Shown here piece by piece: positions 1-64,000 of a stretch of 64,000 bases of DNA. The stretch covers positions 113,922 to 177,921 of the forward strand of contig JAEEQE010000001.1 in assembly GCA_016285145.1 (NCBI GenBank). The letters are read 5' to 3'. This DNA is from Bacteroidales bacterium (GTDB taxonomy: Bacteria > Bacteroidota > Bacteroidia > Bacteroidales > WCHB1-69). The position numbers were made by a program, and so were the translations under genes. Under the pieces are notes generated by a model that searched no databases, was not told the origin of the DNA, and worked only from the letters and a program-made list of their open reading frames with translations. The number at the start of each line of letters is the position of its first letter. Position 1 is the stretch's first letter.

Positions 1-2
1 TC

Positions 3-404
3 ACCCAATACCAGCACCTTTTCCAACAGGGAAAACGCCTGTTCATTAAGGCCGCCCTCGATATTAAAATGTGGAAGAAAAAAGACGAAAAAGGGGAAGA
101 AAAGGAGGAAAAGAGAATCGACTTCAAGCCGTTGAAAATCATATATCTGGAAGATGCTTACGAGCAACTGTGTTCGGAAGTGACTTTGCAGGTGAGCATC
201 AAGGATGTGAGCCGGGATTTGGCGATGGAGATAAAGGAGCTGTTGGCCAAACATCCGGGTACCGTGCCGTTTAATCTCCGCATTTTCGAAAAGGGTGGGG
301 TGTTCTATGCCGACTTCTTTAATTTTTCCACTAAAGTGAATCCGGAATCTTTGTTGGGGGATTTAGATCATCTTTCTATAAATTATAATGTTGAATTGAA
401 ATAA
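3..404 (+). CDS. dnaE: DNA polymerase III subunit alpha, C-terminal end (partial)
   Basis: This is the last 133 residues of what looks like the replicative polymerase catalytic subunit; the body lies upstream of the window. The frame is open from base 3 and closes at a TAA. The visible part resembles the OB-fold tail of Bacteroidota DnaE, with the stretches VTLQVSIKDVS and HPGTVPFNLRIFE followed by a short hydrophobic strand. The internal ATG at 69 sits in a lysine/glutamate-rich linker and is not taken as a start because the frame continues smoothly upstream. The assignment rests on a short C-terminal similarity. A different OB-fold protein is possible but less likely. Confidence 0.72.
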   Translation, partial: TQYQHLFQQGKRLFIKAALDIKMWKKKDEKGEEKEEKRIDFKPLKIIYLEDAYEQLCSEVTLQVSIKDVSRDLAMEIKELLAKHPGTVPFNLRIFEKGGVFYADFFNFSTKVNPESLLGDLDHLSINYNVELK

Positions 405-415
405 AACAATGAGTA

Positions 416-1675
416 GTGGATGCTTTTTTTCGCTATAGTAAAACATTTTTTCTGTTGATAGGGACGTTTGTCCTCTGTGCCCTTTTGTCGTGTGTGTTGC
501 CCAATAAGCTGATACATAGGCATATAGTGGATTCTGTGCCTGCATTTATGGAAGAGGGCGATTATCCCCGGGCCATCATCCGAAGCCAGTCCTGCCAGAT
601 GGATAATTTCACGGACGCTCTGATCTTGGACATGGCCTATTATATAGACCGTGACGACCTTGCCAACTCGATGTTCGCGCCGCCGTACGCGGCGCGCGAC
701 CGCATTATGCACACCAATCTGCAGTTGATGGTGGAAGGGGCCATCACCCCCCAGATATACTATTCGCGCTATTGGCATGGTGCCACCTTTCTGACACGAT
801 TCCTGCTGGTGGTTGGCGATTACACCATGGTACGCTATTTCCTGTATGTGCTGACCTCTCTGTTGCTGCTGGTTACATGCTGTGTCTTGTACCGACAGGC
901 GGGGCTCCCTTTGACGGTCGGGTTCTTTTCGGGTTTCATCCTGTTGTACGGCTTCGTCACACAATTCTCGGTGCAGTTCGCCACGGACATTATCCTGTCT
1001 CTTCTTTTTGTCATTCTGGTATGCTGGCATCATAGTCGGTTTGAGAAGGTGGCATGGCTGTTGTTTGTGGACGGTTGCGTCACCTGCTTTCTCGATCTTC
1101 TGACCGCTCCGATGCTGACAGTGGGGATGCCTATGCTGGTGTACATCATGCTGACGCAACGCCGTCATCGCAATGCGGAGTGGCGGGTGTGCGCGAAAGA
1201 TGTCGTTGTGCCCTCCGTACTATGGGGGGTGGGCTATTCCCTGACTTGGTTTTCCAAATGGGTGTTGGCATCCATCTTTACAGATGAACCGGCTATCCGT
1301 GACGGCATCTCCCAGTTTCTGTTCCGCTCCGGGACCGATGACGGGTTTTCCCGTTGGGATGCGCTGTGCTCGAATGTTCACATGCTCCCCGGTACCACGC
1401 TCATTTGCTGGCTGATTGTGTTGGCCATCCCCGCCATTGTCGCTTTTCATGCAAAGAATTATAAAAGCGTCATATTGCTGATCCCGTTTGCCGTGCTGCC
1501 GTATCTATGGTATCTGTTTGCCGCCAATCACTCCTATATTCACAGCTGGTTCACCTATCGTGACCAGATGTTGACCGTCTCTGCCTTGTCGGTTGGCCTT
1601 GTCATGCTCGCCGACTGGTCTAAAATCAAAGTATGGTGCAGAACACGTTCTGAAAAAAAACATAAATCGTTATGA
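416..1675 (+). CDS. Polytopic membrane protein of unknown function
   Basis: A 419-residue protein with about nine to ten hydrophobic segments. The first (residues 10-27) is followed by a soluble loop of roughly 90 residues that contains charged and aromatic positions, then the remaining helices. One early long extracytoplasmic loop followed by many helices is reminiscent of GT-C type membrane glycosyltransferases, but I see no diagnostic motif, so no reaction is assigned. It starts with GTG 11 bases after dnaE; the ATG at 409 in another frame stops within ten codons. Its stop overlaps the next start (ATGA), so it is probably co-transcribed and translationally coupled with the NfeD-like protease gene. 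Confidence 0.7.
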   Translation: MDAFFRYSKTFFLLIGTFVLCALLSCVLPNKLIHRHIVDSVPAFMEEGDYPRAIIRSQSCQMDNFTDALILDMAYYIDRDDLANSMFAPPYAARDRIMHTNLQLMVEGAITPQIYYSRYWHGATFLTRFLLVVGDYTMVRYFLYVLTSLLLLVTCCVLYRQAGLPLTVGFFSGFILLYGFVTQFSVQFATDIILSLLFVILVCWHHSRFEKVAWLLFVDGCVTCFLDLLTAPMLTVGMPMLVYIMLTQRRHRNAEWRVCAKDVVVPSVLWGVGYSLTWFSKWVLASIFTDEPAIRDGISQFLFRSGTDDGFSRWDALCSNVHMLPGTTLICWLIVLAIPAIVAFHAKNYKSVILLIPFAVLPYLWYLFAANHSYIHSWFTYRDQMLTVSALSVGLVMLADWSKIKVWCRTRSEKKHKSL

Positions 1676-3036
1676 AGCAGTTTTTTGGTTCAAAAGTTTC
1701 CTTTTTGTTAATCCTGTTGTGTCTTTTGGCACAAATGGTTATGGCGCAGGATGCTGTGAAAGTTTACTATTATAAAATTGATGATAACATTGCCAAGCCC
1801 GCGCAGCGCAAGACGGAGAAGGCTGTGAAGGATGCCGAGGCGATGAAGGCGGATTATATCCTGCTGGAACTGAATACCTTTGGTGGGGAGTTGGATGCCG
1901 CCGACAAGATTCGCACGCTGCTCCTCAACGCACCGATGCCCACGATGGTCTGGGTGAACAACAACGCGGCCTCGGCGGGCGCACTCATTTCCATCGCGTG
2001 CGACAGCATCTATATGGCCTCCGGCTCCTCGTTAGGAGCGGCCTCTGTAGTCAACCAGCAGGGGGAGGTCATGCCCGACAAGTACCAGTCGTACATGCGT
2101 TCGCTGATGCGTGCCACGGCGGAAAAAAACGGGCGAAATCCTGATGTGGCGCAGGCAATGGTGGACCCCGATGTGCGAGTGCGTGGCATTAGCGACAGCG
2201 GCAAGGTGCTGACATTCACCACGGAAGAGGCCCTTAAGAACGGCTTCTGCGAGGGCATGGCTGACAATCGTGAGGAAGTGCTCAAACAGGCGGGTCTGGA
2301 GCATAGCAAGGTGGAGGAACAGCATCTTTCCGGCATCGACAAGATTATCAATTTTTTAGTGAACCCCATTGTGAGCGGTATCCTGATCATGTGCATCGTG
2401 GGCGGATTGTATTTTGAGCTGCAGTCGCCGGGATTGGGACTTCCGATAATCATCGCTATTATAGGAGCGTTGCTCTATTTTGCCCCGCATTATCTGGAAG
2501 GTTTGGCGGCGCATTGGGAGATACTGGTCTTTCTGGCGGGGGTGGTCCTGCTGATGTTGGAGTTCTTCGTCATTCCCGGCTTCGGGGTGGCGGGGGTGTC
2601 CGGCATTGTGCTCATCCTTGCCTCGCTGGTGTTGACCATGGTATTCAACGTGGGTTTCCATTTTCATTTCGACCCCAGCTTGGACGCCGCCGCCCAGATA
2701 GGACAGAGTACCGTGCTGGTGGTGGTGAGTGTGGTGGCAGGCTTCTTCCTGTCGCTGTGGCTCGCCAAGAAGGTCATCACGGCCCAAACTCCATTCGGCA
2801 CGATGGCCCTGAACACTGAACTCGACACCGACAAGGGCTTTATCTCGCAGGATATGCACCTGAAGCAGTATGTGGGTAGGGAGGCGGTGTCCGCCACCTT
2901 CATGCGCCCGGCAGGTAAAATCAATATTGATGGTGAGATATTGGAGGCCACCTCCGAGCATGGCCTGATAGACAAAGGCACACCGGTAGTGGTGGTGAAA
3001 TTTGAAAACGCCCAGCTGGTAGTCCGCAAACGTTAA
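1672..3036 (+). CDS. NfeD-family membrane-bound serine protease (NfeD1b type)
   Basis: A 454-residue protein. A signal peptide (residues 1-25, ending MVMAQ) is followed by a ClpP/SppA-class protease domain (about 28-210). A Ser-Lys dyad is visible: Ser101 in AASAGAL and Lys137 in PDKYQSY. About four membrane helices (230-370) and a C-terminal OB-fold NfeD domain (about 390-454) come next. Members of this family cleave membrane-associated proteins such as stomatin partners and act at the cytoplasmic membrane facing the periplasm. No stomatin/flotillin gene adjoins it here. The start overlaps the stop of the upstream membrane protein by ATGA; a glycosyltransferase follows after 21 bases. Confidence 0.88.
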   Translation: MKQFFGSKVSFLLILLCLLAQMVMAQDAVKVYYYKIDDNIAKPAQRKTEKAVKDAEAMKADYILLELNTFGGELDAADKIRTLLLNAPMPTMVWVNNNAASAGALISIACDSIYMASGSSLGAASVVNQQGEVMPDKYQSYMRSLMRATAEKNGRNPDVAQAMVDPDVRVRGISDSGKVLTFTTEEALKNGFCEGMADNREEVLKQAGLEHSKVEEQHLSGIDKIINFLVNPIVSGILIMCIVGGLYFELQSPGLGLPIIIAIIGALLYFAPHYLEGLAAHWEILVFLAGVVLLMLEFFVIPGFGVAGVSGIVLILASLVLTMVFNVGFHFHFDPSLDAAAQIGQSTVLVVVSVVAGFFLSLWLAKKVITAQTPFGTMALNTELDTDKGFISQDMHLKQYVGREAVSATFMRPAGKINIDGEILEATSEHGLIDKGTPVVVVKFENAQLVVRKR

Positions 3037-3057
3037 CTCTTTACTTTTATTAGGAAT

Positions 3058-3825
3058 ATGATGAATGAAACAGCTGACATACGTGCCATTCTCCGCGACC
3101 TGCGTATCTGTGTGGTGATTCCCACCTACAACAATGCCGGCACGCTGTTGGAAGTCATACGAAACGTGTCGGAGTATTGTGCGGACATTTTCGTGGTGAA
3201 CGACGGCTCCACGGATGCCACGCCGGAGCTTCTCAGCCGTCCGGATTTGCCGGCCACGGTGCTTGCGTACATGCCGAACAAGGGGAAAGGTACGGCTTTG
3301 GTAACGGGATTCCGCGAGGCCTTGAAACGCGGGTTCCGTTACGCTATCACCATCGACTCCGACGGCCAGCATTATGCAAGCGACATCCAAGCCTTCGCGG
3401 AGACGGTTGCCTTGTACCCCGACGCGCTCATCATCGGCAGCCGGGGAATGAAACACGACAATATGCCGCAGAAGAACACCTTTGCCAACAAGTTCTCCAA
3501 TTTCTGGTTTGCGGTGCAGACGGGTCGGCGCCTGCCCGACACGCAGAGCGGATTCCGTCTTTATCCCTTGGACAAGATGGGCAGCATGCGCCTGCTTACC
3601 TCCCGCTATGAGGCGGAGCTGGAGATGCTGGTGCGCTCCGCTTGGCGTAACATACCGATCATAGCCATTCCAATACGGGTGTATTATCCTCCTGAAGGAG
3701 AGCGCGTTTCGCATTTCCGTCCGGCTAAGGATTTCACGCGCATCAGCCTGCTGAACACCTTTTTCTGTTTTGCCGCCTTGCTCTACGGCTACCCCTCGAT
3801 GCTTGTTCGGAAGCTTTTAAATTAG
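3058..3825 (+). CDS. Family 2 glycosyltransferase
   Basis: A 255-residue GT2 enzyme, probably transferring a sugar from a nucleotide donor to polyprenyl phosphate or a lipid-linked glycan at the inner face of the membrane. Visible motifs are the amino-terminal VVIPTYNNAG strand-loop, NDGSTD (48-53) and the metal-binding DSD (100-102, in TIDSDGQH). The C-terminal 30 residues are hydrophobic and may associate with the membrane. Length and order match dolichyl-phosphate mannosyltransferase-like GT2 proteins. The acceptor cannot be told from sequence. A second ATG lies one codon downstream (3061). It ends the dnaE-side operon: the accessory cassette with inverted repeats begins directly after its TAG. 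Confidence 0.85.
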   Translation: MMNETADIRAILRDLRICVVIPTYNNAGTLLEVIRNVSEYCADIFVVNDGSTDATPELLSRPDLPATVLAYMPNKGKGTALVTGFREALKRGFRYAITIDSDGQHYASDIQAFAETVALYPDALIIGSRGMKHDNMPQKNTFANKFSNFWFAVQTGRRLPDTQSGFRLYPLDKMGSMRLLTSRYEAELEMLVRSAWRNIPIIAIPIRVYYPPEGERVSHFRPAKDFTRISLLNTFFCFAALLYGYPSMLVRKLLN

Positions 3826-3891
3826 GACTGGCCGTTGGCCTTTGGGAGTTAGCCGTTGGCTTTTGGCCGTTAACTAATGGCTTTTGTGCCG
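3826..3891. repeat. Left inverted-repeat end of accessory cassette
   Basis: The segment begins GACTGGCCGTTGGC (3826-3839), repeats AGCCGTTGGCTTTT (about 3851-3864) and ends AATGGCTTTTG. The reverse complement of the same string, including the 14-base terminus without a mismatch, lies at 7626-7671. It starts right after the stop codon of the glycosyltransferase gene. Confidence 0.75.
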
Positions 3892-3950
3892 ACAGCTATG
3901 GATGTCCGAAGGGACATAATCTTATTAACCTCATATAAGCGACTGGAGGG
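3884..3950 (+). repeat. Dispersed intergenic repeat, copy 1
   Basis: The run from TTGTGCCGACAGCTATGG to AAGCGACTGGAGGG is nearly identical to 7397-7464. It contains a hairpin ATGTCC-GAAG-GGACAT (3902-3917). In the other copy the stem is ATGTCCC/GGGACAT, so both copies keep a perfect stem although stem length and loop differ. No reading frame is conserved between the copies. Confidence 0.75.
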
Positions 3951-4067
3951 CGAGGCGGTTCATGCTGCGAAGATATAAAATATTAGCTATTTTCGCGGCA
4001 TGAAATTCTTGCAAACAGATCCGCAAAAGTCCATGTTACGATTTTTGGAGTATTTCTGAATCGTTTC

Positions 4068-4097
4068 TTGGCCGATTTCAAAAAAAATGTACTTTTG
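4068..4097 (+). promoter_or_regulatory. Promoter of MNT/HEPN pair
   Basis: TTG (4068-4070), a 19-base spacer and TACTTTTG (4090-4097) fit the Bacteroidota sigma-ABfr consensus (TTG at -33, TAnnTTTG at -7). The start codon follows 17 bases downstream. Confidence 0.7.
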
Positions 4098-4114
4098 CAA
4101 AAATTATACAGAAA

Positions 4115-4429
4115 ATGAAGCGAACCAGCATAGTTGACAAAATCAGGAAGGTGGCCAGCAGGATGAAACCTGCGGTACAAACCATCCTATATGGTTCGGA
4201 AGCCCGAGGGGATGCCCGCGAGGATTCCGACATAGACTTGTTAATGCTTGTGGATGCAGACAAACTGTCATACGAGGACAAAGACCGCATCATTGCCCCA
4301 TATTACGACATCGAGCTGGAGACTGGCGTTATCATCAGCACGCTCATCATGCCTCGGAAAGAGTGGGATAATCGCCCTTTCCCAACGCCCTTTTATGTAA
4401 ATGTCACAAACGAAGGAATAATACTATGA
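4115..4429 (+). CDS. MNT-type minimal nucleotidyltransferase
   Basis: A 104-residue minimal nucleotidyltransferase domain. The helix-strand signature GSEARG (27-32) is followed by DSDIDLL (37-43), whose aspartates 39 and 41 form the metal-binding pair; a further acidic residue (ELETG) lies about 30 residues on. Family members such as MntA transfer AMP to a partner HEPN protein and act as antitoxins. The stop overlaps the start of a HEPN gene (ATGA), the standard pairing. It has its own consensus promoter. The pair lies inside the inverted-repeat cassette, next to AT-rich exported-protein genes, which suggests acquisition as a unit. Confidence 0.85.
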   Translation: MKRTSIVDKIRKVASRMKPAVQTILYGSEARGDAREDSDIDLLMLVDADKLSYEDKDRIIAPYYDIELETGVIISTLIMPRKEWDNRPFPTPFYVNVTNEGIIL

Positions 4430-4830
4430 AAGACGAACTGACAAGCGAGGCATACGAGGCTTTATCCCAATACCGGCAGAGCCGGGCACATGAAACGTTG
4501 GCTGAAATACCCTTTTTGCGGGAAAAAGGGTATTACGGGACGGCCACCAACCGTTTGTATTACGCCTGCTACTATGCCGCATTGGCACTTCTGGCAAAAC
4601 ATCATATCACGGCAGGCACTCACGCTGGAGTGAAGACCCTGTTGGGCTTGCACTTTGTGTCCAAAGGACTGGTCTCCAAAGAGAGTGGTCGCGCATTCTC
4701 GAATCTGTACGACAGCCGCCAACGCGGAGATTATGACGAGTTCGTATATGCCACATTGGAGGAAGTTGACGAGCTATACCCCAAAGCACAACATTTTATC
4801 GAAGAAATAGATGCGTTATTGGAGAAATAG
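4426..4830 (+). CDS. HEPN-domain protein (MNT partner)
   Basis: A 134-residue all-helical HEPN protein. NRLYYACYYAALALL (42-56) is the typical aromatic-rich helix, and SRQRGDYDEF (97-106) is the conserved C-terminal motif of this branch. HEPN proteins are often ribonuclease toxins, but the catalytic R-X4-6-H motif cannot be found here. Either it belongs to the branch that lacks this motif or it acts differently. It is translationally coupled to the nucleotidyltransferase. The toxin role is therefore only an inference from gene pairing; a substrate-binding accessory role for the nucleotidyltransferase is the alternative. Confidence 0.82.
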   Translation: MKDELTSEAYEALSQYRQSRAHETLAEIPFLREKGYYGTATNRLYYACYYAALALLAKHHITAGTHAGVKTLLGLHFVSKGLVSKESGRAFSNLYDSRQRGDYDEFVYATLEEVDELYPKAQHFIEEIDALLEK

Positions 4831-4912
4831 ACATTGTATTCCTCTATCTCTTCGCGCCATGAAACCCACCGCCACATTAATCAAACATTCATTTTCAATA
4901 GAGATATTCCAA

Positions 4913-5308
4913 ATGAAAAATAATAAACTATTCGTAATCTTTTTGCTTGCTTTTATGATTGTAGGATGTGTTTTTGACGGAGGAAGCAAAAAAAAAATTG
5001 TAGGAAACTATTATTTGTGGCAGTGGGAAGGAGGACGTTCCTATTATTTGGTTGACAAACATACTTCCCCGAACGGTGGAGGTCTAATCGATGGCACAGT
5101 TCAGATTATTGCATGGAGTGATAATTATATTTATGTCAAAAAGAAACCACTTTTTTCAGGAGAAAAGAAAGGATGGGTTATTATAGACGTTAAAAATCAA
5201 AAAATAACAAAAACAATTTCAGAACAAGTAATGAAAGAACGACTGTCAGCTAATGGGGATTCAAATATACAATTTTATTCTGCAGAATCTGCATGGAGAA
5301 AATTATGA
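4913..5308 (+). CDS. Small lipoprotein, unknown function
   Basis: A 131-residue protein starting at an ATG at 4913. The longer frame back to 4811 is rejected because it would put the signal peptide 34 residues inside the protein. The hydrophobic N-terminus (KLFVIFLLAFMIVGC) ends in a lipobox with cysteine 19, so export and lipid attachment are expected. The mature part is lysine-rich with several aromatic beta strands (NYYLWQWEGGRSYYLV). I recognise no named family. Base composition is visibly more AT-rich than the flanking core genes. Its stop (ATGA, 5305-5308) overlaps a possible start of the next gene, so the two are probably co-transcribed. Confidence 0.7.
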   Translation: MKNNKLFVIFLLAFMIVGCVFDGGSKKKIVGNYYLWQWEGGRSYYLVDKHTSPNGGGLIDGTVQIIAWSDNYIYVKKKPLFSGEKKGWVIIDVKNQKITKTISEQVMKERLSANGDSNIQFYSAESAWRKL

Positions 5309-5376
5309 ATGACAGTTCACAGTTATACCTAGAGTCTAATGGATTCCTGACAGCAGAAAGAACAAACAACAATAAG

Positions 5377-6132
5377 ATGAGCAAGAGTCAAAACAATAAT
5401 ATCTTTTTGTGGATCGGATTGTGTATCTTGTTGATATTGCCAAATATGGCAAGGACACAATCGGTTAAATTAACGTTATTTGTCACAGACTCTTTGACAG
5501 AAGAGAGTGTTACAAACTATAGTGTTTATATTGACGACTCCATCGTTTTCCCCTCTCTTGATGAAACCAATGCCGCACACTTCGTGTTGGATAAGGACAT
5601 AGACCACACATTCAGAATCAGAGTGTATAAATTCCACTATCATGACAGGATTTTTGATTTAAAGATGCCAAAAACCTTATCTGACACAACTATTCATGTT
5701 AAAATGAACTACATTCTCTCTGAACCGCAGCTGCCATTGTTCTTTTTCGATAGTGACAGCATCGTTCCCGACACAAATTTCAATCCCATTTATACAGACC
5801 CTGTCTTGTGGTTGGGGTACATTCAGAAATCCAGAGGTTATATCATACAAGTGAATGCTTTTTGCTCCTCAGAAGACCAAACATTGTGCGAACAAAGAAT
5901 AAGTTGCGTGAAAAACATATTGATACAACATGGTGTCGATTCTTCAAAGATGGATGTCCTTATGCATCCGTTTGAACCTTATCAAATATTATACCCAAAG
6001 GAATTCGACCAATATTTTCACTTCAAGGACATTTTAGATGAGGAATTCATGCGAGATCTCCCCGCCGATGAAAAATCCAAAGCGATGAAATACAATAGTC
6101 GCATAACGGTAACGGTTGCCGAAGATTTATGA
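5377..6132 (+). CDS. Exported protein with degenerate OmpA-like C-terminus
   Basis: A 251-residue protein from the ATG at 5377, chosen because it puts the hydrophobic signal segment (IFLWIGLCILLILPNMART) near the start. In-frame ATGs at 5293 and 5305 overlap the preceding gene. The middle part is beta-rich. The C-terminal third resembles an eroded OmpA peptidoglycan-binding domain: a strand YIIQVNAFCSSEDQ, then ERI.CVKNILIQHGVDSSKM, then YNSRITVTV, in the order strand - helix with RA/ERI - GI/GV - NRR-like terminus. The two arginines expected in NRRV are reduced to one. Function unknown; AT-rich like its neighbours. Confidence 0.6.
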   Translation: MSKSQNNNIFLWIGLCILLILPNMARTQSVKLTLFVTDSLTEESVTNYSVYIDDSIVFPSLDETNAAHFVLDKDIDHTFRIRVYKFHYHDRIFDLKMPKTLSDTTIHVKMNYILSEPQLPLFFFDSDSIVPDTNFNPIYTDPVLWLGYIQKSRGYIIQVNAFCSSEDQTLCEQRISCVKNILIQHGVDSSKMDVLMHPFEPYQILYPKEFDQYFHFKDILDEEFMRDLPADEKSKAMKYNSRITVTVAEDL

Positions 6133-6140
6133 ATTAATCC

Positions 6141-6148
6141 TATCTTTG
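6141..6148 (+). promoter_or_regulatory. -7 element TATCTTTG
   Basis: TATCTTTG with TTG 22 bases upstream (6116-6118). It lies 44 bases before the ATG of the next exported-protein gene. Confidence 0.5.
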
Positions 6149-6192
6149 CGCCATGAAAAGTAGTACTTTCCAAAGCAAAAAACCTTTCAAAA

Positions 6193-7122
6193 ATGAGCAT
6201 TATTAGACACTTTGCTTTCTTCCTCTTGGTTTTAAGCTTGCCTTCTTTGTTCGCTCAAAATCGACCACCTATGTGGATAGAAATTGATCAGGGCGGCTGG
6301 GTAGGGGACAAAATAATACTTTCTCGTTACGGAGTGATTGTATCAACGCCTGACTATCCAGGATCTCCGTGGCACCTTTATAATACCACATACTATCCTC
6401 CAAGCAAATTAGGTGAAAGCCATATAGACAGCTTGTTTGAATATGTGAACACACACTATCAGCATTCAAGGAGTAAGGAGTTCACTACAAATAAAGTATT
6501 AACTTTAGACGGTACCTGGACGGATATTTACATACAGAATGGCCGTTATGTGAATACGATGAGAACAACCCAGGATTGTTTCAGTAAAGAAATGGATGTT
6601 ATTGAGCGTATGGCAAACCGGATTCTTGACGAGTTGTCAGACTCTAACAACATCTATAGGGGCGGTTACGTTGAAGATTGTGATATTGCGGAGACTTCGC
6701 CATTTTGCTACTTAAACACACTTGAAGGTTCCTCATTTAGTGATTATTTCTGCCAATTTTTCGGGGATGGTGAAATATTGTTCACCATCTGTCAATATGT
6801 CGGGCTAATGTATGAAGATGGACAGGCTTGTTTCATTCCAGAATATCCAGACCATGTCAAAAAACAGTATTCCATTAATTGGGTAAAGTTGTTATACCGC
6901 ATGAGGAATGATCTTCGTCAATGTCACTCGGACACAATTCCCGGGATGAATGGGAATTATTTGTTGGTGCGATTCAATGGGCAGTGGTCCTACGTAAATG
7001 AATTAGATATGAAAACACTGAAAGGATGGCTGAAAATGATGGACAAAGTGGTGCCACGAGCCTATCGGAAATCATTCAAACGCAAAAAGGAACAATTAGT
7101 CCTGTCGTGGGAAAAGAAATAG
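6193..7122 (+). CDS. Exported protein of unknown function
   Basis: A 309-residue protein with a clear signal peptide (residues 1-22, ending SLFAQ). The mature part is mixed alpha/beta, aromatic-rich and has several cysteines (for example CDIAETSPFC). The C-terminus is strongly basic (KSFKRKKEQLVLSWEKK). No family is recognised. It has its own TATCTTTG promoter element rather than reading through from the upstream gene. With the two preceding genes it forms a trio of exported proteins next to the MNT/HEPN pair. It is the last gene before the 316-bp palindromic repeat and the right end of the inverted-repeat cassette. Confidence 0.65.
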   Translation: MSIIRHFAFFLLVLSLPSLFAQNRPPMWIEIDQGGWVGDKIILSRYGVIVSTPDYPGSPWHLYNTTYYPPSKLGESHIDSLFEYVNTHYQHSRSKEFTTNKVLTLDGTWTDIYIQNGRYVNTMRTTQDCFSKEMDVIERMANRILDELSDSNNIYRGGYVEDCDIAETSPFCYLNTLEGSSFSDYFCQFFGDGEILFTICQYVGLMYEDGQACFIPEYPDHVKKQYSINWVKLLYRMRNDLRQCHSDTIPGMNGNYLLVRFNGQWSYVNELDMKTLKGWLKMMDKVVPRAYRKSFKRKKEQLVLSWEKK

Positions 7123-7240
7123 TTGAAAAATTCCTATCTTCGCGCCATGATCCACACCATCACATACCCGCTCGCCATCTGATGTATTTTCCTAAAATGT
7201 GTGAAAACTCATCCCGTCCTCGTCACCGGTTGTCATTCCC

Positions 7241-7556
7241 GTTTCGCGGCGTGCAAACATTTTCTCTGTGGCACGCGCCTGCCGCGCCGCGAGGGTTTTC
7301 TGGCGCGCCCCACATCCCCAGACCGCGTTCCTTTCAGTCCCTTGGTCTGGGGTTATTAGAATTCGGCCTCTCCGAGGCCGTGCCCTCACGCCTTGTTTGT
7401 GCCGACAGCTATGGATGTCCCGGAGGGACATGATTTTATTAACCCCATACAAGCGACCGGAGGGAGCGCAATGTGGGGCTGAACACGCCGCGTGCAAATC
7501 CTCGCGGCGCGGCACGTGTGTGCCACGAGAGCAGACACCCGCCGCCGCGAAAGGGT
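7241..7556. repeat. 316-bp imperfect palindrome, MITE/REP-like
   Basis: The two arms can be aligned as inverted copies. GCCGCGCCGCGAGG (7281-7294) matches the reverse complement of 7500-7513 perfectly. CCCCACAT (7308-7315) matches ATGTGGGG (7471-7478), and GGGGTTATTA (7349-7358) matches the complement of TTATTAACCCC (7436-7446). The outer TTTCGCGGCG (7242-7251) pairs with CGCCGCGAAA near 7544-7553. The centre has its own small hairpin GGCCTC-TCC-GAGGCC. No transposase is encoded, so it would be a non-autonomous or structural element. Confidence 0.7.
7397..7464 (+). repeat. Dispersed intergenic repeat, copy 2
   Basis: Near-identical to 3884-3950 in the same orientation. The stem is ATGTCCC (7415-7421) and GGGACAT (7425-7431) with a GGA loop. 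Confidence 0.75.
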
Positions 7557-7625
7557 AGGGCGTGCCACGAAGGGAAATAGGTTTGGTTTAGAGGTGCTGC
7601 ATATTGAATTATGGTGTTAAGAAAC

Positions 7626-7671
7626 AAAAAGCCAATATTCCAAGCCAACGGCTAACAGCCAACGGCCAGTC
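7626..7671. repeat. Right inverted-repeat end of accessory cassette
   Basis: AAAAAGCCAAT, then AAGCCAACGGCTAACA, ending GCCAACGGCCAGTC (7658-7671): the reverse complement of the left end at 3826-3891. The terminal 14 bases match perfectly. No convincing target-site duplication flanks the pair; only a shared AAATT is seen. Confidence 0.75.
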
Positions 7672-7710
7672 TCAAATTCCACCTCCTGCATCCCGTATCA
7701 TTTTTTTGAG

Positions 7711-7718
7711 TATCTTTG
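7711..7718 (+). promoter_or_regulatory. -7 element TATCTTTG before hutU
   Basis: TATCTTTG followed by GCGCC, the arrangement seen at many starts in this window. It leaves a leader of roughly 85 bases before the hutU start. No -33 TTG is found at the usual spacing. Confidence 0.5.
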
Positions 7719-7805
7719 CGCCGGCAAATCTTATGTTTGCCAGACAAGTAGATTTGACAGGTGCCTCGTCTTGTTGCGAGCTCCGAATACATTTTATAAA
7801 ATGCG

Positions 7806-9809
7806 ATGATTATGACACTTCAAGAATTCCAGGAAGATCTTAAAAGAGGTATCCCCAGCACATTGCCGGAGGCGAAACCATACGATCCAACCGTTAACCA
7901 CGCGCCCAAGCGCAAGGAAATCCTGACACAAAAGGAGAAAAAGCTCGCCTTGCGTAACGCGCTCCGCTATTTCGACCCGTCACTCCATGCGGCGCTGGCT
8001 CCCGAATTTGCCAAGGAACTGCACGATTACGGCCGCATCTATATGTACCGCTATCGTCCTGACTATGAGATGTATGCCCGTCCCATTGAGGCGTATCCCG
8101 CCAAATGCCGTCAGGCGGCGGCCATCATGCTGATGATCCAGAACAACCTGGACCCGGCAGTGGCCCAGCATCCCCACGAACTGATCACCTACGGCGGCAA
8201 CGGCGCCGTGTTCCAGAACTGGGCACAGTACCGCCTGGTGATGAAATATCTGTCGGAGATGACGGACGAGCAGACGCTGGTCATGTATTCCGGCCATCCG
8301 CTGGGACTGTTTCCCTCCCATAAGGACGCTCCCCGCGTGGTGGTGACGAATGGCATGGTGATCCCCAACTACTCCAAACCGGACGACTGGGAACGGATGA
8401 ATGCGTTAGGCGTGTCGCAGTACGGCCAGATGACGGCGGGATCTTATATGTATATCGGACCGCAGGGCATCGTGCATGGCACTACTATCACGGTGCTGAA
8501 TGCCAGCCGCAAGATTGGCGGCGAGATTGGCGGCAAGCTCTTCGTGACCGCCGGCCTCGGCGGCATGTCGGGAGCCCAACCCAAAGCCGGCAACATCGCC
8601 GGAGTGGTCTCCATCACCGCTGAAATCAACCCGTCGGCTACGCAGAAACGCTACGACCAGGGCTGGGTGGATGAGGTCCACTCCGATCTGGATGAGCTTT
8701 TCGAGAAGGTCAATGAGGCCCGTAAAAACAAAGTGGCCCGCTCGTTCGCCTATCAGGGCAATGTGGTGGACCTCTGGGAGTACTGTGCCGCCCATGACAT
8801 CCAGGTGGATCTGGGCAGCGATCAGACCTCCCTGCACAACCCGTGGGCCGGTGGCTACTATCCTGTCGGCATCTCGTTCGAGGATGCCAAGGTGATGATG
8901 GCCGAGCAACCCGAGGCTTTCAAGAAGGCGGTGGAGGAATCCCTGCGCCGTCAGGTGGCTGCCATAAACAAGCTGACCGCCAAAGGCATGTACTTCTTCG
9001 ATTATGGCAACGCTTTCCTTTTGCAGTCGTCGCGTGCCGGTGCCGACATCATGAAAGAGGACGGCACGTTCCGTTATCCCTCTTACGTGCAGGATATTAT
9101 GGGACCGATGTGTTTCGATTACGGTTTCGGCCCGTTCCGTTGGGTGTGTACGTCCGGCAAGCCTGAGGACCTGGAGGTTACGGACCATCTGGCCATGGAT
9201 GTCTTGAAAGAGATCAGTGCGACGGCTCCGGCGGAGATTTCCCAGCAGATGAAGGACAATATCACCTGGATCCGTGGAGCCAAGGAGAACCACTTGGTGG
9301 TGGGCTCGCAGGCTCGAATCCTCTATGCTGATGCGGAGGGAAGAACGCGCATCGCCGCCGCTTTCAACGAGGCGGTGAAAGATGGCCGGTTGAGCGCCCC
9401 CGTGGTCATTGGCCGCGACCATCATGATGTGTCGGGTACGGACTCGCCGTTCCGCGAGACCTCGAACATATACGACGGTTCCAGCTTCTGCGCCGACATG
9501 GCCGTGCACAACGTCATCGGCGATGGCTTCCGGGGTGCCACATGGGTTAGCATCCACAACGGCGGCGGTGTCGGCTGGGGTGAGGTGATCAACGGTGGCT
9601 TCGGTATGGTGCTCGACGGTACCGTTGAGAGCGACCGCCGTCTGCGCAGCATGCTCTTCTGGGATGTCAACAACGGCATCAGCCGCCGTGCGTGGGCACG
9701 CAACGACGGTGCCCTGTTCGCCATCAAACGCGCTATGGCCGCTAATCCCAACCTGCATGTGACGCTGCCCAACATGGCGGATGACAATCTGATTGATTCT
9801 ATCTTCTAA
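7806..9809 (+). CDS. hutU: Urocanate hydratase
   Basis: A 667-residue urocanase, which hydrates urocanate to imidazolonepropionate using bound NAD+ as electrophile, the second step of histidine degradation in the cytoplasm. The long conserved stretches ELITYGGNGAVFQNWAQYR, TAGSYMYIGPQGIVHG, GKLFVTAGLGGMSGAQP and FDYGFGPFRWVC (about 437-448) are characteristic. It is about 100 residues longer than the proteobacterial enzyme, as in other Bacteroidota. The other hut genes (ammonia-lyase, imidazolonepropionase, formiminotransferase) are not in the window. A second ATG lies two codons in. A lipoprotein gene follows after 17 bases. Confidence 0.95.
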   Translation: MIMTLQEFQEDLKRGIPSTLPEAKPYDPTVNHAPKRKEILTQKEKKLALRNALRYFDPSLHAALAPEFAKELHDYGRIYMYRYRPDYEMYARPIEAYPAKCRQAAAIMLMIQNNLDPAVAQHPHELITYGGNGAVFQNWAQYRLVMKYLSEMTDEQTLVMYSGHPLGLFPSHKDAPRVVVTNGMVIPNYSKPDDWERMNALGVSQYGQMTAGSYMYIGPQGIVHGTTITVLNASRKIGGEIGGKLFVTAGLGGMSGAQPKAGNIAGVVSITAEINPSATQKRYDQGWVDEVHSDLDELFEKVNEARKNKVARSFAYQGNVVDLWEYCAAHDIQVDLGSDQTSLHNPWAGGYYPVGISFEDAKVMMAEQPEAFKKAVEESLRRQVAAINKLTAKGMYFFDYGNAFLLQSSRAGADIMKEDGTFRYPSYVQDIMGPMCFDYGFGPFRWVCTSGKPEDLEVTDHLAMDVLKEISATAPAEISQQMKDNITWIRGAKENHLVVGSQARILYADAEGRTRIAAAFNEAVKDGRLSAPVVIGRDHHDVSGTDSPFRETSNIYDGSSFCADMAVHNVIGDGFRGATWVSIHNGGGVGWGEVINGGFGMVLDGTVESDRRLRSMLFWDVNNGISRRAWARNDGALFAIKRAMAANPNLHVTLPNMADDNLIDSIF

Positions 9810-9826
9810 ACCATTATAAAATCCTC

Positions 9827-10735
9827 ATGCTGAATAGGATGAAGCGTTGCAGACTCTTTTTGTTGTTGCTATGCTTGTTGGCACTGGTCGGCTGTAAGAA
9901 AAAACCGGAGCCGATTCAGATTACGCCCGACATTGAGAAGAACCACCTGCAGCGCAACCACATTTTCGGGCAGGTGAAGAGCATCCAGACGGCCACCTAC
10001 ATGATGGTGGACGATTCGCTCACTCTGACCGACACGACGCGTCTGGCATCGTTGCTCAAGAAACGGAAACCGAATCTTGTTTCGTACCAGCAATACACTT
10101 CCGACGGCTTCCTGACGCGCTTCGTCAAGTTGGACGAGCATCGTGACACGCTGATACGCCGCGAGTATCACTACAACGACCTTGCGCATCCGACGCGTTG
10201 GGAGGAGTACGACTCCACCGGCACGCAGGTGACGCACGGCAAATATCTGTACGATCGCAACCACTTCCTCATAGGCGAGCAGATTTACAGCGGCGACAGC
10301 ATCGCGATAGCCTTTTCCTACACGACTGACGGCATCGGCAATATCCTGACCAGCTCGCAGTCGTTCGGCGATGTGGTCACGCACACACGCAACCGCTATA
10401 ACGAGCAGGGACAGGTATATAAGATTACCGAGTGCGAGCCCAACGGGAAGGTGTTCAAGACTGTGACCATCGAATATGACAACTATGGCGATGAGGTCAA
10501 CCGTTGCGTGTATAAGTCCGGCAACCAGATGTTGGAATATACCTATAATCAGTACGATCAGGATGGACGGCAGATCAAGACCATCTACGAGGACCGCATC
10601 CACCACCGCAAGGAATCCCGTCTGTACATGGATTTTGACCCCGAGAAGAACTGGAATGTGGAAGTCCTGGTGGAGGACAACAGGATTGTTTCTGTGAGGA
10701 AACGGAAGATAAACTATTATTCAGTGGACAATTAG
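9827..10735 (+). CDS. Lipoprotein with YD/RHS-like repeats
   Basis: A 302-residue predicted lipoprotein: the N-terminal helix ends in the lipobox LVGC (cysteine 23; cysteine 19 if translation starts at the ATG at 9839). The mature part consists of repeating strands of YD-repeat type, seen in DSTGTQVTHGKYLYDRNHFL, YNEQGQVYKI, YDNYGDEVNRCVY and YDQDGRQIKTIYE. This matches short RHS-like surface proteins that fold as beta spirals. It lacks the toxin tip and core of true Rhs proteins. It lies 17 bases behind hutU in the same direction; a functional link to histidine use is not evident. Confidence 0.72.
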   Translation: MLNRMKRCRLFLLLLCLLALVGCKKKPEPIQITPDIEKNHLQRNHIFGQVKSIQTATYMMVDDSLTLTDTTRLASLLKKRKPNLVSYQQYTSDGFLTRFVKLDEHRDTLIRREYHYNDLAHPTRWEEYDSTGTQVTHGKYLYDRNHFLIGEQIYSGDSIAIAFSYTTDGIGNILTSSQSFGDVVTHTRNRYNEQGQVYKITECEPNGKVFKTVTIEYDNYGDEVNRCVYKSGNQMLEYTYNQYDQDGRQIKTIYEDRIHHRKESRLYMDFDPEKNWNVEVLVEDNRIVSVRKRKINYYSVDN

Positions 10736-10836
10736 AAGGAACTAAAGAGTTAAGAAACTAAGTGTATTGAACTTTAAGAATATTACAAACGGTATTTATT
10801 TCAACTTTTAATCTTTAAATTTTTCAACTAATAATT

Positions 10837-11274
10837 ATGGATTTAAGCAAAATCTTATCAATTACCGGAAAGGGCGGCTTGTTCAAACTCATTTCCCGCG
10901 CGCCCAACAATTTCATCGTGGAATCACTTGCCGACGGGCACCGTTTTCCGGCTTTCTCGCATGATGGCGTGGCCACGTTGGACAATATCGCCATCTTTAC
11001 CGAGGAGGGCGAAGTGTCGTTGCAGTCTGTTTTCCAATCTATTTATAAAAAGGAAAACGGCGCGAAGAAGGAGATGCCGAAGGACAACGACGCGTTGAAA
11101 GCCTATTTTGCCGAGGTGCTGCCGGAATATGACCGTGATCGTGTTTATGTTTCTAATATGAAGAAGGTTATCCTCTGGTACAACACCCTTGTTGACCACA
11201 ATATGGTGGATTTGGAAGAGGATAAGCCGGCAGAAGCCGAAGCATCTTCCGAGTCGGCAACGCCTGCGGAATAG
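10837..11274 (+). CDS. DUF5606 family protein
   Basis: A 145-residue cytoplasmic protein. The N-terminal 60 residues (DLSKILSITGKGGLFKLIS, then LADGHRFPAF and EEGEVSLQSVF) match the small DUF5606 family that is nearly confined to Bacteroidota. The middle contains a helix with ALKAYFAEVLPEYD, and the C-terminal 20 residues are acidic and disordered. The molecular role is unknown; conservation across the phylum suggests a core function. It is preceded by about 100 AT-rich bases without a recognisable promoter element. Confidence 0.8.
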   Translation: MDLSKILSITGKGGLFKLISRAPNNFIVESLADGHRFPAFSHDGVATLDNIAIFTEEGEVSLQSVFQSIYKKENGAKKEMPKDNDALKAYFAEVLPEYDRDRVYVSNMKKVILWYNTLVDHNMVDLEEDKPAEAEASSESATPAE

Positions 11275-11358
11275 CTTTTGATTGACGGATGGCCTGTGCC
11301 GGTGCGCTGACGGCGGCGGGCAAGGTCGTCCGATATTTTTCATGATAAATAACTGAGT

Positions 11359-12777
11359 ATGAAAGAGGAATACAATCGTGAAGGACACCGGGCCTGGGTG
11401 GTCTGGATAAGCCTGATAGCCGTAATCTTGATGGGTGTGGGCATTTTCTTTTACTATACCTTCTTGAGGCAAACGCCGGCGGCGTTGATTCAGGTGGTGC
11501 CCAACGATGCTGTATTCCTGTTCGAAATCCATGACCACGACGACTTTGTGCAGACGACCTACAAGGGCATCCAGCCCTGCCTGAACGAGTTGTTCGCCAT
11601 GGACGTGCTGCCCGCGTTCGAGACCGTAAGCGGTAAAATGGCCGCGTCGGATTTGCCCCTGATCATCTCCGGGCATGCCTCGGAAAATGGACTGTCGCTG
11701 CTTTTCAACGCGAGGGCGGACAAGCACGCGTTCCGCAAGCTGCTCCGCTCGCTCAGCATCGACCCTGCCAACTATACATCGTATGAGCAGTACAGGATTT
11801 ACACCTATGGCACGAATTATAAAAGCCTTAAATTCGTCTATTTTAATCATGTGTTGTCGGTTTCCGATAATATTGAACTGCTGAAAAAGGCTTTGTTGCA
11901 ACACACACATCCGAAGAATTTGCTGTCGGACAAGTCTTTCAGGAAATTGATTGAGGTGGCGGAGAAGAACCAGAAGCAGAATTGGCTGTTTGTCCATAAT
12001 CCGGTTTATTTCGACTTCCTGTCCACCTGGTTCAACGAATCGGTGTCCTCGGTTCTGGGAAAATTGAAAGTGTTATCCGAATGGTCGGGGTACCAGTTGC
12101 GCATCTCGCAGAACGAGGTCTTCCTGTCGGGGTATGCGACGGTTGACAATCCGAAGCTGGTTGATTTGGCGGGCCACGAATCCGTGGCAGAATATCCGGA
12201 TGAGCGTATGCCTTTCAACGCCATCTGGTATTATCGGGAGGCCATGCCGGACTACGCCGCTCACCGCTTCGCCATGCTCAATGATTCCAATGCCATCTTC
12301 CGTTACCTGATGGTCCCGCACGACACGCTGGGCAAAGCCTACAATCCATTTGAGGGCAGTGCCTGGACAGACAGTATGCGGTTGGCTTATCCGTCTGGCA
12401 TTTATCCGGTTACCGAAGACCTGCAGATGCCAGACGCTACGATTTTCGGGACGGATGTTTACCGCTGCTTCGCTGACCGCGACGGGTATTACGTCTTTGC
12501 ACCCTCCACGGAGGCGATGGACTTTTATTTGCGCGATTTGAGCCGAAATGGGGCGTTAGCCTCCAATCGCTACTATATGTTCGCCAGCACGAACACGGCT
12601 TCCGACAATCTGTTGGAATTCGATTATTTCAACTCCTCCTCGCAGCGACCGCTGCTACGTTTGTTGTCTGACAAGGGCAAAACATCCTTCCTGGGGCAGC
12701 ACTTGCGCGTGTTCTCCATTACCTGCAACGCGGTGGACGATGGTCTCGCCTCGGTGAACCTGTATGTTGGTCTGTAG
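11359..12777 (+). CDS. Membrane-anchored DUF3352-like protein
   Basis: A 472-residue protein with one N-terminal transmembrane helix (about residues 14-35) and a large extracytoplasmic domain. The repeated pattern, with PNDAVFLFEI early on, then long helices and LLKKALL, and the C-terminal IFGTDVYRCFADRDGYYVFA, resembles DUF3352-type proteins of Bacteroidota. That family assignment is from memory of its architecture and is tentative. Function unknown. It lies in the same direction as the DUF5606 gene, separated by 84 bases of GC-rich sequence. Confidence 0.62.
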   Translation: MKEEYNREGHRAWVVWISLIAVILMGVGIFFYYTFLRQTPAALIQVVPNDAVFLFEIHDHDDFVQTTYKGIQPCLNELFAMDVLPAFETVSGKMAASDLPLIISGHASENGLSLLFNARADKHAFRKLLRSLSIDPANYTSYEQYRIYTYGTNYKSLKFVYFNHVLSVSDNIELLKKALLQHTHPKNLLSDKSFRKLIEVAEKNQKQNWLFVHNPVYFDFLSTWFNESVSSVLGKLKVLSEWSGYQLRISQNEVFLSGYATVDNPKLVDLAGHESVAEYPDERMPFNAIWYYREAMPDYAAHRFAMLNDSNAIFRYLMVPHDTLGKAYNPFEGSAWTDSMRLAYPSGIYPVTEDLQMPDATIFGTDVYRCFADRDGYYVFAPSTEAMDFYLRDLSRNGALASNRYYMFASTNTASDNLLEFDYFNSSSQRPLLRLLSDKGKTSFLGQHLRVFSITCNAVDDGLASVNLYVGL

Positions 12778-12917
12778 TATGTTTTGGGGATAGGGGGGCA
12801 CGTCTCTTATTTATTATAAAACATTGTTGTAAAAGATAGTGTGCGGGAACGTCCGTTATCCATATTTCACGGTTGACAACTATTTGTAAAAGCGTGAAAT
12901 GGACCGTGCTTTTTCTT

Positions 12918-12925
12918 TACTTTTG
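12918..12925 (+). promoter_or_regulatory. -7 element TACTTTTG
   Basis: TACTTTTG located 81 bases before the next ATG. Upstream lies an inverted repeat ATTTCACG (12864-12871) / CGTGAAAT (12893-12900), which could be an operator or a weak hairpin. Confidence 0.5.
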
Positions 12926-13006
12926 TCTGCTAATTGTAGTTATTGACTTGTTGTGTCAAGGCAATAAATAATTGTTTTTATTGTTTATAGAATAAATTTT
13001 TGTGCT

Positions 13007-14674
13007 ATGAAAAAAATATTGTTGCTAATGCTCTGCGTGTTGGGCGGGTTGTCAGCCTTCGCCCAGGCCGAGAAGGCCAAGTATTATATCGAAGGTGATT
13101 ATTCCATCACTCAGGACCAGAATGGTCGCTTCGTTTATCAGCTTACCAATATCACCTCGCGCGGAATCACCTTCACTCCGGTGGAGACAATCTACGGAAA
13201 GGTGGAACCTGACGAGTCTATATCCTTCACCTTTGACAAGGCCAGCACCGACTATTCCGAGGGTTTCGCGGGTGGCCTGAAATTCTGGAAATGGCAGTAT
13301 AACGGGAAAACCAACACATGGCAACGCGACAGCGAGGTGAAGGACGCCCAGCAGAATTTCGAGACCGACAAGGTGATGGTGGTGATGCTGGTGCTCGACT
13401 GCAGCACATCCCTTGGCGAGACTAACTTCGAGAAACTGAAAAACAGCGCCACCAAGTTCATCAACATCCTCTACAATGCATCCCCCGACGGTAGCATCCG
13501 CCTCGGCATCATGGGTTTCAACACGATGGGTAACGCCGACAAGATGGTGCGCGAAATCGAACCCCTGACCGCCCAGTCGCGTGATGAGATGACCCGTTTC
13601 ATCCAAGGTCTTACTCTCTACAACAATACAGCCCTCTACTACGCGATGCGTAAAGGCGCTGACATGATTACCTCCTATGTGGATAAACTTTCACGTCCCG
13701 ATGCAGAAAAGTTCGACTACGCCTGCATGGTCTCCTTTACTGACGGTTACGACAATCACTCAATGGATCCTTCGTTGGGCGTTCCGGAAAAAGGTTTGGA
13801 AAACCCTTACTTCAAATATGTGCGCGACAATGTGGTGAATCGCAATATCAAAGGTTCCAACCTTAAAAGCTATGTGATCGCTATCCGCGGCAACGATGTG
13901 GCAGAAGACAATAAGTTGTATAAGTCTGTTTTCCAAGGGATTTCTTCCGAAGAACCCTTCTTGTTGGACGATTTTAGCCAGTTAGAGGCCCAGTTTGAGA
14001 AGATGGCCCAAGAGCTCATCAAGCGTTGGCAGAACCTGACCTGCTACGTGCCCAGTGCGCACCAAGGCAAGGTCCGCTGGACCCTTGGCAACGACTTTAC
14101 TGCCACTCCAGTGGAGACACCCGTCGAACCTGTTGTCGAGGATAAACAACCGCCCGCGGCAAAACCCTATAAGTCCTTTTTCGGATTGAACGCAGGATTG
14201 GATTTTGAAGTTGCACCTAAGTTCTTCGGCGGTCCCTCCGTCGGGTTGGACTTCGCTATTCCGAAGGAAAAATGTGCCATCGGCGGTCTTCTCTCAGTGG
14301 ATTATTGCATTGCCGGCCCTACACGGTTGGATGTTGGTCCACTGTTCCTGTTCGGCGACTATATGAACGCCAAAGCTTTTATGTTAGGTGCTGCTTTGGA
14401 TATGCGATTCCCGACTACAATGCTCAATCATGGAAAGAAACTGGAAGGTTATTTGTTTGATAGTGACCGTTTTGGTGCAGGAGTGATGTTGCGGCTCGGT
14501 CTGACTTTGCCCAGTCATCTCTATTTCTTTTTGGATGCCGCTTTTGGTGCAAACAAGTCATGGTATAATCCCGATGCGGCGACCCTTCAAGCAAATCCCG
14601 CCAGCACCAGTGTTTGGAAACGTTATCCCTACGTCAATTTCTCGTTGAACGTGGGCTATCGTTTCGGGAAGTAA
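13007..14674 (+). CDS. von Willebrand A domain protein with C-terminal beta-barrel-like region
   Basis: A 555-residue exported protein (signal peptide 1-21, ending SAFAQ). An N-terminal beta-rich region is followed by a von Willebrand factor A domain (about 120-340). The metal-site DCSTS lies in VMVVMLVLDCSTSLGE, and VSFTDGYDNHS supplies the later acidic position. After a proline-rich linker (VETPVEPVVEDKQPP) the last 170 residues show the alternating pattern of an outer-membrane barrel, ending in the aromatic NVGYRFGK. The protein probably displays an adhesion-type domain from the outer membrane or on the periplasmic side. The fusion order is unusual. It has its own promoter. Confidence 0.75.
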   Translation: MKKILLLMLCVLGGLSAFAQAEKAKYYIEGDYSITQDQNGRFVYQLTNITSRGITFTPVETIYGKVEPDESISFTFDKASTDYSEGFAGGLKFWKWQYNGKTNTWQRDSEVKDAQQNFETDKVMVVMLVLDCSTSLGETNFEKLKNSATKFINILYNASPDGSIRLGIMGFNTMGNADKMVREIEPLTAQSRDEMTRFIQGLTLYNNTALYYAMRKGADMITSYVDKLSRPDAEKFDYACMVSFTDGYDNHSMDPSLGVPEKGLENPYFKYVRDNVVNRNIKGSNLKSYVIAIRGNDVAEDNKLYKSVFQGISSEEPFLLDDFSQLEAQFEKMAQELIKRWQNLTCYVPSAHQGKVRWTLGNDFTATPVETPVEPVVEDKQPPAAKPYKSFFGLNAGLDFEVAPKFFGGPSVGLDFAIPKEKCAIGGLLSVDYCIAGPTRLDVGPLFLFGDYMNAKAFMLGAALDMRFPTTMLNHGKKLEGYLFDSDRFGAGVMLRLGLTLPSHLYFFLDAAFGANKSWYNPDAATLQANPASTSVWKRYPYVNFSLNVGYRFGK

Positions 14675-14681
14675 TGGATAG

Positions 14682-15803
14682 TTATATCTCAAAGGCATCC
14701 CCGGCGATGCCGTCGGCGAACCACAGGCCGGCTTCGGTAAGACGGAGCCGGCTTTCTGTTTCCGTGTAATGGGCCTGCGGCACTTTGGTGTGGAAATAGT
14801 CCAGCAGGGCATTGACGCGAGATGGGCCGAAACGCTCGCATAGCGCGTTGAGGCTTAGTCCCTTTCGGGTGCGCAGCGAGAGCAGCAGCGTCTCGTTAAA
14901 CAAGGCTTTTTCATCCAGCATCTCGCGTTCCTCATAGAGGATTCCTTCCCCGATGTTGTGCAGATATTGGCTCAGGTTTGCCGGATTCCACTGGCGGCTG
15001 TGGCCATCAAAGGAGTGTGCTGCCGGACCGAGGCCGAGGTAGGGCGTGTGGTCCCAATAGGCAGAATTATGGTGGGATTCATAATCAGCTATTGCGAAAT
15101 TGGACACCTCATAGTGTCGGAAAGGTGTCTGACGCAGGCGTTGACACAATTGTCTGTATTGACGGGCCGCCTGCTCGTCGTCCACGGGCGCGTGCTTTCG
15201 GTTTTGTATCTGTTTGTAGAGGATGGAGTTCTCCTCGGGGGTGAGGGCGTAGCAGGAAAGATGTCGGATGGGCATCGACAAGGCCGTTTCAATGTCCTCG
15301 GCCCATTGTTCGTCGGAACGTTCGGCCACGCCGTAGATGAGGTCAAGGGAAATGTTGTCGAAGCCGGCGGCGGCAGCATTGTGCACAGCCTCTGATGCTT
15401 GGGCAGCGGTATGCCGCCGCCCCATGAATCGCAATACCGGATCTTGGAAGGATTGCACGCCAATGCTCAATCGGTTGATGCCGAGGTCGTGCAGCATACG
15501 GCAGTAGTCGGGCGAGAGCTGCTCGGGATTGGCCTCTATGGTGATTTCCGCCTCCGGGGTGATCTGGAATGTGTTATGTGATGTTTGCAGTATGTCCGCG
15601 ATTTCCTCGCCCGACAGCAGGCTGGGGGTGCCGCCGCCGAAATAGATCGTGCGCACGGGATGGCCGGCCAGATAGGTGCTTCGCTGCACAATCTCTCTCT
15701 TCAACGCGGCGAGAAATACCTCTTTCTGCCGTGTGTTCGCCACAGAATAAAACCCGCAGTAGATGCACTTGCTGAGGCAGAAGGGGATGTGGATGTATAG
15801 CAT
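14682..15803 (-). CDS. hemW: Radical SAM protein HemW (heme chaperone)
   Basis: A 373-residue radical SAM enzyme. The cluster-binding motif is at the very start, PFCLSKCIYCGFYS (cysteines 9, 13, 16), followed by FGGGTPSLL and the SAM-binding EANPEQL. The C-terminal HemW domain carries ALTPEENSILYKQ and the HNSAYWDHTPYLGLGPAAHS segment. This family inserts or carries heme and has often been misnamed oxygen-independent coproporphyrinogen III oxidase; HemN proper is longer and has an extra cysteine. It converges on the von Willebrand A gene with 7 bases between stops. Confidence 0.9.
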   Translation of the reverse strand: MLYIHIPFCLSKCIYCGFYSVANTRQKEVFLAALKREIVQRSTYLAGHPVRTIYFGGGTPSLLSGEEIADILQTSHNTFQITPEAEITIEANPEQLSPDYCRMLHDLGINRLSIGVQSFQDPVLRFMGRRHTAAQASEAVHNAAAAGFDNISLDLIYGVAERSDEQWAEDIETALSMPIRHLSCYALTPEENSILYKQIQNRKHAPVDDEQAARQYRQLCQRLRQTPFRHYEVSNFAIADYESHHNSAYWDHTPYLGLGPAAHSFDGHSRQWNPANLSQYLHNIGEGILYEEREMLDEKALFNETLLLSLRTRKGLSLNALCERFGPSRVNALLDYFHTKVPQAHYTETESRLRLTEAGLWFADGIAGDAFEI

Positions 15804-15808
15804 TGGGG

Positions 15809-15857
15809 GAGAGTTTAGAGTTTAAAGTTTAGAGTTTAAAGTTTAGAGTTTAGAGTT
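15809..15857. repeat. Heptamer tandem repeat (GTTTAGA/GTTTAAA)n
   Basis: About seven imperfect heptamers alternating GTTTAGA and GTTTAAA, between the hemW start and the end of the four-helix-bundle gene. A related inverted (CTCAACT)n run lies on the other side of that gene. Confidence 0.75.
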
Positions 15858-16232
15858 TTTTATTAGGGAGTTTCGTAGTCCGGAGAGCATTTTTGCTGTC
15901 TCCTCAAAATTAGAGCCTATATCAATAAGCTCGTTTTCAGATATATAACCAAAGTCACAGGCTAATTGAAGTTCGCTATATGCTTCTAATAGCGATCCGT
16001 ATGAAATTTCAACGAAGTGTACTTTTTCTTTTGCAGAAAACCGTCCGCCACCTTCCGCCAAATTCGCAACAATAGATACAGAAGATCGACGGAGTTGATC
16101 TCCCAACGCGTATTTCTCTTCGGAAGGGAATTTTTTCTGTAGCGTATAAATTTCTTTCACCAATTGTCTTGCAGATTTATAAACCGATAATTTTTCAAAT
16201 CCAAAGTGTTCTTTCATGGTACTTTTTTGCAT
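15843..16232 (-). CDS. Four-helix-bundle protein (S23/IVP family)
   Basis: A 129-residue all-helical protein of the family first found encoded in 23S rRNA intervening sequences. The signature is strong: FEKLSVYKSARQLVKEIY, YALGDQLRRSSVSIVANLAEG and ISYGSLLEAYSELQLACDFGYI. These proteins form pentamers; their role is unknown. An alternative start at the sixth codon (MKEHFGFEKL, 16217) fits the family better. There is no rRNA nearby, so this is a free-standing copy. The gene sits between two low-complexity repeats, typical of an insertion into an intergenic region. Confidence 0.85.
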   Translation of the reverse strand: MQKSTMKEHFGFEKLSVYKSARQLVKEIYTLQKKFPSEEKYALGDQLRRSSVSIVANLAEGGGRFSAKEKVHFVEISYGSLLEAYSELQLACDFGYISENELIDIGSNFEETAKMLSGLRNSLIKNSKL

Positions 16233-16296
16233 CTATAACGTTAAAAACATGTTGATATTGCCTCCAAAATAATTTCCTGCTCAAATACTACTCTAA

Positions 16297-16322
16297 TCTC
16301 TTAACTCTCAACTCTCAACTTT
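16297..16322. repeat. Short tandem repeat (CTCAACT)n
   Basis: TCTCTTAACTCTCAACTCTCAACT, about three heptamers, immediately before the T-tract and -7 element of hppA. Its complement resembles the heptamers at 15809-15857. Confidence 0.65.
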
Positions 16323-16328
16323 TTTTAT

Positions 16329-16336
16329 TATCTTTG
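16329..16336 (+). promoter_or_regulatory. -7 element TATCTTTG before hppA
   Basis: TATCTTTG, giving a leader of about 60 AT-rich bases before the hppA start. Confidence 0.55.
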
Positions 16337-16404
16337 CCACTTTGTTTTAAAAACGTGAATTATAAACTAAAATCCAATCTATTAATAATTTAAATCAATT
16401 ACTT

Positions 16405-18633
16405 ATGGAAAATCTTGTAAAGTATGTATGGATCGTGTTCTGCGCATCCATCGTCGCATTGGGATTTGCCTTCTTCTTTTACAGAAGAATGTTGAAGGAA
16501 GATGAGGGTACTCCTACCATGCGTGAAATCGCGGCTCATGTGCGCAAAGGTGCCATGGCCTACCTGAAACAGCAGTACAAGGTGGTGACTATCGTGTTTG
16601 TCGTCTTGGCCGTGCTGTTTCTGATCATGTCTATCTTCCACCTCCAGAACGGAGTGGTGTGGTTCGCCTTCCTGACCGGCGGTTTCTTCTCCGGCTTGGC
16701 AGGCTTCTTAGGCATGAAGACGGCTACCTACGCTTCCGCTCGTACCGCCAACGGTGCTCGCCAGAGCCTCAACAAAGGTTTGCAGGTGGCATTCCGCAGT
16801 GGCGCCGTCATGGGTCTTACTGTGGTGGGCCTCGCCCTGCTCGATGTCTCCGCTTGGTTCCTGATCCTCAACGGCACTGGTCTGTTGGAACTGGTGGGTG
16901 AGCATGCCACGCTGACCACCATCACCACCACCATGCTGACCTTCGGTATGGGTGCTTCCACACAGGCCTTGTTTGCCCGTGTCGGTGGCGGTATCTACAC
17001 CAAAGCTGCCGACGTGGGTGCTGACCTCGTGGGTAAGACCGAGTACAACATCCCTGAAGATGACCCGCGCAACCCCGCCACCATCGCCGATAACGTGGGC
17101 GACAATGTGGGTGACGTGGCCGGTATGGGTGCTGACCTGTACGAGTCCTATGCTGGTTCTATCCTCTCCACGATGGCTTTGGGTGCTGCCGCTTTCGCTA
17201 CCATCAGCGCTGAGATGCAGATGAAGTCCATCCTCGCTCCTATGATGATTGCCGCTGTCGGCGTGATTCTTTCCGTGATCGGTATCTTCATCGTCCGCAC
17301 CAAAGAAGAGGCTAGCATGACGGAACTTCTGAAAGCGTTGAGCCGTGGTACCAACACCGCCGCTGTCCTCATCGCTGTGGCCACTTTCGGCATCATGTAC
17401 GTGCTTTTCAAAGACTCCGCCGATATCGTTTGGTGGCAGGTCTCCCTCTCTGTGGTAGTGGGTCTGCTCGCTGGTGTCATTATTGGTAAGTCAACGGAAT
17501 ACTATACTTCCCAATCCTTCAAGCCGACGCAGAAGGTGGCTGAGTCCTCCCAGACGGGTCCTGCTACGGTCATCATCTCCGGTATCGGTTTGGGTATGAT
17601 CTCCACCGTCATCCCGGTGCTCACCATCGGTGTGGCTATCATCCTCGCTTTCTTGTGCGCCAACGGCTTCCAGATCGAATTCAATGCCGTCAACCTCTCC
17701 AAAGGTCTCTACGGTATCGGTATTGCCGCCGTGGGTATGCTCTCTACGCTGGGTATCACCTTGGCTACCGACGCTTACGGTCCTATCGCCGACAATGCCG
17801 GTGGTAATGCTGAAATGAGCGGTTTGGATCCCGAGGTTCGTAAACGTACCGACGCTCTCGACGCTCTCGGCAACACTACTGCTGCTACTGGTAAGGGCTT
17901 CGCCATCGGTTCTGCCGCTCTGACCGCCCTCGCCCTGCTTGCCTCCTACGTGGAAGAGATCAAGATGGCTCTCGAGCGTATCGGCACCTCTGTCCTCGAC
18001 CTTGGTGACGGACGTATGGTGGACACCGCCAATGCCAGCCTGATCGACTTCATGGAATACTATAACGTCTCCTTGATGAACCCGAAGGTGCTCGTGGGTG
18101 TCTTCATCGGTTCCATGATGGCCTTCCTGTTCTGCGGTCTCACGATGAATGCCGTGGGTCGCGCCGCCCAGAAGATGGTGGAGGAAGTGCGTCGCCAGTT
18201 CCAGGAGATCAAGGGAATCCTCACCGGTGAGGGTACTCCTGACTACGCCCGTTGCGTGGCTATCTCCACTAAGGGTGCTCAACACGAGATGTTGCTGCCT
18301 TCTATCCTCGCTATCTTGGCTCCCATCGTCACGGGTCTGATCCTCGGCGTGGCCGGCGTGCTTGGTCTGCTCGTGGGCGGTCTCGGCGCCGGTTTCGTGT
18401 TGGCTATCTTCATGGCTAACGCCGGTGGTGCCTGGGACAATGCAAAGAAGTTCGTCGAGGAAGGCAACTTCGGTGGCAAGGGTTCTGACAACCACAAGGC
18501 TACCGTGGTTGGCGACACCGTGGGCGATCCTTTCAAGGACACCTCCGGCCCGTCCCTCAACATCCTCATCAAGCTGATGAGCATGGTTTCCATCGTGATG
18601 GCCGGTCTTACTGTTGCCATTCACCTGCTGTAA
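16405..18633 (+). CDS. hppA: K+-stimulated membrane-bound pyrophosphatase ion pump
   Basis: A 742-residue integral membrane protein with about 16 helices that couples pyrophosphate hydrolysis to export of Na+ and/or H+. The pyrophosphate/Mg binding loop DDPRNPATIADNVGDNVGDV (about 218-237) and the second acidic set DNAGGNAEMS are intact. GNTTAATGKG carries alanine at the position that is lysine in K+-independent pumps, which points to the K+-dependent class. Whether it moves Na+ or H+ needs the membrane glutamate position checked in an alignment. Codon use is markedly biased (GGT, GCT, CGT), suggesting high expression. A strong terminator follows. Confidence 0.93.
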   Translation: MENLVKYVWIVFCASIVALGFAFFFYRRMLKEDEGTPTMREIAAHVRKGAMAYLKQQYKVVTIVFVVLAVLFLIMSIFHLQNGVVWFAFLTGGFFSGLAGFLGMKTATYASARTANGARQSLNKGLQVAFRSGAVMGLTVVGLALLDVSAWFLILNGTGLLELVGEHATLTTITTTMLTFGMGASTQALFARVGGGIYTKAADVGADLVGKTEYNIPEDDPRNPATIADNVGDNVGDVAGMGADLYESYAGSILSTMALGAAAFATISAEMQMKSILAPMMIAAVGVILSVIGIFIVRTKEEASMTELLKALSRGTNTAAVLIAVATFGIMYVLFKDSADIVWWQVSLSVVVGLLAGVIIGKSTEYYTSQSFKPTQKVAESSQTGPATVIISGIGLGMISTVIPVLTIGVAIILAFLCANGFQIEFNAVNLSKGLYGIGIAAVGMLSTLGITLATDAYGPIADNAGGNAEMSGLDPEVRKRTDALDALGNTTAATGKGFAIGSAALTALALLASYVEEIKMALERIGTSVLDLGDGRMVDTANASLIDFMEYYNVSLMNPKVLVGVFIGSMMAFLFCGLTMNAVGRAAQKMVEEVRRQFQEIKGILTGEGTPDYARCVAISTKGAQHEMLLPSILAILAPIVTGLILGVAGVLGLLVGGLGAGFVLAIFMANAGGAWDNAKKFVEEGNFGGKGSDNHKATVVGDTVGDPFKDTSGPSLNILIKLMSMVSIVMAGLTVAIHLL

Positions 18634-18666
18634 AAAGGCAATCATACCTTAATTATATTTTGTAGA

Positions 18667-18701
18667 AAAACAGGCGGCCAATCGGTCTGCCTGTTTTTTT
18701 T
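18667..18701 (+). terminator. Rho-independent terminator of hppA
   Basis: Stem AAAACAGGC (18667-18675) with GCCTGTTTT (18689-18697), followed by a run of T. The T-tract runs straight into the promoter of the next gene. Confidence 0.85.
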
Positions 18702-18705
18702 TGAC

Positions 18706-18735
18706 TTGACCGCTCCGTTAAAAAATGTATCTTTG
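18706..18735 (+). promoter_or_regulatory. Promoter of first acyl-CoA ligase gene
   Basis: TTG (18706-18708), a 19-base spacer, TATCTTTG (18728-18735): an exact Bacteroidota consensus. It decides the downstream start, because the longer frame from 18706 would run through the promoter. Confidence 0.8.
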
Positions 18736-18753
18736 CCGTCTGAAAAATTGCCT

Positions 18754-20547
18754 ATGAGACCTACAAGACTGTTTGATATCTTGGATGTGATTGCATCCAA
18801 ATACGATAAACCGGATTTCTTTGCCAAACGTGATGGCAATGGTTGGAAAACCTATAGTATTCAGGATTATGTGGATTATGCGCACAATTTTGCCTCCGCT
18901 TTTTTGGAGTTGGGGTTTGAAAAGGGCGACAAGATTGTAACCATCATGCGCAACCGTCCTGCCTGGAATTTTCTGGATATGGGCATCATGCTGGCCGGTA
19001 TGGTCCATGTTCCCGTTTATCCGACGTTGAATGCCGAGGAATACAAGTATATCCTGAACCATTGCGACTGCAAGTGCATCGTGATAGGGATCGAAAGCAT
19101 CTACCGGAATGTGGAACCTGTTCTGCCGGAGGTGCAGCAACATCCGCTGGTCTATGCCATTGACAAAATCCCCAACCTGCCGTCGTTGGAGGATTTGGTG
19201 GAGTTGGGCCGTCGTACACGCGACAAGTGGGCCCCCACGATTGAGGAGAACAAGCGCACCATCTCCACGGATGACATTGCTACTATCATCTACACGTCGG
19301 GAACCACTGGCAAGGCCAAGGGCGTGATGTTGTCGCATGGCAACATCTGCAACAATTTCCTTCCGATTGTGGAAAACCTGCAACTGTTGGATTATCATGC
19401 CAAGATGTTGAGTTTTCTGCCGTTGTGTCATGTCTATGAACGTACGGTGAACTATCATTACCAGTATATGGGCGTAAGCCACTATTATGCGGGCAGCTTG
19501 GCCACCATCGCCAAAGACATGCACGACATGCATGCCGACGGCTTTTGCGCGGTCCCGCGGGTTTTTGAGATGATGTACGACAAATTATACGCGGCCGGCA
19601 AGGATTTGAAGGGATTGAAAAAGTATATCTACTATTGGGCATTCCGTTTCGGAACGAAGTTTGATAATTATAACCAATCTCCATTGTATCTCCTATGGTA
19701 TAATATTGCCGATAAATTGGTGTATAAAAAATGGCGTGACGTGCTCGGTGGTCACGAGATGACCGTGGTGTCGGGCGGCTCCTCCATTCCCGAAAAGGTT
19801 ATACGCCTCTTCACGGCGGCCAAAATACGCGTGTATGAGGGTTACGGCCTGACGGAAACATCCCCTGTGATTGCGGTGAATAGTCCTCGAGACAACATCT
19901 TGAAGGTGGGATGTGTGGGCGAAATCCTGAAAGGTGTGGAATTTAAGCTGGCGGAAGACGGAGAAATCCTGACCAAAGGGCCTTGCCTGATGAAGGGCTA
20001 TTATAAGGATGAAGAATATACCAAACAGGTGATTGACGAGGATGGATGGTTCCACACCGGCGACATTGGTACCTTGGTGGAGGGCCGTTTCCTGAAGATT
20101 ACCGACCGCAAAAAAGAGATTTTCAAACTCTCGTTGGGCAAATACATCGCCCCGCAGGTGGTGGAAAGCAAACTGCACGAATCTCCTTATATCGAGAACG
20201 TTATGGTGATAGGGGAGAACGAGAAATTCGCATCCGCCATCATCGTACCTTCTTTCAGTGCTTTTGAAGAACTATACAAGAAACGGAAACAGCAGATTCC
20301 ATCTTCCCATGAGGAAATGTTGAAGGACGAACTCTTTGTAAAGATGATGAACCATGAGGTGGAGCATGTGAATCGCACGTTGGCGGAGCACGAACGTATC
20401 AAACGCTATCGTGTGGTGGCGGACGAGTGGATTATCGGGCGGGAACTGTCGCAGACGATGAAGTTGCGCCGTAAGATCATCTACCAGAAATACGATGCGT
20501 TGTGCCGGGAGATTTATAATTATGATAAAAAGGAAACCCTTGACTGA
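18754..20547 (+). CDS. Long-chain fatty acid--CoA ligase (first copy)
   Basis: A 597-residue AMP-forming acyl-CoA synthetase that activates long-chain fatty acids with ATP and CoA at the cytoplasmic face of the membrane. The P-loop-like YTSGTTGKAKGVMLSHGN (about 180-197), the A5 motif YEGYGLTETSP, the WFHTGDIG aspartate and the TDRKKEIFKLSLGKYI hinge with following lysine are all present. The start is at 18754 because the promoter lies just upstream. It heads an operon with algH and an outer-membrane protein gene. A diverged paralogue is at 24086-25846 on the other strand. Confidence 0.9.
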   Translation: MRPTRLFDILDVIASKYDKPDFFAKRDGNGWKTYSIQDYVDYAHNFASAFLELGFEKGDKIVTIMRNRPAWNFLDMGIMLAGMVHVPVYPTLNAEEYKYILNHCDCKCIVIGIESIYRNVEPVLPEVQQHPLVYAIDKIPNLPSLEDLVELGRRTRDKWAPTIEENKRTISTDDIATIIYTSGTTGKAKGVMLSHGNICNNFLPIVENLQLLDYHAKMLSFLPLCHVYERTVNYHYQYMGVSHYYAGSLATIAKDMHDMHADGFCAVPRVFEMMYDKLYAAGKDLKGLKKYIYYWAFRFGTKFDNYNQSPLYLLWYNIADKLVYKKWRDVLGGHEMTVVSGGSSIPEKVIRLFTAAKIRVYEGYGLTETSPVIAVNSPRDNILKVGCVGEILKGVEFKLAEDGEILTKGPCLMKGYYKDEEYTKQVIDEDGWFHTGDIGTLVEGRFLKITDRKKEIFKLSLGKYIAPQVVESKLHESPYIENVMVIGENEKFASAIIVPSFSAFEELYKKRKQQIPSSHEEMLKDELFVKMMNHEVEHVNRTLAEHERIKRYRVVADEWIIGRELSQTMKLRRKIIYQKYDALCREIYNYDKKETLD

Positions 20548-20559
20548 TTCCCGTTGACC

Positions 20560-21141
20560 ATGCCGTACAAACATGACCTTCTGAATGTGAAACCGACGGA
20601 GTTTGGCCTGATGGCGGGCCGGATCCTGATTTCCGTACCATACTACAACGATTCGTTCTTCAATCGTTCGGTGGTGCTGCTTACGGATTACGAGAAGGAA
20701 CATGTGGCAGGTCTTATTATCAATCGGAAAATCCCATATACGGTCAATCAGTTGGTGGATGAGATTCACTGCGATGCCCCGATGTTCCTTGGGGGACCGG
20801 TACTGCCGTCGGCGTTGTTCCTGCTACATAGTTTTGACAGTTGCAAGGCTGCCTCCGAGGTGGTGCCGGGCGTGTATGTGGGGTATGACAAGGTGCTTCT
20901 GGCACTGATTGAGCATAATGCGATACCCACCATGCACTTCAAGTTCCTGATGGGGTATGCGGGATGGTCGCCCGGGCAGTTGGAAGGGGAACTGGCACGC
21001 AATATGTGGGTGGTCGGCAACCCGACCCCGGAGCTGGTCTTCGGCACTGAACCGGAACAGATATGGCCTACGGCCGTGCGTGTGCTGGGACGCGAGTACG
21101 AACATTGGCTCAAGGTCCCGCAATATATCAATTTAAATTAA
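20560..21141 (+). CDS. YqgE/AlgH family protein
   Basis: A 193-residue protein of the AlgH/UPF0301 family. The hallmarks are FGLMAGRILISVP, FNRSVVLLTDYEKEHVAGLIINR, MFLGGPV and MGYAGWSPGQLEGELA. The structure of the family is known but its role is not; it affects alginate gene regulation in Pseudomonas. The ATG at 20560 is preferred over the TTG two codons upstream. It starts 12 bases after the acyl-CoA ligase stop and ends 5 bases before the next gene, so the three probably share one transcript. Confidence 0.9.
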   Translation: MPYKHDLLNVKPTEFGLMAGRILISVPYYNDSFFNRSVVLLTDYEKEHVAGLIINRKIPYTVNQLVDEIHCDAPMFLGGPVLPSALFLLHSFDSCKAASEVVPGVYVGYDKVLLALIEHNAIPTMHFKFLMGYAGWSPGQLEGELARNMWVVGNPTPELVFGTEPEQIWPTAVRVLGREYEHWLKVPQYINLN

Positions 21142-21146
21142 GGCTT

Positions 21147-21860
21147 ATGCGGAAGTTTATACTTTTTTTTGTCGTATCCATGCTTGCAGCCGGCACGATG
21201 TTGGCGCAGGAGGCCTCATCGGTTGGTGCCTTTAATGGAGGCGTGCGTGTGGGCTTGACGGCATCCCAGATTTCCGGCGACAACCTCACTGGTTTCCACA
21301 AGCCGGGGGCGATTGCCGGCGTGTTTGCCAACTGCACGCTGACGGGCGACATGCGCTCCGGAAACAGAAAGTCGAAGACTGTCAATGTGGAACTGCCGGA
21401 CAAGAATGTGGAATTGAATTCCAAAAGCCTTCCGGTAACCCTTGCGCTGCAAATGGAACTCGATTTTGCGATGAAGGGCAGCCATGCCACTCCTAAACAG
21501 GCCGGAGCATACGGGACGGGCAAATACACCCTCGACCTTGGCTATGCGGAAATCCCGCTTTTCTTGAAACTCTGTTTGGGCAATGTGGTGGAAATAGAGC
21601 TGCCGGGACCCGTGTTCGGTGTGAATCTCTATAAGCGGGAGCGTGACATGTACGGTCTGATACAGGGCCGTCCGCCCATGAAATGGTATGAGTTTTCGTT
21701 TATGGCAGGCATCTCCTGTATGATTCGTGGCCACCATGGGCTTAATGTGCGTTACTATAACTCCGTGTTGCCAGTCCGCAAACCCAATTGGGCGGTCAAC
21801 CGTCCGATATACCAGCAGTACAACTCGGTACTGACATTCAGTTATTTCTATCAGTTTTAA
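21147..21860 (+). CDS. Outer-membrane beta-barrel protein (PorT-like)
   Basis: A 237-residue exported protein. The signal peptide (1-21, ending GTMLAQ) is followed by alternating strands typical of an eight-stranded barrel: GGVRVGLTASQISGD, AIAGVFANCTL, ALQMELDFAM, LDLGYAEIPLFLKLCLG and a C-terminal aromatic FSYFYQF. PorT/OMP_b-brl_2-type proteins have the same GGVRVG...QISGD...G...G opening. It is the last gene of the acyl-CoA ligase-algH operon. The exact role (type IX secretion component or general barrel) cannot be told. Confidence 0.75.
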   Translation: MRKFILFFVVSMLAAGTMLAQEASSVGAFNGGVRVGLTASQISGDNLTGFHKPGAIAGVFANCTLTGDMRSGNRKSKTVNVELPDKNVELNSKSLPVTLALQMELDFAMKGSHATPKQAGAYGTGKYTLDLGYAEIPLFLKLCLGNVVEIELPGPVFGVNLYKRERDMYGLIQGRPPMKWYEFSFMAGISCMIRGHHGLNVRYYNSVLPVRKPNWAVNRPIYQQYNSVLTFSYFYQF

Positions 21861-21870
21861 GGGAAAAGCA

Positions 21871-23532
21871 TTAAGGAAGGACAAACTCCTCTTCCACATC
21901 CCAGAATGCGCGGATATGGATGGCGCTCGGAAATTTGATGACGGGTTCCGGCTGCCGTTTTTGCATCACGTTCCCGCTATCCCAGCGTCCATTGCCGTTC
22001 AGGTCCTGAATCACGCGGATGTTGTAATCGCCCGGATCCAGATGGGCGTATGTTATAATGGTGCTTTCTGTTAGAATGTCTTCTTGTAGCAGGTTCTTGG
22101 TTGACCAAAGCTGGCAAATGTAGGTGGTTCCGTTGTTTGGCAAACGATAGTTCAGTATGAGGTTGCCGTAATCTTTTTCCGATTTTAAGGTGAAACGTGA
22201 AACCAATGAATCATGGGTTAACCCGTTGTATCCAAAGAAGATGGAATCGGGTATGAGAACAGTATAGCTCTTTTTGGTCTCAAAATGCAAATGTAATGGC
22301 AGGCTTTTCACGAAGGTGTCGGGTACCTGCACCCATGTGGTGACGGTGTCGTGCTGCGAACATGTCAGCACCGGGAAAGAGTCAACAGGCCGGATGGGGA
22401 AGGCGAAGTGCAGCGTGAGCGGCTTGAAATAGTGGCCTGCATTCCCGAACGTTATGGGGAGGCGCTTTACATCTTCTGTCTTACTGCCGCGCCCCGGATG
22501 TTTAGCCACCTTGAAAGGTTTTAGGGTGATGGTGTCACGATGACCGTCGGCGGTCAAGATGCAGGAGAATGTATCGGTGGGAATGCTTTTCATGTACCAT
22601 ATAATACTGTCCTGCGTGGGGTTTATGACCTGAAAATAGTCGATGTTGGGCGTGAGAACCGTTGCCTCGAAATGGGAAACAGGTGATTTGTAGGGGAAAA
22701 TATAGCGTCCTGCTTCCGGATTTTCAGGACGAAGCAGTTGAGGCATGGTGTCACTGGTGATAAAGGAACGGAGAATTAAGGTGTTGGAATCAATGGCTTG
22801 TGTCCTCTCGCGTCCTGTCGTCTGTTTGGCAGTGTCAGAAGCTGGACTTACAAAAGCGGTGACAAGACTGTCGCAGAATGCGATCTCCTCATTCGGAAGG
22901 TCGTAAAGCAGATTCGAGTTGATGTCTTTCAGTGCGAAAACCGAATATTGTCCGCCGGCGATATTGGAAAAGGTGAAGCTTCCATCGGCCAAGGTCTTCG
23001 TCACATAGTCGGGGATGCGGGTGGGCGGAAATGAGTCCGTGCCGTCACGGTAAAGCACAACGAAGAAGTCTGGGGAGGCGGTGAGCTTTTCCGCATTGAT
23101 GACCTTCCCCCGAAGGGCAAAAGAGTCTAAAGTGCTGCCGGTAGAGAAACTGTAATGGTAGAAACTCAGCTTGTTGCTCTCGTGATAGTCCTGTATGCAG
23201 TTGGAAAACACCATATTGTAGGTGGTGTTTGCTCTTAGGGTGTCTTGGAATTTGATGACGAGTGTCTTGTTTCGGATAAGATATTCCGGACTTGTCTCCA
23301 TAGGAGGGGAAATGAGCACGTTTTCCATCGGATTGTTCAGGGTGAAAAACTCGTCAAAAGTGATTCTGATGTTCGAACCGTCAAAGTGCACGTTCTGGGT
23401 TGCGGGCTGCTCCTTGACCATCTTGGGTGGCGTGGTATCCTTGGGCCCACCGACGGGGGCCACCACCTTGGCGCATCCTCCGGCAAGGAGAAGGCAGCAC
23501 AGCAGGATGGGAAAGCATGAACGCAATGACAT
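21871..23532 (-). CDS. Ig-like domain lipoprotein
   Basis: A 553-residue lipoprotein with lipobox LLLAGGC (cysteine 19 from the ATG at 23532); the longer frame to 23565 would bury the signal peptide. The mature start, PVGGPKDTTPPKMVKEQPA, followed by ITFDEFFTLNNP and LRANTTYNMVFSNCIQD, is the widespread Bacteroidota SbsA-type Ig-like protein. Repeated beta-sandwich segments continue to the end, which has DLNGNGRWDSGNV. It probably faces the periplasm or the surface. It converges on the outer-membrane protein gene with 10 bases between stops and lies downstream of a GNAT gene. Confidence 0.82.
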   Translation of the reverse strand: MSLRSCFPILLCCLLLAGGCAKVVAPVGGPKDTTPPKMVKEQPATQNVHFDGSNIRITFDEFFTLNNPMENVLISPPMETSPEYLIRNKTLVIKFQDTLRANTTYNMVFSNCIQDYHESNKLSFYHYSFSTGSTLDSFALRGKVINAEKLTASPDFFVVLYRDGTDSFPPTRIPDYVTKTLADGSFTFSNIAGGQYSVFALKDINSNLLYDLPNEEIAFCDSLVTAFVSPASDTAKQTTGRERTQAIDSNTLILRSFITSDTMPQLLRPENPEAGRYIFPYKSPVSHFEATVLTPNIDYFQVINPTQDSIIWYMKSIPTDTFSCILTADGHRDTITLKPFKVAKHPGRGSKTEDVKRLPITFGNAGHYFKPLTLHFAFPIRPVDSFPVLTCSQHDTVTTWVQVPDTFVKSLPLHLHFETKKSYTVLIPDSIFFGYNGLTHDSLVSRFTLKSEKDYGNLILNYRLPNNGTTYICQLWSTKNLLQEDILTESTIITYAHLDPGDYNIRVIQDLNGNGRWDSGNVMQKRQPEPVIKFPSAIHIRAFWDVEEEFVLP

Positions 23533-23565
23533 GATATTCTGTGTTTTACTTCTGGTTGAAAACAA

Positions 23566-24009
23566 TTATTGCTCGAAATCAGAGGTGTTGATGCTGTAGT
23601 ATGTCACATCCTCCCGCTTGGTCCAGCCCTGCGACTGCCAGAAGCGGTTTCCGATTTCGTTGGTGTTCATGACTAACAGGCCGCTCTTCTTGATACCGGC
23701 TTTTTCGATGACATCATATACGGCGTGGAGGAGCTGTTTGCCGATGCCCTGATTACGAAGGTCGGCACGCACCACGGTATGGTAGATGTAGGCACGCCGC
23801 CCGTCGATGCCGCAGAGGATGACGCCCACAATCTTTCCCTCTTGCAGGGCCACGAAGTTGGAATCTGGATTCTTCTGGATGAATTTGGTGATGCCGGCCT
23901 CTGAATCATCAAAGCTTCGGAGTGCCATTCCTTCCGTAATCTTCCACAAATCATATACTTGCGGGTAGTCGGCAACGGTCATCAGTCGTATTTGGGTATT
24001 GGTTGACAT
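23566..24009 (-). CDS. GNAT family N-acetyltransferase
   Basis: A 147-residue single-domain GNAT acetyltransferase. The acetyl-CoA pyrophosphate loop RNQGIG (about 86-91) lies in VVRADLRNQGIGKQLLHAVYD. The segment GRRAYIYHTVV supplies the preceding strand, and GNRFWQSQGW the C-terminal motif. Substrate unknown; the size and sequence fit small amine or ribosomal-protein acetylating enzymes. It has its own -7 element upstream (24040-24047). The lipoprotein gene follows in the same direction after 33 bases. Confidence 0.88.
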   Translation of the reverse strand: MSTNTQIRLMTVADYPQVYDLWKITEGMALRSFDDSEAGITKFIQKNPDSNFVALQEGKIVGVILCGIDGRRAYIYHTVVRADLRNQGIGKQLLHAVYDVIEKAGIKKSGLLVMNTNEIGNRFWQSQGWTKREDVTYYSINTSDFEQ

Positions 24010-24039
24010 ATTGATATTTTAGATTTGAACATTAGGCTG

Positions 24040-24047
24040 CAAAAGTA
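24040..24047 (-). promoter_or_regulatory. -7 element of GNAT gene
   Basis: Reverse strand TACTTTTG, 31 bases before the ATG, with TTGAC further upstream (24059-24063) at shorter than usual spacing. Confidence 0.5.
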
Positions 24048-24085
24048 AAAAAAATTAGTCAACCAAATCGGGAATTCACGTTGTT

Positions 24086-25846
24086 TTAATTGAACAACTG
24101 CTCAATGGTGTCCTTGTACTTTTCAAGAAGCTTGTTACGTTTGAGTTTCAACGTGGGGGTGAGTTCACCCGTTTGGACGGTCCACTCATAACTGATTAAG
24201 CGATAACGTTTCACTTTCTCGGTGTCGCCGAAGAATTTGTTGTACTGGTCCACAATCTTGGCGAATTTCTTCAGCACATCCGGATGGGTGATCATCTCCT
24301 CGTTGGTGGTGTAGGGGATTTCTTTGGAGGCGCACCATGAACGGAGGTCCTGGAAGTTGGGCACGATGAGTGCGGCGGCGTACGGCTTGTTTTCACCCAC
24401 CACCATGATATTGTCGATGAGGGAATCCTCTGCGAACTTGTTCTCAATCAGGGTGGGCACGACATATTTGCCGAAGGCGGTCTTGAACATCTCTTTTTTT
24501 CGACCGGTGATTTGGAGGTGGCCGTCGGCGGTGAGCTTGCCCAAGTCGCCGGTGTGGTACCAGCCTTCGCTGTCAATAGCTTCAGCCGTTTGTTCGGGCA
24601 GCTGGTAATAGCCCTTCATGACGTGATTACCCTTGGTGAGGATCTCCCCGTCGCTGCCGATGCGCACCTGTGTGCCGGGAAGCACCTTGCCCGCCATGCC
24701 GAACTTGAAGCCCCCTTTGAAGAAGTTGCCCACTGCAATCACCGGTGATGTCTCCGTGGTGCCGTAGCCCTCCACCACGCGGATGCCCATGGCCCAGAAT
24801 ATCCGGGATATCTTGGTCTGGATGGCCGCACCACCCGTCACAATGACATCCAGATTGCCGCCAAGAGCCTTGTACCATTGGTTCAATACCAGCTTCCTGG
24901 CCCATTTCAATTTCCGATTGTATCCCTTGCTTTTGTTGAAATCAAATTCCAAGGCCACATCGTTGGCCCAGAAGAAGATTTTGCGCTTGATGCCCTTGAG
25001 TTTCCGGCCCTGTGCGAGAATCTTGTCGTAGATCTTCTCTAACAGTCGCGGCACAGTGGTGAATATATCCGGCTGCAACTCAACCATGTTCTCTTGGATT
25101 CGTGCCAGGTTTTCAGCATAATAGATGGAGATGCCCAAATACTGCCAGCAGTAGTTCATCATGCGCTCATATACGTGGCACAATGGAAGATAGCTCAAGA
25201 TTCGGTTGTGCGTCTTGGTTGGGATGATGGGCAGCACGCCATACACGTTTGTCAGGAAATTGCGATGTGTCAGCATCACGCCTTTGGGGTTGCCCGTGGT
25301 GCCGGAGGTATAAACGTAGGAGACCACATCGTCGGGCAGGATGCTATCCTTGATCTGCTGCAGATACTGAGGACACGGGTTTGCCCGTCCCAACTCAACG
25401 ACCTCGTTCAGATGGCGGTAACCACGCAGGTTACGGAAGGTGTAAACCCGCTCTGGAAGGCCGGGGATGTTCTCGATGACATTGGTGATCTTCTTCAAAA
25501 GCTCCCAGCCCGACACGAAAATCATCTTGATGTTGGCATCGTGCAGGATATAGTTGTAATCGCTTTCGCTGATTGTGGGATAGATGGCCACGTGGATGGC
25601 CCCGATCTGCATGATGGCCATGTCGAGGAAATTCCATTCGGGACGGTTGGCCGTGATGGTGGCAATGCAGTCGCCCTTGCTGATGCCTAACTGGAGGAGG
25701 CCGTAGGAAATGTCGTTCACAATGCGCACATAGTCGCGTGTGCTATAGCGCACCCAGTTGCCGTTTTCCTTGCCGCATATAGCATCCTCTACAGGATACT
25801 CGTTGAGGTAATTGTCTAATATGTCGAATAATCGGGTTACTTCCAT
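24086..25846 (-). CDS. Long-chain fatty acid--CoA ligase (second copy)
   Basis: A 586-residue AMP-forming acyl-CoA synthetase, paralogous to 18754-20547. Motifs are intact: YTSGTTGNPKGVMLTHRN (about 178-195), VEGYGTTETSPVIA, WYHTGDLG and GRKKEMFKTAFGKYV. The ATG at 25846 is preferred to the one at 25867, which would start on top of the promoter and add seven residues absent from the paralogue (both then begin with TRLFDILD). The two copies are clearly diverged and may differ in chain-length preference. It stands alone on the minus strand. Confidence 0.9.
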   Translation of the reverse strand: MEVTRLFDILDNYLNEYPVEDAICGKENGNWVRYSTRDYVRIVNDISYGLLQLGISKGDCIATITANRPEWNFLDMAIMQIGAIHVAIYPTISESDYNYILHDANIKMIFVSGWELLKKITNVIENIPGLPERVYTFRNLRGYRHLNEVVELGRANPCPQYLQQIKDSILPDDVVSYVYTSGTTGNPKGVMLTHRNFLTNVYGVLPIIPTKTHNRILSYLPLCHVYERMMNYCWQYLGISIYYAENLARIQENMVELQPDIFTTVPRLLEKIYDKILAQGRKLKGIKRKIFFWANDVALEFDFNKSKGYNRKLKWARKLVLNQWYKALGGNLDVIVTGGAAIQTKISRIFWAMGIRVVEGYGTTETSPVIAVGNFFKGGFKFGMAGKVLPGTQVRIGSDGEILTKGNHVMKGYYQLPEQTAEAIDSEGWYHTGDLGKLTADGHLQITGRKKEMFKTAFGKYVVPTLIENKFAEDSLIDNIMVVGENKPYAAALIVPNFQDLRSWCASKEIPYTTNEEMITHPDVLKKFAKIVDQYNKFFGDTEKVKRYRLISYEWTVQTGELTPTLKLKRNKLLEKYKDTIEQLFN

Positions 25847-25863
25847 GACGAAAAAATCATGGC

Positions 25864-25871
25864 GCAAAGAT
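25864..25871 (-). promoter_or_regulatory. -7 element of second acyl-CoA ligase gene
   Basis: Reverse strand TATCTTTG followed by GCGCCATGA. It overlaps the alternative upstream start codon and so supports the downstream start. Confidence 0.55.
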
Positions 25872-25884
25872 ACAATCTTTTTTG

Positions 25885-26493
25885 TTATATGGCATTCCGC
25901 ACATTCACCATTAACTGCGAGAGCATGTTTTTGGCCCGCAGGAGCTGGATTTTCACGTTGGAGAGGGTTATGTTCAGCATGTCGGAAATCTCCTCGTAGG
26001 AGAGTTCGTCATAGTAGCGCAATTCAATGACCTTGCGGTATTTTTCCGGCAGCTGTTGTACGGCGGAACGAAGCATCTGCATCCGCTGCTTGACGATGAC
26101 TTCCTCCTCCGGGGTGGGGGAGGGGGTTGTCTGCGACCGGTCGATGAGCTGTTCGGCGGTGCCGGTGTACAGGTCGTCGTCAATGTACTGCGGCGAGTTG
26201 TTCTTGTGCCGGATGTAGTCGATGCTGTTATTGACGGCTATACGATACAGCCAAGTGGAAAAGGCGTACTGCGGCGTGTATTTGTCCAAATAACGGAAGG
26301 CCTTGCCGAAGGTCTCCAACGTGAGGTCTTCCGCATCATCGCTGTTTTTCACGATTTTGATGAGCATGAAGTAGATGCTGTCACGATACAGCCGCATCAG
26401 CTCGGCGTAGGCCTGCTGGTCGTTGTGGTCCAAGGCTTTACGCAGAAGGACGTAGTCGCGTTTCGCTTTGTCGGTGGTGCAGGGATTCTCCAT
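25885..26493 (-). CDS. ECF-type RNA polymerase sigma factor
   Basis: A 202-residue sigma-70 family member with regions 2 and 4 only. Region 2 contains YRDSIYFMLIKIVKNSDDAEDLTLETFGKAFRYLD, the usual DAEDL core-binding helix. The DNA-melting segment FSTWLYRIAVNNSIDYIRH follows. Region 4 has LPEKYRKVIELRYYDELSYEEISDML and TLSNVKIQLLRAK as the helix-turn-helix. No anti-sigma gene adjoins it. It lies 5 bases downstream of a glycosyltransferase gene, so the two are probably co-transcribed. Such factors respond to envelope stress or act constitutively. Confidence 0.9.
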   Translation of the reverse strand: MENPCTTDKAKRDYVLLRKALDHNDQQAYAELMRLYRDSIYFMLIKIVKNSDDAEDLTLETFGKAFRYLDKYTPQYAFSTWLYRIAVNNSIDYIRHKNNSPQYIDDDLYTGTAEQLIDRSQTTPSPTPEEEVIVKQRMQMLRSAVQQLPEKYRKVIELRYYDELSYEEISDMLNITLSNVKIQLLRAKNMLSQLMVNVRNAI

Positions 26494-26498
26494 TATAA

Positions 26499-27629
26499 TT
26501 ATAAAAATCTTTGATGATTAACTTTGGCAGACAGGTAATATATCGGGTTCAGGACGGCAAACACCAGGTCGTACAGGAGCAGGCAGGGGATAATCTGTTT
26601 CTCGTTCAGCTTCTTGGCGGCGAAACCGAAAACCAGATACTGGCTTAAAATGCGGGCGGCAGCGATGCCGAGGACAATGAACAAGTAGGTGAGATGCGGC
26701 ACGTTTGCGACAATTGCCAAGGCCAGCGTGATGTAGAACAACAGGTTGATGACACCATACGTGTTAAGGAACAACCGGTTGCGCAGGGTGTTGTATCGTC
26801 GGGTGAAATAGAGGCCCTCCTTATGGTCGCGCCAGTAGCGGTGGTTGGCCCCGCGCTGAAGCACCGTGAAGGCATCCTGCGAGTATTCGATTTCCGTGTT
26901 GTCGCGGTTGGCTGCCCGGCTGATGAAAATGTCCTCTTCGCCGTAACGGATGTGGTTATGCGCGGCAAACCCCTGCTGCGCCGTGAACAGCGAGCGTGCA
27001 AAGGCCATGTTGCGGGCATCTCCACGATAGGTGGAATGCATTTTCGCTAAGGAAAAATACTGCACGGCGTTGACCAGCGTGTCGAAATGCAGCAGCCGGT
27101 TGAACGGATTGTTGCGGCGCTCGTACGTGCTGTAACCCAACACGATCTTGTTGCGACCCACGAAATTGCCGGCCATCAGTTTTAACCACTGCGTGGATGT
27201 CGGACAGCATTCGGCATCGGTGAGGAGGATGTGCTCGTAACTGGCACAGCGTATGCCCATGGAGATGGCGAACTTGCGCCCCCGGATGGTCGTCACCGCC
27301 GAATCCAGGTTCACCAGCTTGATGTTCGGGTACTGGTTTTTGTATTCCAAGACCAAAAGTTCGGTCTCATCCTGCGAGTTGTCATCCACGATGACCAACT
27401 CGTACTGGCCGTATTGCTGGCTCAGCAGGCGGGGCAAGGACTTCATCAGCACGGAAGCCGCATCTTTCACCACCATGACAATGGACACCGGAACAGGATC
27501 CATCGCCACGGCTTTCTTCTTCTTCAAGAAGGCGAAGCGGGCATACCCCAAATAGTAATACATGAGCTGCACCAGCGTCACAACAGCAAACAGCACAAGC
27601 ATCATGATCGGAAGAATATCTTCGAACAT
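26499..27629 (-). CDS. Membrane-anchored family 2 glycosyltransferase
   Basis: A 376-residue protein with an N-terminal transmembrane helix (about 5-30), a GT2 domain (45-270) and about three C-terminal helices. Motifs are VSIVMVVKDA, VDDNSQDET, the metal-binding DAE (in LLTDAECCP) and the acceptor-site GYGEED-like RYGEEDIFISR; QRGANHRYWRDHK takes the place of the processive QXXRW. It probably extends a surface glycan at the inner membrane; the sugar is unknown. The ECF sigma gene follows after 5 bases. It is divergent from tgt with closely spaced promoters. Confidence 0.85.
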   Translation of the reverse strand: MFEDILPIMMLVLFAVVTLVQLMYYYLGYARFAFLKKKKAVAMDPVPVSIVMVVKDAASVLMKSLPRLLSQQYGQYELVIVDDNSQDETELLVLEYKNQYPNIKLVNLDSAVTTIRGRKFAISMGIRCASYEHILLTDAECCPTSTQWLKLMAGNFVGRNKIVLGYSTYERRNNPFNRLLHFDTLVNAVQYFSLAKMHSTYRGDARNMAFARSLFTAQQGFAAHNHIRYGEEDIFISRAANRDNTEIEYSQDAFTVLQRGANHRYWRDHKEGLYFTRRYNTLRNRLFLNTYGVINLLFYITLALAIVANVPHLTYLFIVLGIAAARILSQYLVFGFAAKKLNEKQIIPCLLLYDLVFAVLNPIYYLSAKVNHQRFL

Positions 27630-27660
27630 AGGTTAAGGTGGTTTGGTTAGGTTTGATATG

Positions 27661-27700
27661 CAAAAATATTTTTTTAGTATAAATAATTATCGTATTTTTG
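27661..27700. promoter_or_regulatory. Divergent promoter pair, glycosyltransferase / tgt
   Basis: Reverse-strand TATTTTTG (27661-27668) serves the glycosyltransferase-sigma operon; forward TATTTTTG (27693-27700) serves tgt. The elements are only 24 bases apart, so each -33 region overlaps the other promoter. The forward element decides the tgt start at 27719. Confidence 0.6.
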
Positions 27701-27718
27701 CCGCATTTTACTAACAAG

Positions 27719-28852
27719 ATGAAGTTTATAATTGAAAAATCGGATGAAAAAAGCAGCGCCAGGGCTGGTGTGATCACCACAGCACATGGCCGGATCGAGA
27801 CCCCCATCTTCATGCCCGTGGGTACGTTAGGTGCGGTAAAGGCGTTGCATATCAGGCAATTGGATGAAGATGTCCATGCCCAAATCATATTGGGAAACAC
27901 CTATCACCTCTATATGAGGCCCGGCACCGAGGTGCTACGCGAGGCAGGCGGCCTGCACAAGTTCAACGGATGGAATAAGCCCATTCTCACCGACAGCGGC
28001 GGCTTCCAAGTCTTCTCCCTCAGCCACCGGCGTAAAATCAACCCCGAGGAGGGTGTCTGGTTCCAATCGCACATCGATGGTTCCCGGCACCTCTTCAGTC
28101 CCGAGAAGGCGATGGACATCCAACGCTCCATCGGCGCCGACATCATCATGGCTTTCGACGAGTGCATCCCGTACCCGTGCGACTATGCATACGCGAAGAA
28201 GTCGATGGAAACGACTTTCCAGTGGCTTAAGCGCTGCATCCGCCGACTGGAGGAGGAACCGCCGTATTACGGTTACGAACAGACGCTATTCCCCATCGTG
28301 CAGGGCGGCATCTACCATGATCTCCGTCTTAAATCGGTGGAGCATGTGGTGTCGATGAACTGCGACGGCAATGCCATCGGTGGCGTGGCTGTGGGTGAAC
28401 CCACGGAGCAGATGTACGAAATCGCCGAACTTTGCTGCAGCGCCCTCCCCAAGGACAAACCCCGCTATTTGATGGGCGTGGGTACCCCGGCTAACATCAT
28501 CGAGAACATTGCCCTCGGTGTGGACATGTTCGACTGCGTCATGCCTACGCGCAACGGACGTAACGGCATGATCTTCACGTGGGACGGCATCCTAAACATG
28601 AGAAATGAGAAGTGGAAATTCGATTTCACTCCCATAGATGCCAACAGCGACCTTTTCGCCGACAGAGAGTACACGCGGGCCTATCTGCGCCACCTCTATG
28701 TGGCAGATGAGATGCTCGGCCCGATGATTGGCAGCATCCACAACCTCCATTTCTACTTGGATTTGGTGAAAACCGCCCGCCAGAAGATTGTGGAGGGCAC
28801 GTTCGCCTCTTGGAAAAACGAAATCATCCCCAGGTTGACCACACGTCTTTAA
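27719..28852 (+). CDS. tgt: Queuine/preQ1 tRNA-ribosyltransferase
   Basis: A 377-residue TGT that replaces guanine-34 by a queuosine precursor in GUN-anticodon tRNAs. It has the substrate-binding TDSGGFQVFSLS, the GGVAVGEP loop and the nucleophile aspartate in MFDCVMPTRNGRNG. Where proteobacterial enzymes carry the zinc ligands C-X-C-X2-C, this protein reads PIDANSDLFADREY, so all three cysteines are missing, while IHNLHFY retains the histidine. I believe this loss is shared by Bacteroidota TGTs, but that needs an alignment. The start at 27719 is chosen because the -7 element lies inside the longer frame. Confidence 0.93.
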   Translation: MKFIIEKSDEKSSARAGVITTAHGRIETPIFMPVGTLGAVKALHIRQLDEDVHAQIILGNTYHLYMRPGTEVLREAGGLHKFNGWNKPILTDSGGFQVFSLSHRRKINPEEGVWFQSHIDGSRHLFSPEKAMDIQRSIGADIIMAFDECIPYPCDYAYAKKSMETTFQWLKRCIRRLEEEPPYYGYEQTLFPIVQGGIYHDLRLKSVEHVVSMNCDGNAIGGVAVGEPTEQMYEIAELCCSALPKDKPRYLMGVGTPANIIENIALGVDMFDCVMPTRNGRNGMIFTWDGILNMRNEKWKFDFTPIDANSDLFADREYTRAYLRHLYVADEMLGPMIGSIHNLHFYLDLVKTARQKIVEGTFASWKNEIIPRLTTRL

Positions 28853-28876
28853 TCTATTTAAAAAACAGGGTTTTAT

Positions 28877-30349
28877 ATGAAGAGAATAATTATAACTGTC
28901 TTATTAATAATAGGATATAGTGTTTTATCTACAGCGCAGAATCAGACTTCGCCACGTCAGTACAATGCCTCGCTCTTCGGTATAAAATCCGATGGTGTGA
29001 CGATGAACACCCGTTCCATTCAGAAGGCGTTGGACTGGATTTCCGAACAGGGTGGGGGAGAACTCACCTTCTGGGTGGGTCGTTACCTCACCGGATCTGT
29101 TCATCTGCGTTCCAATGTGACCATCCGTTTGTTGGAAGGAGCCGTCCTGGAAGGCTCCGCCAATCCCTACGACTATGATAAGATTTGCGGCACGTATGCG
29201 CTGGTGATTGGCGAGAAATGCGACCATGTGGCCATCGTTGGCAAAGGCAACATCATTGGGCATGGGCGCGAGCTTGGCAACAATTTCGCACAGCAGGTCC
29301 ATGCTGGCATCCTCAAGGATGCGCTTAAATATGATCGGGTATCCTCCCGTCCGCGGCTTATTTACCTGCGTGAGTGTAATCATGTCGAGATTCAGGATAT
29401 TACATTGAAAGATGCTGCTGAATGGGTACAGACCTACGACCAATGCACGGATGTGTTGGTGGACCATATCTTTGTGGAAAGTTGCGCCTATTGGAACAAT
29501 GATGGTATTGATATTGTGGATTGCAATGGTTTTTTGTTGAAAAACAGCTATTTCAACTCGTCAGATGATGCCATTTGCTTGAAATCGCACAGCAAGGATG
29601 CGCTTTGTCAGAATGTGGAAATCCGTCATTGCACGGCGCGCTCCAGCGCCAACGGTATCAAGTTAGGCACATTCGGGTTGGGCGGCTTCAAAAACATTCG
29701 TATCATCGACAACACCGTATATAACACGTATCGCAGCGCCATTACCATTCAGAGTGTGGACGGTGGCATCTGTGAGAATATTCTGGTTGACAGCTTAATA
29801 GCCAATAATGTGGGGAATCCCATTTATATCGTGGTTGGAGATCGTCGCCGTCCCGCTGGCAAAATGAGCACCATGAAGAACATTACCGTACGCAACGTGG
29901 CCTGTACCGTGCCAGCCACCAAAGCGGATGCCGGCTACGAGTACGAAGGACCCATCGAAGACAACCCTCGCAACATATCGCCGTCCTCTGTCGTTGGGCT
30001 GCCGGAATCCCATATCGAAAATGTGGTGTTGGAAAATATTATGTTAAATTACCCGGGCGGCGGCGATTCGATGGTGGCCCGTGTGCGGCCCGACGAGCTG
30101 GACAGGGTGCCGGAGATGCCGAAAGCTTATCCTGAGTTTTCCCAGTTCAAGGAACTCCCGGCGTGGGGCTTCTTCGTGCGCCATGTGGATGGTATCACTT
30201 TCAGAAACGTCCAACTTACCGCGCAGAAATCCGATTACCGATTGCCGTTTGTCCTGGACGATGTCAAATCCGCGTCCTTTGACAAGACTTCCGCACAGAT
30301 GTCCGGAAACGCGGTCAGCGATGAAAATCTGGTTTTCGAGCGTCGGTAG
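28877..30349 (+). CDS. Glycoside hydrolase family 28 (polygalacturonase-like)
   Basis: A 490-residue exported enzyme (signal peptide 1-20) with a right-handed beta-helix. GH28 hydrolyses galacturonide bonds in pectin; the paired catalytic aspartates are visible as NDGID and SSDDAICLKS. The usual GHG histidine motif is replaced by SANG in ARSSANGIKLGT, and the RIK motif is not recognisable, so substrate or mechanism may differ from classical polygalacturonases. There is no type IX sorting tail. It is probably periplasmic and may act on oligosaccharides. It lies 24 bases behind tgt; no SusCD pair is nearby, so it is not part of a typical polysaccharide locus. Confidence 0.85.
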   Translation: MKRIIITVLLIIGYSVLSTAQNQTSPRQYNASLFGIKSDGVTMNTRSIQKALDWISEQGGGELTFWVGRYLTGSVHLRSNVTIRLLEGAVLEGSANPYDYDKICGTYALVIGEKCDHVAIVGKGNIIGHGRELGNNFAQQVHAGILKDALKYDRVSSRPRLIYLRECNHVEIQDITLKDAAEWVQTYDQCTDVLVDHIFVESCAYWNNDGIDIVDCNGFLLKNSYFNSSDDAICLKSHSKDALCQNVEIRHCTARSSANGIKLGTFGLGGFKNIRIIDNTVYNTYRSAITIQSVDGGICENILVDSLIANNVGNPIYIVVGDRRRPAGKMSTMKNITVRNVACTVPATKADAGYEYEGPIEDNPRNISPSSVVGLPESHIENVVLENIMLNYPGGGDSMVARVRPDELDRVPEMPKAYPEFSQFKELPAWGFFVRHVDGITFRNVQLTAQKSDYRLPFVLDDVKSASFDKTSAQMSGNAVSDENLVFERR

Positions 30350-30638
30350 ATACGATTGGTGGACACGCGATTTTCGGGCGGATAATCGTATCGGGCTCGA
30401 ATATTGAATTCTCAGCGCGATATTGTTTCGCGATTTCCGATGTGCGATTCAGGATTGTTTTGTATCGTTGGGCAAATAGCCTCAAGCCGTGAACCTGTAC
30501 GTTTATACGGAGATTTCGGTTTGTCCGATAATTTATATTATGTTAAATTGATATATTTCCCCTCCATATTTATTACATTTATTCTCTCCCCGCATTGGCT
30601 ACATATCTGCATGCCATTTTGATGGAAACATTCTAATT

Positions 30639-31124
30639 CTATTCCCCTTTCTCCCTATGGACAGTGTGGCGGAATTTGAGCATGGCGAGGTTCAGCTCAA
30701 GCGTGGTGTCGCTGCTCTGCTTCGGCAACACGTCCGACATCAGGTCCTCCACCAATTGGCCGCTGCGGTGAAGCAGCCTCCTCTGCGCGTCCTTATCTTC
30801 TTGTTGTTGGGGAATCTCCACAATCACCCGCGACAGCTCCTTCAACTTGGCGTATGCCTCCACAATGGCGATGGTGGTCTGCACCGCCCGCGGACTCTTC
30901 AAAATGGTCGCTAACATGTAAAGCCCCTTTTCGGTGAAAGCTTTGGGAATAGATGTCGAATGTTTCTGACGATTGAACCGGTCGAAATTTTCGACCAGTT
31001 CTTGTTTTTCATTTTCAGACAATTCCAGCACATACCCTTCCGGAAACTTTTCCGGATTGTTGTTTACTGCTTCGTTAATTCGCTTGGTTTCCACACCGTA
31101 CAATTCGGCCACATCACAGTCCAA
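30639..31124 (-). pseudogene. ORF6N-domain protein, amino-terminally truncated
   Basis: A 161-residue frame that begins abruptly inside an ORF6N DNA-binding domain (LDCDVAELYGVETKRINEAVN, a match to the usual LDxDLAELYGV core). The normal 15-25 residues before that core are missing; the only start here is a TTG. Upstream, the frame stays open but reads unrelated sequence (SWPECRFSVFCT) from a GC-rich intergenic element. The C-terminal part (IPKAFTEKGLYMLATILKS, then a long helix) is normal for the family, which is common on phages and mobile elements. It may be a remnant or a gene using TTG. Confidence 0.7.
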
Positions 31125-31226
31125 AGTGCAAAAAACGGAAAATCTGCACTCCGGCCAAGACGTGGCGAAGCAGACGAAAATTTCGGAGTTTTTCGGGGAT
31201 TCTGCCGCGAAACGGCCACGCCCTAC

Positions 31227-31262
31227 ACTGATTACTATTCACTGACTACTGATCACTGATCA
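31227..31262. repeat. Short low-complexity repeat (ACTGATTA/ACTGATC)n
   Basis: Imperfect repeats of an ACTGATC/ACTATTC-type unit. They overlap the stop codon of the FISUMP gene on the minus strand. Confidence 0.55.
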
Positions 31263-33293
31263 ATAGTCGTGGAGACAGCGGACAGAACATCCGATGCTCT
31301 TGGTGCAGTAGCCCCCGCCTATGTTGTTCGTGCTGTAGCGCAGGTAGCGGTAGTAGGCGTTGTTGTTGCTGCTCTGCGCAGAACTCCAAAAGGTGGCCTG
31401 TATGCCCGCGTTGTAGGACGACGAGATGAAGTGGCCTGCCGGAAGGGCGGAAAAGCCCGTGGCGTTGTTTGTACTCTGGTTGTTTCCGACAAAACAGTTG
31501 ACGTAGTAGTAGTTGCCCCAACCGATACTGTCCGCCAACGCCTTGGCGATATAACTGGTATTCCCTTCACACAAATACTGGCATTGGCTGCTCACATGGT
31601 CGGTCAGTTGTGTCCATTCTGCATCGCTCGGCAAGTGCCAGCCCGCAGGACAGATGCCTCTGCGGTGGCCGGTGAAATTCACCGACACCGCATTACTGGA
31701 GCTTATGTTCACGCTCGTCTCCCCGTAGGCCGTTTTAAACGTATCCACCGCCGCATTCCAGTTATAGAGCAGGCCATAGTTCATCAGCGCATATGTCGTC
31801 GAGTCGTTGTTGTACCAGCGAGCCTGCTTGCCTGTATAGGTATAGTCAGTTCCGACAGCCGGGATGAGATAGGTTCCCGTGCTCGGCGAGGTGGTTGTCC
31901 GCAGGTTGTCCCGCATCCAGCACTGATTGCCAATCTGCACAGTGGCATACACGTTGTCCTCGTGGTCCGTCACCGTGGGGGTGCCCAGACAGGGCTGGCC
32001 ATCGATGTTTTGGGTAAAGCAACGTTGCTCCCCATACGCTGTTCCACCGCTGTTCGTAGCGTATGCGCGCACATAATAGGTGGTACCGAAAATAAGACCT
32101 GTCATATTGCTGGTGAAATCACCCATGCCGCTACCATCAGTGGTATGGCTGTCACTCACCGTCGGGTTTTGGGAGGTGTTCCAGCACACACCGCGACTGG
32201 TGACAGGGGCTCCACCCATATTCGTCACATTGCCACCGCAGGTCGCCGTGGTGGCCGTTATACAGCTTACATTATTGGTGGTTATCGTGGGTAAGGTGAC
32301 AGATGTTGTGAAAATGCGCTGCTGGCCATACGCCGTGTCCACACTATTCACTGCGTATGCCCGCACATAATAGGTGGTGTTTTCTGACAGATTGGTGAGA
32401 TAGCAAGTGAACGCTCCCAAACCATCCCCATTGGAAATGTGGTTTTCGTTAAACACAGGGTTGGGCGTAGTGTTCCAACAGATACCGCGCGCTATCACGC
32501 TATAGCCTCCATCATCCACCACATTACCACCACATGTGGCTCTGGTAGGTTGGATGTTCGTAACTTCATCGGTGGTTACGGTGGCCATGCCGGCGGGGGC
32601 TGTCGCATTGAAATTCAGCACAAAGTTCTCCGATACAATTTGATTTTTATGAATCGTTTGGCTGGTGTATTCCGTACCATTTATATTGACATAACCAATG
32701 TACACCATCTCATCCCCAAGATTAAAGGGACTGGTGATAATGCCTTTTGGATCGCTCTTCCGTTGCAATATTCCTGAAACTCCCGCGTATTCTACCCTAT
32801 TTATTGCCCCTTCTCCTGTATTCACCATCTTGATGGAGGATGTTTTCCCGTTTTGGCGGGCGGTCAGAATGTATGTGCCGGGGACGGCAACAGTCAGAGT
32901 GAATTGGTGGACTCCCGCTTGGATGTTGCCAAATTTCTGTGATGCCACCATACGGCCGTTCATGTCCAACATCTCCATCGTCACCTCGCCAGCCTCCGAT
33001 GTTGTCAGCGTTGCGTTCGTGGTGACATCAAAAGGATTCGGATTGTTTTGGGCAAGGGCAAAGCCCTTTATAAACACATTCTCCTCAATGCCAGTTCCTC
33101 CCATCACTATAACGGTGTCAGGATAGTAGATGGTTTCTTGCCAGCTCCGTGTCACATTGCCAATCTCCACCCGATCAAAAGGGATGAAATGGTTGTCGGC
33201 ATCGCGACCGGTGAAGGTAAGCGTAACCGTTTGGGCAAATACAGCCGTAATGCCGACAAAAGTCGTCATCAGAATACAAATGATTTTTTTCAT
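31260..33293 (-). CDS. FISUMP-domain surface protein with N-terminal sorting-like module
   Basis: A 677-residue exported protein (signal peptide 1-21). Residues 22-75 form a short domain shared with 51063-54050 (FTGRDADNHF, then DRVEIGN and YYPDT). Residues 78-158 look like a type IX type-A sorting domain: ALAQNNPNPF, MEMLDMNGRMV, PGTYILTARQNGK and SIKMVN. Two fibronectin-III-like repeats follow (about 238-330 and 335-428, each with TCGGNV, RGVCWNT and TYYVRAYA). The end is a FISUMP domain (about 440-677; VQIGNQCWMRDNLRTT, CPAGWHLPSDAEW, SVRCL). The sorting-like module is thus N-terminal, not C-terminal. The start at 33293 gives a proper signal peptide. Role: probably surface recognition or attachment. 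Confidence 0.85.
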   Translation of the reverse strand: MKKIICILMTTFVGITAVFAQTVTLTFTGRDADNHFIPFDRVEIGNVTRSWQETIYYPDTVIVMGGTGIEENVFIKGFALAQNNPNPFDVTTNATLTTSEAGEVTMEMLDMNGRMVASQKFGNIQAGVHQFTLTVAVPGTYILTARQNGKTSSIKMVNTGEGAINRVEYAGVSGILQRKSDPKGIITSPFNLGDEMVYIGYVNINGTEYTSQTIHKNQIVSENFVLNFNATAPAGMATVTTDEVTNIQPTRATCGGNVVDDGGYSVIARGICWNTTPNPVFNENHISNGDGLGAFTCYLTNLSENTTYYVRAYAVNSVDTAYGQQRIFTTSVTLPTITTNNVSCITATTATCGGNVTNMGGAPVTSRGVCWNTSQNPTVSDSHTTDGSGMGDFTSNMTGLIFGTTYYVRAYATNSGGTAYGEQRCFTQNIDGQPCLGTPTVTDHEDNVYATVQIGNQCWMRDNLRTTTSPSTGTYLIPAVGTDYTYTGKQARWYNNDSTTYALMNYGLLYNWNAAVDTFKTAYGETSVNISSSNAVSVNFTGHRRGICPAGWHLPSDAEWTQLTDHVSSQCQYLCEGNTSYIAKALADSIGWGNYYYVNCFVGNNQSTNNATGFSALPAGHFISSSYNAGIQATFWSSAQSSNNNAYYRYLRYSTNNIGGGYCTKSIGCSVRCLHDY

Positions 33294-33362
33294 TTTCTGT
33301 AACAAATAATATTAAATAGTAGGGTTTATGATTTTAGACAAAAGATATCCGATATAATCGCC

Positions 33363-33392
33363 AATCGTAAACCGCAAACCGTAAATCGCACA
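33363..33392. repeat. Short repeat (ATCGTAAA/CCGCAAA)n
   Basis: Four imperfect units of the type CGTAAAC/CGCAAAC between the two minus-strand genes. Confidence 0.5.
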
Positions 33393-33398
33393 CCTTCC

Positions 33399-34148
33399 CT
33401 ACTCGTTCTTGGCACGGATCTCCTTTTTCCACTTGGAGGTCATGCTGCGGAATTTCAGTCCGATGACGCCGAAGATGGCCTCGCGGAAGATACCGCCGCT
33501 CATTTTGGAGGTGCCCATGGTGCGGTCGCGGAAGATGATGGGCACTTCCACAATCTTGAACCCGAGCTTGTAGGCGGTGTACTTCATCTCGATCTGGAAA
33601 CCATAGCCGATATGCTTGATGGCATCGAAATTGATGGCCTTCAACACGTTGGAACGGTAGCACTTGAATCCGGCGGTGGTGTCGTGCACGGGAATGCCTA
33701 ACACGGTGCGCACATACATGGATCCGAAATAGGACATCATCAGTCGCCCGAGCGGCCAGTTCACCACGCTGATGCCGTTGCAGTAGCGGGATCCGATGGC
33801 CAGGTCGGCGTTCTGCTCGATGCAGGCGTCATACAGCCGCTGCAGGTCGTGCGGATCGTGGCTGAAGTCGGCATCGCACTCGAACAGGAAATCGTAATCG
33901 CGGGCCAGCCCCCACTTGAAACCGTGGATATAGGCCGTGCCCAACCCTAACTTGCCGCTCCGTTCCTCGATGAACAGCTTGCCGTCAAATTCCGGCATGA
34001 GGCCTTTTACAATATTGGCGGTGCCGTCGGGACTGCCGTCGTCGATGATTAAAATGTGTACATCAATCAATCCGAAGATGGTACGGATGATGTTTTCGAT
34101 GTTCTCCTTTTCGTTGTACGTCGGGATGATGACTAATCTTTTATCCAT
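33399..34148 (-). CDS. Polyprenol monophosphomannose synthase-like GT2
   Basis: A 249-residue glycosyltransferase that probably makes polyprenyl-phosphate-mannose (or -glucose) from a nucleotide sugar on the cytoplasmic side. The motifs of the dolichyl-phosphate-mannose synthase class are complete: IIPTYNEKENI, IDDGSPDGT, the DAD metal site in ECDADFSHDP, GSRYCNG, and the late FRDRTMGTSKMS with its conserved serine/lysine. No C-terminal membrane helices are present, so it is the short, soluble type. It lies 12 bases behind the endonuclease/phosphatase-family gene on the minus strand, probably in one transcript. Confidence 0.9.
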   Translation of the reverse strand: MDKRLVIIPTYNEKENIENIIRTIFGLIDVHILIIDDGSPDGTANIVKGLMPEFDGKLFIEERSGKLGLGTAYIHGFKWGLARDYDFLFECDADFSHDPHDLQRLYDACIEQNADLAIGSRYCNGISVVNWPLGRLMMSYFGSMYVRTVLGIPVHDTTAGFKCYRSNVLKAINFDAIKHIGYGFQIEMKYTAYKLGFKIVEVPIIFRDRTMGTSKMSGGIFREAIFGVIGLKFRSMTSKWKKEIRAKNE

Positions 34149-34160
34149 TGTGCGATAGTT

Positions 34161-35183
34161 TTATTTATTCAAAATGATGTAAACGGGCAAATGGTCACTA
34201 TAGCCGCCCTGGTAGATGCCGCCGGCAAACATGCGGAACGGGTAATCCATATAGGAGCCTGATTTGGTGAACAGGAAATCCTTGCGGAAGACATGTGCGG
34301 ACTGATACTTGTACCCTTTCGCGGGGAATACAAGTCCGCCGGAGATGATGATGTTGTCGAGCATCTCCCAGGAATCGCGATAGGCGTAGGAGCCGATACC
34401 GTCGCGGTACATCTTCCACATGGGGTTATACAAATCGTTGGATGTCACGTTTTTGATGTTTGTTTTTGTGCCGAGGCACTCCATGATGGCCTTGGAGTTG
34501 GGGTTATCGTTCAGGTCGCCCATGATGATGATTTTAGCTCCATGATGCTTGGTGAGGATGCCGGTAGCGATGTCGTGCGAGAGCGTGCCGGCAGCGAGAC
34601 GGCCGGGCAGGCTCCTGCGTTCGCCGCCCGACTTGGATGGCCAGTGGTTGACCAGCAGGAAGAGCGTGTCGGTGCCGTCCAGAATGCCGGTCATCAGCCA
34701 CTGGTCGCGCGAGATGAACTCGGGCTGGCCAGGGACCACTAACGGGAAGGCGGCGGTGTCGATTACGGTGAAACGGGCCGGATTGTAAAGGAAAGAGACA
34801 TCTACCCCACGGCGGTCGGGTGAGTCGTGATGGCACACCTTAAGCCCGAAGGGACGAAGCCGTTCGGTGGAAACCAGATCAAGCAGAACCTTCTCGTTCT
34901 CCACCTCAGAGACGCCGAGCACCACCAGTCCGCCGTCCAATTTCATCATTTCGGAAATCACTTGCGACAGACGTTCCAGCTTTTGCAGGTAGCGTTGGGA
35001 TGTCCATTGGTAGTCCCCGTTGGGCAGAAACTGTTCGTCGTTCTTGGTCGGGTCATTGATGGTGTCGAAAAGGTTTTCCACGTTGTAAAACCCTATTACA
35101 GCTTTTGATGGTGTGTTTTGTGCTGAAACAGAATATGTTATGGCAATAATTAAGACCAAAACAGGTAGGAGTCTCTTTTTCAT
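34161..35183 (-). CDS. Exported endonuclease/exonuclease/phosphatase family protein
   Basis: A 340-residue protein with signal peptide (1-21, ending YSVSAQ) from the ATG at 35183; the longer frame to 35255 spans the promoter and is rejected. The DNase I-like fold shows IGFYNVENLFDT at the start, GVSEVENEKVL with the metal-binding glutamate, VNHWPSKSGGE, IMGDLNDNP and the terminal YSDHLPVYIIL with the Asp-His pair. Substrate could be extracellular DNA or a phosphoester; a nuclease role is only inferred from the fold. Export suggests nutrient scavenging. Confidence 0.88.
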   Translation of the reverse strand: MKKRLLPVLVLIIAITYSVSAQNTPSKAVIGFYNVENLFDTINDPTKNDEQFLPNGDYQWTSQRYLQKLERLSQVISEMMKLDGGLVVLGVSEVENEKVLLDLVSTERLRPFGLKVCHHDSPDRRGVDVSFLYNPARFTVIDTAAFPLVVPGQPEFISRDQWLMTGILDGTDTLFLLVNHWPSKSGGERRSLPGRLAAGTLSHDIATGILTKHHGAKIIIMGDLNDNPNSKAIMECLGTKTNIKNVTSNDLYNPMWKMYRDGIGSYAYRDSWEMLDNIIISGGLVFPAKGYKYQSAHVFRKDFLFTKSGSYMDYPFRMFAGGIYQGGYSDHLPVYIILNK

Positions 35184-35206
35184 GTTTAAAATGCAGTTTA
35201 AAACGG

Positions 35207-35214
35207 CAAAAGTA
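35207..35214 (-). promoter_or_regulatory. -7 element of exported nuclease-like gene
   Basis: Reverse strand TACTTTTG followed by GCCG, 24 bases before the start at 35183. Confidence 0.55.
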
Positions 35215-35281
35215 CAAAAAAAAATCAAGAAACGGTGGAAATAAATTTTTAACACTTTCCGGAAGATGTTGCATTTTTTTA

Positions 35282-35289
35282 TATATTTG
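35282..35289 (+). promoter_or_regulatory. -7 element TATATTTG of response regulator gene
   Basis: TATATTTG fits TAnnTTTG and leaves a leader of about 85 bases before the ATG at 35379. Confidence 0.45.
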
Positions 35290-35378
35290 CAACCTTAAAA
35301 AAATCACATCGCGCTATTCTTCGCGCTTTTAGAAAAATTGGGGATTTGAAATTTTAAAATAATAATTACAAGGTATTT

Positions 35379-36155
35379 ATGGAAAAGACAAAAGGCAAAA
35401 TCATGTTTGTTGACGATAGCGAGAATCTTCGCTATGTCATTAAAGATTATTTGGAACTGAACGGCTACGAAGTCGTGGATTTCAACAACACGGACGCCGC
35501 CGCCCGCAGTTACAACACGAATCTGTACGATTTGTGCATCATTGACATTATGACCGCCGGACGCGACGGCTTCACCCTCCTTCAGGAGATCCGCCGCATA
35601 GACGAGGATGTGCCCGTCATCATCCTCACCGCCCGCGCCAGCAAAGAGGAGCGCATCAAGGGCTTCAAGCTGGGTTGCGACGACTACATCGCCAAGCCGT
35701 TCAGCATCGAGGAACTCGAGCTCCGCATCCAGGCGATCCTGAAACGTTGCCGCAAGGCTCGTCCTGTCACGGATGTCATTTTCCAGGAGCGAATCTACAA
35801 GATGGGCAACTTCACCTTCAACTACAGCGGCATGCAGCTCATCCACCCCACCGTCACCCGCACGCTCACCCGCAAGGAGGCCGAACTGCTCAAGCTCCTC
35901 CTCGACCATAAAAACAAACTCATCCCTCGTGAAATCATTCTTAAGGAAGTCTGGGGCGACGAAGACCAGACGGTTGGCAGAAGCATGGACGTGTTCCTCA
36001 CCAAGCTCCGTTCCTACCTGCAGGTGGACGATATTGGCCATATCATGCCGAAAGTCAAGGGCAAACGCAAAGTGGTGTACGAAGAGGGCTACCAGCCGCT
36101 CGTCGAGATCTGCAACGCCCATGGCACCGGTTTTATTTTGAAAGTCAGAGAATAA
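35379..36155 (+). CDS. OmpR-family response regulator (RprY-like)
   Basis: A 258-residue two-component regulator. The receiver domain (8-125) has the acidic pair VDD (11-13), phospho-acceptor Asp56 in IIDIM, Thr84 in LTARAS and Lys106 in AKPFS. A winged-helix DNA-binding domain follows (about 140-240; LTRKEAELLKLLLDHKNKL and RSMDVFLTKLRSYL). The resemblance is to RprY of Bacteroidota, which is involved in envelope or redox stress. No histidine kinase is adjacent, so it is an orphan here. The pyrimidine operon starts 24 bases downstream without an evident promoter, so read-through is possible. Confidence 0.9.
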   Translation: MEKTKGKIMFVDDSENLRYVIKDYLELNGYEVVDFNNTDAAARSYNTNLYDLCIIDIMTAGRDGFTLLQEIRRIDEDVPVIILTARASKEERIKGFKLGCDDYIAKPFSIEELELRIQAILKRCRKARPVTDVIFQERIYKMGNFTFNYSGMQLIHPTVTRTLTRKEAELLKLLLDHKNKLIPREIILKEVWGDEDQTVGRSMDVFLTKLRSYLQVDDIGHIMPKVKGKRKVVYEEGYQPLVEICNAHGTGFILKVRE

Positions 36156-36179
36156 CATACTCCACCCTACCCTGCTGCC

Positions 36180-37055
36180 ATGAATATGATGATTGACAGA
36201 TTATTCGAGAAAGTGTCCGCCAACGGCCATGTGTGCGTCGGACTGGACACCGATTATTCCTATTTGCCGGAATCTTTTGCGCAACAGTATCCGACCGTGG
36301 AGGACGGTCTTTTCCAATTCAACAAGGCGTTGATTGACGCCACTTTGGATGTGGCCGCCTGCTACAAAGTGCAGATTGCCTATTATGAATCATACGGGCT
36401 TCCAGGCTTAAAGGCTTACTGTAAGACATTGCAATATCTTCGCAAGAATCAGGCTGTTACTATTGCTGATATCAAGCGCGGCGACATAGCCAAAACAGCG
36501 GAGATGTATGCCAAGGCGCACTTCACTGGCGATTTTGAGGCCGACTTCATCACTTTGAGTCCCTATATGGGCCTCGACAGTCTGAATCCTTATCTTCCCT
36601 ACGTCAAAGAGCAAGGAAAGGGACTCTTTGTCCTGATTCGCACTTCGAATGAGGGGGCCAAGGATATCGAGTACCTCCCTACGGGCGACCAGCGCGTGTA
36701 TCATGTGGTGGGCAAGAAAATCAACGAACTCGGCAAGGAATTCGTAGGACAATGCGGCTTTTCCGGCGTTGGCGGCGTGATGGGTTGCACCCATTCCGAT
36801 GAGGCGGCGGAGATTCGTGCCATGCTGGATACGACCTTCTTCCTGATTCCCGGTTATGGGGCACAAGGTGGTAAGGCTGAGGATATTGCCAAGTATTTGA
36901 AAGACGGTAACGGAGGTGTGGTCAACTCTTCGCGGGGCATCTTGCTTGCCTATCGAAAACAGGAACATGGCGAACAGGATTTCGCGGGTTGTGCCCGACA
37001 GGAGGCCATACGTATGCGCGACGACATTCTCCGTGCCATCGCTGAAAACCAATAA
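36180..37055 (+). CDS. pyrF: Orotidine-5'-phosphate decarboxylase
   Basis: A 291-residue OMP decarboxylase of the longer class-2 type, the last step of UMP synthesis. The catalytic D-K-D set is visible in ADIKRGDI (Asp97, Lys99, Asp102). GLDTDYSYLP at the N-terminus binds the base and phosphate, and IPGYGAQGG with GVVNSSRGI closes the phosphate site. The second ATG (36189) is an alternative start. It opens a four-gene pyrimidine cluster: pyrF, pyrK, pyrD and cdd, spaced by 4, 12 and 27 bases. Confidence 0.95.
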   Translation: MNMMIDRLFEKVSANGHVCVGLDTDYSYLPESFAQQYPTVEDGLFQFNKALIDATLDVAACYKVQIAYYESYGLPGLKAYCKTLQYLRKNQAVTIADIKRGDIAKTAEMYAKAHFTGDFEADFITLSPYMGLDSLNPYLPYVKEQGKGLFVLIRTSNEGAKDIEYLPTGDQRVYHVVGKKINELGKEFVGQCGFSGVGGVMGCTHSDEAAEIRAMLDTTFFLIPGYGAQGGKAEDIAKYLKDGNGGVVNSSRGILLAYRKQEHGEQDFAGCARQEAIRMRDDILRAIAENQ

Positions 37056-37059
37056 CATT

Positions 37060-37800
37060 ATGGAATATTTTGAAACCAAGGTCGTCGGCCAGGAACGGAT
37101 TACGGACGACATCTTCGTGCTGAAGGTGGAACGCCGGGATGCTGTGGTGGCCGCCGGCCAGTTTTTTATGCTGAAATGCTGGGACAACGAGTTGACACTC
37201 ATGCGTCCGATCAGCCTGTTCAAGGCGGATGAGCACACATTATATTTTATGTACCGAGTTATCGGCAAGGGCACGCGGCGGCTTTCCATCCTGCGCACGG
37301 GCGATTCTATCATGCTCTTAGGCTCTTTGGGCACAGGCTTTCCCGTGCAGGAGGTCTCGGGCAAGGTGGCCCTTGTGGGCGGCGGATTGGGCATCCCTCC
37401 ACTCTGCCAGACGGTCCGCGAACTTCACGACCTCGGTGTCGAGACGGATGTCTTCGTGGGTTACCGCGACACTCCGTTCGCCTTGGTGGACTTCGAACCA
37501 TACGCACATGCCATTTTCGTTGCCACGGAGAAAGGCAATGAAGGCTATCGCGGCTTTGTCACCGACCTGCTGAAGCCGGAAGATTACGACGCGGTATTCA
37601 CCTGCGGTCCGGAGATAATGATGCGCAAGGTGGCCGCTATATGCGATGCGACGAACACGCCCTGCTGGTGCTCCATGGAGCACCGGATGGCCTGTGGCAT
37701 CGGAGCTTGTTTCGGTTGCAGCATCCGCACGCCGGAGGGCATGAAGAGAGTTTGCAAGGACGGTCCCGTCTTCCCAGCCCACCTGTTGTTTCAAAAATAA
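37060..37800 (+). CDS. pyrK: Dihydroorotate dehydrogenase B, electron transfer subunit
   Basis: A 246-residue ferredoxin-reductase-like subunit that passes electrons from dihydroorotate oxidation to NAD+ through FAD and a [2Fe-2S] cluster. MRPISLF (flavin binding) and GGGLGIPPL (NAD site) are present, and the C-terminal cysteines read CSMEHRMACGIGACFGC, then VCKDGPVF. The ATG at 37060 is chosen; the frame continues upstream but would overlap pyrF by 140 bases. Its catalytic partner pyrD follows after 12 bases, so the enzyme is the NAD-linked class 1B heterotetramer. Confidence 0.93.
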   Translation: MEYFETKVVGQERITDDIFVLKVERRDAVVAAGQFFMLKCWDNELTLMRPISLFKADEHTLYFMYRVIGKGTRRLSILRTGDSIMLLGSLGTGFPVQEVSGKVALVGGGLGIPPLCQTVRELHDLGVETDVFVGYRDTPFALVDFEPYAHAIFVATEKGNEGYRGFVTDLLKPEDYDAVFTCGPEIMMRKVAAICDATNTPCWCSMEHRMACGIGACFGCSIRTPEGMKRVCKDGPVFPAHLLFQK

Positions 37801-37812
37801 AAAACGAATGTC

Positions 37813-38712
37813 ATGACTTTATCCACGACCATAAACGGAGTTTTCTTCAAAAATCCCATCATCGCCGCATCTGGCACGTTTGGCTTCGGCGGCGAGTACA
37901 ACGAACTGTATGACGTGGGCTGCCTCGGTGGTATCAGCTCTAAGGGATTGACACTCAATCCTAAAGACGGAAACGAGGGTGTTCGTGTCTATGAGACGCC
38001 ATCGGGTATGATGAACAGCGTGGGGCTGCAGAACCCTGGTGTGGAGGCTTTCATTCGGGACGGGATTCCTGCGATGCGCAAGCTCGACACCGTGTTGATT
38101 GCCAACATGGGAGGTAGCTGCATAGAGGATTATGTGGCGGGCGCGGAAATGCTTTCCAAAGCTGACATTGACATGTTAGAACTCAACATATCCTGTCCCA
38201 ATGTGAAGAGCGGCGGCATGGCATTCGGGCTGAAGGCCGATGTGGCGAAGGAGGTGGTGACTGCCGTGCGTCAGGTGTGCAGCAAGCCCTTGATGGTCAA
38301 AATGTCGCCCAACGCGGAGAATATCGTCGAGATGGCACTCGCCTGCGAGGAGGCCGGTGCCGATTCACTCTCGTTGGTGAACACCTTCCAGGCTATGGCC
38401 ATTGACATCCGAACTCGGAAATCCGTATTCCAGAATCTGTACGCCGGGCTTTCGGGTCCGGCCATCAAGCCGATTGCCCTTCGCATGGTCCACTCGGTAT
38501 GCAAGGCCGTGCATGTGCCCGTGGTCGGTATCGGCGGCATCGCAACCGCCACTGATGTGCTGGAATTTCTCATGGTCGGGGCCACAGCTGTGCAGATCGG
38601 AACGGTGAACTTCAACAACCCCACGGCGGGTCGCGACATCCTTAACGATTTGGAGCAACTCTGCCAGCGGGAAGGCATTGACGATTTGTCACAGATTCGC
38701 GGAATCTTGTAG
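37813..38712 (+). CDS. pyrD: Dihydroorotate dehydrogenase B, catalytic subunit
   Basis: A 299-residue FMN-containing TIM barrel that oxidises dihydroorotate to orotate. Class 1B features are visible: [27 protein letters not shown], the catalytic cysteine in [22 protein letters not shown], and the phosphate-binding [10 protein letters not shown]. It works with the pyrK product encoded just upstream. The cytosolic NAD-dependent enzyme fits an anaerobic lifestyle. Ordinary in length. Confidence 0.95.
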
Positions 38713-38739
38713 TTTTTTTGAATTTAAACTTTTTTTTAT

Positions 38740-39225
38740 ATGAAGACAATAGAATTAACCTCCAAGATCATTGTCTATGAGGACCTCAGTGAGGTGCCGG
38801 CCGAGTTGATGGCGCTCATCGCACAGGCAGAAGAGGCGGCGCGGCGCGCGTACGCCCCCTACTCCCGTTTTCAAGTCGGGGCGGCGGTGCTGATGAACAA
38901 CGGCAAGGTCGTCACCGGCTGCAACCAGGAAAACGCCGTCTTTCCGGCTGGTCTCTGTGCGGAGCGTACGGCGGCGTTTGCGGCATCGGCCCAATACCCG
39001 GAGGTCCCCTTCTCCAAAATTGCTGTCACGGCCATCAATCCGGTGGAGGTGCTGAAGCAGCCGGTTTCGCCCTGTGGGAGTTGTCGGCAGGTGCTGTTTG
39101 AGTATGAAAGCAAATTCAACCAGCCGATAGAGGTTATTCTCGCCGGACAGGAAGGTCCTGTCTATCATTTCCGCTGTGTCGCCGACCTGTTGCCCTACAC
39201 ATTCCATGCCGGATTTTTGCCGTAA
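38740..39225 (+). CDS. cdd: Cytidine deaminase
   Basis: A 161-residue homotetrameric-type cytidine deaminase that salvages cytidine and deoxycytidine to uridine forms. The zinc site is C-A-E (73-75) with PCGSC (111-115). The substrate strand SRFQVGAAVL and the NAVFPAGLCAERTA helix are typical. It is the last gene of the pyrimidine cluster, joining salvage to the de novo genes. The next gene, dnaB, begins 103 bases on with its own T-rich promoter region. Confidence 0.95.
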   Translation: MKTIELTSKIIVYEDLSEVPAELMALIAQAEEAARRAYAPYSRFQVGAAVLMNNGKVVTGCNQENAVFPAGLCAERTAAFAASAQYPEVPFSKIAVTAINPVEVLKQPVSPCGSCRQVLFEYESKFNQPIEVILAGQEGPVYHFRCVADLLPYTFHAGFLP

Positions 39226-39328
39226 TAGGGCGGGTTGTTCATAACTTTATGGAAGTCGGGTGGAAGCCTGACTTTTTTTTTTCGATATTTGCGGCCTGAT
39301 CCAATAACAATTCTCTTTTTTTTAATTT

Positions 39329-40912
39329 ATGGAAAACAAGACTGTTACAGATAAAAGACAGGCGAAAGGGTTATCGTATAACCGGATGGAGACGCTGATG
39401 GGGGTTACGGGAAAACTCACTCCCCAGGCCGTTGAATTCGAGGAGGCTGTGCTGGGTGCCTTGATGATTGATGAGGATGCCGTTACTGCCGTGCTGGATG
39501 TGTTATCGCCCAAGATGTTCTATGTGGAAGCCCACCAGCATATCTTCTCCGCCATTAACAAATTGTTCGGCATGGCCGAGCCCATCGACCTGCTGACGGT
39601 AACCAACCAGTTGCGCAAAGACAAACTTTTGGATCTGGTAGGCGGCGCATCCTATCTGGCGATGCTCACCAACAGGGTGACATCCTCGGCCAACATCGAA
39701 TACCATGCCCGCATCGTGATGGAGAAGTTCGTTGTCCGCGAGTTGATTCAGAACTGTAACAGTATCATTGCGGACTCCTATGACGAATCGGCGGATGTGC
39801 TGCAATTGCTCGATCAGGCGGAAACGAAGATTTTCAATATCATAGAAAGCAATTTCAAGCGCGACAGCAAAGAGTTGCACCAGGTGGTCCGCTCAGCCCT
39901 TGACAATCTCAATCAGCTTCGTGAGAACACGGACGAATTGCAGGGCGTGCCTTGCGGCATCCGGGCCATCGACGAGAAAACCGGAGGTTGGCAGAAATCC
40001 GATCTGATCATCATGGCTGGTCGTCCTGGTATGGGTAAGACCTCCTTTGTACTCTCCATCGCCCGCAATGCTGCCATCGATTACAATATGCCGGTGGCCT
40101 TCTTCTCTCTGGAAATGTCAGCCCAACAGCTGGTACAGCGTATGTTTTCCATGGAGTCAGGTGTCGATTCCGAACATATCTCCAAAGGGAACCTGACCGC
40201 AGAAGAATGGCAGAAGCTGATGGACAATGTGGGCAAACTGGAATCTTCCAACCTGATTATTGACGACACGCCCGCCCTCTCTGTCTTCGACTTGCGCGCC
40301 AAATGCCGCCGGCTGAAACACAAATATGACATCAAACTGGTCATCATCGACTACCTGCAGTTGATGCAGGGCAAAGCGGATGGCTCAGCCAAAAACGGTA
40401 ACCGCGAACAGGAAATCAGTTATATCTCCCGTTCTCTGAAGGCGTTGGCCAAGGAACTGGATGTGCCGGTCATTGCTTTGGCTCAGCTGAGCCGTGCTGT
40501 GGAAGTCCGCGGAGGCAGCAAACGACCGATGCTATCAGACCTTCGTGAGTCAGGTTCCATCGAACAGGATGCTGATATGGTCTTGTTTATCTATCGCCCT
40601 GAATATTATAAATTTGACGCATTCGAAGACGACACTCCTTCTGCGGGCCTTGCTGAAATCATGTTTGAGAAGAACCGTCACGGTAGCAATGGCAATGTAC
40701 GCGTCCGCTTCCAGAAACAATACACGAAATTCTCGGATGTGGATACCGCCGTTTTCGCGGAGGGCGAGAGCGATCCGATAGCTCCCCGGATTCTCCCCAA
40801 CGCACAATTCGACACGATAGAGGCCAGCTTCAACAATGATGACGGCCAAACGTATGAAGACAATGGCCAGCTGTATGATTTAAACACGAAGGACGACACA
40901 ATGCCTTTCTAA
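39329..40912 (+). CDS. dnaB: Replicative DNA helicase DnaB
   Basis: A 527-residue RecA-type hexameric helicase of the replication fork. The N-terminal helical domain (about 30-130; PQAVEFEEAVLGALMID) is followed by the Walker A GRPGMGKTS (about 231-239), Walker B LVIIDYLQLM, and the arginine finger region near SDLRESGSIEQDADMV. The C-terminal tail is acidic. No intein is present. A near-consensus GATATTTG lies upstream (39284-39291). A SpoU methyltransferase gene starts one base after the stop. Confidence 0.96.
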   Translation: MENKTVTDKRQAKGLSYNRMETLMGVTGKLTPQAVEFEEAVLGALMIDEDAVTAVLDVLSPKMFYVEAHQHIFSAINKLFGMAEPIDLLTVTNQLRKDKLLDLVGGASYLAMLTNRVTSSANIEYHARIVMEKFVVRELIQNCNSIIADSYDESADVLQLLDQAETKIFNIIESNFKRDSKELHQVVRSALDNLNQLRENTDELQGVPCGIRAIDEKTGGWQKSDLIIMAGRPGMGKTSFVLSIARNAAIDYNMPVAFFSLEMSAQQLVQRMFSMESGVDSEHISKGNLTAEEWQKLMDNVGKLESSNLIIDDTPALSVFDLRAKCRRLKHKYDIKLVIIDYLQLMQGKADGSAKNGNREQEISYISRSLKALAKELDVPVIALAQLSRAVEVRGGSKRPMLSDLRESGSIEQDADMVLFIYRPEYYKFDAFEDDTPSAGLAEIMFEKNRHGSNGNVRVRFQKQYTKFSDVDTAVFAEGESDPIAPRILPNAQFDTIEASFNNDDGQTYEDNGQLYDLNTKDDTMPF

Positions 40913-40913
40913 A

Positions 40914-41444
40914 ATGAAAAAGTTATCAATGGAAGAATTGCACCGCATCACCCCTGAACAGTTCAAAGTTCAGGAGAAAGTGCCGGTGGTGGTGGTCTTG
41001 GACAGTATTCGCAGCATGAACAATGTGGGATCCATTTTCCGCACCTGCGATGCTTTTAAGATTGAAAAACTGTATTTGTGCGGCATCACGGCGTGCCCGC
41101 CCAACAAGGAAATCAGCAAGACGGCTCTGGGGGCGACGGAGAGCGTGGACTGGGAATATGCGGAAGATGTATTGCCGCTGGCCGAGCGTTTGAAACAGGA
41201 TGGATATGCCGTTCTGATGGTTGAACAAGTGGACGAATCCCGGAAATTGCAGGATGTCAATTTTAATGATTATGAAAAAGTGGCCTTGGTGGTGGGCAAT
41301 GAAATCTATGGCGTGGACGAACGTTTGCTGCCCGTCTGCGATGCTGCCGTGGAAATTCCGCAGTTCGGAACCAAACACTCTCTGAATGTGACAATTGCTG
41401 CCGGTATCGTCATTTGGGAGGCCGTGCGCCAAATGGCCCTATAA
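40914..41444 (+). CDS. TrmH/SpoU-family RNA 2'-O-methyltransferase
   Basis: A 176-residue SPOUT enzyme that methylates a ribose 2'-hydroxyl in tRNA or rRNA. The three family motifs are present: NNVGSIFRTCDAF, NEIYGVDERLLPVCD and IPQFGTKHSLNVTIAAGI with its knot-forming asparagine. It lacks the N-terminal RNA-binding extension of RlmB, so the short TrmL/TrmH-like form is likely; the target nucleotide is unknown. It lies one base behind dnaB and its stop overlaps the end of ispG on the opposite strand by six bases. Confidence 0.9.
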   Translation: MKKLSMEELHRITPEQFKVQEKVPVVVVLDSIRSMNNVGSIFRTCDAFKIEKLYLCGITACPPNKEISKTALGATESVDWEYAEDVLPLAERLKQDGYAVLMVEQVDESRKLQDVNFNDYEKVALVVGNEIYGVDERLLPVCDAAVEIPQFGTKHSLNVTIAAGIVIWEAVRQMAL

Positions 41445-42788
41445 AGCCCATTTCCCAACCAACTGAGCCAACTGGTCCAAAGCATCATCCACCGTGACGG
41501 CACCTGTAAGCCGTTGCTTCCCTTTGTAAACGCATACCATTCCGTGCGAAGCCCCTACGATGCCGAAATCCGCATCTGCCATCTCCCCTGGCCCGTTGAC
41601 AATGCAGCCCATCACCCCTATTTTTAGCCCCGGGTAGCCGGAAAACCGTTCCTTGACCTTGGCCAGGACGGATTGTATGTCGTATTGAGTGCGTCCGCAG
41701 GAGGGACAGGACACGAAATCCGTTTTGGTCATGCGGATGCGACAGGCTTGTAGAATGACGGCTTCCAGATTCCGGATTTCAGATTCCGGAAAATGAGGAT
41801 TCACTAAACGAATGTCCCGAATGTGATGTTTGAAGTAGGCATATCCAGCCAATGTGGCGGCTTTGGCCATCCACAAATCAAAGTCGGAGTCGTTACTGGA
41901 AAACAAAAGCGTATCTTTCTGAATATTGGCATCTTCCGGATGTGTTTGTTGTATCGCTCGGAGGAGTGTGTGTGCGAAGGGCGTTTCCTGCTCCGGTGGC
42001 TCGGTGAGTGATACGCGGATGGTGTCGCCCACGCGCATGAGCAGCAGCGCGCCGATGCCAGCGGCGGACTTCACACGGCCCTCTATCCCGCTTCCGGCTT
42101 CCGTGACCCCGAGATGCAGCGGATATGTGCAGCCCCGTTTTTCCATCTCCTCATGCAGCAGAGTTGTCGCTTCCATCATGGTCTGCACATTGCTGGATTT
42201 CATGGAGATGACCACCTTGTGGAAATCGTAGCGCTCGCAGATGTCTATCCATTCCAAGGCCGATTGGACCATGGCATTCGGGGTGTTGCCGTAGCGGCTC
42301 ACGATACGGTCACATAAGGAGCCGTGGTTGATGCCGATACGGATTGCCGTGTCATGTTCCCGGCATTGCTCTAATAACGGCGCGGCACGCAGGGCCATCC
42401 GCTCCACGGCAGCGTCATATTCCGCCTCGCTCATGTCCAGATGGGAGAAGTTGCGCTTGTCCACGTAGTTGCCCGGATTGATGCGCACCTTCTCGACCAC
42501 GGAAGCCACGGCTTCCGCCACCTTGGGGTTGAAATGCACGTCAGCGACGAGGGGTGTTGTTATCCCTTCGCTCCGAAGTGTCTCTTTGATTTGCCGCAAA
42601 GGCTCCACCTCTCTCAACGAGGGCACGGTGATGCGGACCATCTCCGCCCCGTTCTGGATCATGCGACGGCATTGCGCCACAGTAGCCGCCACATCCATTG
42701 TGTCGGTGTTGGTCATCGACTGTGCCACCACAGGGGCAGACCCTCCAATTCTTACATCGCCGATGCAAAATTCTGTTTTGCTATTCAT
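41439..42788 (-). CDS. ispG: HMBPP synthase, shortened Bacteroidota-type
   Basis: A 449-residue IspG (GcpE) that makes 4-hydroxy-3-methylbut-2-enyl diphosphate in the non-mevalonate pathway. The TIM-barrel domain is clear (VVAQSMTNTDTMDV, VADVHFNPKVA, VRINPGNYVDKR), as is the C-terminal [4Fe-4S] domain (CPSCGR, then VMGCIVNGPGE). Between GDTIRVSLTEPPE and VSCPSC lies a segment of about 110 residues. E. coli IspG (372 residues) has a much shorter link, while Bacteroides and plant enzymes carry a complete extra domain of over 200. This copy looks like an intermediate with an eroded insert. Convergent with the methyltransferase gene. Confidence 0.92.
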   Translation of the reverse strand: MNSKTEFCIGDVRIGGSAPVVAQSMTNTDTMDVAATVAQCRRMIQNGAEMVRITVPSLREVEPLRQIKETLRSEGITTPLVADVHFNPKVAEAVASVVEKVRINPGNYVDKRNFSHLDMSEAEYDAAVERMALRAAPLLEQCREHDTAIRIGINHGSLCDRIVSRYGNTPNAMVQSALEWIDICERYDFHKVVISMKSSNVQTMMEATTLLHEEMEKRGCTYPLHLGVTEAGSGIEGRVKSAAGIGALLLMRVGDTIRVSLTEPPEQETPFAHTLLRAIQQTHPEDANIQKDTLLFSSNDSDFDLWMAKAATLAGYAYFKHHIRDIRLVNPHFPESEIRNLEAVILQACRIRMTKTDFVSCPSCGRTQYDIQSVLAKVKERFSGYPGLKIGVMGCIVNGPGEMADADFGIVGASHGMVCVYKGKQRLTGAVTVDDALDQLAQLVGKWAL

Positions 42789-42806
42789 TGTTTGAAAGGT
42801 TAAGGT

Positions 42807-43856
42807 TTACGATTTCTGCATCTGGGCAAATCCTTGTGCTTTGATTTCCACCTGGTGGTTGTCGCCAGTAATCAGCTTGTAACCATCTACTTCCTCTTTG
42901 ATATAGCCGATAATGGAAACGTTTTCAATCTGTTTGAGTTTCTCATAGTCGGATTGACGGATGGTGAACATCAACTCGTAGTCGTCACCGCCGTTGAGGG
43001 CGGCCACGGTGTGTACGATGTCTAAGTCTTTCAGCGTGGTGAAAGTGAGTTCCGTCATGGGGAGTTTTTCTTCAAAGATGGCGCATCCGGCGTGCGAGGC
43101 CCGGCATATCTGCATGACGGCGGCGGCGAGACCGTCGGCCACGTTGGTCATGGCCGTGGGGATGATGTTCTCCCGGCGCAGGGCCTCCACAATGTCAATG
43201 CGGGGTTCCGGCTTGAGCTGGCGGCGCAGCAGATAGTCTTTGCCGGAAAAGTCGGGCTGCGTGTCCGGGTTCACTTCGAACACCTTTTTCTCCCGTTCCA
43301 GCAGCAGCAGTCCCGCGTAGGCGGCGGCAAAGTCGCCGGACACGCAGATGAGCTCGTTCTCCTTCGCGCCCTGCCGGGTGACTAAGTGTGCCGGCTCGCA
43401 CTCACCGATGGCCGTGATGGCAATGACCAGATCGCGCCGTGAGGTGGCTACATCCAAGCCCACCACGTCGATGTTGGCACCCTCGCAACAAGTGGCTATG
43501 CCGTCCAGCAACTCGTTGACAGCCTTTAGGTTGAAACGGTTGGAAACGGAAATGCAGACCGACAGTTGCGTGGGCACGGCGTTCATACCCAGGATGTCGG
43601 ACACGGCCACCGTGACGACCTTGTAGCCCAGATGCCGCAACGGCACGTAGGTGAGATCGAAGTGGACATTCTCCAGGAATACTTTGGTGGTGGTGACGAC
43701 CTGCTGTCCCGATGGGTCGATGACGGACGCGTCATCGCCGATGCCGACCACTGTGGAGGCGTTGGCTTTGGGAAAATATTTGGCGAATTCCGCAATAAGA
43801 TCGTATTTGCCGAGTTGGCGGCTCTCTTCGTGTAAACTGCTGTTTTTTTCTTCCAT
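42807..43856 (-). CDS. thiL: Thiamine-phosphate kinase
   Basis: A 349-residue ThiL that phosphorylates thiamine monophosphate to the active cofactor. It belongs to the PurM/AIR-synthase-like fold: STVVGIGDDASVI binds ATP-Mg, KVVTVAVSDILGMNAVPTQL follows, then VGLDVATSRRDLVIAITAIG and the C-terminal GGDDYELMFTI. The ispG gene follows after 18 bases, so the two may share a transcript. No TPP riboswitch-like leader is visible upstream; instead the prs terminator hairpin lies between the genes. Confidence 0.92.
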   Translation of the reverse strand: MEEKNSSLHEESRQLGKYDLIAEFAKYFPKANASTVVGIGDDASVIDPSGQQVVTTTKVFLENVHFDLTYVPLRHLGYKVVTVAVSDILGMNAVPTQLSVCISVSNRFNLKAVNELLDGIATCCEGANIDVVGLDVATSRRDLVIAITAIGECEPAHLVTRQGAKENELICVSGDFAAAYAGLLLLEREKKVFEVNPDTQPDFSGKDYLLRRQLKPEPRIDIVEALRRENIIPTAMTNVADGLAAAVMQICRASHAGCAIFEEKLPMTELTFTTLKDLDIVHTVAALNGGDDYELMFTIRQSDYEKLKQIENVSIIGYIKEEVDGYKLITGDNHQVEIKAQGFAQMQKS

Positions 43857-43861
43857 AATTA

Positions 43862-43910
43862 TAAATAAAAGAAAGTCCGATGTGGCATGTCGTTGTCAAA
43901 CATCGGACTT
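43862..43910 (-). terminator. Terminator of prs
   Basis: A perfect 11-base stem: AAGTCCGATGT (43873-43883) with ACATCGGACTT (43900-43910). On the minus strand it is followed by a T-rich tail (CTTTTATTTAT). Confidence 0.85.
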
Positions 43911-43935
43911 GCAGAGTATGCTGTTTTTACCGTTT

Positions 43936-44868
43936 TTATACGTAATAATGGGTGGATATAGATGTGTTCTCGATGACGCTTTGGATCACTTCGGCCATAA
44001 GCTGCGATACGGAGATCTGTTTGATCTTGGCACACGGCGTGCGCAACGGGATCGTGTCGGTCACCAGCACCTCGTCCAGTACGGAGTTCTCGATGTTCTG
44101 GATGGCGCTGCCGGAGAAGAGACCGTGGGCGCACATGGCGCGCACACTGCGGGCACCCATCTCCTTGATGCGGGCGGCTGCTTTGCAGAGCGTGCCGGCC
44201 GTGTCGATGATGTCGTCCACGATAATGACATCCTTGTCTTTCACCTCGCCGATAATCTGGAGCGATGCTACCTCATTCTGTTTTTCACGCTGCTTGTAGC
44301 CGATAGCTAAATCGCAGTTCAACGCCTTGGCGTACGTGGAGGCACGTTTGGTACCGCCAGTGTCGGGAGAGGCGATGCAGATGTCCGGCATGTTGAGATT
44401 GCGGATATAAGGAATGAAAACGTTAGAGGCGAACAGATGGTCCACCGGCACTTCGATGAAACCCTGGATTTGGTCGGCGTGAAGGTCCATCGTGATGATG
44501 CGGCTCACACCGGCGGCGGTCAGCAGGTTGCACATCAACTTGGCCCCGATGGAGGTTCTGGGCTTGTCCTTCCGGTCCTGACGGGCATAGCCGAAATAGG
44601 GCACCACCGCGATGATGTTGCGTGCGGAGGCACGCTTGGCCGCGTCAATGGTAATCAGCAACTCGATGATGTTGTCGGCGGGCGAGAAGGTGGGTTGGAT
44701 GATGAAAACATCCTTGCCGCGGATCGTGTCGTTGAAATAGACTTGGATTTCGCCGTCCTTGAATTGCAGGATATCCACAGGGAAAAGGTCCTTTTTCAAA
44801 TGCTCGGCAATGCGTTTGGCAAGCTCAGGGTTCGAACGACCCGCCACTAAAACGTAATCTTGATTCAT
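43936..44868 (-). CDS. prs: Ribose-phosphate pyrophosphokinase
   Basis: A 310-residue PRPP synthase, which transfers pyrophosphate from ATP to ribose-5-phosphate to make the precursor of nucleotides, histidine and tryptophan. The catalytic flexible loop VPYFGYARQDRKDK, the metal-binding MDLHADQIQGF and the PRPP loop VIIVDDIIDTAGT are intact. Standard length. It has its own promoter (TACTTTTG at 44914-44921, TTG 20 bases further) and a strong terminator. It neighbours prfB in the same direction but is separately transcribed. Confidence 0.96.
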   Translation of the reverse strand: MNQDYVLVAGRSNPELAKRIAEHLKKDLFPVDILQFKDGEIQVYFNDTIRGKDVFIIQPTFSPADNIIELLITIDAAKRASARNIIAVVPYFGYARQDRKDKPRTSIGAKLMCNLLTAAGVSRIITMDLHADQIQGFIEVPVDHLFASNVFIPYIRNLNMPDICIASPDTGGTKRASTYAKALNCDLAIGYKQREKQNEVASLQIIGEVKDKDVIIVDDIIDTAGTLCKAAARIKEMGARSVRAMCAHGLFSGSAIQNIENSVLDEVLVTDTIPLRTPCAKIKQISVSQLMAEVIQSVIENTSISTHYYV

Positions 44869-44913
44869 AATTTGTTGAAATTTGTGTATTTAAGGTTTTG
44901 AATAGACGTGCTG

Positions 44914-44944
44914 CAAAAGTAATGACACTTTTTCTATTATGCAA
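44914..44944 (-). promoter_or_regulatory. Promoter of prs
   Basis: Reverse strand TTG (44942-44944), a 20-base spacer and TACTTTTG (44914-44921). The start codon lies 45 bases downstream. Confidence 0.6.
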
Positions 44945-44963
44945 AAAAACTTGTTACCAATTA

Positions 44964-46050
44964 TCAACAATTGGCCGACATCAGATAGGCCTTGATGAAG
45001 TCGTCGATTTCACCGTCCAGAACGGCGTTCACATTGGAGGTCTCACAACCCGTGCGCAGGTCTTTCACCATCTTGTAAGGCTGCAGGACGTAACTCCGGA
45101 TCTGGCTCCCCCACTCTATCTTCTTCTTGGTTTGCTCAATATCGGCGAGTTTTTCCCTTTTGCGCTCCAATTCTATTTGGTAGAGACGGGATTTCAGCAT
45201 GCGCATGGCCATCTCTCGGTTCTGTATTTGCGAGCGTGTCACCTGACATTCCACAATGATGCCCGACGGATGATGGTGCAGGCGCACCGCGGTTTCCACT
45301 TTGTTGACGTTCTGGCCCCCGTGTCCTGACGAGCGGTAGGTGTCCCAGCTGATGTCCGCTGGATTGACCTCGATGACGATGTCATCGTTGATGACCGGAT
45401 AGGCGAAGACGGAGGCAAACGTCGTGTGCCGGCGGTTGGCCGCGTCAAAGGGCGAAAGGCGAACCAAACGGTGCACACCGATTTCGCTTTTCAAATACCC
45501 GTAGGCGTAGGGACCGTCCAATTCGATGGATACGGACTTGATGCCGACCACATCCCCTTCTTGTCTATCCAACAGCTTGATACTGTAATTGTTGCGTTCG
45601 GCCCAACGCGTGTACATGCGCAATAGCATTTCTGCCCAATCGCAACTCTCCGTGCCACCCGCGCCCGAGTTGATGTTGATGATGACATTCAGCGAATCCT
45701 CCTCATCGCGCATCATATTGCGGAACTCCAAGGTCTCAACGGATTTCAGCACCTTCTGATAGGCGTCGTCCAGCTCCGCTTCGGTGGCATCCTCGGCTTG
45801 GAAAAATTCATTGATCACACTCAGCTCGTCCCACTCTTCTTCGGCCTTCTCGTATTCAGACACCCAGGATTTCACTGCGCTGATTTCACGCAACAGCTTC
45901 TCGGCGGATTTCGGGTCGTCCCAGAATCCGTCTTGCTGTGTGATGAGTTCCTTGTCGGCTATTTCGTTTTTCTTCCCGTCGATGTCAAAGATACCTCCTT
46001 AGCTCACTGAGCCTGCTACGGAGTTCTTTAATCTGGTCGTTCGTGGTCAT
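44964..46050 (-). CDS. prfB: Peptide chain release factor 2, programmed +1 frameshift
   Basis: RF2 recognises UGA and UAA and releases the finished protein at the ribosome. The gene starts at the ATG at 46050, runs 21 codons (ending ELRRYL) and meets an in-frame TGA (45985-45987). The site reads AGGAGGTATCTTTGAC (45984-45999): a Shine-Dalgarno-like AGGAGG three bases before CTT-TGA, as in E. coli. Slipping +1 continues with [14 protein letters not shown] and gives about 361 residues. The catalytic GGQ lies in [13 protein letters not shown], and the RF2 codon-reading region is intact. Taking the internal ATG alone would lose the first 50 residues. Confidence 0.93.
45984..45999 (-). promoter_or_regulatory. 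prfB recoding site with internal AGGAGG
   Basis: The minus strand reads AGGAGG-TAT-CTT-TGA-C. The AGGAGG is expected to pair with the 16S rRNA 3' end during elongation and push the ribosome +1 at CTT-TGA when RF2 is scarce. Confidence 0.9.
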
Positions 46051-46145
46051 AAAAGGAGTTTTTTGGGGTTTATAATGTTCTTGTTGTTCGTAATGTTTCT
46101 GATGTTTCAGGGGGGAGACGAGATGTGTCATGAATAATATCCAGG

Positions 46146-46586
46146 TCAGGAGCGCAGCGCCTGCAGGATTTCACCCACTTCAAAACCTTTGCTCAGTAGT
46201 CCGTGCAGGATTTTGTTGCGGTTGTCGGCGTCCGCGGGATGCTGCCGCTTCCATTTTTCGATGGCATTTTGCAAAACCTGCGCATATTCCTCTTCGTCAA
46301 TGGCGCTCATCGCCTCCTGAAGCAGGGCGGAATCCGCTCCTTTCTGGTAGAGTCCCTCCCGTATTTTCAGTTTTCCCCATTGGTCATGGAGTTTGCTCCG
46401 TATGAACGTCTCGATGAAACGCTGTTCGTTCAGGAAGTCGTGCTCCTTCAGGCGGCGTACAATTTCGTCGCGCTGGGCGGTGGAGATGGGCGTCTCGCGG
46501 AGTTTATTGCGAACTTCCTGCTCGCAACGCTCCTGGAAAGCGCAGAAGCGCTCCATTTTGGTCATAATATCGGAAGGTACGTCCAT
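46146..46586 (-). CDS. recX: Regulatory protein RecX
   Basis: A 146-residue all-helical protein that binds RecA filaments and limits recombination. The tandem three-helix repeats are visible: CAFQERCEQEVRNKL, then EIVRRLKEHDFLNEQRFIETF with KLHDQWGKLKIREGLYQKG, and the C-terminal RNKILHGLLSKGFEVGEIL. recA is not in the window. It lies 21 bases behind rng and 95 bases before prfB on the minus strand; the gap to prfB holds low-complexity TGTT-rich sequence. Confidence 0.88.
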   Translation of the reverse strand: MDVPSDIMTKMERFCAFQERCEQEVRNKLRETPISTAQRDEIVRRLKEHDFLNEQRFIETFIRSKLHDQWGKLKIREGLYQKGADSALLQEAMSAIDEEEYAQVLQNAIEKWKRQHPADADNRNKILHGLLSKGFEVGEILQALRS

Positions 46587-46607
46587 AACAGTTTTTATAT
46601 AAGGGTT

Positions 46608-48188
46608 TTATTCACTGGCGGGTTCGTTCCAAAGTATGATCTCATCCATGTTGGCGTTGAAGAAATGATGCTCGAACAGGGAGTAGCTTTGGTTGGCCAC
46701 GAGGCGTATTCTTTTCTTGTATTTCCACCGCCATTTCATCAGAATGGAGGGGAAACCATGTTTCAAATGAGCATACACAAAGGGATGCAACATGATGGTG
46801 ATTTTGGACTCCTGCTGTTTGTCAAACAGGAATTCCAACGTGTTGTCCAACTCATCCTCAATCAGGATAGGCGGTTTTATCTTGCCGGTGCCCTTGCAGG
46901 TGGGACACTGTTCCGTGGTCTCGATGATCGTGGCCTGGCGCACACGCTGGCGGGTGATCTGCATGAGACAGAACTTGTTGAGCGGCAGGATGGTATGCTT
47001 GGCTTTGTCGTTGCGCATGAACTCTGTCATGGCCTTGTTGAGCGTCACTTTGTTGTGGGCGTCGTGGAGATCTACAAAGTCGATGGTGATGATGCCGCCC
47101 ATGTCGCGCAACCGCAGCTGGCGTGCAATCTCGGCAGCGGCAATCATATTGGTGTTCAGGGCATTCTCTTCGGGTGTCTGGTTCGATTTCACCCGGTTTC
47201 CGCTGTTGACGTCGATGACGTGCATGGCCTCGGTGTGCTCGATGATGAGATAGACGCCGTTTTTCACGGTCACCACCTTCCCGAAGGAACTTTTGATCTG
47301 CTTGGCAACGTTGAAATGCTCAAAGATGGGCTGTTTCTCCTTGTACAGTTTCAGGATATCCTCCTTGTCGGGCGAATATTGGTGCAGGAGGGCTTTCACC
47401 TCCTTGAAGGCTTCCGGGGTATCCACGTATATGGATTGGAACGAATCGTTGAGCATGTCACGCAGGATGGACGAGATGCAGTCCATCTCTTGGATGATTC
47501 GCATGGGGGCCTTGGAGGCGAAGAGATTCTCCACGGCGGTGTCCCATTTGTAGCGCAGGGAGTCCAGGTCGGCGGAGAGTTCCTCTAAGCTTTTGTTTTC
47601 GGCAACCGTACGGATGATGATTCCGAAGTTGCGCGGACGTATCCCCTGCATCATGCTTTTGAGCCGTTTGCGCTCGGCGGAGTTGCGTATTTTCTGCGAT
47701 ACGGAGACCTTGTCGCCGAAGGGGACGAGCACGAGATAGCGTCCGGCAAAGGAAATCTCCGTGGTGATGCGCGGGCCCTTGGTGGAGATGGGCTCCTTGG
47801 CCACTTGCACCATGATCTGCTGGCCGGAAGTGATCACATCGCTGATTTTGCCGTTTTTGGGCACCTCTTCCAGGTACTGCACACGGCTGATGCTCCGTTT
47901 GCCGGTGGTGATGGCCTGGCTGACGAAGGCGTTGATGGTGCGGGCGTTGACGCCCAGGTCCAGATAGTGCAGGAAGGCGTCCTTCTCACTGCCGACATCC
48001 ACGAATGCGGCGTTCAGTCCCGGCATGATCTTCCGCACCTTGCCGAGGTATATGTCGCCGACCGAAAACTGCATGGAGGCCTTCTCCGAGTGGATTTCCA
48101 CCAGCTTCTTGTCTTCCAGAAGGGCCACCTGCACTTCGTTGGCGTGGGAGGTCAGTATGATTTCTTTCGTAATTTCAGTTTCACTCAT
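46608..48188 (-). CDS. rng: Ribonuclease E/G family protein
   Basis: A 526-residue RNase G-like endoribonuclease for RNA processing and decay. After SETEITKEIILTSHANEVQVALLED an S1 RNA-binding domain follows (about 35-125; GDIYLGKVRKIMPGLNAAFVDVG). The catalytic DNase I-like part has GIIIRTVAEN, YLIIEHTEAMHVIDVNSG with the metal aspartate, and GIITIDFVDLHD. The zinc-link CPTCKG is present. It lacks the RNase E scaffold tail. The start at 48188 is chosen because the longer frame would run through a 46-base hairpin (48209-48254) in the leader. Confidence 0.93.
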   Translation of the reverse strand: MSETEITKEIILTSHANEVQVALLEDKKLVEIHSEKASMQFSVGDIYLGKVRKIMPGLNAAFVDVGSEKDAFLHYLDLGVNARTINAFVSQAITTGKRSISRVQYLEEVPKNGKISDVITSGQQIMVQVAKEPISTKGPRITTEISFAGRYLVLVPFGDKVSVSQKIRNSAERKRLKSMMQGIRPRNFGIIIRTVAENKSLEELSADLDSLRYKWDTAVENLFASKAPMRIIQEMDCISSILRDMLNDSFQSIYVDTPEAFKEVKALLHQYSPDKEDILKLYKEKQPIFEHFNVAKQIKSSFGKVVTVKNGVYLIIEHTEAMHVIDVNSGNRVKSNQTPEENALNTNMIAAAEIARQLRLRDMGGIITIDFVDLHDAHNKVTLNKAMTEFMRNDKAKHTILPLNKFCLMQITRQRVRQATIIETTEQCPTCKGTGKIKPPILIEDELDNTLEFLFDKQQESKITIMLHPFVYAHLKHGFPSILMKWRWKYKKRIRLVANQSYSLFEHHFFNANMDEIILWNEPASE

Positions 48189-48208
48189 GGGTGTGGGGGT
48201 TATAAAAC

Positions 48209-48254
48209 AATGAAAACTAAACAAAGCGCGTAAGCGTTTCATTTAGTTTTCATT
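48209..48254 (-). promoter_or_regulatory. Long hairpin in the rng leader / after the 29-residue gene
   Basis: AATGAAAACTAAA (48209-48221) pairs perfectly with TTTAGTTTTCATT (48242-48254). After two mismatches, about six further pairs (AAGCGC with GCGTTT) close on a four-base loop. It ends 21 bases before the rng ATG. It could be a terminator for the upstream gene (a weak T-rich tail follows) or an mRNA control structure for rng. Confidence 0.7.
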
Positions 48255-48274
48255 CGATTTGAACTCATAAAAGA

Positions 48275-48364
48275 TTATTTGTTTTTATGTCTGTTCTTTC
48301 TCAGACGTTTTTTTCTTTTATGAGTGGACATTTTATGTCTCTTTCTTTTCTTACCGCTTGGCAT
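48275..48364 (-). CDS. AURKAIP1/COX24-domain small basic protein
   Basis: A 29-residue, extremely basic protein: MPSGKKRKRHKM, then STHKRKKRLRKNRHKNK. The sequence matches the tiny Bacteroidota proteins assigned to the AURKAIP1/COX24 family, relatives of the mitochondrial small-subunit protein mS38, and it is therefore probably a ribosome-associated protein. It is too short for ordinary gene callers. It sits between HU (22 bases before) and rng (86 bases after), all on the minus strand, which suggests one translation/RNA-linked transcript. Identification rests on close recall of the family sequence; the role is inferred. Confidence 0.88.
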   Translation of the reverse strand: MPSGKKRKRHKMSTHKRKKRLRKNRHKNK

Positions 48365-48386
48365 AATTAAAAGATTTTAAAGTTTA

Positions 48387-48671
48387 TTATTTTGTGGATT
48401 TCTTGACGGCGTTAACGAAAGTCTTGCAGGGTTTGAAAGCGGGAATGTTATGAGCCGGGATGGTGATGGTTTCCTTTTTGGAGATGTTGCGGGCTGTTTT
48501 CTGGGCTCTTTGTTTGATTATGAAGCTGCCGAAGCCTCTCAGATATACATTCTCGCCGCCCACCATGGAGCTCTTTACGCTTGACATGAACACTTCAACG
48601 ATGGTTTGAACACTGTTCTTGTCGAATCCAGTCTTGTTGGAAATTTCATTAACGATATCAGCTTTCGTCAT
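48387..48671 (-). CDS. HU-family DNA-binding protein
   Basis: A 94-residue nucleoid protein of the HU/IHF fold. TKADIVNEISNKTGFDKNSVQTIVEVFMSSVK forms the helical body, VYLRGFGSFIIKQRAQKTARN the beta arms, and IPAHNIPAFKPCKTFVNAV the C-terminus. It bends DNA as a dimer. The arm carries IPAH in place of the common VPARYV, a frequent Bacteroidota variant. It has its own TATTTTTG promoter element. Confidence 0.93.
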   Translation of the reverse strand: MTKADIVNEISNKTGFDKNSVQTIVEVFMSSVKSSMVGGENVYLRGFGSFIIKQRAQKTARNISKKETITIPAHNIPAFKPCKTFVNAVKKSTK

Positions 48672-48722
48672 AACTTTAATGTTTTAATTGTTAATACTAA
48701 ATGTTTCTATTTTTTTGGGGTG

Positions 48723-48730
48723 CAAAAATA
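48723..48730 (-). promoter_or_regulatory. -7 element of HU gene
   Basis: Reverse strand TATTTTTG followed by CACCCC, 51 bases before the start. Confidence 0.5.
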
Positions 48731-48768
48731 CAATTATTTTGTTCACAATCCACCATTTACGAAAAATT

Positions 48769-49611
48769 TTATTTGATTTTCTCGAAAACGCGGTTGGCAA
48801 GGCGGCTGGCACCTATCCGGAAGTAACGTTTTGAGAGCCAATCCTTACCCAAAACGGCGGTGAGAAGGTTCACATATCGTAGCGCGTCGTCCGGATCGGA
48901 GATGCCGCCGGCTGCCTTTATGCCGACTCTCTTCCCAGTTTCCTTGTAATGCCGTTTGATGGCGTCCATCATGATGAGGAAGGCTTCGGGCGTGGCGTTG
49001 ACCGCAATCTTGCCGGTGGATGTCTTGATGAAATCGGCGCCCGCGGCAATGGCTATCTGGGAAGCCTTGTAGATGTTCTGCGGGGTCTTCAGCTCGCCGG
49101 TCTCCAAAATGACCTTGAGCATGGCGTTCGGGCATGCCTCACGGATGGCCCGGATCTCGTCATAGACCTCCTGATAGCGGCCTTCCAGGAACTTGCCCCG
49201 CGAAATCACCATGTCGATCTCGTCGGCGCCCTCGTGCACGGCGTACCGCACTTCGGCCACCTTGATTTCAATGGGCGACTGGCCTGCGGGGAACGCACCT
49301 GCCACGGAGGCCACACGGATGTCCGTGCCTTTCAGTTCCTCTTTGGCGATGGCTACAAAGGGCGGATACACGCATACTGCCGCCGTACACGGCACCTGGC
49401 GCTGCGGATTGTAAAAGGCTTGCGCTTTCTTGCAGAGCGCCACCACCGCTTGACGGTTGTCGCTGCCCTCCAGGGTGGTCAGGTCTATACTACTTAATAT
49501 ATAACGGTATGCGGCCTGCTCGTCCATGTAGGACATCTCCTGGGTTGCAAGCCCGGCGAGCCGCTTGGCCAATTGCTCTTCGTTGTAGGGATAATCTTCT
49601 AATTGAAACAT
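48769..49611 (-). CDS. deoC: Deoxyribose-phosphate aldolase
   Basis: A 280-residue class I aldolase that splits 2-deoxyribose-5-phosphate into glyceraldehyde-3-phosphate and acetaldehyde in nucleoside catabolism. The Schiff-base lysine lies in ADFIKTSTGK, the proton-relay lysine in GIKAAGGI, and EIDMVISRGKFLEG is typical. The ATG at 49611 is used; the longer frame would cross the promoter. The N-terminal 40 residues are longer than in E. coli, as in Bacteroidota. It is divergent from the kinase gene. Confidence 0.93.
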   Translation of the reverse strand: MFQLEDYPYNEEQLAKRLAGLATQEMSYMDEQAAYRYILSSIDLTTLEGSDNRQAVVALCKKAQAFYNPQRQVPCTAAVCVYPPFVAIAKEELKGTDIRVASVAGAFPAGQSPIEIKVAEVRYAVHEGADEIDMVISRGKFLEGRYQEVYDEIRAIREACPNAMLKVILETGELKTPQNIYKASQIAIAAGADFIKTSTGKIAVNATPEAFLIMMDAIKRHYKETGKRVGIKAAGGISDPDDALRYVNLLTAVLGKDWLSKRYFRIGASRLANRVFEKIK

Positions 49612-49644
49612 AATCAGTGTGTTTTTTGTGTGAAATTCCGGCGG

Positions 49645-49652
49645 CAAAGGTA
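49645..49652 (-). promoter_or_regulatory. -7 element of deoC
   Basis: Reverse strand TACCTTTG followed by CCGCC, 33 bases before the start. Confidence 0.5.
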
Positions 49653-49724
49653 CACTTTTCCCTAAAAATAATCGGGCCCGACCACTCGGTTTTCCAAAAT
49701 ATTCTCCTGCTCGCATATTTTTTT

Positions 49725-49732
49725 TACTTTTG
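49725..49732 (+). promoter_or_regulatory. -7 element of kinase gene
   Basis: TACTTTTG after a T-tract, 17 bases before the kinase ATG. Confidence 0.55.
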
Positions 49733-49749
49733 CAAGCCAATTCATCAGT

Positions 49750-51066
49750 ATGACTGCAAACGACTCCTCATCCTCCGGCGAAATCACCTCCTCCTTCGAG
49801 AAAATCTCGGATGTGTTCACCTCCTATTCGGAAATCCCATCCGAGGGGTTCAACCGACTATACAAAGCACAACGATATGGTAAATGGTTTATAATCAAAG
49901 GGTTGAAGCCCGAATACCAGCACAGGGAAGTCTATGTCAGCCTGCTGACCAAAGAATTCGAGTTGGGCCTGAAAATGGAACACCCCAACATTGCACATAT
50001 TTTCAGCAAGGAAACCGACCCCGTGGCCGGACCGTGCATCGTGATGGAATATGTGGATGGCGTCACACTCAAGGCTTTTCTGAAGCAGAACCCTCCCCGG
50101 AACGTGCGGATGAAAATCGCAAAGGAACTGCTGTCCGCCATGTCGTACTATCATAGTATGCAGATTGTACACCGCGATCTCAAACCCGACAACATCCTTG
50201 TCACCCGCAACGGCCATAATGTGAAAATCATCGACTTCGGGTTGGCGGACACCGATTATCACGGCATTTTCAAGCAGCCGGCGGGGTCAAACAAGTATGC
50301 TGCGCCGGAGCAGGTGGCGGGCAACGTACCGTTGGATTGCCGCGCCGACCTGTACGCTTTCGGGGTCATCCTCCGGCTGATATTCCCGCACGCTTACAGG
50401 CACATTGCCCGCAAGTGTACGCAGGAGAACCGTGAAAAACGTTACAGCAATGGGGAGGAAATCCTGCAACGGCTGCAACGACATGAGCACACCGCCCCCA
50501 TTATCATAGCCATCGCCTTTGTGATTGTATTAGCCATCTGCGCATGGTTCTTGTTCCGTCCCAACAACGACGGCGACAAAGAGAACCCAAACATTGAAAA
50601 ACAAGAGGCCTCCGTTTCGGAAATCATGAATGATGATATAGCCGGTCCTGAAACTGCTCCTGCAAATCCTGTTTCTCAGGCAGAACCAAACCATACAGAA
50701 ACTGCGATAAACGAAAACACCGCCGTCACAAGTGCCTATAATCAACTCCCGCAAGCGGTCAAAAGGAGCATTGAACAGTCGGTGGATGCTGTTTTCCAGC
50801 CGTTCTGGGATTGGGAAAAGGCAGCGACAGCCCGCGGAGTGTCATCCAAAGACAAATTGGCGGAGTATTTCCAATCCGACTTTTTCAAAAACAACTATAG
50901 GATTCGGGAGCGGCACCGGGAAGCTGTGGTGAGTGACATACTTCGCCGATATCCCCAGTGCGAACCCATCAGGGATTCGGTGACGACATTTTACAACTCC
51001 ACATTTGTAAACCGGATGATTGCGGTGAACAACTTAGTGGTCGGATGGCAGAAGGCTGCGCGTTAA
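49750..51066 (+). CDS. Membrane-bound Ser/Thr protein kinase
   Basis: A 438-residue eukaryotic-like kinase. The kinase domain (about 35-245) has the ATP lysine in FIIKGLKPE, MEYVDGVTL, the catalytic loop HRDLKPDNILV (about 141), DFGLAD and APEQ. The glycine-rich loop is poor (SEGFNRLYKAQRYGKW). A single membrane helix (about 255-275) separates it from a C-terminal extracytoplasmic domain of about 165 residues with an acidic, proline-containing linker and a helical end. No PASTA repeats are seen, so the outside domain senses something else. It is convergent with the double-FISUMP gene; their stop codons share a TTAA. Confidence 0.88.
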   Translation: MTANDSSSSGEITSSFEKISDVFTSYSEIPSEGFNRLYKAQRYGKWFIIKGLKPEYQHREVYVSLLTKEFELGLKMEHPNIAHIFSKETDPVAGPCIVMEYVDGVTLKAFLKQNPPRNVRMKIAKELLSAMSYYHSMQIVHRDLKPDNILVTRNGHNVKIIDFGLADTDYHGIFKQPAGSNKYAAPEQVAGNVPLDCRADLYAFGVILRLIFPHAYRHIARKCTQENREKRYSNGEEILQRLQRHEHTAPIIIAIAFVIVLAICAWFLFRPNNDGDKENPNIEKQEASVSEIMNDDIAGPETAPANPVSQAEPNHTETAINENTAVTSAYNQLPQAVKRSIEQSVDAVFQPFWDWEKAATARGVSSKDKLAEYFQSDFFKNNYRIRERHREAVVSDILRRYPQCEPIRDSVTTFYNSTFVNRMIAVNNLVVGWQKAAR

Positions 51067-54050
51067 TCGCGGAGACAGCGGACAGAGCCGCCATAGGAAG
51101 AAGGAGGATATTCCCACAAGCTAACAGTGGCGTGCGTATCGCGCAAATAAAACGCACATTGGTTAGATGACCATATGTACGCTTGGCCATACGGGATAGA
51201 TCCGAAGTAATATCCAGCTGGAAGAGCAGAAAATCCAGTAGCGTTGTTTGTGCTCACGTTATAGGCTACGGCACAGGTGTTGGTTACAGATTCGTGGCAC
51301 CAGATGTGCGATGCCAGCGCTTTGGCAATTTTGGTGCTGTCGCTACCACACAGATACTGGCTTTGGCTGCCCACGTAATCCTGCAATTGCGTCCATTCTG
51401 CTTGGCTTGGCACATGCCAACCTGTGGGGCAGATGCCTTGCACGCCGCTCGGGTTTGCGTTGCTGGCGGAGTCGCCATGCATCACTGCCACCCAGTTGTA
51501 GAGGTAGCCGTATGTGGGCACTGAGCTTTCGCCACCATACGATGCATAGCGATAGGCCACTGTTTCGGAGGTTGTGGTGCCTGCAGGGATTTCATTGCCA
51601 TCCGTGTAGTGTGTAGTACGCAGGTTCTCCCTCATCCAACACTGATTGCCAATCTGCACGGTATGGTAGATGTTACCATCATAATCAGTCACGGTGTCAG
51701 CACCGGGACAGGTCTGGGCATCAATCAGAATGTTGTCATTGATCGGGTGAGTGGTAGTGAAGACCCGCTGTTCCCCATAGGCCGTGCCCGCGCTGTTGGT
51801 GGCATAGGCCCTGATATAGTAAGTGGTGCCGGGAGCCAGGCCTGCAATGCCGCTTGTATAGCCACCTGTGCCATCACCGTCAAAGGTGTGGCCGTTGTTC
51901 ACAGTGGGGTTAGGCGTAGTGCTCCAGCAGACACCGCGCGAAGTCACGGGAGTGCCACCGCTTCCCGAGACAAAACCACCGGTCCTGGCTGACATAGAGG
52001 TGATGTCTTCAATTTTGACAGTGGTCACCAAAGGTGTGGCCGCAATAGAACTGTCCACACCCGAATCATCGAGCAGACAGCGGACAGATGTGGCATAGCA
52101 AACATTATATGGGCGTATATTTACCCCGTCATATCTTATTTCAAGTGTGGCCGCACCATGAGTTCCATTATAACCGAAGTGCTCCGTACTAGAACGTATG
52201 CAACAAGACTGTTTGTAGTCAACAAAACCAAACTCGCAATAACCTGAGCCAGCATGTCCTATAGGTATAGCCGAGAACCCAGTAGCGTTGTTGAGCGAAA
52301 TGTCGAAATCAGCATAGCAAACGTTATTTGTACTAACGCACCGCCATCCCATGGCTGATGACAACGCCTTGACAATATTGCTGTTGTCTCCTCCACAACC
52401 ATATTGGCTCTGGCTGCTCACAAAGTTTATCAACTGCATTAATTCAGCTTCGCTTGGCACGTGCCAGCCATCGGGGCAAATGCCCTGCACCCCGCTCGGA
52501 TTGGCACTGCTACTGGCCGCACCGTGCATCACCGCAGCCCAATTGTAAAGATATCCGTAAATGGGCACATTAGCACTGTTGTCGTTCGGGGCATAACGAT
52601 AGGCAACATTTTCGGAAAGAACACTGCCAACAGGGATAGCGGTCCCGTCTTCGTAGTGAGTGGTGCGCAAATTCTCCTTCGTCCAGCACTGGTAGCCGAT
52701 CTCCACAGTGGGATATACGTTGCCGTCGTAATCGGCCACAGAGTCGATGCCGCAATAGAAAGGCGGCTGAGTGGTGAAGATCAACTGCTCCCCGTAGGTG
52801 GTGCCTACGCTGTTGGTGGCATATGCCCGCACATAATAAGTTGTGTCAGCTATTAACCCAGTAATTAGGCTTGTGAAGGAGCCGTCGCCATTGCCGTTTG
52901 TAGTATAGTTGTCGCTAAGGGTGGGATTAGGCGAGGTGCTATAGCAGACACCCCGTGCCGTCACATACGCGCCGCCATTGTAGGTTACATTGCCCTCACA
53001 AGTGGCCCTCGAAGCCTTGACATCGGTTACTTGGAGTGTGTGTACTTCAGGCAATTCTGCCTGTGTGTAGAAGAACCGGATGTCACCGTATTGGACGCCT
53101 AACGCTGTTTGGGCGTAAGCACGATAGTAGTAGCGGGTAGCCACCTGCAGGTTAGAAACCGTGACATGGAAACTCCCCACTCCTGCACCATTCGTGTAAG
53201 TAACTGTTCCTGTCAGTTCTGCATTGTCGGCAAACACGAAGCCCCGCTCCAGGACCGGATACCCTGCCACTCCCGTGACCGAGCCGTTCAGTTGGGCTTC
53301 CGATGTCGTGATATTGGTCGCAGCATCCGTGGTCACTGTCGGCAACGGCAATGTGAAAATCAGCGGGATCAGCTCTGAATTGTATTGCTCCTTCAATACG
53401 TGGGCACTCTCGTATTCTGTCCCCGCCAAGTGGACAAAACCTTTATACAACATGACGTCGCCAAACGAAAACGGCTGGTTAGTGCCCCCTTTGTCGGCTT
53501 TTCCCGCATCAGGCACACTTACCTTTCCGAGATATTCTATCAAACTCAGTCCTGCATGGCCTGTGTTGACCATTTTAATCTGGACCATGCCATCTGCGGT
53601 ATGAGCCTGGAGCAGGTAGGTTTGCGGAGCATCCAGCCGCGCTCTGAACTGGTGGTTTCCCGGATCCAGCGAGCCCGTATAGGTTGCCGAGATCCTGCCA
53701 CTCAAGTCATAAATCTCCAGCAACACTTTCGAGGAATTGGGCAGAAAAAGGGAAAATTCCGTCACACCGTCAAAAGGGTTCGGAACATTCTGGGCAAGCC
53801 GGATGCCTTCCCCTCCCCCATGGATTTCTTCAACCCCCGTAACCCCCATAATGAAGTTTGTGTCGGGATAATAGAGCACCTCCTGCCAGTGTTTGGAGAT
53901 ATTCTCCACCAGCACACGATCCAGCTTTACATACCCGCCGTTTTGGTCTTGGCCGGTAAATTGGAGAATGACATTATCCTGCGCATGCAAGAAACCAACA
54001 CTGGCCAATATTGTTGCCCAAAGAATCACTATATATCCTGATTTACTCAT
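51063..54050 (-). CDS. Double-FISUMP surface protein with N-terminal sorting-like module
   Basis: A 995-residue exported protein (signal peptide 1-24). It opens with the short domain shared with 31260-33293 (FTGQDQNGGYVKLDRV, then YYPDT). A type IX type-A sorting-like module follows (IRLAQNVPNPF, LLEIYDLSGRI, TYLLQAHTADG, VQIKMVN). Then come two fibronectin-III-like domains, a FISUMP domain (VEIGYQCWTKENLRTTHY through VRCLLDD), a third fibronectin-III-like domain and a second FISUMP (VQIGNQCWMRENLRTTHY through SVRCLRD). The last two units look like a duplication of the preceding pair. The start at 54050 gives a normal signal peptide. Probably cell-surface; ligand unknown. Confidence 0.85.
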   Translation of the reverse strand: MSKSGYIVILWATILASVGFLHAQDNVILQFTGQDQNGGYVKLDRVLVENISKHWQEVLYYPDTNFIMGVTGVEEIHGGGEGIRLAQNVPNPFDGVTEFSLFLPNSSKVLLEIYDLSGRISATYTGSLDPGNHQFRARLDAPQTYLLQAHTADGMVQIKMVNTGHAGLSLIEYLGKVSVPDAGKADKGGTNQPFSFGDVMLYKGFVHLAGTEYESAHVLKEQYNSELIPLIFTLPLPTVTTDAATNITTSEAQLNGSVTGVAGYPVLERGFVFADNAELTGTVTYTNGAGVGSFHVTVSNLQVATRYYYRAYAQTALGVQYGDIRFFYTQAELPEVHTLQVTDVKASRATCEGNVTYNGGAYVTARGVCYSTSPNPTLSDNYTTNGNGDGSFTSLITGLIADTTYYVRAYATNSVGTTYGEQLIFTTQPPFYCGIDSVADYDGNVYPTVEIGYQCWTKENLRTTHYEDGTAIPVGSVLSENVAYRYAPNDNSANVPIYGYLYNWAAVMHGAASSSANPSGVQGICPDGWHVPSEAELMQLINFVSSQSQYGCGGDNSNIVKALSSAMGWRCVSTNNVCYADFDISLNNATGFSAIPIGHAGSGYCEFGFVDYKQSCCIRSSTEHFGYNGTHGAATLEIRYDGVNIRPYNVCYATSVRCLLDDSGVDSSIAATPLVTTVKIEDITSMSARTGGFVSGSGGTPVTSRGVCWSTTPNPTVNNGHTFDGDGTGGYTSGIAGLAPGTTYYIRAYATNSAGTAYGEQRVFTTTHPINDNILIDAQTCPGADTVTDYDGNIYHTVQIGNQCWMRENLRTTHYTDGNEIPAGTTTSETVAYRYASYGGESSVPTYGYLYNWVAVMHGDSASNANPSGVQGICPTGWHVPSQAEWTQLQDYVGSQSQYLCGSDSTKIAKALASHIWCHESVTNTCAVAYNVSTNNATGFSALPAGYYFGSIPYGQAYIWSSNQCAFYLRDTHATVSLWEYPPSSYGGSVRCLRD

Positions 54051-54090
54051 TATCTCTGAAAATTTGATTTTTATTAAATAATATAAAAAA

Positions 54091-54120
54091 TAATTCTCAA
54101 TTTTCAATTCTCAATTATTA
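54091..54120. repeat. Short repeat (TTCTCAATT)n
   Basis: TTCTCAATTTTCAATTCTCAATTA, about three imperfect units between two minus-strand genes, overlapping the stop of the SUMF1 lipoprotein gene. Confidence 0.55.
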
Positions 54121-55022
54121 ACTAAACTCACCCTAAATCCAACCGAAATACTGACAGCATTTCCGTCATAGGAATCCCGACAAGTCACTCGGCAATAATC
54201 CGGAAGATAGGTCCACGATCCGCCCCGCAACACGTAGGGATTTCCGGACACAACGCACGGATCCTGGCTGGAATCCGCAGAATATGGGCCGTAGGAGTCT
54301 GCACACCATTCCCACAGGCTTCCGCTCATATCACACAGTCCCAGCTCGTTCGGCATCTTTTCGCCCACGGAATGCAATGTTCCACCGGCGTTGCCATTGT
54401 GCCACGCCACATTATCCACATCATCACTGCCGCTAAAACGGTAATATTGGGTATAGGAAGCGCCCCGTGCGGCGTATTCCCACTGGGCCTCCGTGGGCAG
54501 CCGGAAGGAGAGGCCTGTCATAGCGCTCAGCCGCTCTGCAAAGGTGATGGCTGCTTCCCAAGAAACGTTGTAGGCCGGCATATCGTCTCCCCTGCCATAC
54601 AGATCAGACCATCCCAAGTTGTGGCCCATAATCACGGCCCACTCCCGCTGGGTGATCTCGAACTTGCCAATGTAATAGTCGTTCAGTAGCACCTCGTGCA
54701 CGGGACATTCATTGTTTTGGGCATCTGAGTCATAATTATTGCCTTGGGCATCCGTGCTTTGCGCCCCCATCAGAAAGGTGCCGCCGTCCACCCGCACCAT
54801 ATTGGCCACCAAATCCCGAATTTCATTTTTTTGTTCCTCGCTAATTTCCATGTCATCCGCCCAGTGGATGATGATACCGTTGATATTGTCAACACGGGTG
54901 AAGTCGTCATTCTCGTATATATAGTCCCCTTGCACAAAGGTTGGGTCTTTGCCGCAGGAAACCACGAAAAGCATGATTCCCGAGACAACAAACAGCAATT
55001 TAATGTACCAATATCCTTTCAT
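54111..55022 (-). CDS. SUMF1-domain lipoprotein
   Basis: A 303-residue predicted lipoprotein (lipobox FVVSC, cysteine 23) with a formylglycine-generating-enzyme-like domain (about 80-303). The fold landmarks are VDGGTFLMGAQ, YYIGKFEITQREWAVIMG, YNVSWEAAITFAERLS, FRLPTEAQWEYAARG, DMSGSLWEWC, LRGGSWTY and a terminal VGFRVS. The CRVTC near the end differs in spacing from the catalytic cysteine pair of true FGE, so it is probably a ligand-binding or structural relative. GldJ/GldK of the gliding machinery share the fold but are longer. Its start overlaps the end of the upstream gene by 23 bases. Confidence 0.85.
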   Translation of the reverse strand: MKGYWYIKLLFVVSGIMLFVVSCGKDPTFVQGDYIYENDDFTRVDNINGIIIHWADDMEISEEQKNEIRDLVANMVRVDGGTFLMGAQSTDAQGNNYDSDAQNNECPVHEVLLNDYYIGKFEITQREWAVIMGHNLGWSDLYGRGDDMPAYNVSWEAAITFAERLSAMTGLSFRLPTEAQWEYAARGASYTQYYRFSGSDDVDNVAWHNGNAGGTLHSVGEKMPNELGLCDMSGSLWEWCADSYGPYSADSSQDPCVVSGNPYVLRGGSWTYLPDYCRVTCRDSYDGNAVSISVGFRVSLVNN

Positions 55023-56181
55023 CTTTAATTTTCAATTTTACATCATGATGATATGGGATGCAGAATCCAACGCCCATCCGCACGCCCAAAGCGTAATGCA
55101 TTTCATTGAGGGTGTTCAGGTTGTAGGCCATGCTTGTGACCTCGGCGGAAAGCACCATGTTCTTGACATGGAACATCAGCCCAGCGGCGGCCGTGGGACC
55201 GTAATAGGTTCTTTTAGGATAACTATGCCAGCCCTGGTCGCTTTCAAATTTGAGAGCACGGTAGCCGAAACCTGCCCCGATGTGGATGGAAAGCAGTCGG
55301 CACGGACGGACAACCAGCCCCAACTGAGCGCCCAAGTAGGATGTTTTAGAAGCCCCAGTAAGGACGTAGTGTCCGTTTGGTTGAAAAGGATCAAACGCGC
55401 CCTTGTAGTGGAAATTGGTCATAAAGCTGAAATACCAGCCGACAACCCGCATGGTGCCGACCTTGAAGCCGACCGACCACTGCGGCATGGATGTATAGGC
55501 GGCATTGAGGGTGCAGAACACAGATGGCAGCAATGCCTTGCGCCTATTCTGCCGTGTCTGCTGGCGTTCAGCCCTCAGCTGTTGGGCCAGGGACTTTTGG
55601 AGGGACAAACTCTCCCTTTCCTCTTTCCGTGTGCTGTCGGCGGCGACTCCTGCTTGATCAGCCTTTTCGATGACCTCGGCTGTCCGCACTTCGCGGGGGT
55701 CGTCCATCACCAGCCGGAAACCTGCGGAGGCATCCCCGCCGTCACTGCAGAGCGCATGTCCGTCGTCATGGTGAAAACCGGTGCGAACAGCACACGTCCA
55801 CTCCATCGTTGTGGGAAGGCGGAATTGCAAACCGCTTTTCTGGTTGAACCAAAGAATGAAAAGCTCCACTTCGTCACGGGAAACATTGCTCACGGGCAGG
55901 CTGTCGCTGGACACACCGCCCGACCGGGTGCCCATGATCTCGTTCCAAAGTTGCCATGTGACCGGCTGCTTGGAGATGTAGAAATTTTTGAGAGTGGTTT
56001 GTTCGGAGTCTGTCATGCACAGGCCGGAGGGCATAAAAAACATCTCCATGGGAGCATTGCCAACAAGTGTGTGCGCAGAAGCATCGTTTTGGGCGAAGAC
56101 AAGACCAGGGAAAGCGGCCATCAGAATCACGATGATTAATCTGATGCACGCAGTGGGAGCCCGTAAGAGTGTGTTGGTCAT
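55000..56181 (-). CDS. Half SUMF1 domain fused to outer-membrane beta-barrel
   Basis: A 393-residue exported protein. The signal peptide (1-31) is followed by a shortened SUMF1-like part (about 45-160: FMPSGLCM, FYISKQPVTWQLWNEIMG, VSNVSRDEVELFILWF, FRLPTTMEWTCAVRTG) that ends with ASAGFRLV. A highly charged coiled-coil-like linker (RKEERESLSLQKSL) leads to a C-terminal barrel region (about 225-393) with alternating strands. I know of no named family with this order. It overlaps the SUMF1 lipoprotein gene (same strand, different frame) and probably drives its expression from the TATCTTTG at 56202-56209. Confidence 0.72.
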   Translation of the reverse strand: MTNTLLRAPTACIRLIIVILMAAFPGLVFAQNDASAHTLVGNAPMEMFFMPSGLCMTDSEQTTLKNFYISKQPVTWQLWNEIMGTRSGGVSSDSLPVSNVSRDEVELFILWFNQKSGLQFRLPTTMEWTCAVRTGFHHDDGHALCSDGGDASAGFRLVMDDPREVRTAEVIEKADQAGVAADSTRKEERESLSLQKSLAQQLRAERQQTRQNRRKALLPSVFCTLNAAYTSMPQWSVGFKVGTMRVVGWYFSFMTNFHYKGAFDPFQPNGHYVLTGASKTSYLGAQLGLVVRPCRLLSIHIGAGFGYRALKFESDQGWHSYPKRTYYGPTAAAGLMFHVKNMVLSAEVTSMAYNLNTLNEMHYALGVRMGVGFCIPYHHDVKLKIKDERILVH

Positions 56182-56201
56182 TGCAATTGGTTTTCTGGTT
56201 G

Positions 56202-56209
56202 CAAAGATA
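56202..56209 (-). promoter_or_regulatory. -7 element TATCTTTG of SUMF1/barrel operon
   Basis: Reverse strand TATCTTTG followed by GCAACC, 20 bases before the start at 56181. Confidence 0.55.
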
Positions 56210-56226
56210 CAACAAATTTCATGCCG

Positions 56227-56799
56227 CTACTCTCGCTCCCGCCGCACCTCAGTCAGACCACCCTTATTGCCCACCACGAAGAGGGTCGGTGGGTTGGTGC
56301 CGCGCACGAAGTTGTCGAGATAGAGTGGTTCCCCGATGATGAAGATGGAACAACGGAAGGTGTCGCCAGGCTTGAGCTTTGAGTTCTCGCTCTGCAAGAC
56401 CTCGAAACCGCCGTTGCCGAGATGTTCAATCCGAACGCGGCGGTCGGGCGCCCACGAGATGGTCAGACAGTCGCCTACAGCCAAATTGGCGGGATTGACG
56501 GTGTAGCCAACAATCATGTTCGAAGACTCGCCCAAGCGGTCACTGTTTTCACAAAAGTCGTCCCAGTCGCGGAAACCCACGCAACGGGCGAGAATGGAAA
56601 GTGTGGAGTAGCGCGTGGTGTCGTAGCCGTCCACATAGCCCCACAATCGTTTGAGGGTGCTCACACCAAGGGTTTCCTTGCAGCGTTCCTGGATCACGCC
56701 GGTGAGAAACTGGAAGTCGGCGGGGGTTTTCATCTTGCGAGAGACGGACTCCTCTACCATTTCACGGAGTTTAAGTATATCGTTTTCGTTTGAGGACAT
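56227..56799 (-). CDS. Hypothetical protein with helical N-terminal domain
   Basis: A 190-residue cytoplasmic protein. Residues 1-90 are helical (LKLREMVEESVSRKM, FQFLTGVIQERCKETLGVS, TLKRLWGYVDGYDTTRYSTL, WDDFCEN), a pattern I associate with many unnamed Bacteroidota proteins with a DNA-binding flavour. Residues 95-190 are beta-rich (IVGYTVNPANLAVGDCLTISW, RVRIEHLGNGGFEV) and recall a small beta-sandwich. No catalytic motif is seen. It has its own element TATATTTG (reverse, 56817-56824). It sits between the SUMF1 pair and the EcsC-TerB operon, so it might regulate either; that is a guess. Confidence 0.65.
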   Translation of the reverse strand: MSSNENDILKLREMVEESVSRKMKTPADFQFLTGVIQERCKETLGVSTLKRLWGYVDGYDTTRYSTLSILARCVGFRDWDDFCENSDRLGESSNMIVGYTVNPANLAVGDCLTISWAPDRRVRIEHLGNGGFEVLQSENSKLKPGDTFRCSIFIIGEPLYLDNFVRGTNPPTLFVVGNKGGLTEVRRERE

Positions 56800-56816
56800 A
56801 TTTTCGATTTGATTTG

Positions 56817-56824
56817 CAAATATA
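56817..56824 (-). promoter_or_regulatory. -7 element TATATTTG
   Basis: Reverse strand TATATTTG, 17 bases before the start at 56799; it separates this gene from the upstream operon. Confidence 0.45.
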
Positions 56825-56874
56825 CGTAAAAAAACGAGTGTTAAACCACGATGTTTGGCTCACATTGTTGTTCA

Positions 56875-58017
56875 TTATTCAACAAGCATCATCATCGCAT
56901 CATCCGTATAGCCTAATTCACGACCTAATGTCTGAATGTACAGCTTTTCAGCAGGATGGAGTGTGCCGTCCGCCTTCGCCAATTGCGCCAGACCGGACAA
57001 GAGGGTCGTGGCGTTCATCAAATCATCTTTGAAGATGTTCAGATCCACTTTTTGTTGCTTCGGATTGTCAATCTCCGCAAACAGGAGGTTTCGGCTTTTG
57101 TCCGAAATGTTCATGCCGCCTACCAACACTTTAAGCAGATTCTCCTCATCTTGCGAAAAATTGCCATCCACAAGAGCCATATTGAGAATCAGTTTGGCCT
57201 TTGCGATTTCGATCTGTTCTTGTTTCTCGAAGTCAATGATCTCGTTCAGAAAAAGGGCTTTTGCCGCTTTGGCGATCGCGTAGGTTGACATAGCGTCAAC
57301 GGTTCCGCCTACGACACCTCCCAATACGGGAATGGCTTTGTGGATATTGACAAGCCCTTTTTGTCCGAATTTGGTGAACAGACGAAAGCCTACCGCCTGA
57401 TTGATCTTGGTCAGCACGGCACCCGGCAATTTTTTCAAGGATGCGGTGGTGAATTTGACAGCGAATTGCCCAGCAGTTTTTGATAGCACATTGCCTGCCT
57501 GGGATCCGAGAAGGCACAGATACATCCCGGTCTTTTTCTCCTCGGTGTTATCATGGTATCCGCCTAATTCGGCAATCGCTCCGATCATACGAAGTTGGAT
57601 GCCCATGACACCGGCGACATTTGCAGGCAAGGTGACGGCCATAGTGGGCAACCCTCCGAAACTGGTGACAAAACCCGTCGTGGCGGAAGAGGTGATTTGC
57701 CAATTGACGAGGTGGTTGATGGCGGTATTCACATTGCCATACTTGTCGAGGTATCTTTTTGCCATATCGCTGCTGGAACCCAACCCGGGAATGTTGCCGT
57801 TGGCTTTGTCAAACGCCCAGTCCAGCACTTCCAACATCTTCGAACCCTTTTCTTCTATTTCCTCTTCAGAGACATTCTCTTCCTCCGTTTTGTTCCGGTG
57901 TAAGAGTTCTTGTCCTTTTTCCTTCCCAGATTGTGCCAAATCTGACATCTTGGCTGTGATTTTTGCCACACCTTCTTTGAGGTTCACGTTCTCTTTAACT
58001 TTATTTAAGATGTCCAT
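56875..58017 (-). CDS. EcsC-TerB fusion protein
   Basis: A 380-residue protein and the last gene of a seven-gene minus-strand operon. After a charged N-terminus (1-60) an EcsC-type domain follows (about 65-260): ITSSATTGFVTSFGGLPTMAVTLPANVAGVMGIQLRMI contains weakly hydrophobic, glycine-rich helices, with LLGSQAGNVLSK and a VLGGVVGGTVDAMS hairpin. The C-terminal 110 residues match a TerB-like helical bundle with two related halves (LILNMALVDGNFSQDEENLL and LAQLAKADGTLHPAEKLY), the acidic pattern that binds metal in TerB. EcsC proteins accompany membrane-stress and membrane-targeting systems; TerB occurs in stress and defence loci. The exact job is unknown. Confidence 0.75.
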   Translation of the reverse strand: MDILNKVKENVNLKEGVAKITAKMSDLAQSGKEKGQELLHRNKTEEENVSEEEIEEKGSKMLEVLDWAFDKANGNIPGLGSSSDMAKRYLDKYGNVNTAINHLVNWQITSSATTGFVTSFGGLPTMAVTLPANVAGVMGIQLRMIGAIAELGGYHDNTEEKKTGMYLCLLGSQAGNVLSKTAGQFAVKFTTASLKKLPGAVLTKINQAVGFRLFTKFGQKGLVNIHKAIPVLGGVVGGTVDAMSTYAIAKAAKALFLNEIIDFEKQEQIEIAKAKLILNMALVDGNFSQDEENLLKVLVGGMNISDKSRNLLFAEIDNPKQQKVDLNIFKDDLMNATTLLSGLAQLAKADGTLHPAEKLYIQTLGRELGYTDDAMMMLVE

Positions 58018-58056
58018 AATTTCAAGAGTCTATTACAAATAAAAGTATGTCAGGTG

Positions 58057-58482
58057 CTATGTTTTAACTTTTTTGCATTTTTCAACTAAGGAAATGACCT
58101 CATCAAGCACGCTGTTTTCTCCTAAGATCTTTCCGAAAAAACTGATTTCAGACATCATTTTGTCATTTCGTTCCTCTTCAGTCAAAAATACTTCATCAAA
58201 ATCTTGATTGAATTGGTCGGTCTCGAAATAGTCGTCGTATTTCTGTCTTCTGAATAATGAACCTTTGCAAGCTCGTTTTTTTGCTGCGACCAAGGATTCC
58301 CAAAGCAGCCTGAATTCTTCAGGATCCATTCCTAATCCAACGGCTTTTTGTGTGAGAAATCCCACGTCTTTTGGGAGAATCTCACTTTTTTGGAGAACAG
58401 CACGTGCCAAAGAGCGGAGAGACTCGTACTTTGGAGTGTGGCGAGCTTCTACGTGGGTGTTTGTGTCTTTCAAATAATTCAT
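58057..58482 (-). CDS. Hypothetical protein
   Basis: A 141-residue soluble, mostly helical protein. LRSLARAVLQKSEILPKDVGFLTQKA and GLGMDPEEFRLLWESL in the first half are followed by an acidic middle (YFETDQFNQDFDEVFLTEEERND) and a C-terminal helix. No family or catalytic motif is recognised. It is the sixth gene of the operon, 18 bases behind the small membrane protein and 39 bases before the EcsC-TerB gene, so its product is probably a cytoplasmic partner of that system. Confidence 0.6.
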   Translation of the reverse strand: MNYLKDTNTHVEARHTPKYESLRSLARAVLQKSEILPKDVGFLTQKAVGLGMDPEEFRLLWESLVAAKKRACKGSLFRRQKYDDYFETDQFNQDFDEVFLTEEERNDKMMSEISFFGKILGENSVLDEVISLVEKCKKVKT

Positions 58483-58500
58483 ATTGTGTAATGTTGAGCT

Positions 58501-58794
58501 CTACAAGAATTCAATAATGCAAGCCACTGCGGCGGGAATGCAGAAGAATTGGAAGGCGTAGCTCAGTGCGGTGAAGATGCGGCTGTCAAGAAGGTCCACG
58601 CTGCTTTTCACCCAGAACCAGCGTGGCGGCACTGTCTCGCCCCATCCAGTGAAACCGATGATCAGGCCAAGCAAAGCCGAGCCGGCACCAGCATAAAGCA
58701 CCCAATCCTCAATGTCGCCCATGGCGAAATAGCCCACGGCTGCTATAAGGATTATGGGGTTCAGAATGTTCAGAATCCAAAGTAGAACTTTCAT
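58501..58794 (-). CDS. Small membrane protein
   Basis: A 97-residue protein with about three hydrophobic segments (residues 2-24, 33-50 and 72-95) separated by short charged loops (GDIEDW, GWGETVPPRW). It lacks a cleavable signal peptide and probably sits in the inner membrane. No family is recognised. A perfect 11-base hairpin (58814-58840) lies just upstream in the gap to the preceding gene. In an operon with a tail-anchored protein and an EcsC protein it could form the membrane part of a complex (inference). Confidence 0.6.
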   Translation of the reverse strand: MKVLLWILNILNPIILIAAVGYFAMGDIEDWVLYAGAGSALLGLIIGFTGWGETVPPRWFWVKSSVDLLDSRIFTALSYAFQFFCIPAAVACIIEFL

Positions 58795-58813
58795 CTCGCT
58801 GTTTTTTTAAGAA

Positions 58814-58840
58814 CAAGGTGGGGCGGTAGGCCCCACCTTG
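58814..58840 (-). promoter_or_regulatory. Perfect 11-bp hairpin inside operon
   Basis: CAAGGTGGGGC (58814-58824) and GCCCCACCTTG (58830-58840) with a five-base loop. On the minus strand no T-run follows, so it is not a standard terminator; processing site, mRNA stabiliser or attenuator are possible. Confidence 0.7.
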
Positions 58841-58848
58841 CTTGAAAA

Positions 58849-59085
58849 TTACTTTCCTTCGGCAAAATCCAACAATTTTTTCCCGAGTTGTTGGACTGTC
58901 CAATCCGGATCGAATTTGAATCCGGCCTGGGTAGCCAACTCTCTCAAAGCAGCTTTTACGGAGCCGCATTTTTCAACCATCTCCTTGCTCACTTCGATGG
59001 AGTTGTCTTCATTTTGCCAAACCATGTGACCGGCAATCTTTTTGCCTCTTTTTTTGTCACCTTTCGTGATTTTTCCTGTTGCCAT
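58849..59085 (-). CDS. Small basic hypothetical protein
   Basis: A 78-residue soluble protein. The N-terminus is strongly basic (TGKITKGDKKRGKKIAG). The rest is a compact helical domain (VSKEMVEKCGSVKAALRELATQAGF, then DPDWTVQQLGKKLLDFAEGK). The basic tail suggests binding of nucleic acid or acidic lipid, but no family is recognised. Fourth gene of the operon, 81 bases behind the tail-anchored protein gene and followed by the hairpin. Coding status rests on good codon structure, operon position and a plausible ATG. Confidence 0.55.
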   Translation of the reverse strand: MATGKITKGDKKRGKKIAGHMVWQNEDNSIEVSKEMVEKCGSVKAALRELATQAGFKFDPDWTVQQLGKKLLDFAEGK

Positions 59086-59166
59086 AAAAAACGTTTTTTA
59101 ATGCATTAGTGCCTACTCTTTTCCGGATTTTCGGCGGCCTCCTTTAATCTGATTGTATTCAATGTT

Positions 59167-59649
59167 TTAACGCATTGCGAAATATGCGACGACACCCAAA
59201 ATGATGATGGCGAGAATCAGCCAGAGAAGCCAGTTACATTTCTTCTTTTCCGAAAGAACCTCCAAACGGTAGTTGCCACGCTTGCCAGCCCCTTTTTCCG
59301 TTTCACTGACTTCAAAATCAATATCATATCGCTGTGCCAATTGCGTGATTTTCTGGAATTTGTCGGCGGGCCACATCGGATTGGTAAAGGCCACTTTTGT
59401 CCCGTCTTTCAGGGTCAGGAACATGTCCATATCCCCAACTTGCTTGGCGAGTTTTTCTTCAAAATCGCCCGACTTCTTCTTGCCCGAAATGTTGTCAACC
59501 GAATCAATTTCGTTGCCGATTTCATTTTTCGGGAAAGCCTTCTGCAAATCGGCAAGTGTGGCGTTCGGGTGCATTTCAAGATAGGCCGCCACAATTCCCA
59601 AGGCCGTCCATTTCTGTGACAGGCCATAAACTTTGATCTGTTTTGCCAT
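59167..59649 (-). CDS. Tail-anchored protein with N-terminal helical domain
   Basis: A 160-residue protein from the ATG at 59649; the longer frame runs into the upstream gene. The N-terminal part (LGIVAAYLEMHPNATLADLQKAFP) looks like a winged-helix-type module, followed by MFLTLKDGTKVAFTNPMWPADKFQKI and a helix ending RYDIDFEV. After a basic linker (GKRGNYRLEVLSEKKKC) it closes with one hydrophobic helix (NWLLWLILAIIILGVVAYFA). The topology predicts an inner-membrane tail anchor with the domain in the cytoplasm. Third gene of the operon. I recognise similar N-terminal modules in other Bacteroidota proteins but cannot name them. Confidence 0.65.
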   Translation of the reverse strand: MAKQIKVYGLSQKWTALGIVAAYLEMHPNATLADLQKAFPKNEIGNEIDSVDNISGKKKSGDFEEKLAKQVGDMDMFLTLKDGTKVAFTNPMWPADKFQKITQLAQRYDIDFEVSETEKGAGKRGNYRLEVLSEKKKCNWLLWLILAIIILGVVAYFAMR

Positions 59650-59668
59650 TGTAATTTCTTTTAGTTTG

Positions 59669-59926
59669 TTATCTTTTTTTCTTCTCACGCAGTTTTGCAA
59701 GGTCTTCTTTCAGCTGGGCTAAAATCTCCTTGTTTCTTTTCATCGTGTATTCAAGCCCTTCGAATGTCCGGATTTTTTTGCCAACGGCCTTGTTGTATGC
59801 TTTTGCGTCGGCAATGCTTCTTTTCGCGGAATCGATTTTTGCTTTCAAATCCTCAATCTGCTTTTTTTTAGAAGCAATTTGCTTGTCGATGTCATCTTTT
59901 GATGAACGGAAAAATAAAAATCCCAT
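59669..59926 (-). CDS. Small coiled-coil protein
   Basis: An 85-residue protein that is almost one coiled coil: IDKQIASKKKQIEDLKAKI, DSAKRSIADAKAYNKAV and NKEILAQLKEDLAKLREK show heptad spacing. The short N-terminus MGFLFFRSS is hydrophobic. No catalytic residues are evident. It sits between the GIY-YIG-like gene (30 bases) and the tail-anchored gene (19 bases). Probably an oligomerisation or scaffold subunit (inference). Confidence 0.6.
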   Translation of the reverse strand: MGFLFFRSSKDDIDKQIASKKKQIEDLKAKIDSAKRSIADAKAYNKAVGKKIRTFEGLEYTMKRNKEILAQLKEDLAKLREKKKR

Positions 59927-59956
59927 AGTCGTTTCTTTTTATTTGAAGGTGTCCCT

Positions 59957-60487
59957 TTACTTTTTCAAATCAGCTCTCAACTGTTTCAGCTCTGCAATCC
60001 ATTCGGGAGGCACCGTGTTGTTCTTGCTGATGTTGAGCGGATAGGCGAACTTATGTTGGGCGAGTTCCTCTGTTTCCCGGCATTCTGCCCGATCCACGGT
60101 CTCGGTGTATTCCCATTCCCAGAAACAGCTGTCGATCAGCTTGTTGACGATTGTCTCGGCTGTGTTGTCATCCGCACCCGGGGCAATAATAGCACGCAGC
60201 GTCCTCCGTAGAGTGGAACTCTTGAACGGACCGCGGATATGCCAGCGGATACGCCGGCTCATATCGCTGCTGATGCCGAAATAGAGGGCCATATACTGCT
60301 TCCCGTTAATCTTCCGTTCTTGCAGTTCTATGTCTTTTAACAATATGCTATTCTTGAAATGCGCCAGTAGATCATCGGCATCGGCTTTAAAAAACCACCA
60401 ACGATACACGCCAGGGCGTTTTTCCACTTTGAGACACCGGTTTTGTATTTCCTGTCTTAATTCAGCTGCTGATTGGATGTATTGCAT
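59957..60487 (-). CDS. GIY-YIG-like nuclease domain protein
   Basis: A 176-residue protein. GVYRWWF (26-32) and YFGISSDMSRRIRWH (69-83) correspond to the GIY and YIG strands and the conserved arginine (Arg79). A glutamate in EELAQHKFAYPLN and its asparagine match the metal-binding Glu and the late Asn of the family. The two strands are about 40 residues apart instead of the usual ten, because of an inserted segment (KADADDLLAHFKN and following). It would cut DNA if active. It is the first gene of the seven-gene operon and follows the TATTTTTG element and a tandem decamer. Medium confidence on the fold, lower on activity. Confidence 0.62.
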   Translation of the reverse strand: MQYIQSAAELRQEIQNRCLKVEKRPGVYRWWFFKADADDLLAHFKNSILLKDIELQERKINGKQYMALYFGISSDMSRRIRWHIRGPFKSSTLRRTLRAIIAPGADDNTAETIVNKLIDSCFWEWEYTETVDRAECRETEELAQHKFAYPLNISKNNTVPPEWIAELKQLRADLKK

Positions 60488-60516
60488 AATGTGGTGTTTG
60501 TTTCTGTTTTAGAAAG

Positions 60517-60570
60517 ACACCGCAAAAATAAAGACTTGACCAATAGGGTGTTTGGTCCTTTTTGGTCCTA
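60517..60570 (-). promoter_or_regulatory. Promoter and tandem decamer before GIY-YIG operon
   Basis: Reverse strand TATTTTTG (60517-60524) is the -7 element, 30 bases before the start. Upstream lie two adjacent copies of a decamer, plus strand TTTGGTCCTT and TTTGGTCCTA (60551-60570), a possible operator or activator site. Confidence 0.5.
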
Positions 60571-60681
60571 ATCAAAAACTGAATTAAGCGTGACAGATCA
60601 CGACAAACTTTTTGAAGCTTGTAAGGCGGGTGTTTTTGCCATCGCAGTTGGTTTATTGGCGGCAAAGTATGGATAGGGATA

Positions 60682-61764
60682 TCACTTTTGTTTCTTGAAC
60701 CGATCAATTGCCACCTTCAGCGAGATGACGTGCGAATACTGGGCGATGGAGAGGTTGCCCAGGTCGGTGAAGGCGTAGTCGATGGAGACGATGTTCTTGA
60801 TGCATACCCCCACCCCGAGGTTGATCTGCAGGGTGGTTTTCTTCTTGCCGTCGAAGTCGGGCTCCTGCTGGAAGTTGCCGAGGCCGGCGCGCAAGGCCAC
60901 GATTTTCTTGTACCCGAACTCCATGCCGAAATGCGGGTCCATGCTCAGCACCTTGCTTCGTATCAGCGTGTTGCGCTTGCCGTCGAACGTGCAGTCCAGG
61001 CCCAGCGCGAACGTGGCGTTGAAGCCCTTCCCAAAATCCACATATTTGGCGCCGCCCAACAGCAAGGCGGGCAAAGTGAGCTCCAGCCCATTTTCGGGTA
61101 TCTCGTTGCCGGTCTGATGGAATACGTCAATCACGGCGTCCGAGAGCTGGTACGACCAGGCGTTGAAGGTGGAGGTGCCGTCGCGCAGCATGGCGCCGGC
61201 CTGCCAGCCTTTGCGTTCGTACTGCAAGCCGAAATCCAACCCGAAGCCCCACGCGCGGGCGAACTTGCCGATGCCCCGCTGGATGATCTTCGCGTTGGCA
61301 CCCACAGACAAGCCGGGCACCTTCCCGAAGGCGTAGGCGTAACTGAGCAAAACGGCATTGTCGGCGGCCGAGAAATAGGTGATGCGATCGTAATCCACAT
61401 TACCCTGTGCATCAATAAGTTCGGTGGTGTTCATAATGTTATCCACCCCGAAGCGGATATAGGAAAGCGCCACGGAGGAATGGTCGTCGATGCGTGCCGC
61501 AATGCCGCCGTAGTCGTACTTGGCGATGCCGGCGAAGTATTCGGCGTGCATCAGCGAAAGCTGATAGCGCTTGTCCATACGGCTCAGGCCGGCGGGATTC
61601 CAGTAGGCGGCGGTCACGTCGTCGGCGGTGGCGCACATCGTGTTGGCCATGGCCAGCCCCCGCGCCCCGATGCCCAGGGAGAGGAACTCGTTGCTGTATT
61701 TCGACTGGGCGCCAGCCGTCCATACAAGGAACATCAAAAGCGGTATCAGCAGCCGTTGTCTCAT
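60682..61764 (-). CDS. PorV/PorQ-family outer-membrane protein
   Basis: A 360-residue exported barrel (signal peptide 1-19, ending TAGAQ). The opening FLSLGIGARGLAMANTMCATADDVTAAYWNPAGL is the hallmark of the FadL-related PorV/PorQ/UPF0164 family, and the remaining strands alternate as expected, ending VISLKVAIDRF. PorV and PorQ shuttle or attach type IX secreted proteins, but the family also contains other members, so the exact role is open. It starts one base after the methyltransferase gene stop, so the two form an operon. It supports the presence of type IX secretion. Confidence 0.85.
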   Translation of the reverse strand: MRQRLLIPLLMFLVWTAGAQSKYSNEFLSLGIGARGLAMANTMCATADDVTAAYWNPAGLSRMDKRYQLSLMHAEYFAGIAKYDYGGIAARIDDHSSVALSYIRFGVDNIMNTTELIDAQGNVDYDRITYFSAADNAVLLSYAYAFGKVPGLSVGANAKIIQRGIGKFARAWGFGLDFGLQYERKGWQAGAMLRDGTSTFNAWSYQLSDAVIDVFHQTGNEIPENGLELTLPALLLGGAKYVDFGKGFNATFALGLDCTFDGKRNTLIRSKVLSMDPHFGMEFGYKKIVALRAGLGNFQQEPDFDGKKKTTLQINLGVGVCIKNIVSIDYAFTDLGNLSIAQYSHVISLKVAIDRFKKQK

Positions 61765-61765
61765 G

Positions 61766-62932
61766 TTACGATTGTTGCTTATTTATAATATGGTGTTTCC
61801 GGTCGCCTTCAAAAAGCTCGTAACCCAGGAATCGACATTCCAACTGGCCGTTGTAGAGGGTGGCTTTCGTGCTGGGCTTCAGCCCTACCCTCTTGAGCGC
61901 TTGCAGGTCCGAACTGATGACAAACGCACGACAGCCGGAAAAATTGTATTTAAGAGTTCTGCCGATGTCGCTATAGAAGGCCTCGGTGTCTTCCAACGCC
62001 AGCCGCTCGCCGTAGGGCGGGTTCATCATCACCAGGGCTGGCACTCGTCGGGGCTTGAAACGGAATGCGTCGCATTTCTCCACCGTGATAAAGTCTTCCA
62101 GGCGGGCCCGGCGGATGTTCTCGCGGGCAATGTCGAGGAAACGGGGGTTGATATCGGAGGCGTAGAAGTTGATGTCCACATCCTCGGCAATCCTTGCCTC
62201 CTTCCGGATTCGGTTCCAGGATTCCTGGTCGAAGTTTTTCCAGTGCAGGAAGCCGTATTCGCGGCGGTAGAAGCCCGCGGGGATGTTGAGGGCACACATG
62301 GCCGCCTCAATGGGCAGCGTGGCTCCGCCGCACATAGGGTCGATGAAGTCGCAGTCGCCATGCCATCCGCTCATCGCGATCATGGCCGCCGCCACCACTT
62401 CGTTGATGGGGGCCGGGTGGTTGCGCACCTTGTAGCCGCGTTTGTGTAGCGATTCGCCTGAGCTGTCCACGAAAAGCTGCGCCTCGTCCCGATATATATG
62501 CAAATGGAACTGAACGTCCGGATTCTCTCGATCCACGTCTGGTCGTTCATCGTACAAGTCGCGGAAGCGGTCGCAAATAGCATCTTTGGCCAGCACAGAC
62601 GCGAACAGAGGCGTTTTGAAGATGGTGTCGGCGCAGGTGGTGTGTACGGCCATCGTGCCGTCACGGCGCAGGAATTTCTCGGCGGGGAAGTCGAAGATTT
62701 GTTCGTAATACTGCCGTTTGTTTTGGAAAGTGAAAGTTTTTTGTCGCCAAAGGATGCGCAATGCGCAACGGCAGAAATAGTTGGCGCGGTACATCAGATC
62801 CATGTCGCCCTCGAAGGCCACGGCACGGCTCATGATGCGGCAGTTGCGGGCTCCTAAGCGCACCAGCTCGTCGGCCAACGCCGGCTCGATACCTGCAAAT
62901 GTCTTTGCTACAAAATATTGTGTCTCCTCCAT
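61766..62932 (-). CDS. THUMP-type class I RNA methyltransferase (RlmL N-terminal-like)
   Basis: A 388-residue methyltransferase. The N-terminal ferredoxin-like/THUMP region (YFVAKTFAGIEPALADEL, FLHIY-type strands, HKRGYKVRNHPAPINEVVAAAM) is followed by a SAM-binding fold with DPMCGGATLPIEAA and the NPPY catalytic motif (MMNPPYGERL) for N2-guanine methylation. It resembles the N-terminal half of E. coli RlmL and Bacillus YpsC, so 23S rRNA guanine is the likely target. The ATG at 62932 is chosen because the longer frame crosses the promoter TATCTTTG (62951-62958, reverse). It leads the operon with the PorV-like gene. Confidence 0.9.
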   Translation of the reverse strand: MEETQYFVAKTFAGIEPALADELVRLGARNCRIMSRAVAFEGDMDLMYRANYFCRCALRILWRQKTFTFQNKRQYYEQIFDFPAEKFLRRDGTMAVHTTCADTIFKTPLFASVLAKDAICDRFRDLYDERPDVDRENPDVQFHLHIYRDEAQLFVDSSGESLHKRGYKVRNHPAPINEVVAAAMIAMSGWHGDCDFIDPMCGGATLPIEAAMCALNIPAGFYRREYGFLHWKNFDQESWNRIRKEARIAEDVDINFYASDINPRFLDIARENIRRARLEDFITVEKCDAFRFKPRRVPALVMMNPPYGERLALEDTEAFYSDIGRTLKYNFSGCRAFVISSDLQALKRVGLKPSTKATLYNGQLECRFLGYELFEGDRKHHIINKQQS

Positions 62933-62950
62933 ACGATTCTTTTGAGACGG

Positions 62951-62958
62951 CAAAGATA
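62951..62958 (-). promoter_or_regulatory. -7 element of methyltransferase gene
   Basis: Reverse strand TATCTTTG followed by GCCGTC, 18 bases before the start. It lies directly after the T-tract of the tRNA terminator. Confidence 0.6.
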
Positions 62959-62959
62959 C

Positions 62960-62995
62960 AAAAAAAACAAGCACCTGCATAAAGCAAGTGCTTGT
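62960..62995 (-). terminator. Terminator of tRNA-Ala
   Basis: ACAAGCAC (62967-62974) pairs with GTGCTTGT (62988-62995); on the minus strand the stem is followed by a run of T. Confidence 0.8.
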
Positions 62996-62997
62996 TT

Positions 62998-63074
62998 TGG
63001 TGGAGCATACGGGAGTCGGACCCGTGACCTCCTGACTGCCAGTCAGACACTCTAGCCAACTGAGCTAATGCCCC
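62998..63074 (-). tRNA. tRNA-Ala (anticodon GGC)
   Basis: A 77-base cloverleaf on the minus strand. The acceptor GGGGCAT pairs with ATGCTCC and includes the G3-U70 wobble that identifies alanine tRNA. The D loop contains AGCTCAGTTGGCTAGAG. The anticodon stem TCTGA/TCAGG encloses CTGGCAG with anticodon GGC. The T arm contains GGGTCCGACTCCC (usual TTC changed to TCC). The 3' CCA is encoded. It has an upstream TATTTTTG element and a terminator immediately after it. Confidence 0.93.
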
Positions 63075-63090
63075 GTTTGTTTTGAGGCTG

Positions 63091-63098
63091 CAAAAATA
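63091..63098 (-). promoter_or_regulatory. -7 element of tRNA-Ala
   Basis: Reverse strand TATTTTTG, 16 bases before the tRNA 5' end. Confidence 0.5.
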
Positions 63099-63201
63099 CA
63101 AAAATTTTCATATACTCCGTCACACAAAAATATTTTTTTTTTAAACATGAATGTTGGTCTTTTTCTGGTTTCGTGACATATAATAACAAAACAAATTTTT
63201 A

Positions 63202-63209
63202 TATCTTTG
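63202..63209 (+). promoter_or_regulatory. -7 element TATCTTTG of exported protein gene
   Basis: TATCTTTG followed by CACACAC. It gives a leader of about 115 bases that contains the GTAGAAATAAG repeats. Confidence 0.55.
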
Positions 63210-63235
63210 CACACACATTACAATGGGAGCTGTAT

Positions 63236-63297
63236 TTTCGTAGAAATAAGAATTTTTATTTTTGTAGAAATAAGAAGTTTTATTTTGTAGGAATGAG
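63236..63297 (+). repeat. Three tandem 25-base repeats in a 5' leader
   Basis: Units of the form TTTCGTAGAAATAAGAATTT, TTTGTAGAAATAAGAAGTTT and TTTGTAGGAATGAG, the last shortened and diverged. They lie between promoter and start codon of the last gene. Confidence 0.75.
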
Positions 63298-63330
63298 AAA
63301 AAATATACTAACCAACTAAATTAAAATAAT

Positions 63331-64000
63331 ATGGGAAAAAAACTACAAATTTTAGTGCTTGCAGCATTGTTGCTGCCTATGGTGTTGTTTGCGCAGACGT
63401 TGACCGTGGCCGATGGCACAGAAACCAATTCGAAAGTGCCTGTCAATGGTTTCTGGGTTGACAGTTATTGTCGTTGCCAAACCATCTATCCTGCCAGTAT
63501 GATTGCTTCTACAAGCGTGATGGTTGGCGGTTCCATCACGGGTCTGACGTATTATCTGTGCGATTCTGCCTCCGGTTTATGGGGAAATGCCCAGTTCGTG
63601 GTCAACATCAAGGAAGTGTCGAACAGCACGTTGTCGTCCTTCGTGGACATGATCGGTGCCACGACCGTTTACACAGGGGCTTTGGACGGCACCCACTCCA
63701 CCATGAACATCACCTTTACCACGCCCTACACCTACCAAGGCGGCAACCTTGTGGTTGAAATCTATAACACGGAAGTGGGCGACTACGAGGCTTCTTCTTT
63801 TTACGGTGTTTCCGCATCGCAAGCCAGCATGCAAGGTCACAACAGTTCGGGTTGGGATAATATAAGCGGTTCTGCTGAGGATTTCATTCCCAAGACCACG
63901 TTCACCTTTACAGGCGGCAGTACAATCCCTTCGGACTGGCATTTCCAATTCTCTTTCAACGCCACTACAGGTGGGCAATATGGTGTTGCCACGGACGGCC
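63331..64000 (+). CDS. Exported protein, probable type IX cargo (partial, 3' end outside)
   Basis: An open frame of 223 codons to the window edge. The signal peptide (GKKLQILVLAALLLPMVLFAQ) is followed by a beta-sandwich-rich sequence (VPVNGFWVDSYCRCQTIYPA, TGLTYYLCDSASGLWGNAQF, NLVVEIYNTEVGDYEASSFYG). This matches large Bacteroidales surface proteins that usually end with a type IX sorting tail; the tail, if any, lies beyond the window. A late motif SDWHFQFSFNATTGGQYGVA could start the next domain. The start ATG follows the repeat-bearing leader. Confidence 0.8.
   Translation, partial: MGKKLQILVLAALLLPMVLFAQTLTVADGTETNSKVPVNGFWVDSYCRCQTIYPASMIASTSVMVGGSITGLTYYLCDSASGLWGNAQFVVNIKEVSNSTLSSFVDMIGATTVYTGALDGTHSTMNITFTTPYTYQGGNLVVEIYNTEVGDYEASSFYGVSASQASMQGHNSSGWDNISGSAEDFIPKTTFTFTGGSTIPSDWHFQFSFNATTGGQYGVATDG

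What the first reader, a model, noticed from the sequence alone, without database searches (positions are those of the whole stretch)
56875..60487. Compact seven-gene operon: GIY-YIG-like protein, coiled coil, tail anchor, small proteins and EcsC-TerB fusion
Seven minus-strand genes with gaps of 18 to 81 bases behind one promoter: a GIY-YIG-like domain protein, an 85-residue coiled coil, a tail-anchored protein, a basic 78-residue protein, a three-helix membrane protein, a 141-residue protein and an EcsC-TerB fusion. A predicted nuclease fold with membrane anchors and a TerB/EcsC module recalls stress or anti-phage modules, but I know no described system with this set. Seen: order, spacing and topology. 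Known: TerB occurs in stress/defence loci and GIY-YIG proteins cut DNA. Inferred: the genes act together at the membrane.
Basis: partly seen in the sequence, partly recalled or inferred. Interest (0 to 1): 0.72.

Follow-up and report, generated by a model that had tools for sequence, protein, structure and literature searches.

The report
Swappable nuclease-TerB gene module, rumen bacteria
Seven small genes in a gut-type bacterium form a swappable module, built around a predicted DNA-cutting enzyme, membrane proteins and a stress-type protein, that comes and goes at one chromosomal spot and may be an undescribed defence or stress system.

Summary
The seven genes are there as described. They are a real, selected unit: relatives (ruminant-gut Bacteroidales) keep a core of GIY-YIG nuclease, membrane-anchored protein (TA), 78-residue protein (B78) and three-helix protein (TM3). 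The coiled coil, the 141-residue protein and the EcsC-TerB fusion come and go. In a close relative with 92% identical flanks the same site holds other cargo; in another only a decayed relic of the operon remains. The core belongs to a larger family of mix-and-match arrays (TerB, OmpA, ion channels, in part nucleases). The TA domain is homologous to a domain fused to nuclease-like proteins. B78 is under extreme constraint (median dN/dS 0.017). Best reading: a membrane-tethered nuclease module against foreign DNA, with a TerB/EcsC membrane component. The genetics are well supported; the function is inferred. No phage test exists, the defence-neighbourhood test was inconclusive, and stress response is a live rival. 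EcsC alone matches a phage-defence candidate model (PDC-S29). I found no description of this set in the papers searched.

The parts
60517..60572 (-). resident promoter segment with TAnnTTTG -7 box at 60523-60530
   Evidence: 56 bases 100% identical at the same site in G035 in front of other cargo; an overlapping 111 bases 92% identical in G016 in front of the relic; box found; the consensus itself is recalled
59957..60487 (-). GIY: GIY-YIG nuclease-like protein, 176 aa
   Evidence: PF20815 3.4e-15; G26-V27-Y28, Y69-F70-G71, R78/R79, H83, E138, N152 invariant in 11 sequences
59669..59926 (-). CC: basic coiled coil, 85 aa; accessory, present in 6 of 11 core loci
   Evidence: only coiled-coil-type matches below cut-off; map
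59167..59649 (-). TA: about 130-aa nuclease-associated domain plus C-terminal membrane helix
   Evidence: hhalign 97.7% probability, E 2.1e-12 to the C-terminal domain of PD-(D/E)XK-like and wHTH-like proteins; AlphaFold2 helix 140-159; longer relatives add an OmpA domain, 3.8e-19
59110..59144 (-). DUF805b cis-regulatory RNA (RF02914) in the TA-B78 gap
   Evidence: 41.9 bits, gathering 35.6, E 1.3e-9; again
58849..59085 (-). B78: basic 78-aa protein, predicted EEE-HHH fold
   Evidence: median dN/dS 0.017 over 45 pairs; model pLDDT 78, no PDB match with E<=0.001
58814..58840 (-). terminator- or attenuator-like hairpin between B78 and TM3
   Evidence: 6 consensus pairs in 9 sequences (7 distinct), 3 pairs with compensatory changes
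58501..58794 (-). TM3: three-helix membrane protein, 97 aa
   Evidence: topology by eye; 12-sequence alignment with invariant VPPRW and K63; no family above cut-off
58057..58482 (-). A141: helical protein with a weak TerB-like segment; accessory, in 3 of 11 core loci
   Evidence: no family above cut-off; own profile hits proteins that look TerB-like by eye at 1e-5 to 1.2e-4
56875..58017 (-). ECS: EcsC (53-256) fused to TerB (271-374); accessory, in 4 of 11 core loci
   Evidence: PADLOC PDC-S29 1.4e-71
56227..56799 (-). HTH190: neighbouring gene with its own -7 box, marker of the hotspot
   Evidence: 22 of 72 listed DUF805b elements within 10 kb of an HTH190 gene, 0.87 expected under uniform placement

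Best explanation
SHOWN: the operon is an exchangeable cargo at a fixed chromosomal site with a resident promoter, and one version of a modular array system spread patchily in Bacteroidales. Its core is a GIY-YIG nuclease-like protein, a membrane-anchored nuclease-associated domain (TA), a highly constrained small basic protein (B78, preceded by a DUF805b RNA) and a small membrane protein (TM3); TerB and EcsC parts are optional. INFERRED: it is a defence module against foreign DNA (phage or mobile element). TA holds a complex at the inner membrane. B78 is the adaptor or regulator that the core versions share. The GIY-YIG enzyme cuts DNA when the complex is triggered. The EcsC-TerB protein is a membrane-perturbing or membrane-sensing partner. 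The DUF805b leader adjusts B78 dose.
For: Recurrence: 13 of 13 GIY loci at 58% identity or more have TA, B78 or RVY within the fetched DNA; all 10 genomes with TA at 59% identity or more have GIY, B78 and TM3 beside it. Turnover: G035 carries other cargo between 92% identical flanks; G016 carries a relic running from the GIY start to the ECS end; mosaic dS against G016 is 0-0.09 for CC, TA, B78, TM3 and A141 but 0.49 for GIY and 0.54 for ECS. Sister arrays can carry other nuclease-like proteins: c15 (PDDEXK_4 0.002, below cut-off; nothing at 0.05 for the L152 copy), a 305-aa protein (GIY-YIG 0.012, below cut-off), DUF2779 in 2 of 119 array neighbours. TA is homologous to a domain of nuclease-like proteins found on plasmids. 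EcsC is PDC-S29 and cargo of plasmids. TerB is listed in Shango and Bunzi, GIY-YIG in PD-T4-3 and PD-lambda-1 (PMC10952713, table passages).
Against: No experiment. PADLOC matched none of the other proteins with a credible score (gene 2 has only coiled-coil-type matches of 0.005 or weaker). The enrichment test was inconclusive: 234 against 53 PADLOC families matched in 119 array-neighbour and 122 control proteins, many of the listed ones families I take to be generic ATPases and kinases, and proteins were not counted. No nuclease was recognised by the GIY or c15 profiles in sister arrays L048, L049 (same place as L163), L050, L051, L052, L054, L055 and L153. TA and B78 gave no PDB fold match. 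OmpA and ion-channel partners in relatives also suit envelope stress. G088 has decayed parts (truncated TA, extended B78, no DUF805b above gathering), and TA of L076 has no start in frame.
Confidence: 0.45

Rival explanations
1. An envelope or metal stress-response module of the Ter type: TerB/EcsC and the OmpA-linked relatives sense membrane or cell-wall damage, and the nuclease part serves DNA repair.
For: TerB and EcsC domains; OmpA domain in longer TA relatives; Ion_trans channels in sister arrays; several sister arrays without a recognised nuclease.
Against: Patchy presence, replacement at one site and a relic are unusual for repair or housekeeping; no TerC, TerD or TerZ among the seven; the core version always contains the GIY protein (11 of 11, but 10 of these were found through GIY).
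Confidence: 0.3
2. An interbacterial immunity array: small proteins each neutralise a secreted effector of competitors, gathered as cassettes.
For: Cassette-like variability, small proteins, mosaic dS.
Against: A nuclease with its catalytic positions kept and a core kept in order do not fit interchangeable immunity genes; B78 is almost invariant, not diversifying; no recombinase among the seven.
Confidence: 0.1
3. Unrelated cargo genes that share only a hotspot and a promoter.
For: The site and promoter accept other cargo; CC, A141 and ECS come and go.
Against: The same four genes in the same order in 10 of 11 loci, also in another genus and next to other neighbours; B78 found with RVY in 3 of 3 non-own genomes where RVY is in 12 of 295 (chance 5e-5 if independent).
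Confidence: 0.1

Closest known systems
Shango and Bunzi anti-phage systems (TerB-containing)
   Same: A TerB protein in a compact operon; Shango sits in a chromosomal defence hotspot (PMC10250203, passages).
   Different: Shango is TerB plus helicase plus ATPase; no helicase or ATPase is among the seven. No PADLOC match to either, but I did not check that PADLOC 2.0.0 holds models of both. Bunzi's partner was not compared.
PDC-S29 (PADLOC phage-defence candidate, single gene)
   Same: The EcsC part of gene 7 matches at 1.4e-71.
   Different: Candidate only; here EcsC is fused to TerB and sits in a seven-gene operon.
GIY-YIG defence proteins PD-T4-3 and PD-lambda-1
   Same: GIY-YIG domain in a phage-defence protein (PMC10952713, passages).
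   Different: Those are listed as PF01541; this is PF20815 with TA/B78/TM3 partners; no PADLOC match.
PD-(D/E)XK-like proteins with a TA-like C-terminal domain (L092:8810-9817 type)
   Same: Homologous accessory domain.
   Different: There it is fused to the nuclease-like part; here it is on a separate membrane-anchored protein.
DUF805b RNA (RF02914)
   Same: Full-length match above gathering.
   Different: I know no link of it to such operons; no held paper uses the terms DUF805b, DUF805 RNA or DUF805 motif.

Membership tests
GIY-YIG nuclease (PF20815) | profile match over the catalytic domain | tested here: met
   residues 26-172 to profile 1-152 of 153, 3.4e-15, 56.8 bits over cut-off 22.4
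GIY-YIG nuclease (PF20815) | catalytic GIY, YIG-like, Arg, Glu and Asn positions kept | tested here: met
   G26 V27 Y28, Y69, G71, R78/R79, H83, E138, N152 invariant in 11 sequences; the motif itself is recalled
GIY-YIG nuclease (PF20815) | DNA cleavage | not testable with these tools
   needs an assay
Shango | TerB, helicase and ATPase genes together | tested here: not met
   no helicase or ATPase among the seven
Bunzi | its TerB protein and partner | not tested
   no PADLOC match named Bunzi, but presence of its models in the library was not checked
Tellurite (ter) operon | TerB with TerC, TerD or TerZ | tested here: not met
   only TerB found among the seven
PDC-S29 | match to the model | tested here: met
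   1.4e-71, residues 53-259; applies to the EcsC domain only
PDC-S29 | proven anti-phage activity | not testable with these tools
   candidate model; the one paper found lists it in a table (PMC11514479, passages)
DUF805b RNA | score above the gathering threshold | tested here: met
   41.9 against 35.6 bits
Anti-phage defence system (general) | enrichment in defence neighbourhoods | tested here: inconclusive
   119 array-neighbour against 122 control proteins; only families, not proteins, could be counted
Anti-phage defence system (general) | variable occupation of a chromosomal hotspot | tested here: met
   G035 replacement, G016 relic
Anti-phage defence system (general) | protection against phage | not testable with these tools
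   needs an assay

The most novel reading that the evidence does not exclude
A previously undescribed class of anti-mobile-element system in Bacteroidales: membrane-tethered, mix-and-match arrays (TA/OmpA anchor, RVY, B78, TerB, coiled coils) with interchangeable effectors (GIY-YIG or PD-(D/E)XK nucleases, ion channels, EcsC), several of whose cassettes carry the same orphan leader RNA (DUF805b), usually 20 to 30 bases upstream of the start codon, so that one RNA-level signal sets the whole array. This would also give the first biological setting for DUF805b RNAs.
Probability: 0.3. Interest if true: 0.85.

Novelty: new variant of a known kind. Interest (0 to 1): 0.6.

Why it matters
If right, rumen Bacteroidales carry an undescribed, modular nuclease-plus-membrane system that database scans miss because most of its parts are under 180 residues and belong to no family. 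It makes two questions testable: what TerB and EcsC do beside nucleases, and what the orphan DUF805b RNA responds to.

Tried and rejected
Sequence and fold searches of TA and B78 against solved structures gave nothing significant; RVY, ECS and GIY likewise by sequence. Plasmid search with TA and phage search with GIY: no match; phage search with ECS: 3 records, EcsC part only. The phylum search with TA found three other genomes of 296: one strong (G388, TA beside a c12 gene), one domain fused to a nuclease-like part (G366), and one 22-bit hit inside a 982-aa ORF that looks like a TonB-type receptor (G448), which I treat as noise. Upstream alignment A9 showed no shared operator across loci. DUF805b as a mark peculiar to this operon was rejected: 78 of 100 relatives have a match, and only 17 of the 54 elements precede a gene that my array profiles recognise. 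Shango, ter operon and immunity array were considered and set aside (see tests). A first exact pattern for the RNA element matched none of 166 loci because my spacing was wrong; a looser one worked. In one search one row (L250) did not hold the domain; I dropped it and used 7 of 8 rows.
Full report
Names. GIY, CC, TA, B78, TM3, A141 and ECS are my labels for genes 1-7; HTH190 is the next gene; RVY, c9, c11, c12, c13, c15, c16, c59 and xre7 are protein groups from relatives' arrays, found by clustering and own profiles. c11 is a TerB protein (2.7e-5) and c15 PD-(D/E)XK-like (0.002, below Pfam's cut-off), although the L152 copy of c15 matched nothing at 0.05; c13 and c59 are Ion_trans channels; c9 is a basic coiled coil, c16 a lipoprotein and xre7 a small HTH protein, by eye.

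Observation. Seven ATG-started minus-strand genes with gaps of 18 to 81 bases are confirmed. The window lies in a 2.73-Mb, 71-contig genome. Relatives with record titles are Bacteroidales or Prevotellaceae assemblies; where the titles name a source it is mostly ruminant gut.

It recurs. Profile A1 of GIY found 19 loci in a collection of one genome for each of 84,980 species (the window's own genome may be left out there). At 58% identity or more there are 13 loci, L068-L080; all 13 have TA, B78 or RVY in the fetched DNA and 12 have B78 (L079 does not). Counting the window, 11 loci have GIY, TA, B78 and TM3; 10 are in that order and L075 is rearranged. L072 and L073 are near-identical and not independent. 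CC is in 6 of these 11, ECS in 4, A141 in 3. Of the six GIY loci at 36-46% identity, L084 is in an array; L083 and L085 pair with a DUF6884-like gene (read by eye; the paralogue in L161 is DUF6884 at 4.7e-35); L081 and L082 have another partner; L086 is cut by the contig end. From the other side, TA was sought in 197 relatives: 20 have it; the 10 at 59% identity or more (own included) all have GIY, B78 and TM3 beside TA; the weaker ones lie in related arrays except one 3.9-kb contig (L066). ECS-related sequence is in 12 of the 197, full length in 3 (own, G016, G020).

It is exchangeable. In G035 the DNA on both sides is 92% identical to the window (51289-56783 and 60686-63113), but the 3.9 kb of the operon are replaced by 5.9 kb with no tblastn match to any of the seven genes. 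Fifty-six bases of the promoter segment are kept there, identical, before another gene. In G016 the same site (PorV upstream, HTH190 downstream) holds the promoter, the first residues of GIY, a second GIY piece and the last part of ECS with a stop: a relic of the whole operon. G016 also has an intact-looking copy on another contig (L037). In G018 and G096 only the TerB end of ECS, with at most a scrap of EcsC, was seen, with other genes upstream. In another genus of the family the module lies between HTH190 and the FGE or kinase-like genes (L043, L044). Silent-site divergence between window and G016 is 0 to 0.09 for CC, TA, B78, TM3 and A141 but 0.49 for GIY and 0.54 for ECS, so parts have been exchanged separately.

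It is selected. Median dN/dS: B78 0.017 (45 pairs, median dS 1.24), TM3 0.098, TA 0.114, GIY 0.145, ECS 0.098 and A141 0.135 (3 pairs each), CC 0.32 (few informative pairs). B78 is remarkably constrained for an accessory gene (my judgement; no yardstick was run beyond HTH190, 0.125, in the same call).

The parts. GIY keeps the catalytic positions (motif recalled). TA: its profile matches, at 97.7% probability and E 2.1e-12, the C-terminal domain of proteins whose N-terminus looks like PD-(D/E)XK (NucS_C 0.0093 and HSDR_N 0.01, both below cut-off) and of proteins with wHTH-like N-termini by eye. The nuclease-like protein L092:8810-9817 has matches on 355 of 72,556 plasmid records, 238 over at least 80% of it; of four fetched, one (L250) lacks the domain. 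Longer TA relatives add an OmpA domain. The TA model is fairly confident (pLDDT 81) but has no solved match. B78 occurs in tandem and fused to a TerB-like segment (by eye; DUF533 at 0.0045, below cut-off); model EEE-HHH, no solved match. A141's profile weakly hits proteins that look TerB-like. ECS: the EcsC half is about 43% identical, in most of the 15 rows listed, to stand-alone EcsC genes on plasmids (208 records, 180 of them Klebsiella), in one case the only annotated gene of a 2.1-kb plasmid.

The wider system. In 295 genomes of the order, RVY was found in 12 (not the own one) and B78 in 4, own included. The three other B78 genomes all have RVY in the same neighbourhood (chance 5e-5 if independent). 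Neighbourhoods share a theme: TA-OmpA, c12, c11 TerB, RVY, c16, B78, c9 and an ion channel in varying subsets, some behind an xre7 gene. A nuclease-like gene (GIY or c15 profile) is in the arrays found through GIY and in L046, L047, L056, L152, L206 and L215; none was recognised by these profiles in L048-L052, L054, L055 and L153 (L163 is the same place as L049).

The RNA. Rfam DUF805b (RF02914) matches at 59110-59144, about 25 bases before the B78 start. Eight of the 10 loci L068-L077 have it above gathering; L071 is just under (34.9 bits, G028); L074 has none above gathering. Elsewhere it stands before TA, c9, RVY, c15 and TM3-type genes, the last 145 bases away. Of 54 elements, 17 precede a gene my array profiles recognise, and the loci were chosen for arrays. 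It is not peculiar to this system: 78 of 100 relatives have a match (57 above cut-off), 0 of 14 control genomes. Twenty-two of 72 listed elements in the genus lie within 10 kb of an HTH190 gene, at 13 places by my count, against 0.87 expected under uniform placement; elements at one place are not independent. That DUF805 RNAs were first reported as candidate cis-regulators of unknown ligand is recalled; no held paper mentions the terms.

Function. I favour a nuclease-based, membrane-tethered defence module at about 0.45. For: the gain, loss and replacement pattern; a nuclease with catalytic positions kept in every core locus; a nuclease-associated anchor domain; EcsC as PDC-S29; TerB and GIY-YIG each listed in known systems. 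Against: no experiment; PADLOC has nothing credible for the other proteins; neighbourhood enrichment inconclusive; I saw no known defence gene beside the window copy, but of the flanking genes only HTH190 was scanned with PADLOC; some sister arrays have no recognised nuclease; channels and OmpA fit stress equally well.

Novelty. Papers were searched with the terms (open-licence PMC only); none of the listings or passages I saw describes this gene set. Subscription papers, among them the 2012 Ter review (recalled; not held), could not be checked.

Noticed in passing
window 59110-59144: DUF805b RNA (Rfam RF02914), an orphan cis-regulatory RNA, about 25 bases upstream of B78; the same element precedes many other genes in these genomes.
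   Followed up: partly
window 56227-56799: HTH190 family genes lie unusually often near DUF805b elements (22 of 72 listed within 10 kb, 0.87 expected); they may mark or regulate a family of hotspots.
   Followed up: partly
L092:8810-9817: A PD-(D/E)XK-like protein with a TA-like C-terminal domain has matches on 355 plasmid records (238 over at least 80% of it), mostly Proteobacteria; 7 of the 12 rows listed are annotated hypothetical protein.
   Followed up: partly
L083, L085, L161: Distant relatives of the GIY protein sit beside a DUF6884 or DUF6884-like gene; in L161 the pair lies with two RVY genes and an exonuclease-like gene (by eye).
   Followed up: no
L206:6169-13045, L215:4192-13284: Other arrays in the same genus combine c15, a 500-residue nuclease-like protein (probably the DUF2779 hits) and a GIY-YIG-like protein (by eye) with RVY and B78-domain proteins.
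   Followed up: partly
L203:4837-9861, L204:5517-10539: TerB-like proteins followed by a 465-aa conserved protein (SPFH-like by eye) in arrays near DUF805b elements.
   Followed up: no
L074 (G088), L076 (G075): Partly decayed modules: in L074 TA lacks its membrane helix, B78 runs past its usual stop and no DUF805b is above threshold; in L076 TA has no start codon in frame.
   Followed up: no
window 51063-54107: Large repeat-bearing protein (Fib_succ_major-like by eye) with fragments of similar genes scattered around the hotspot in relatives.
   Followed up: no
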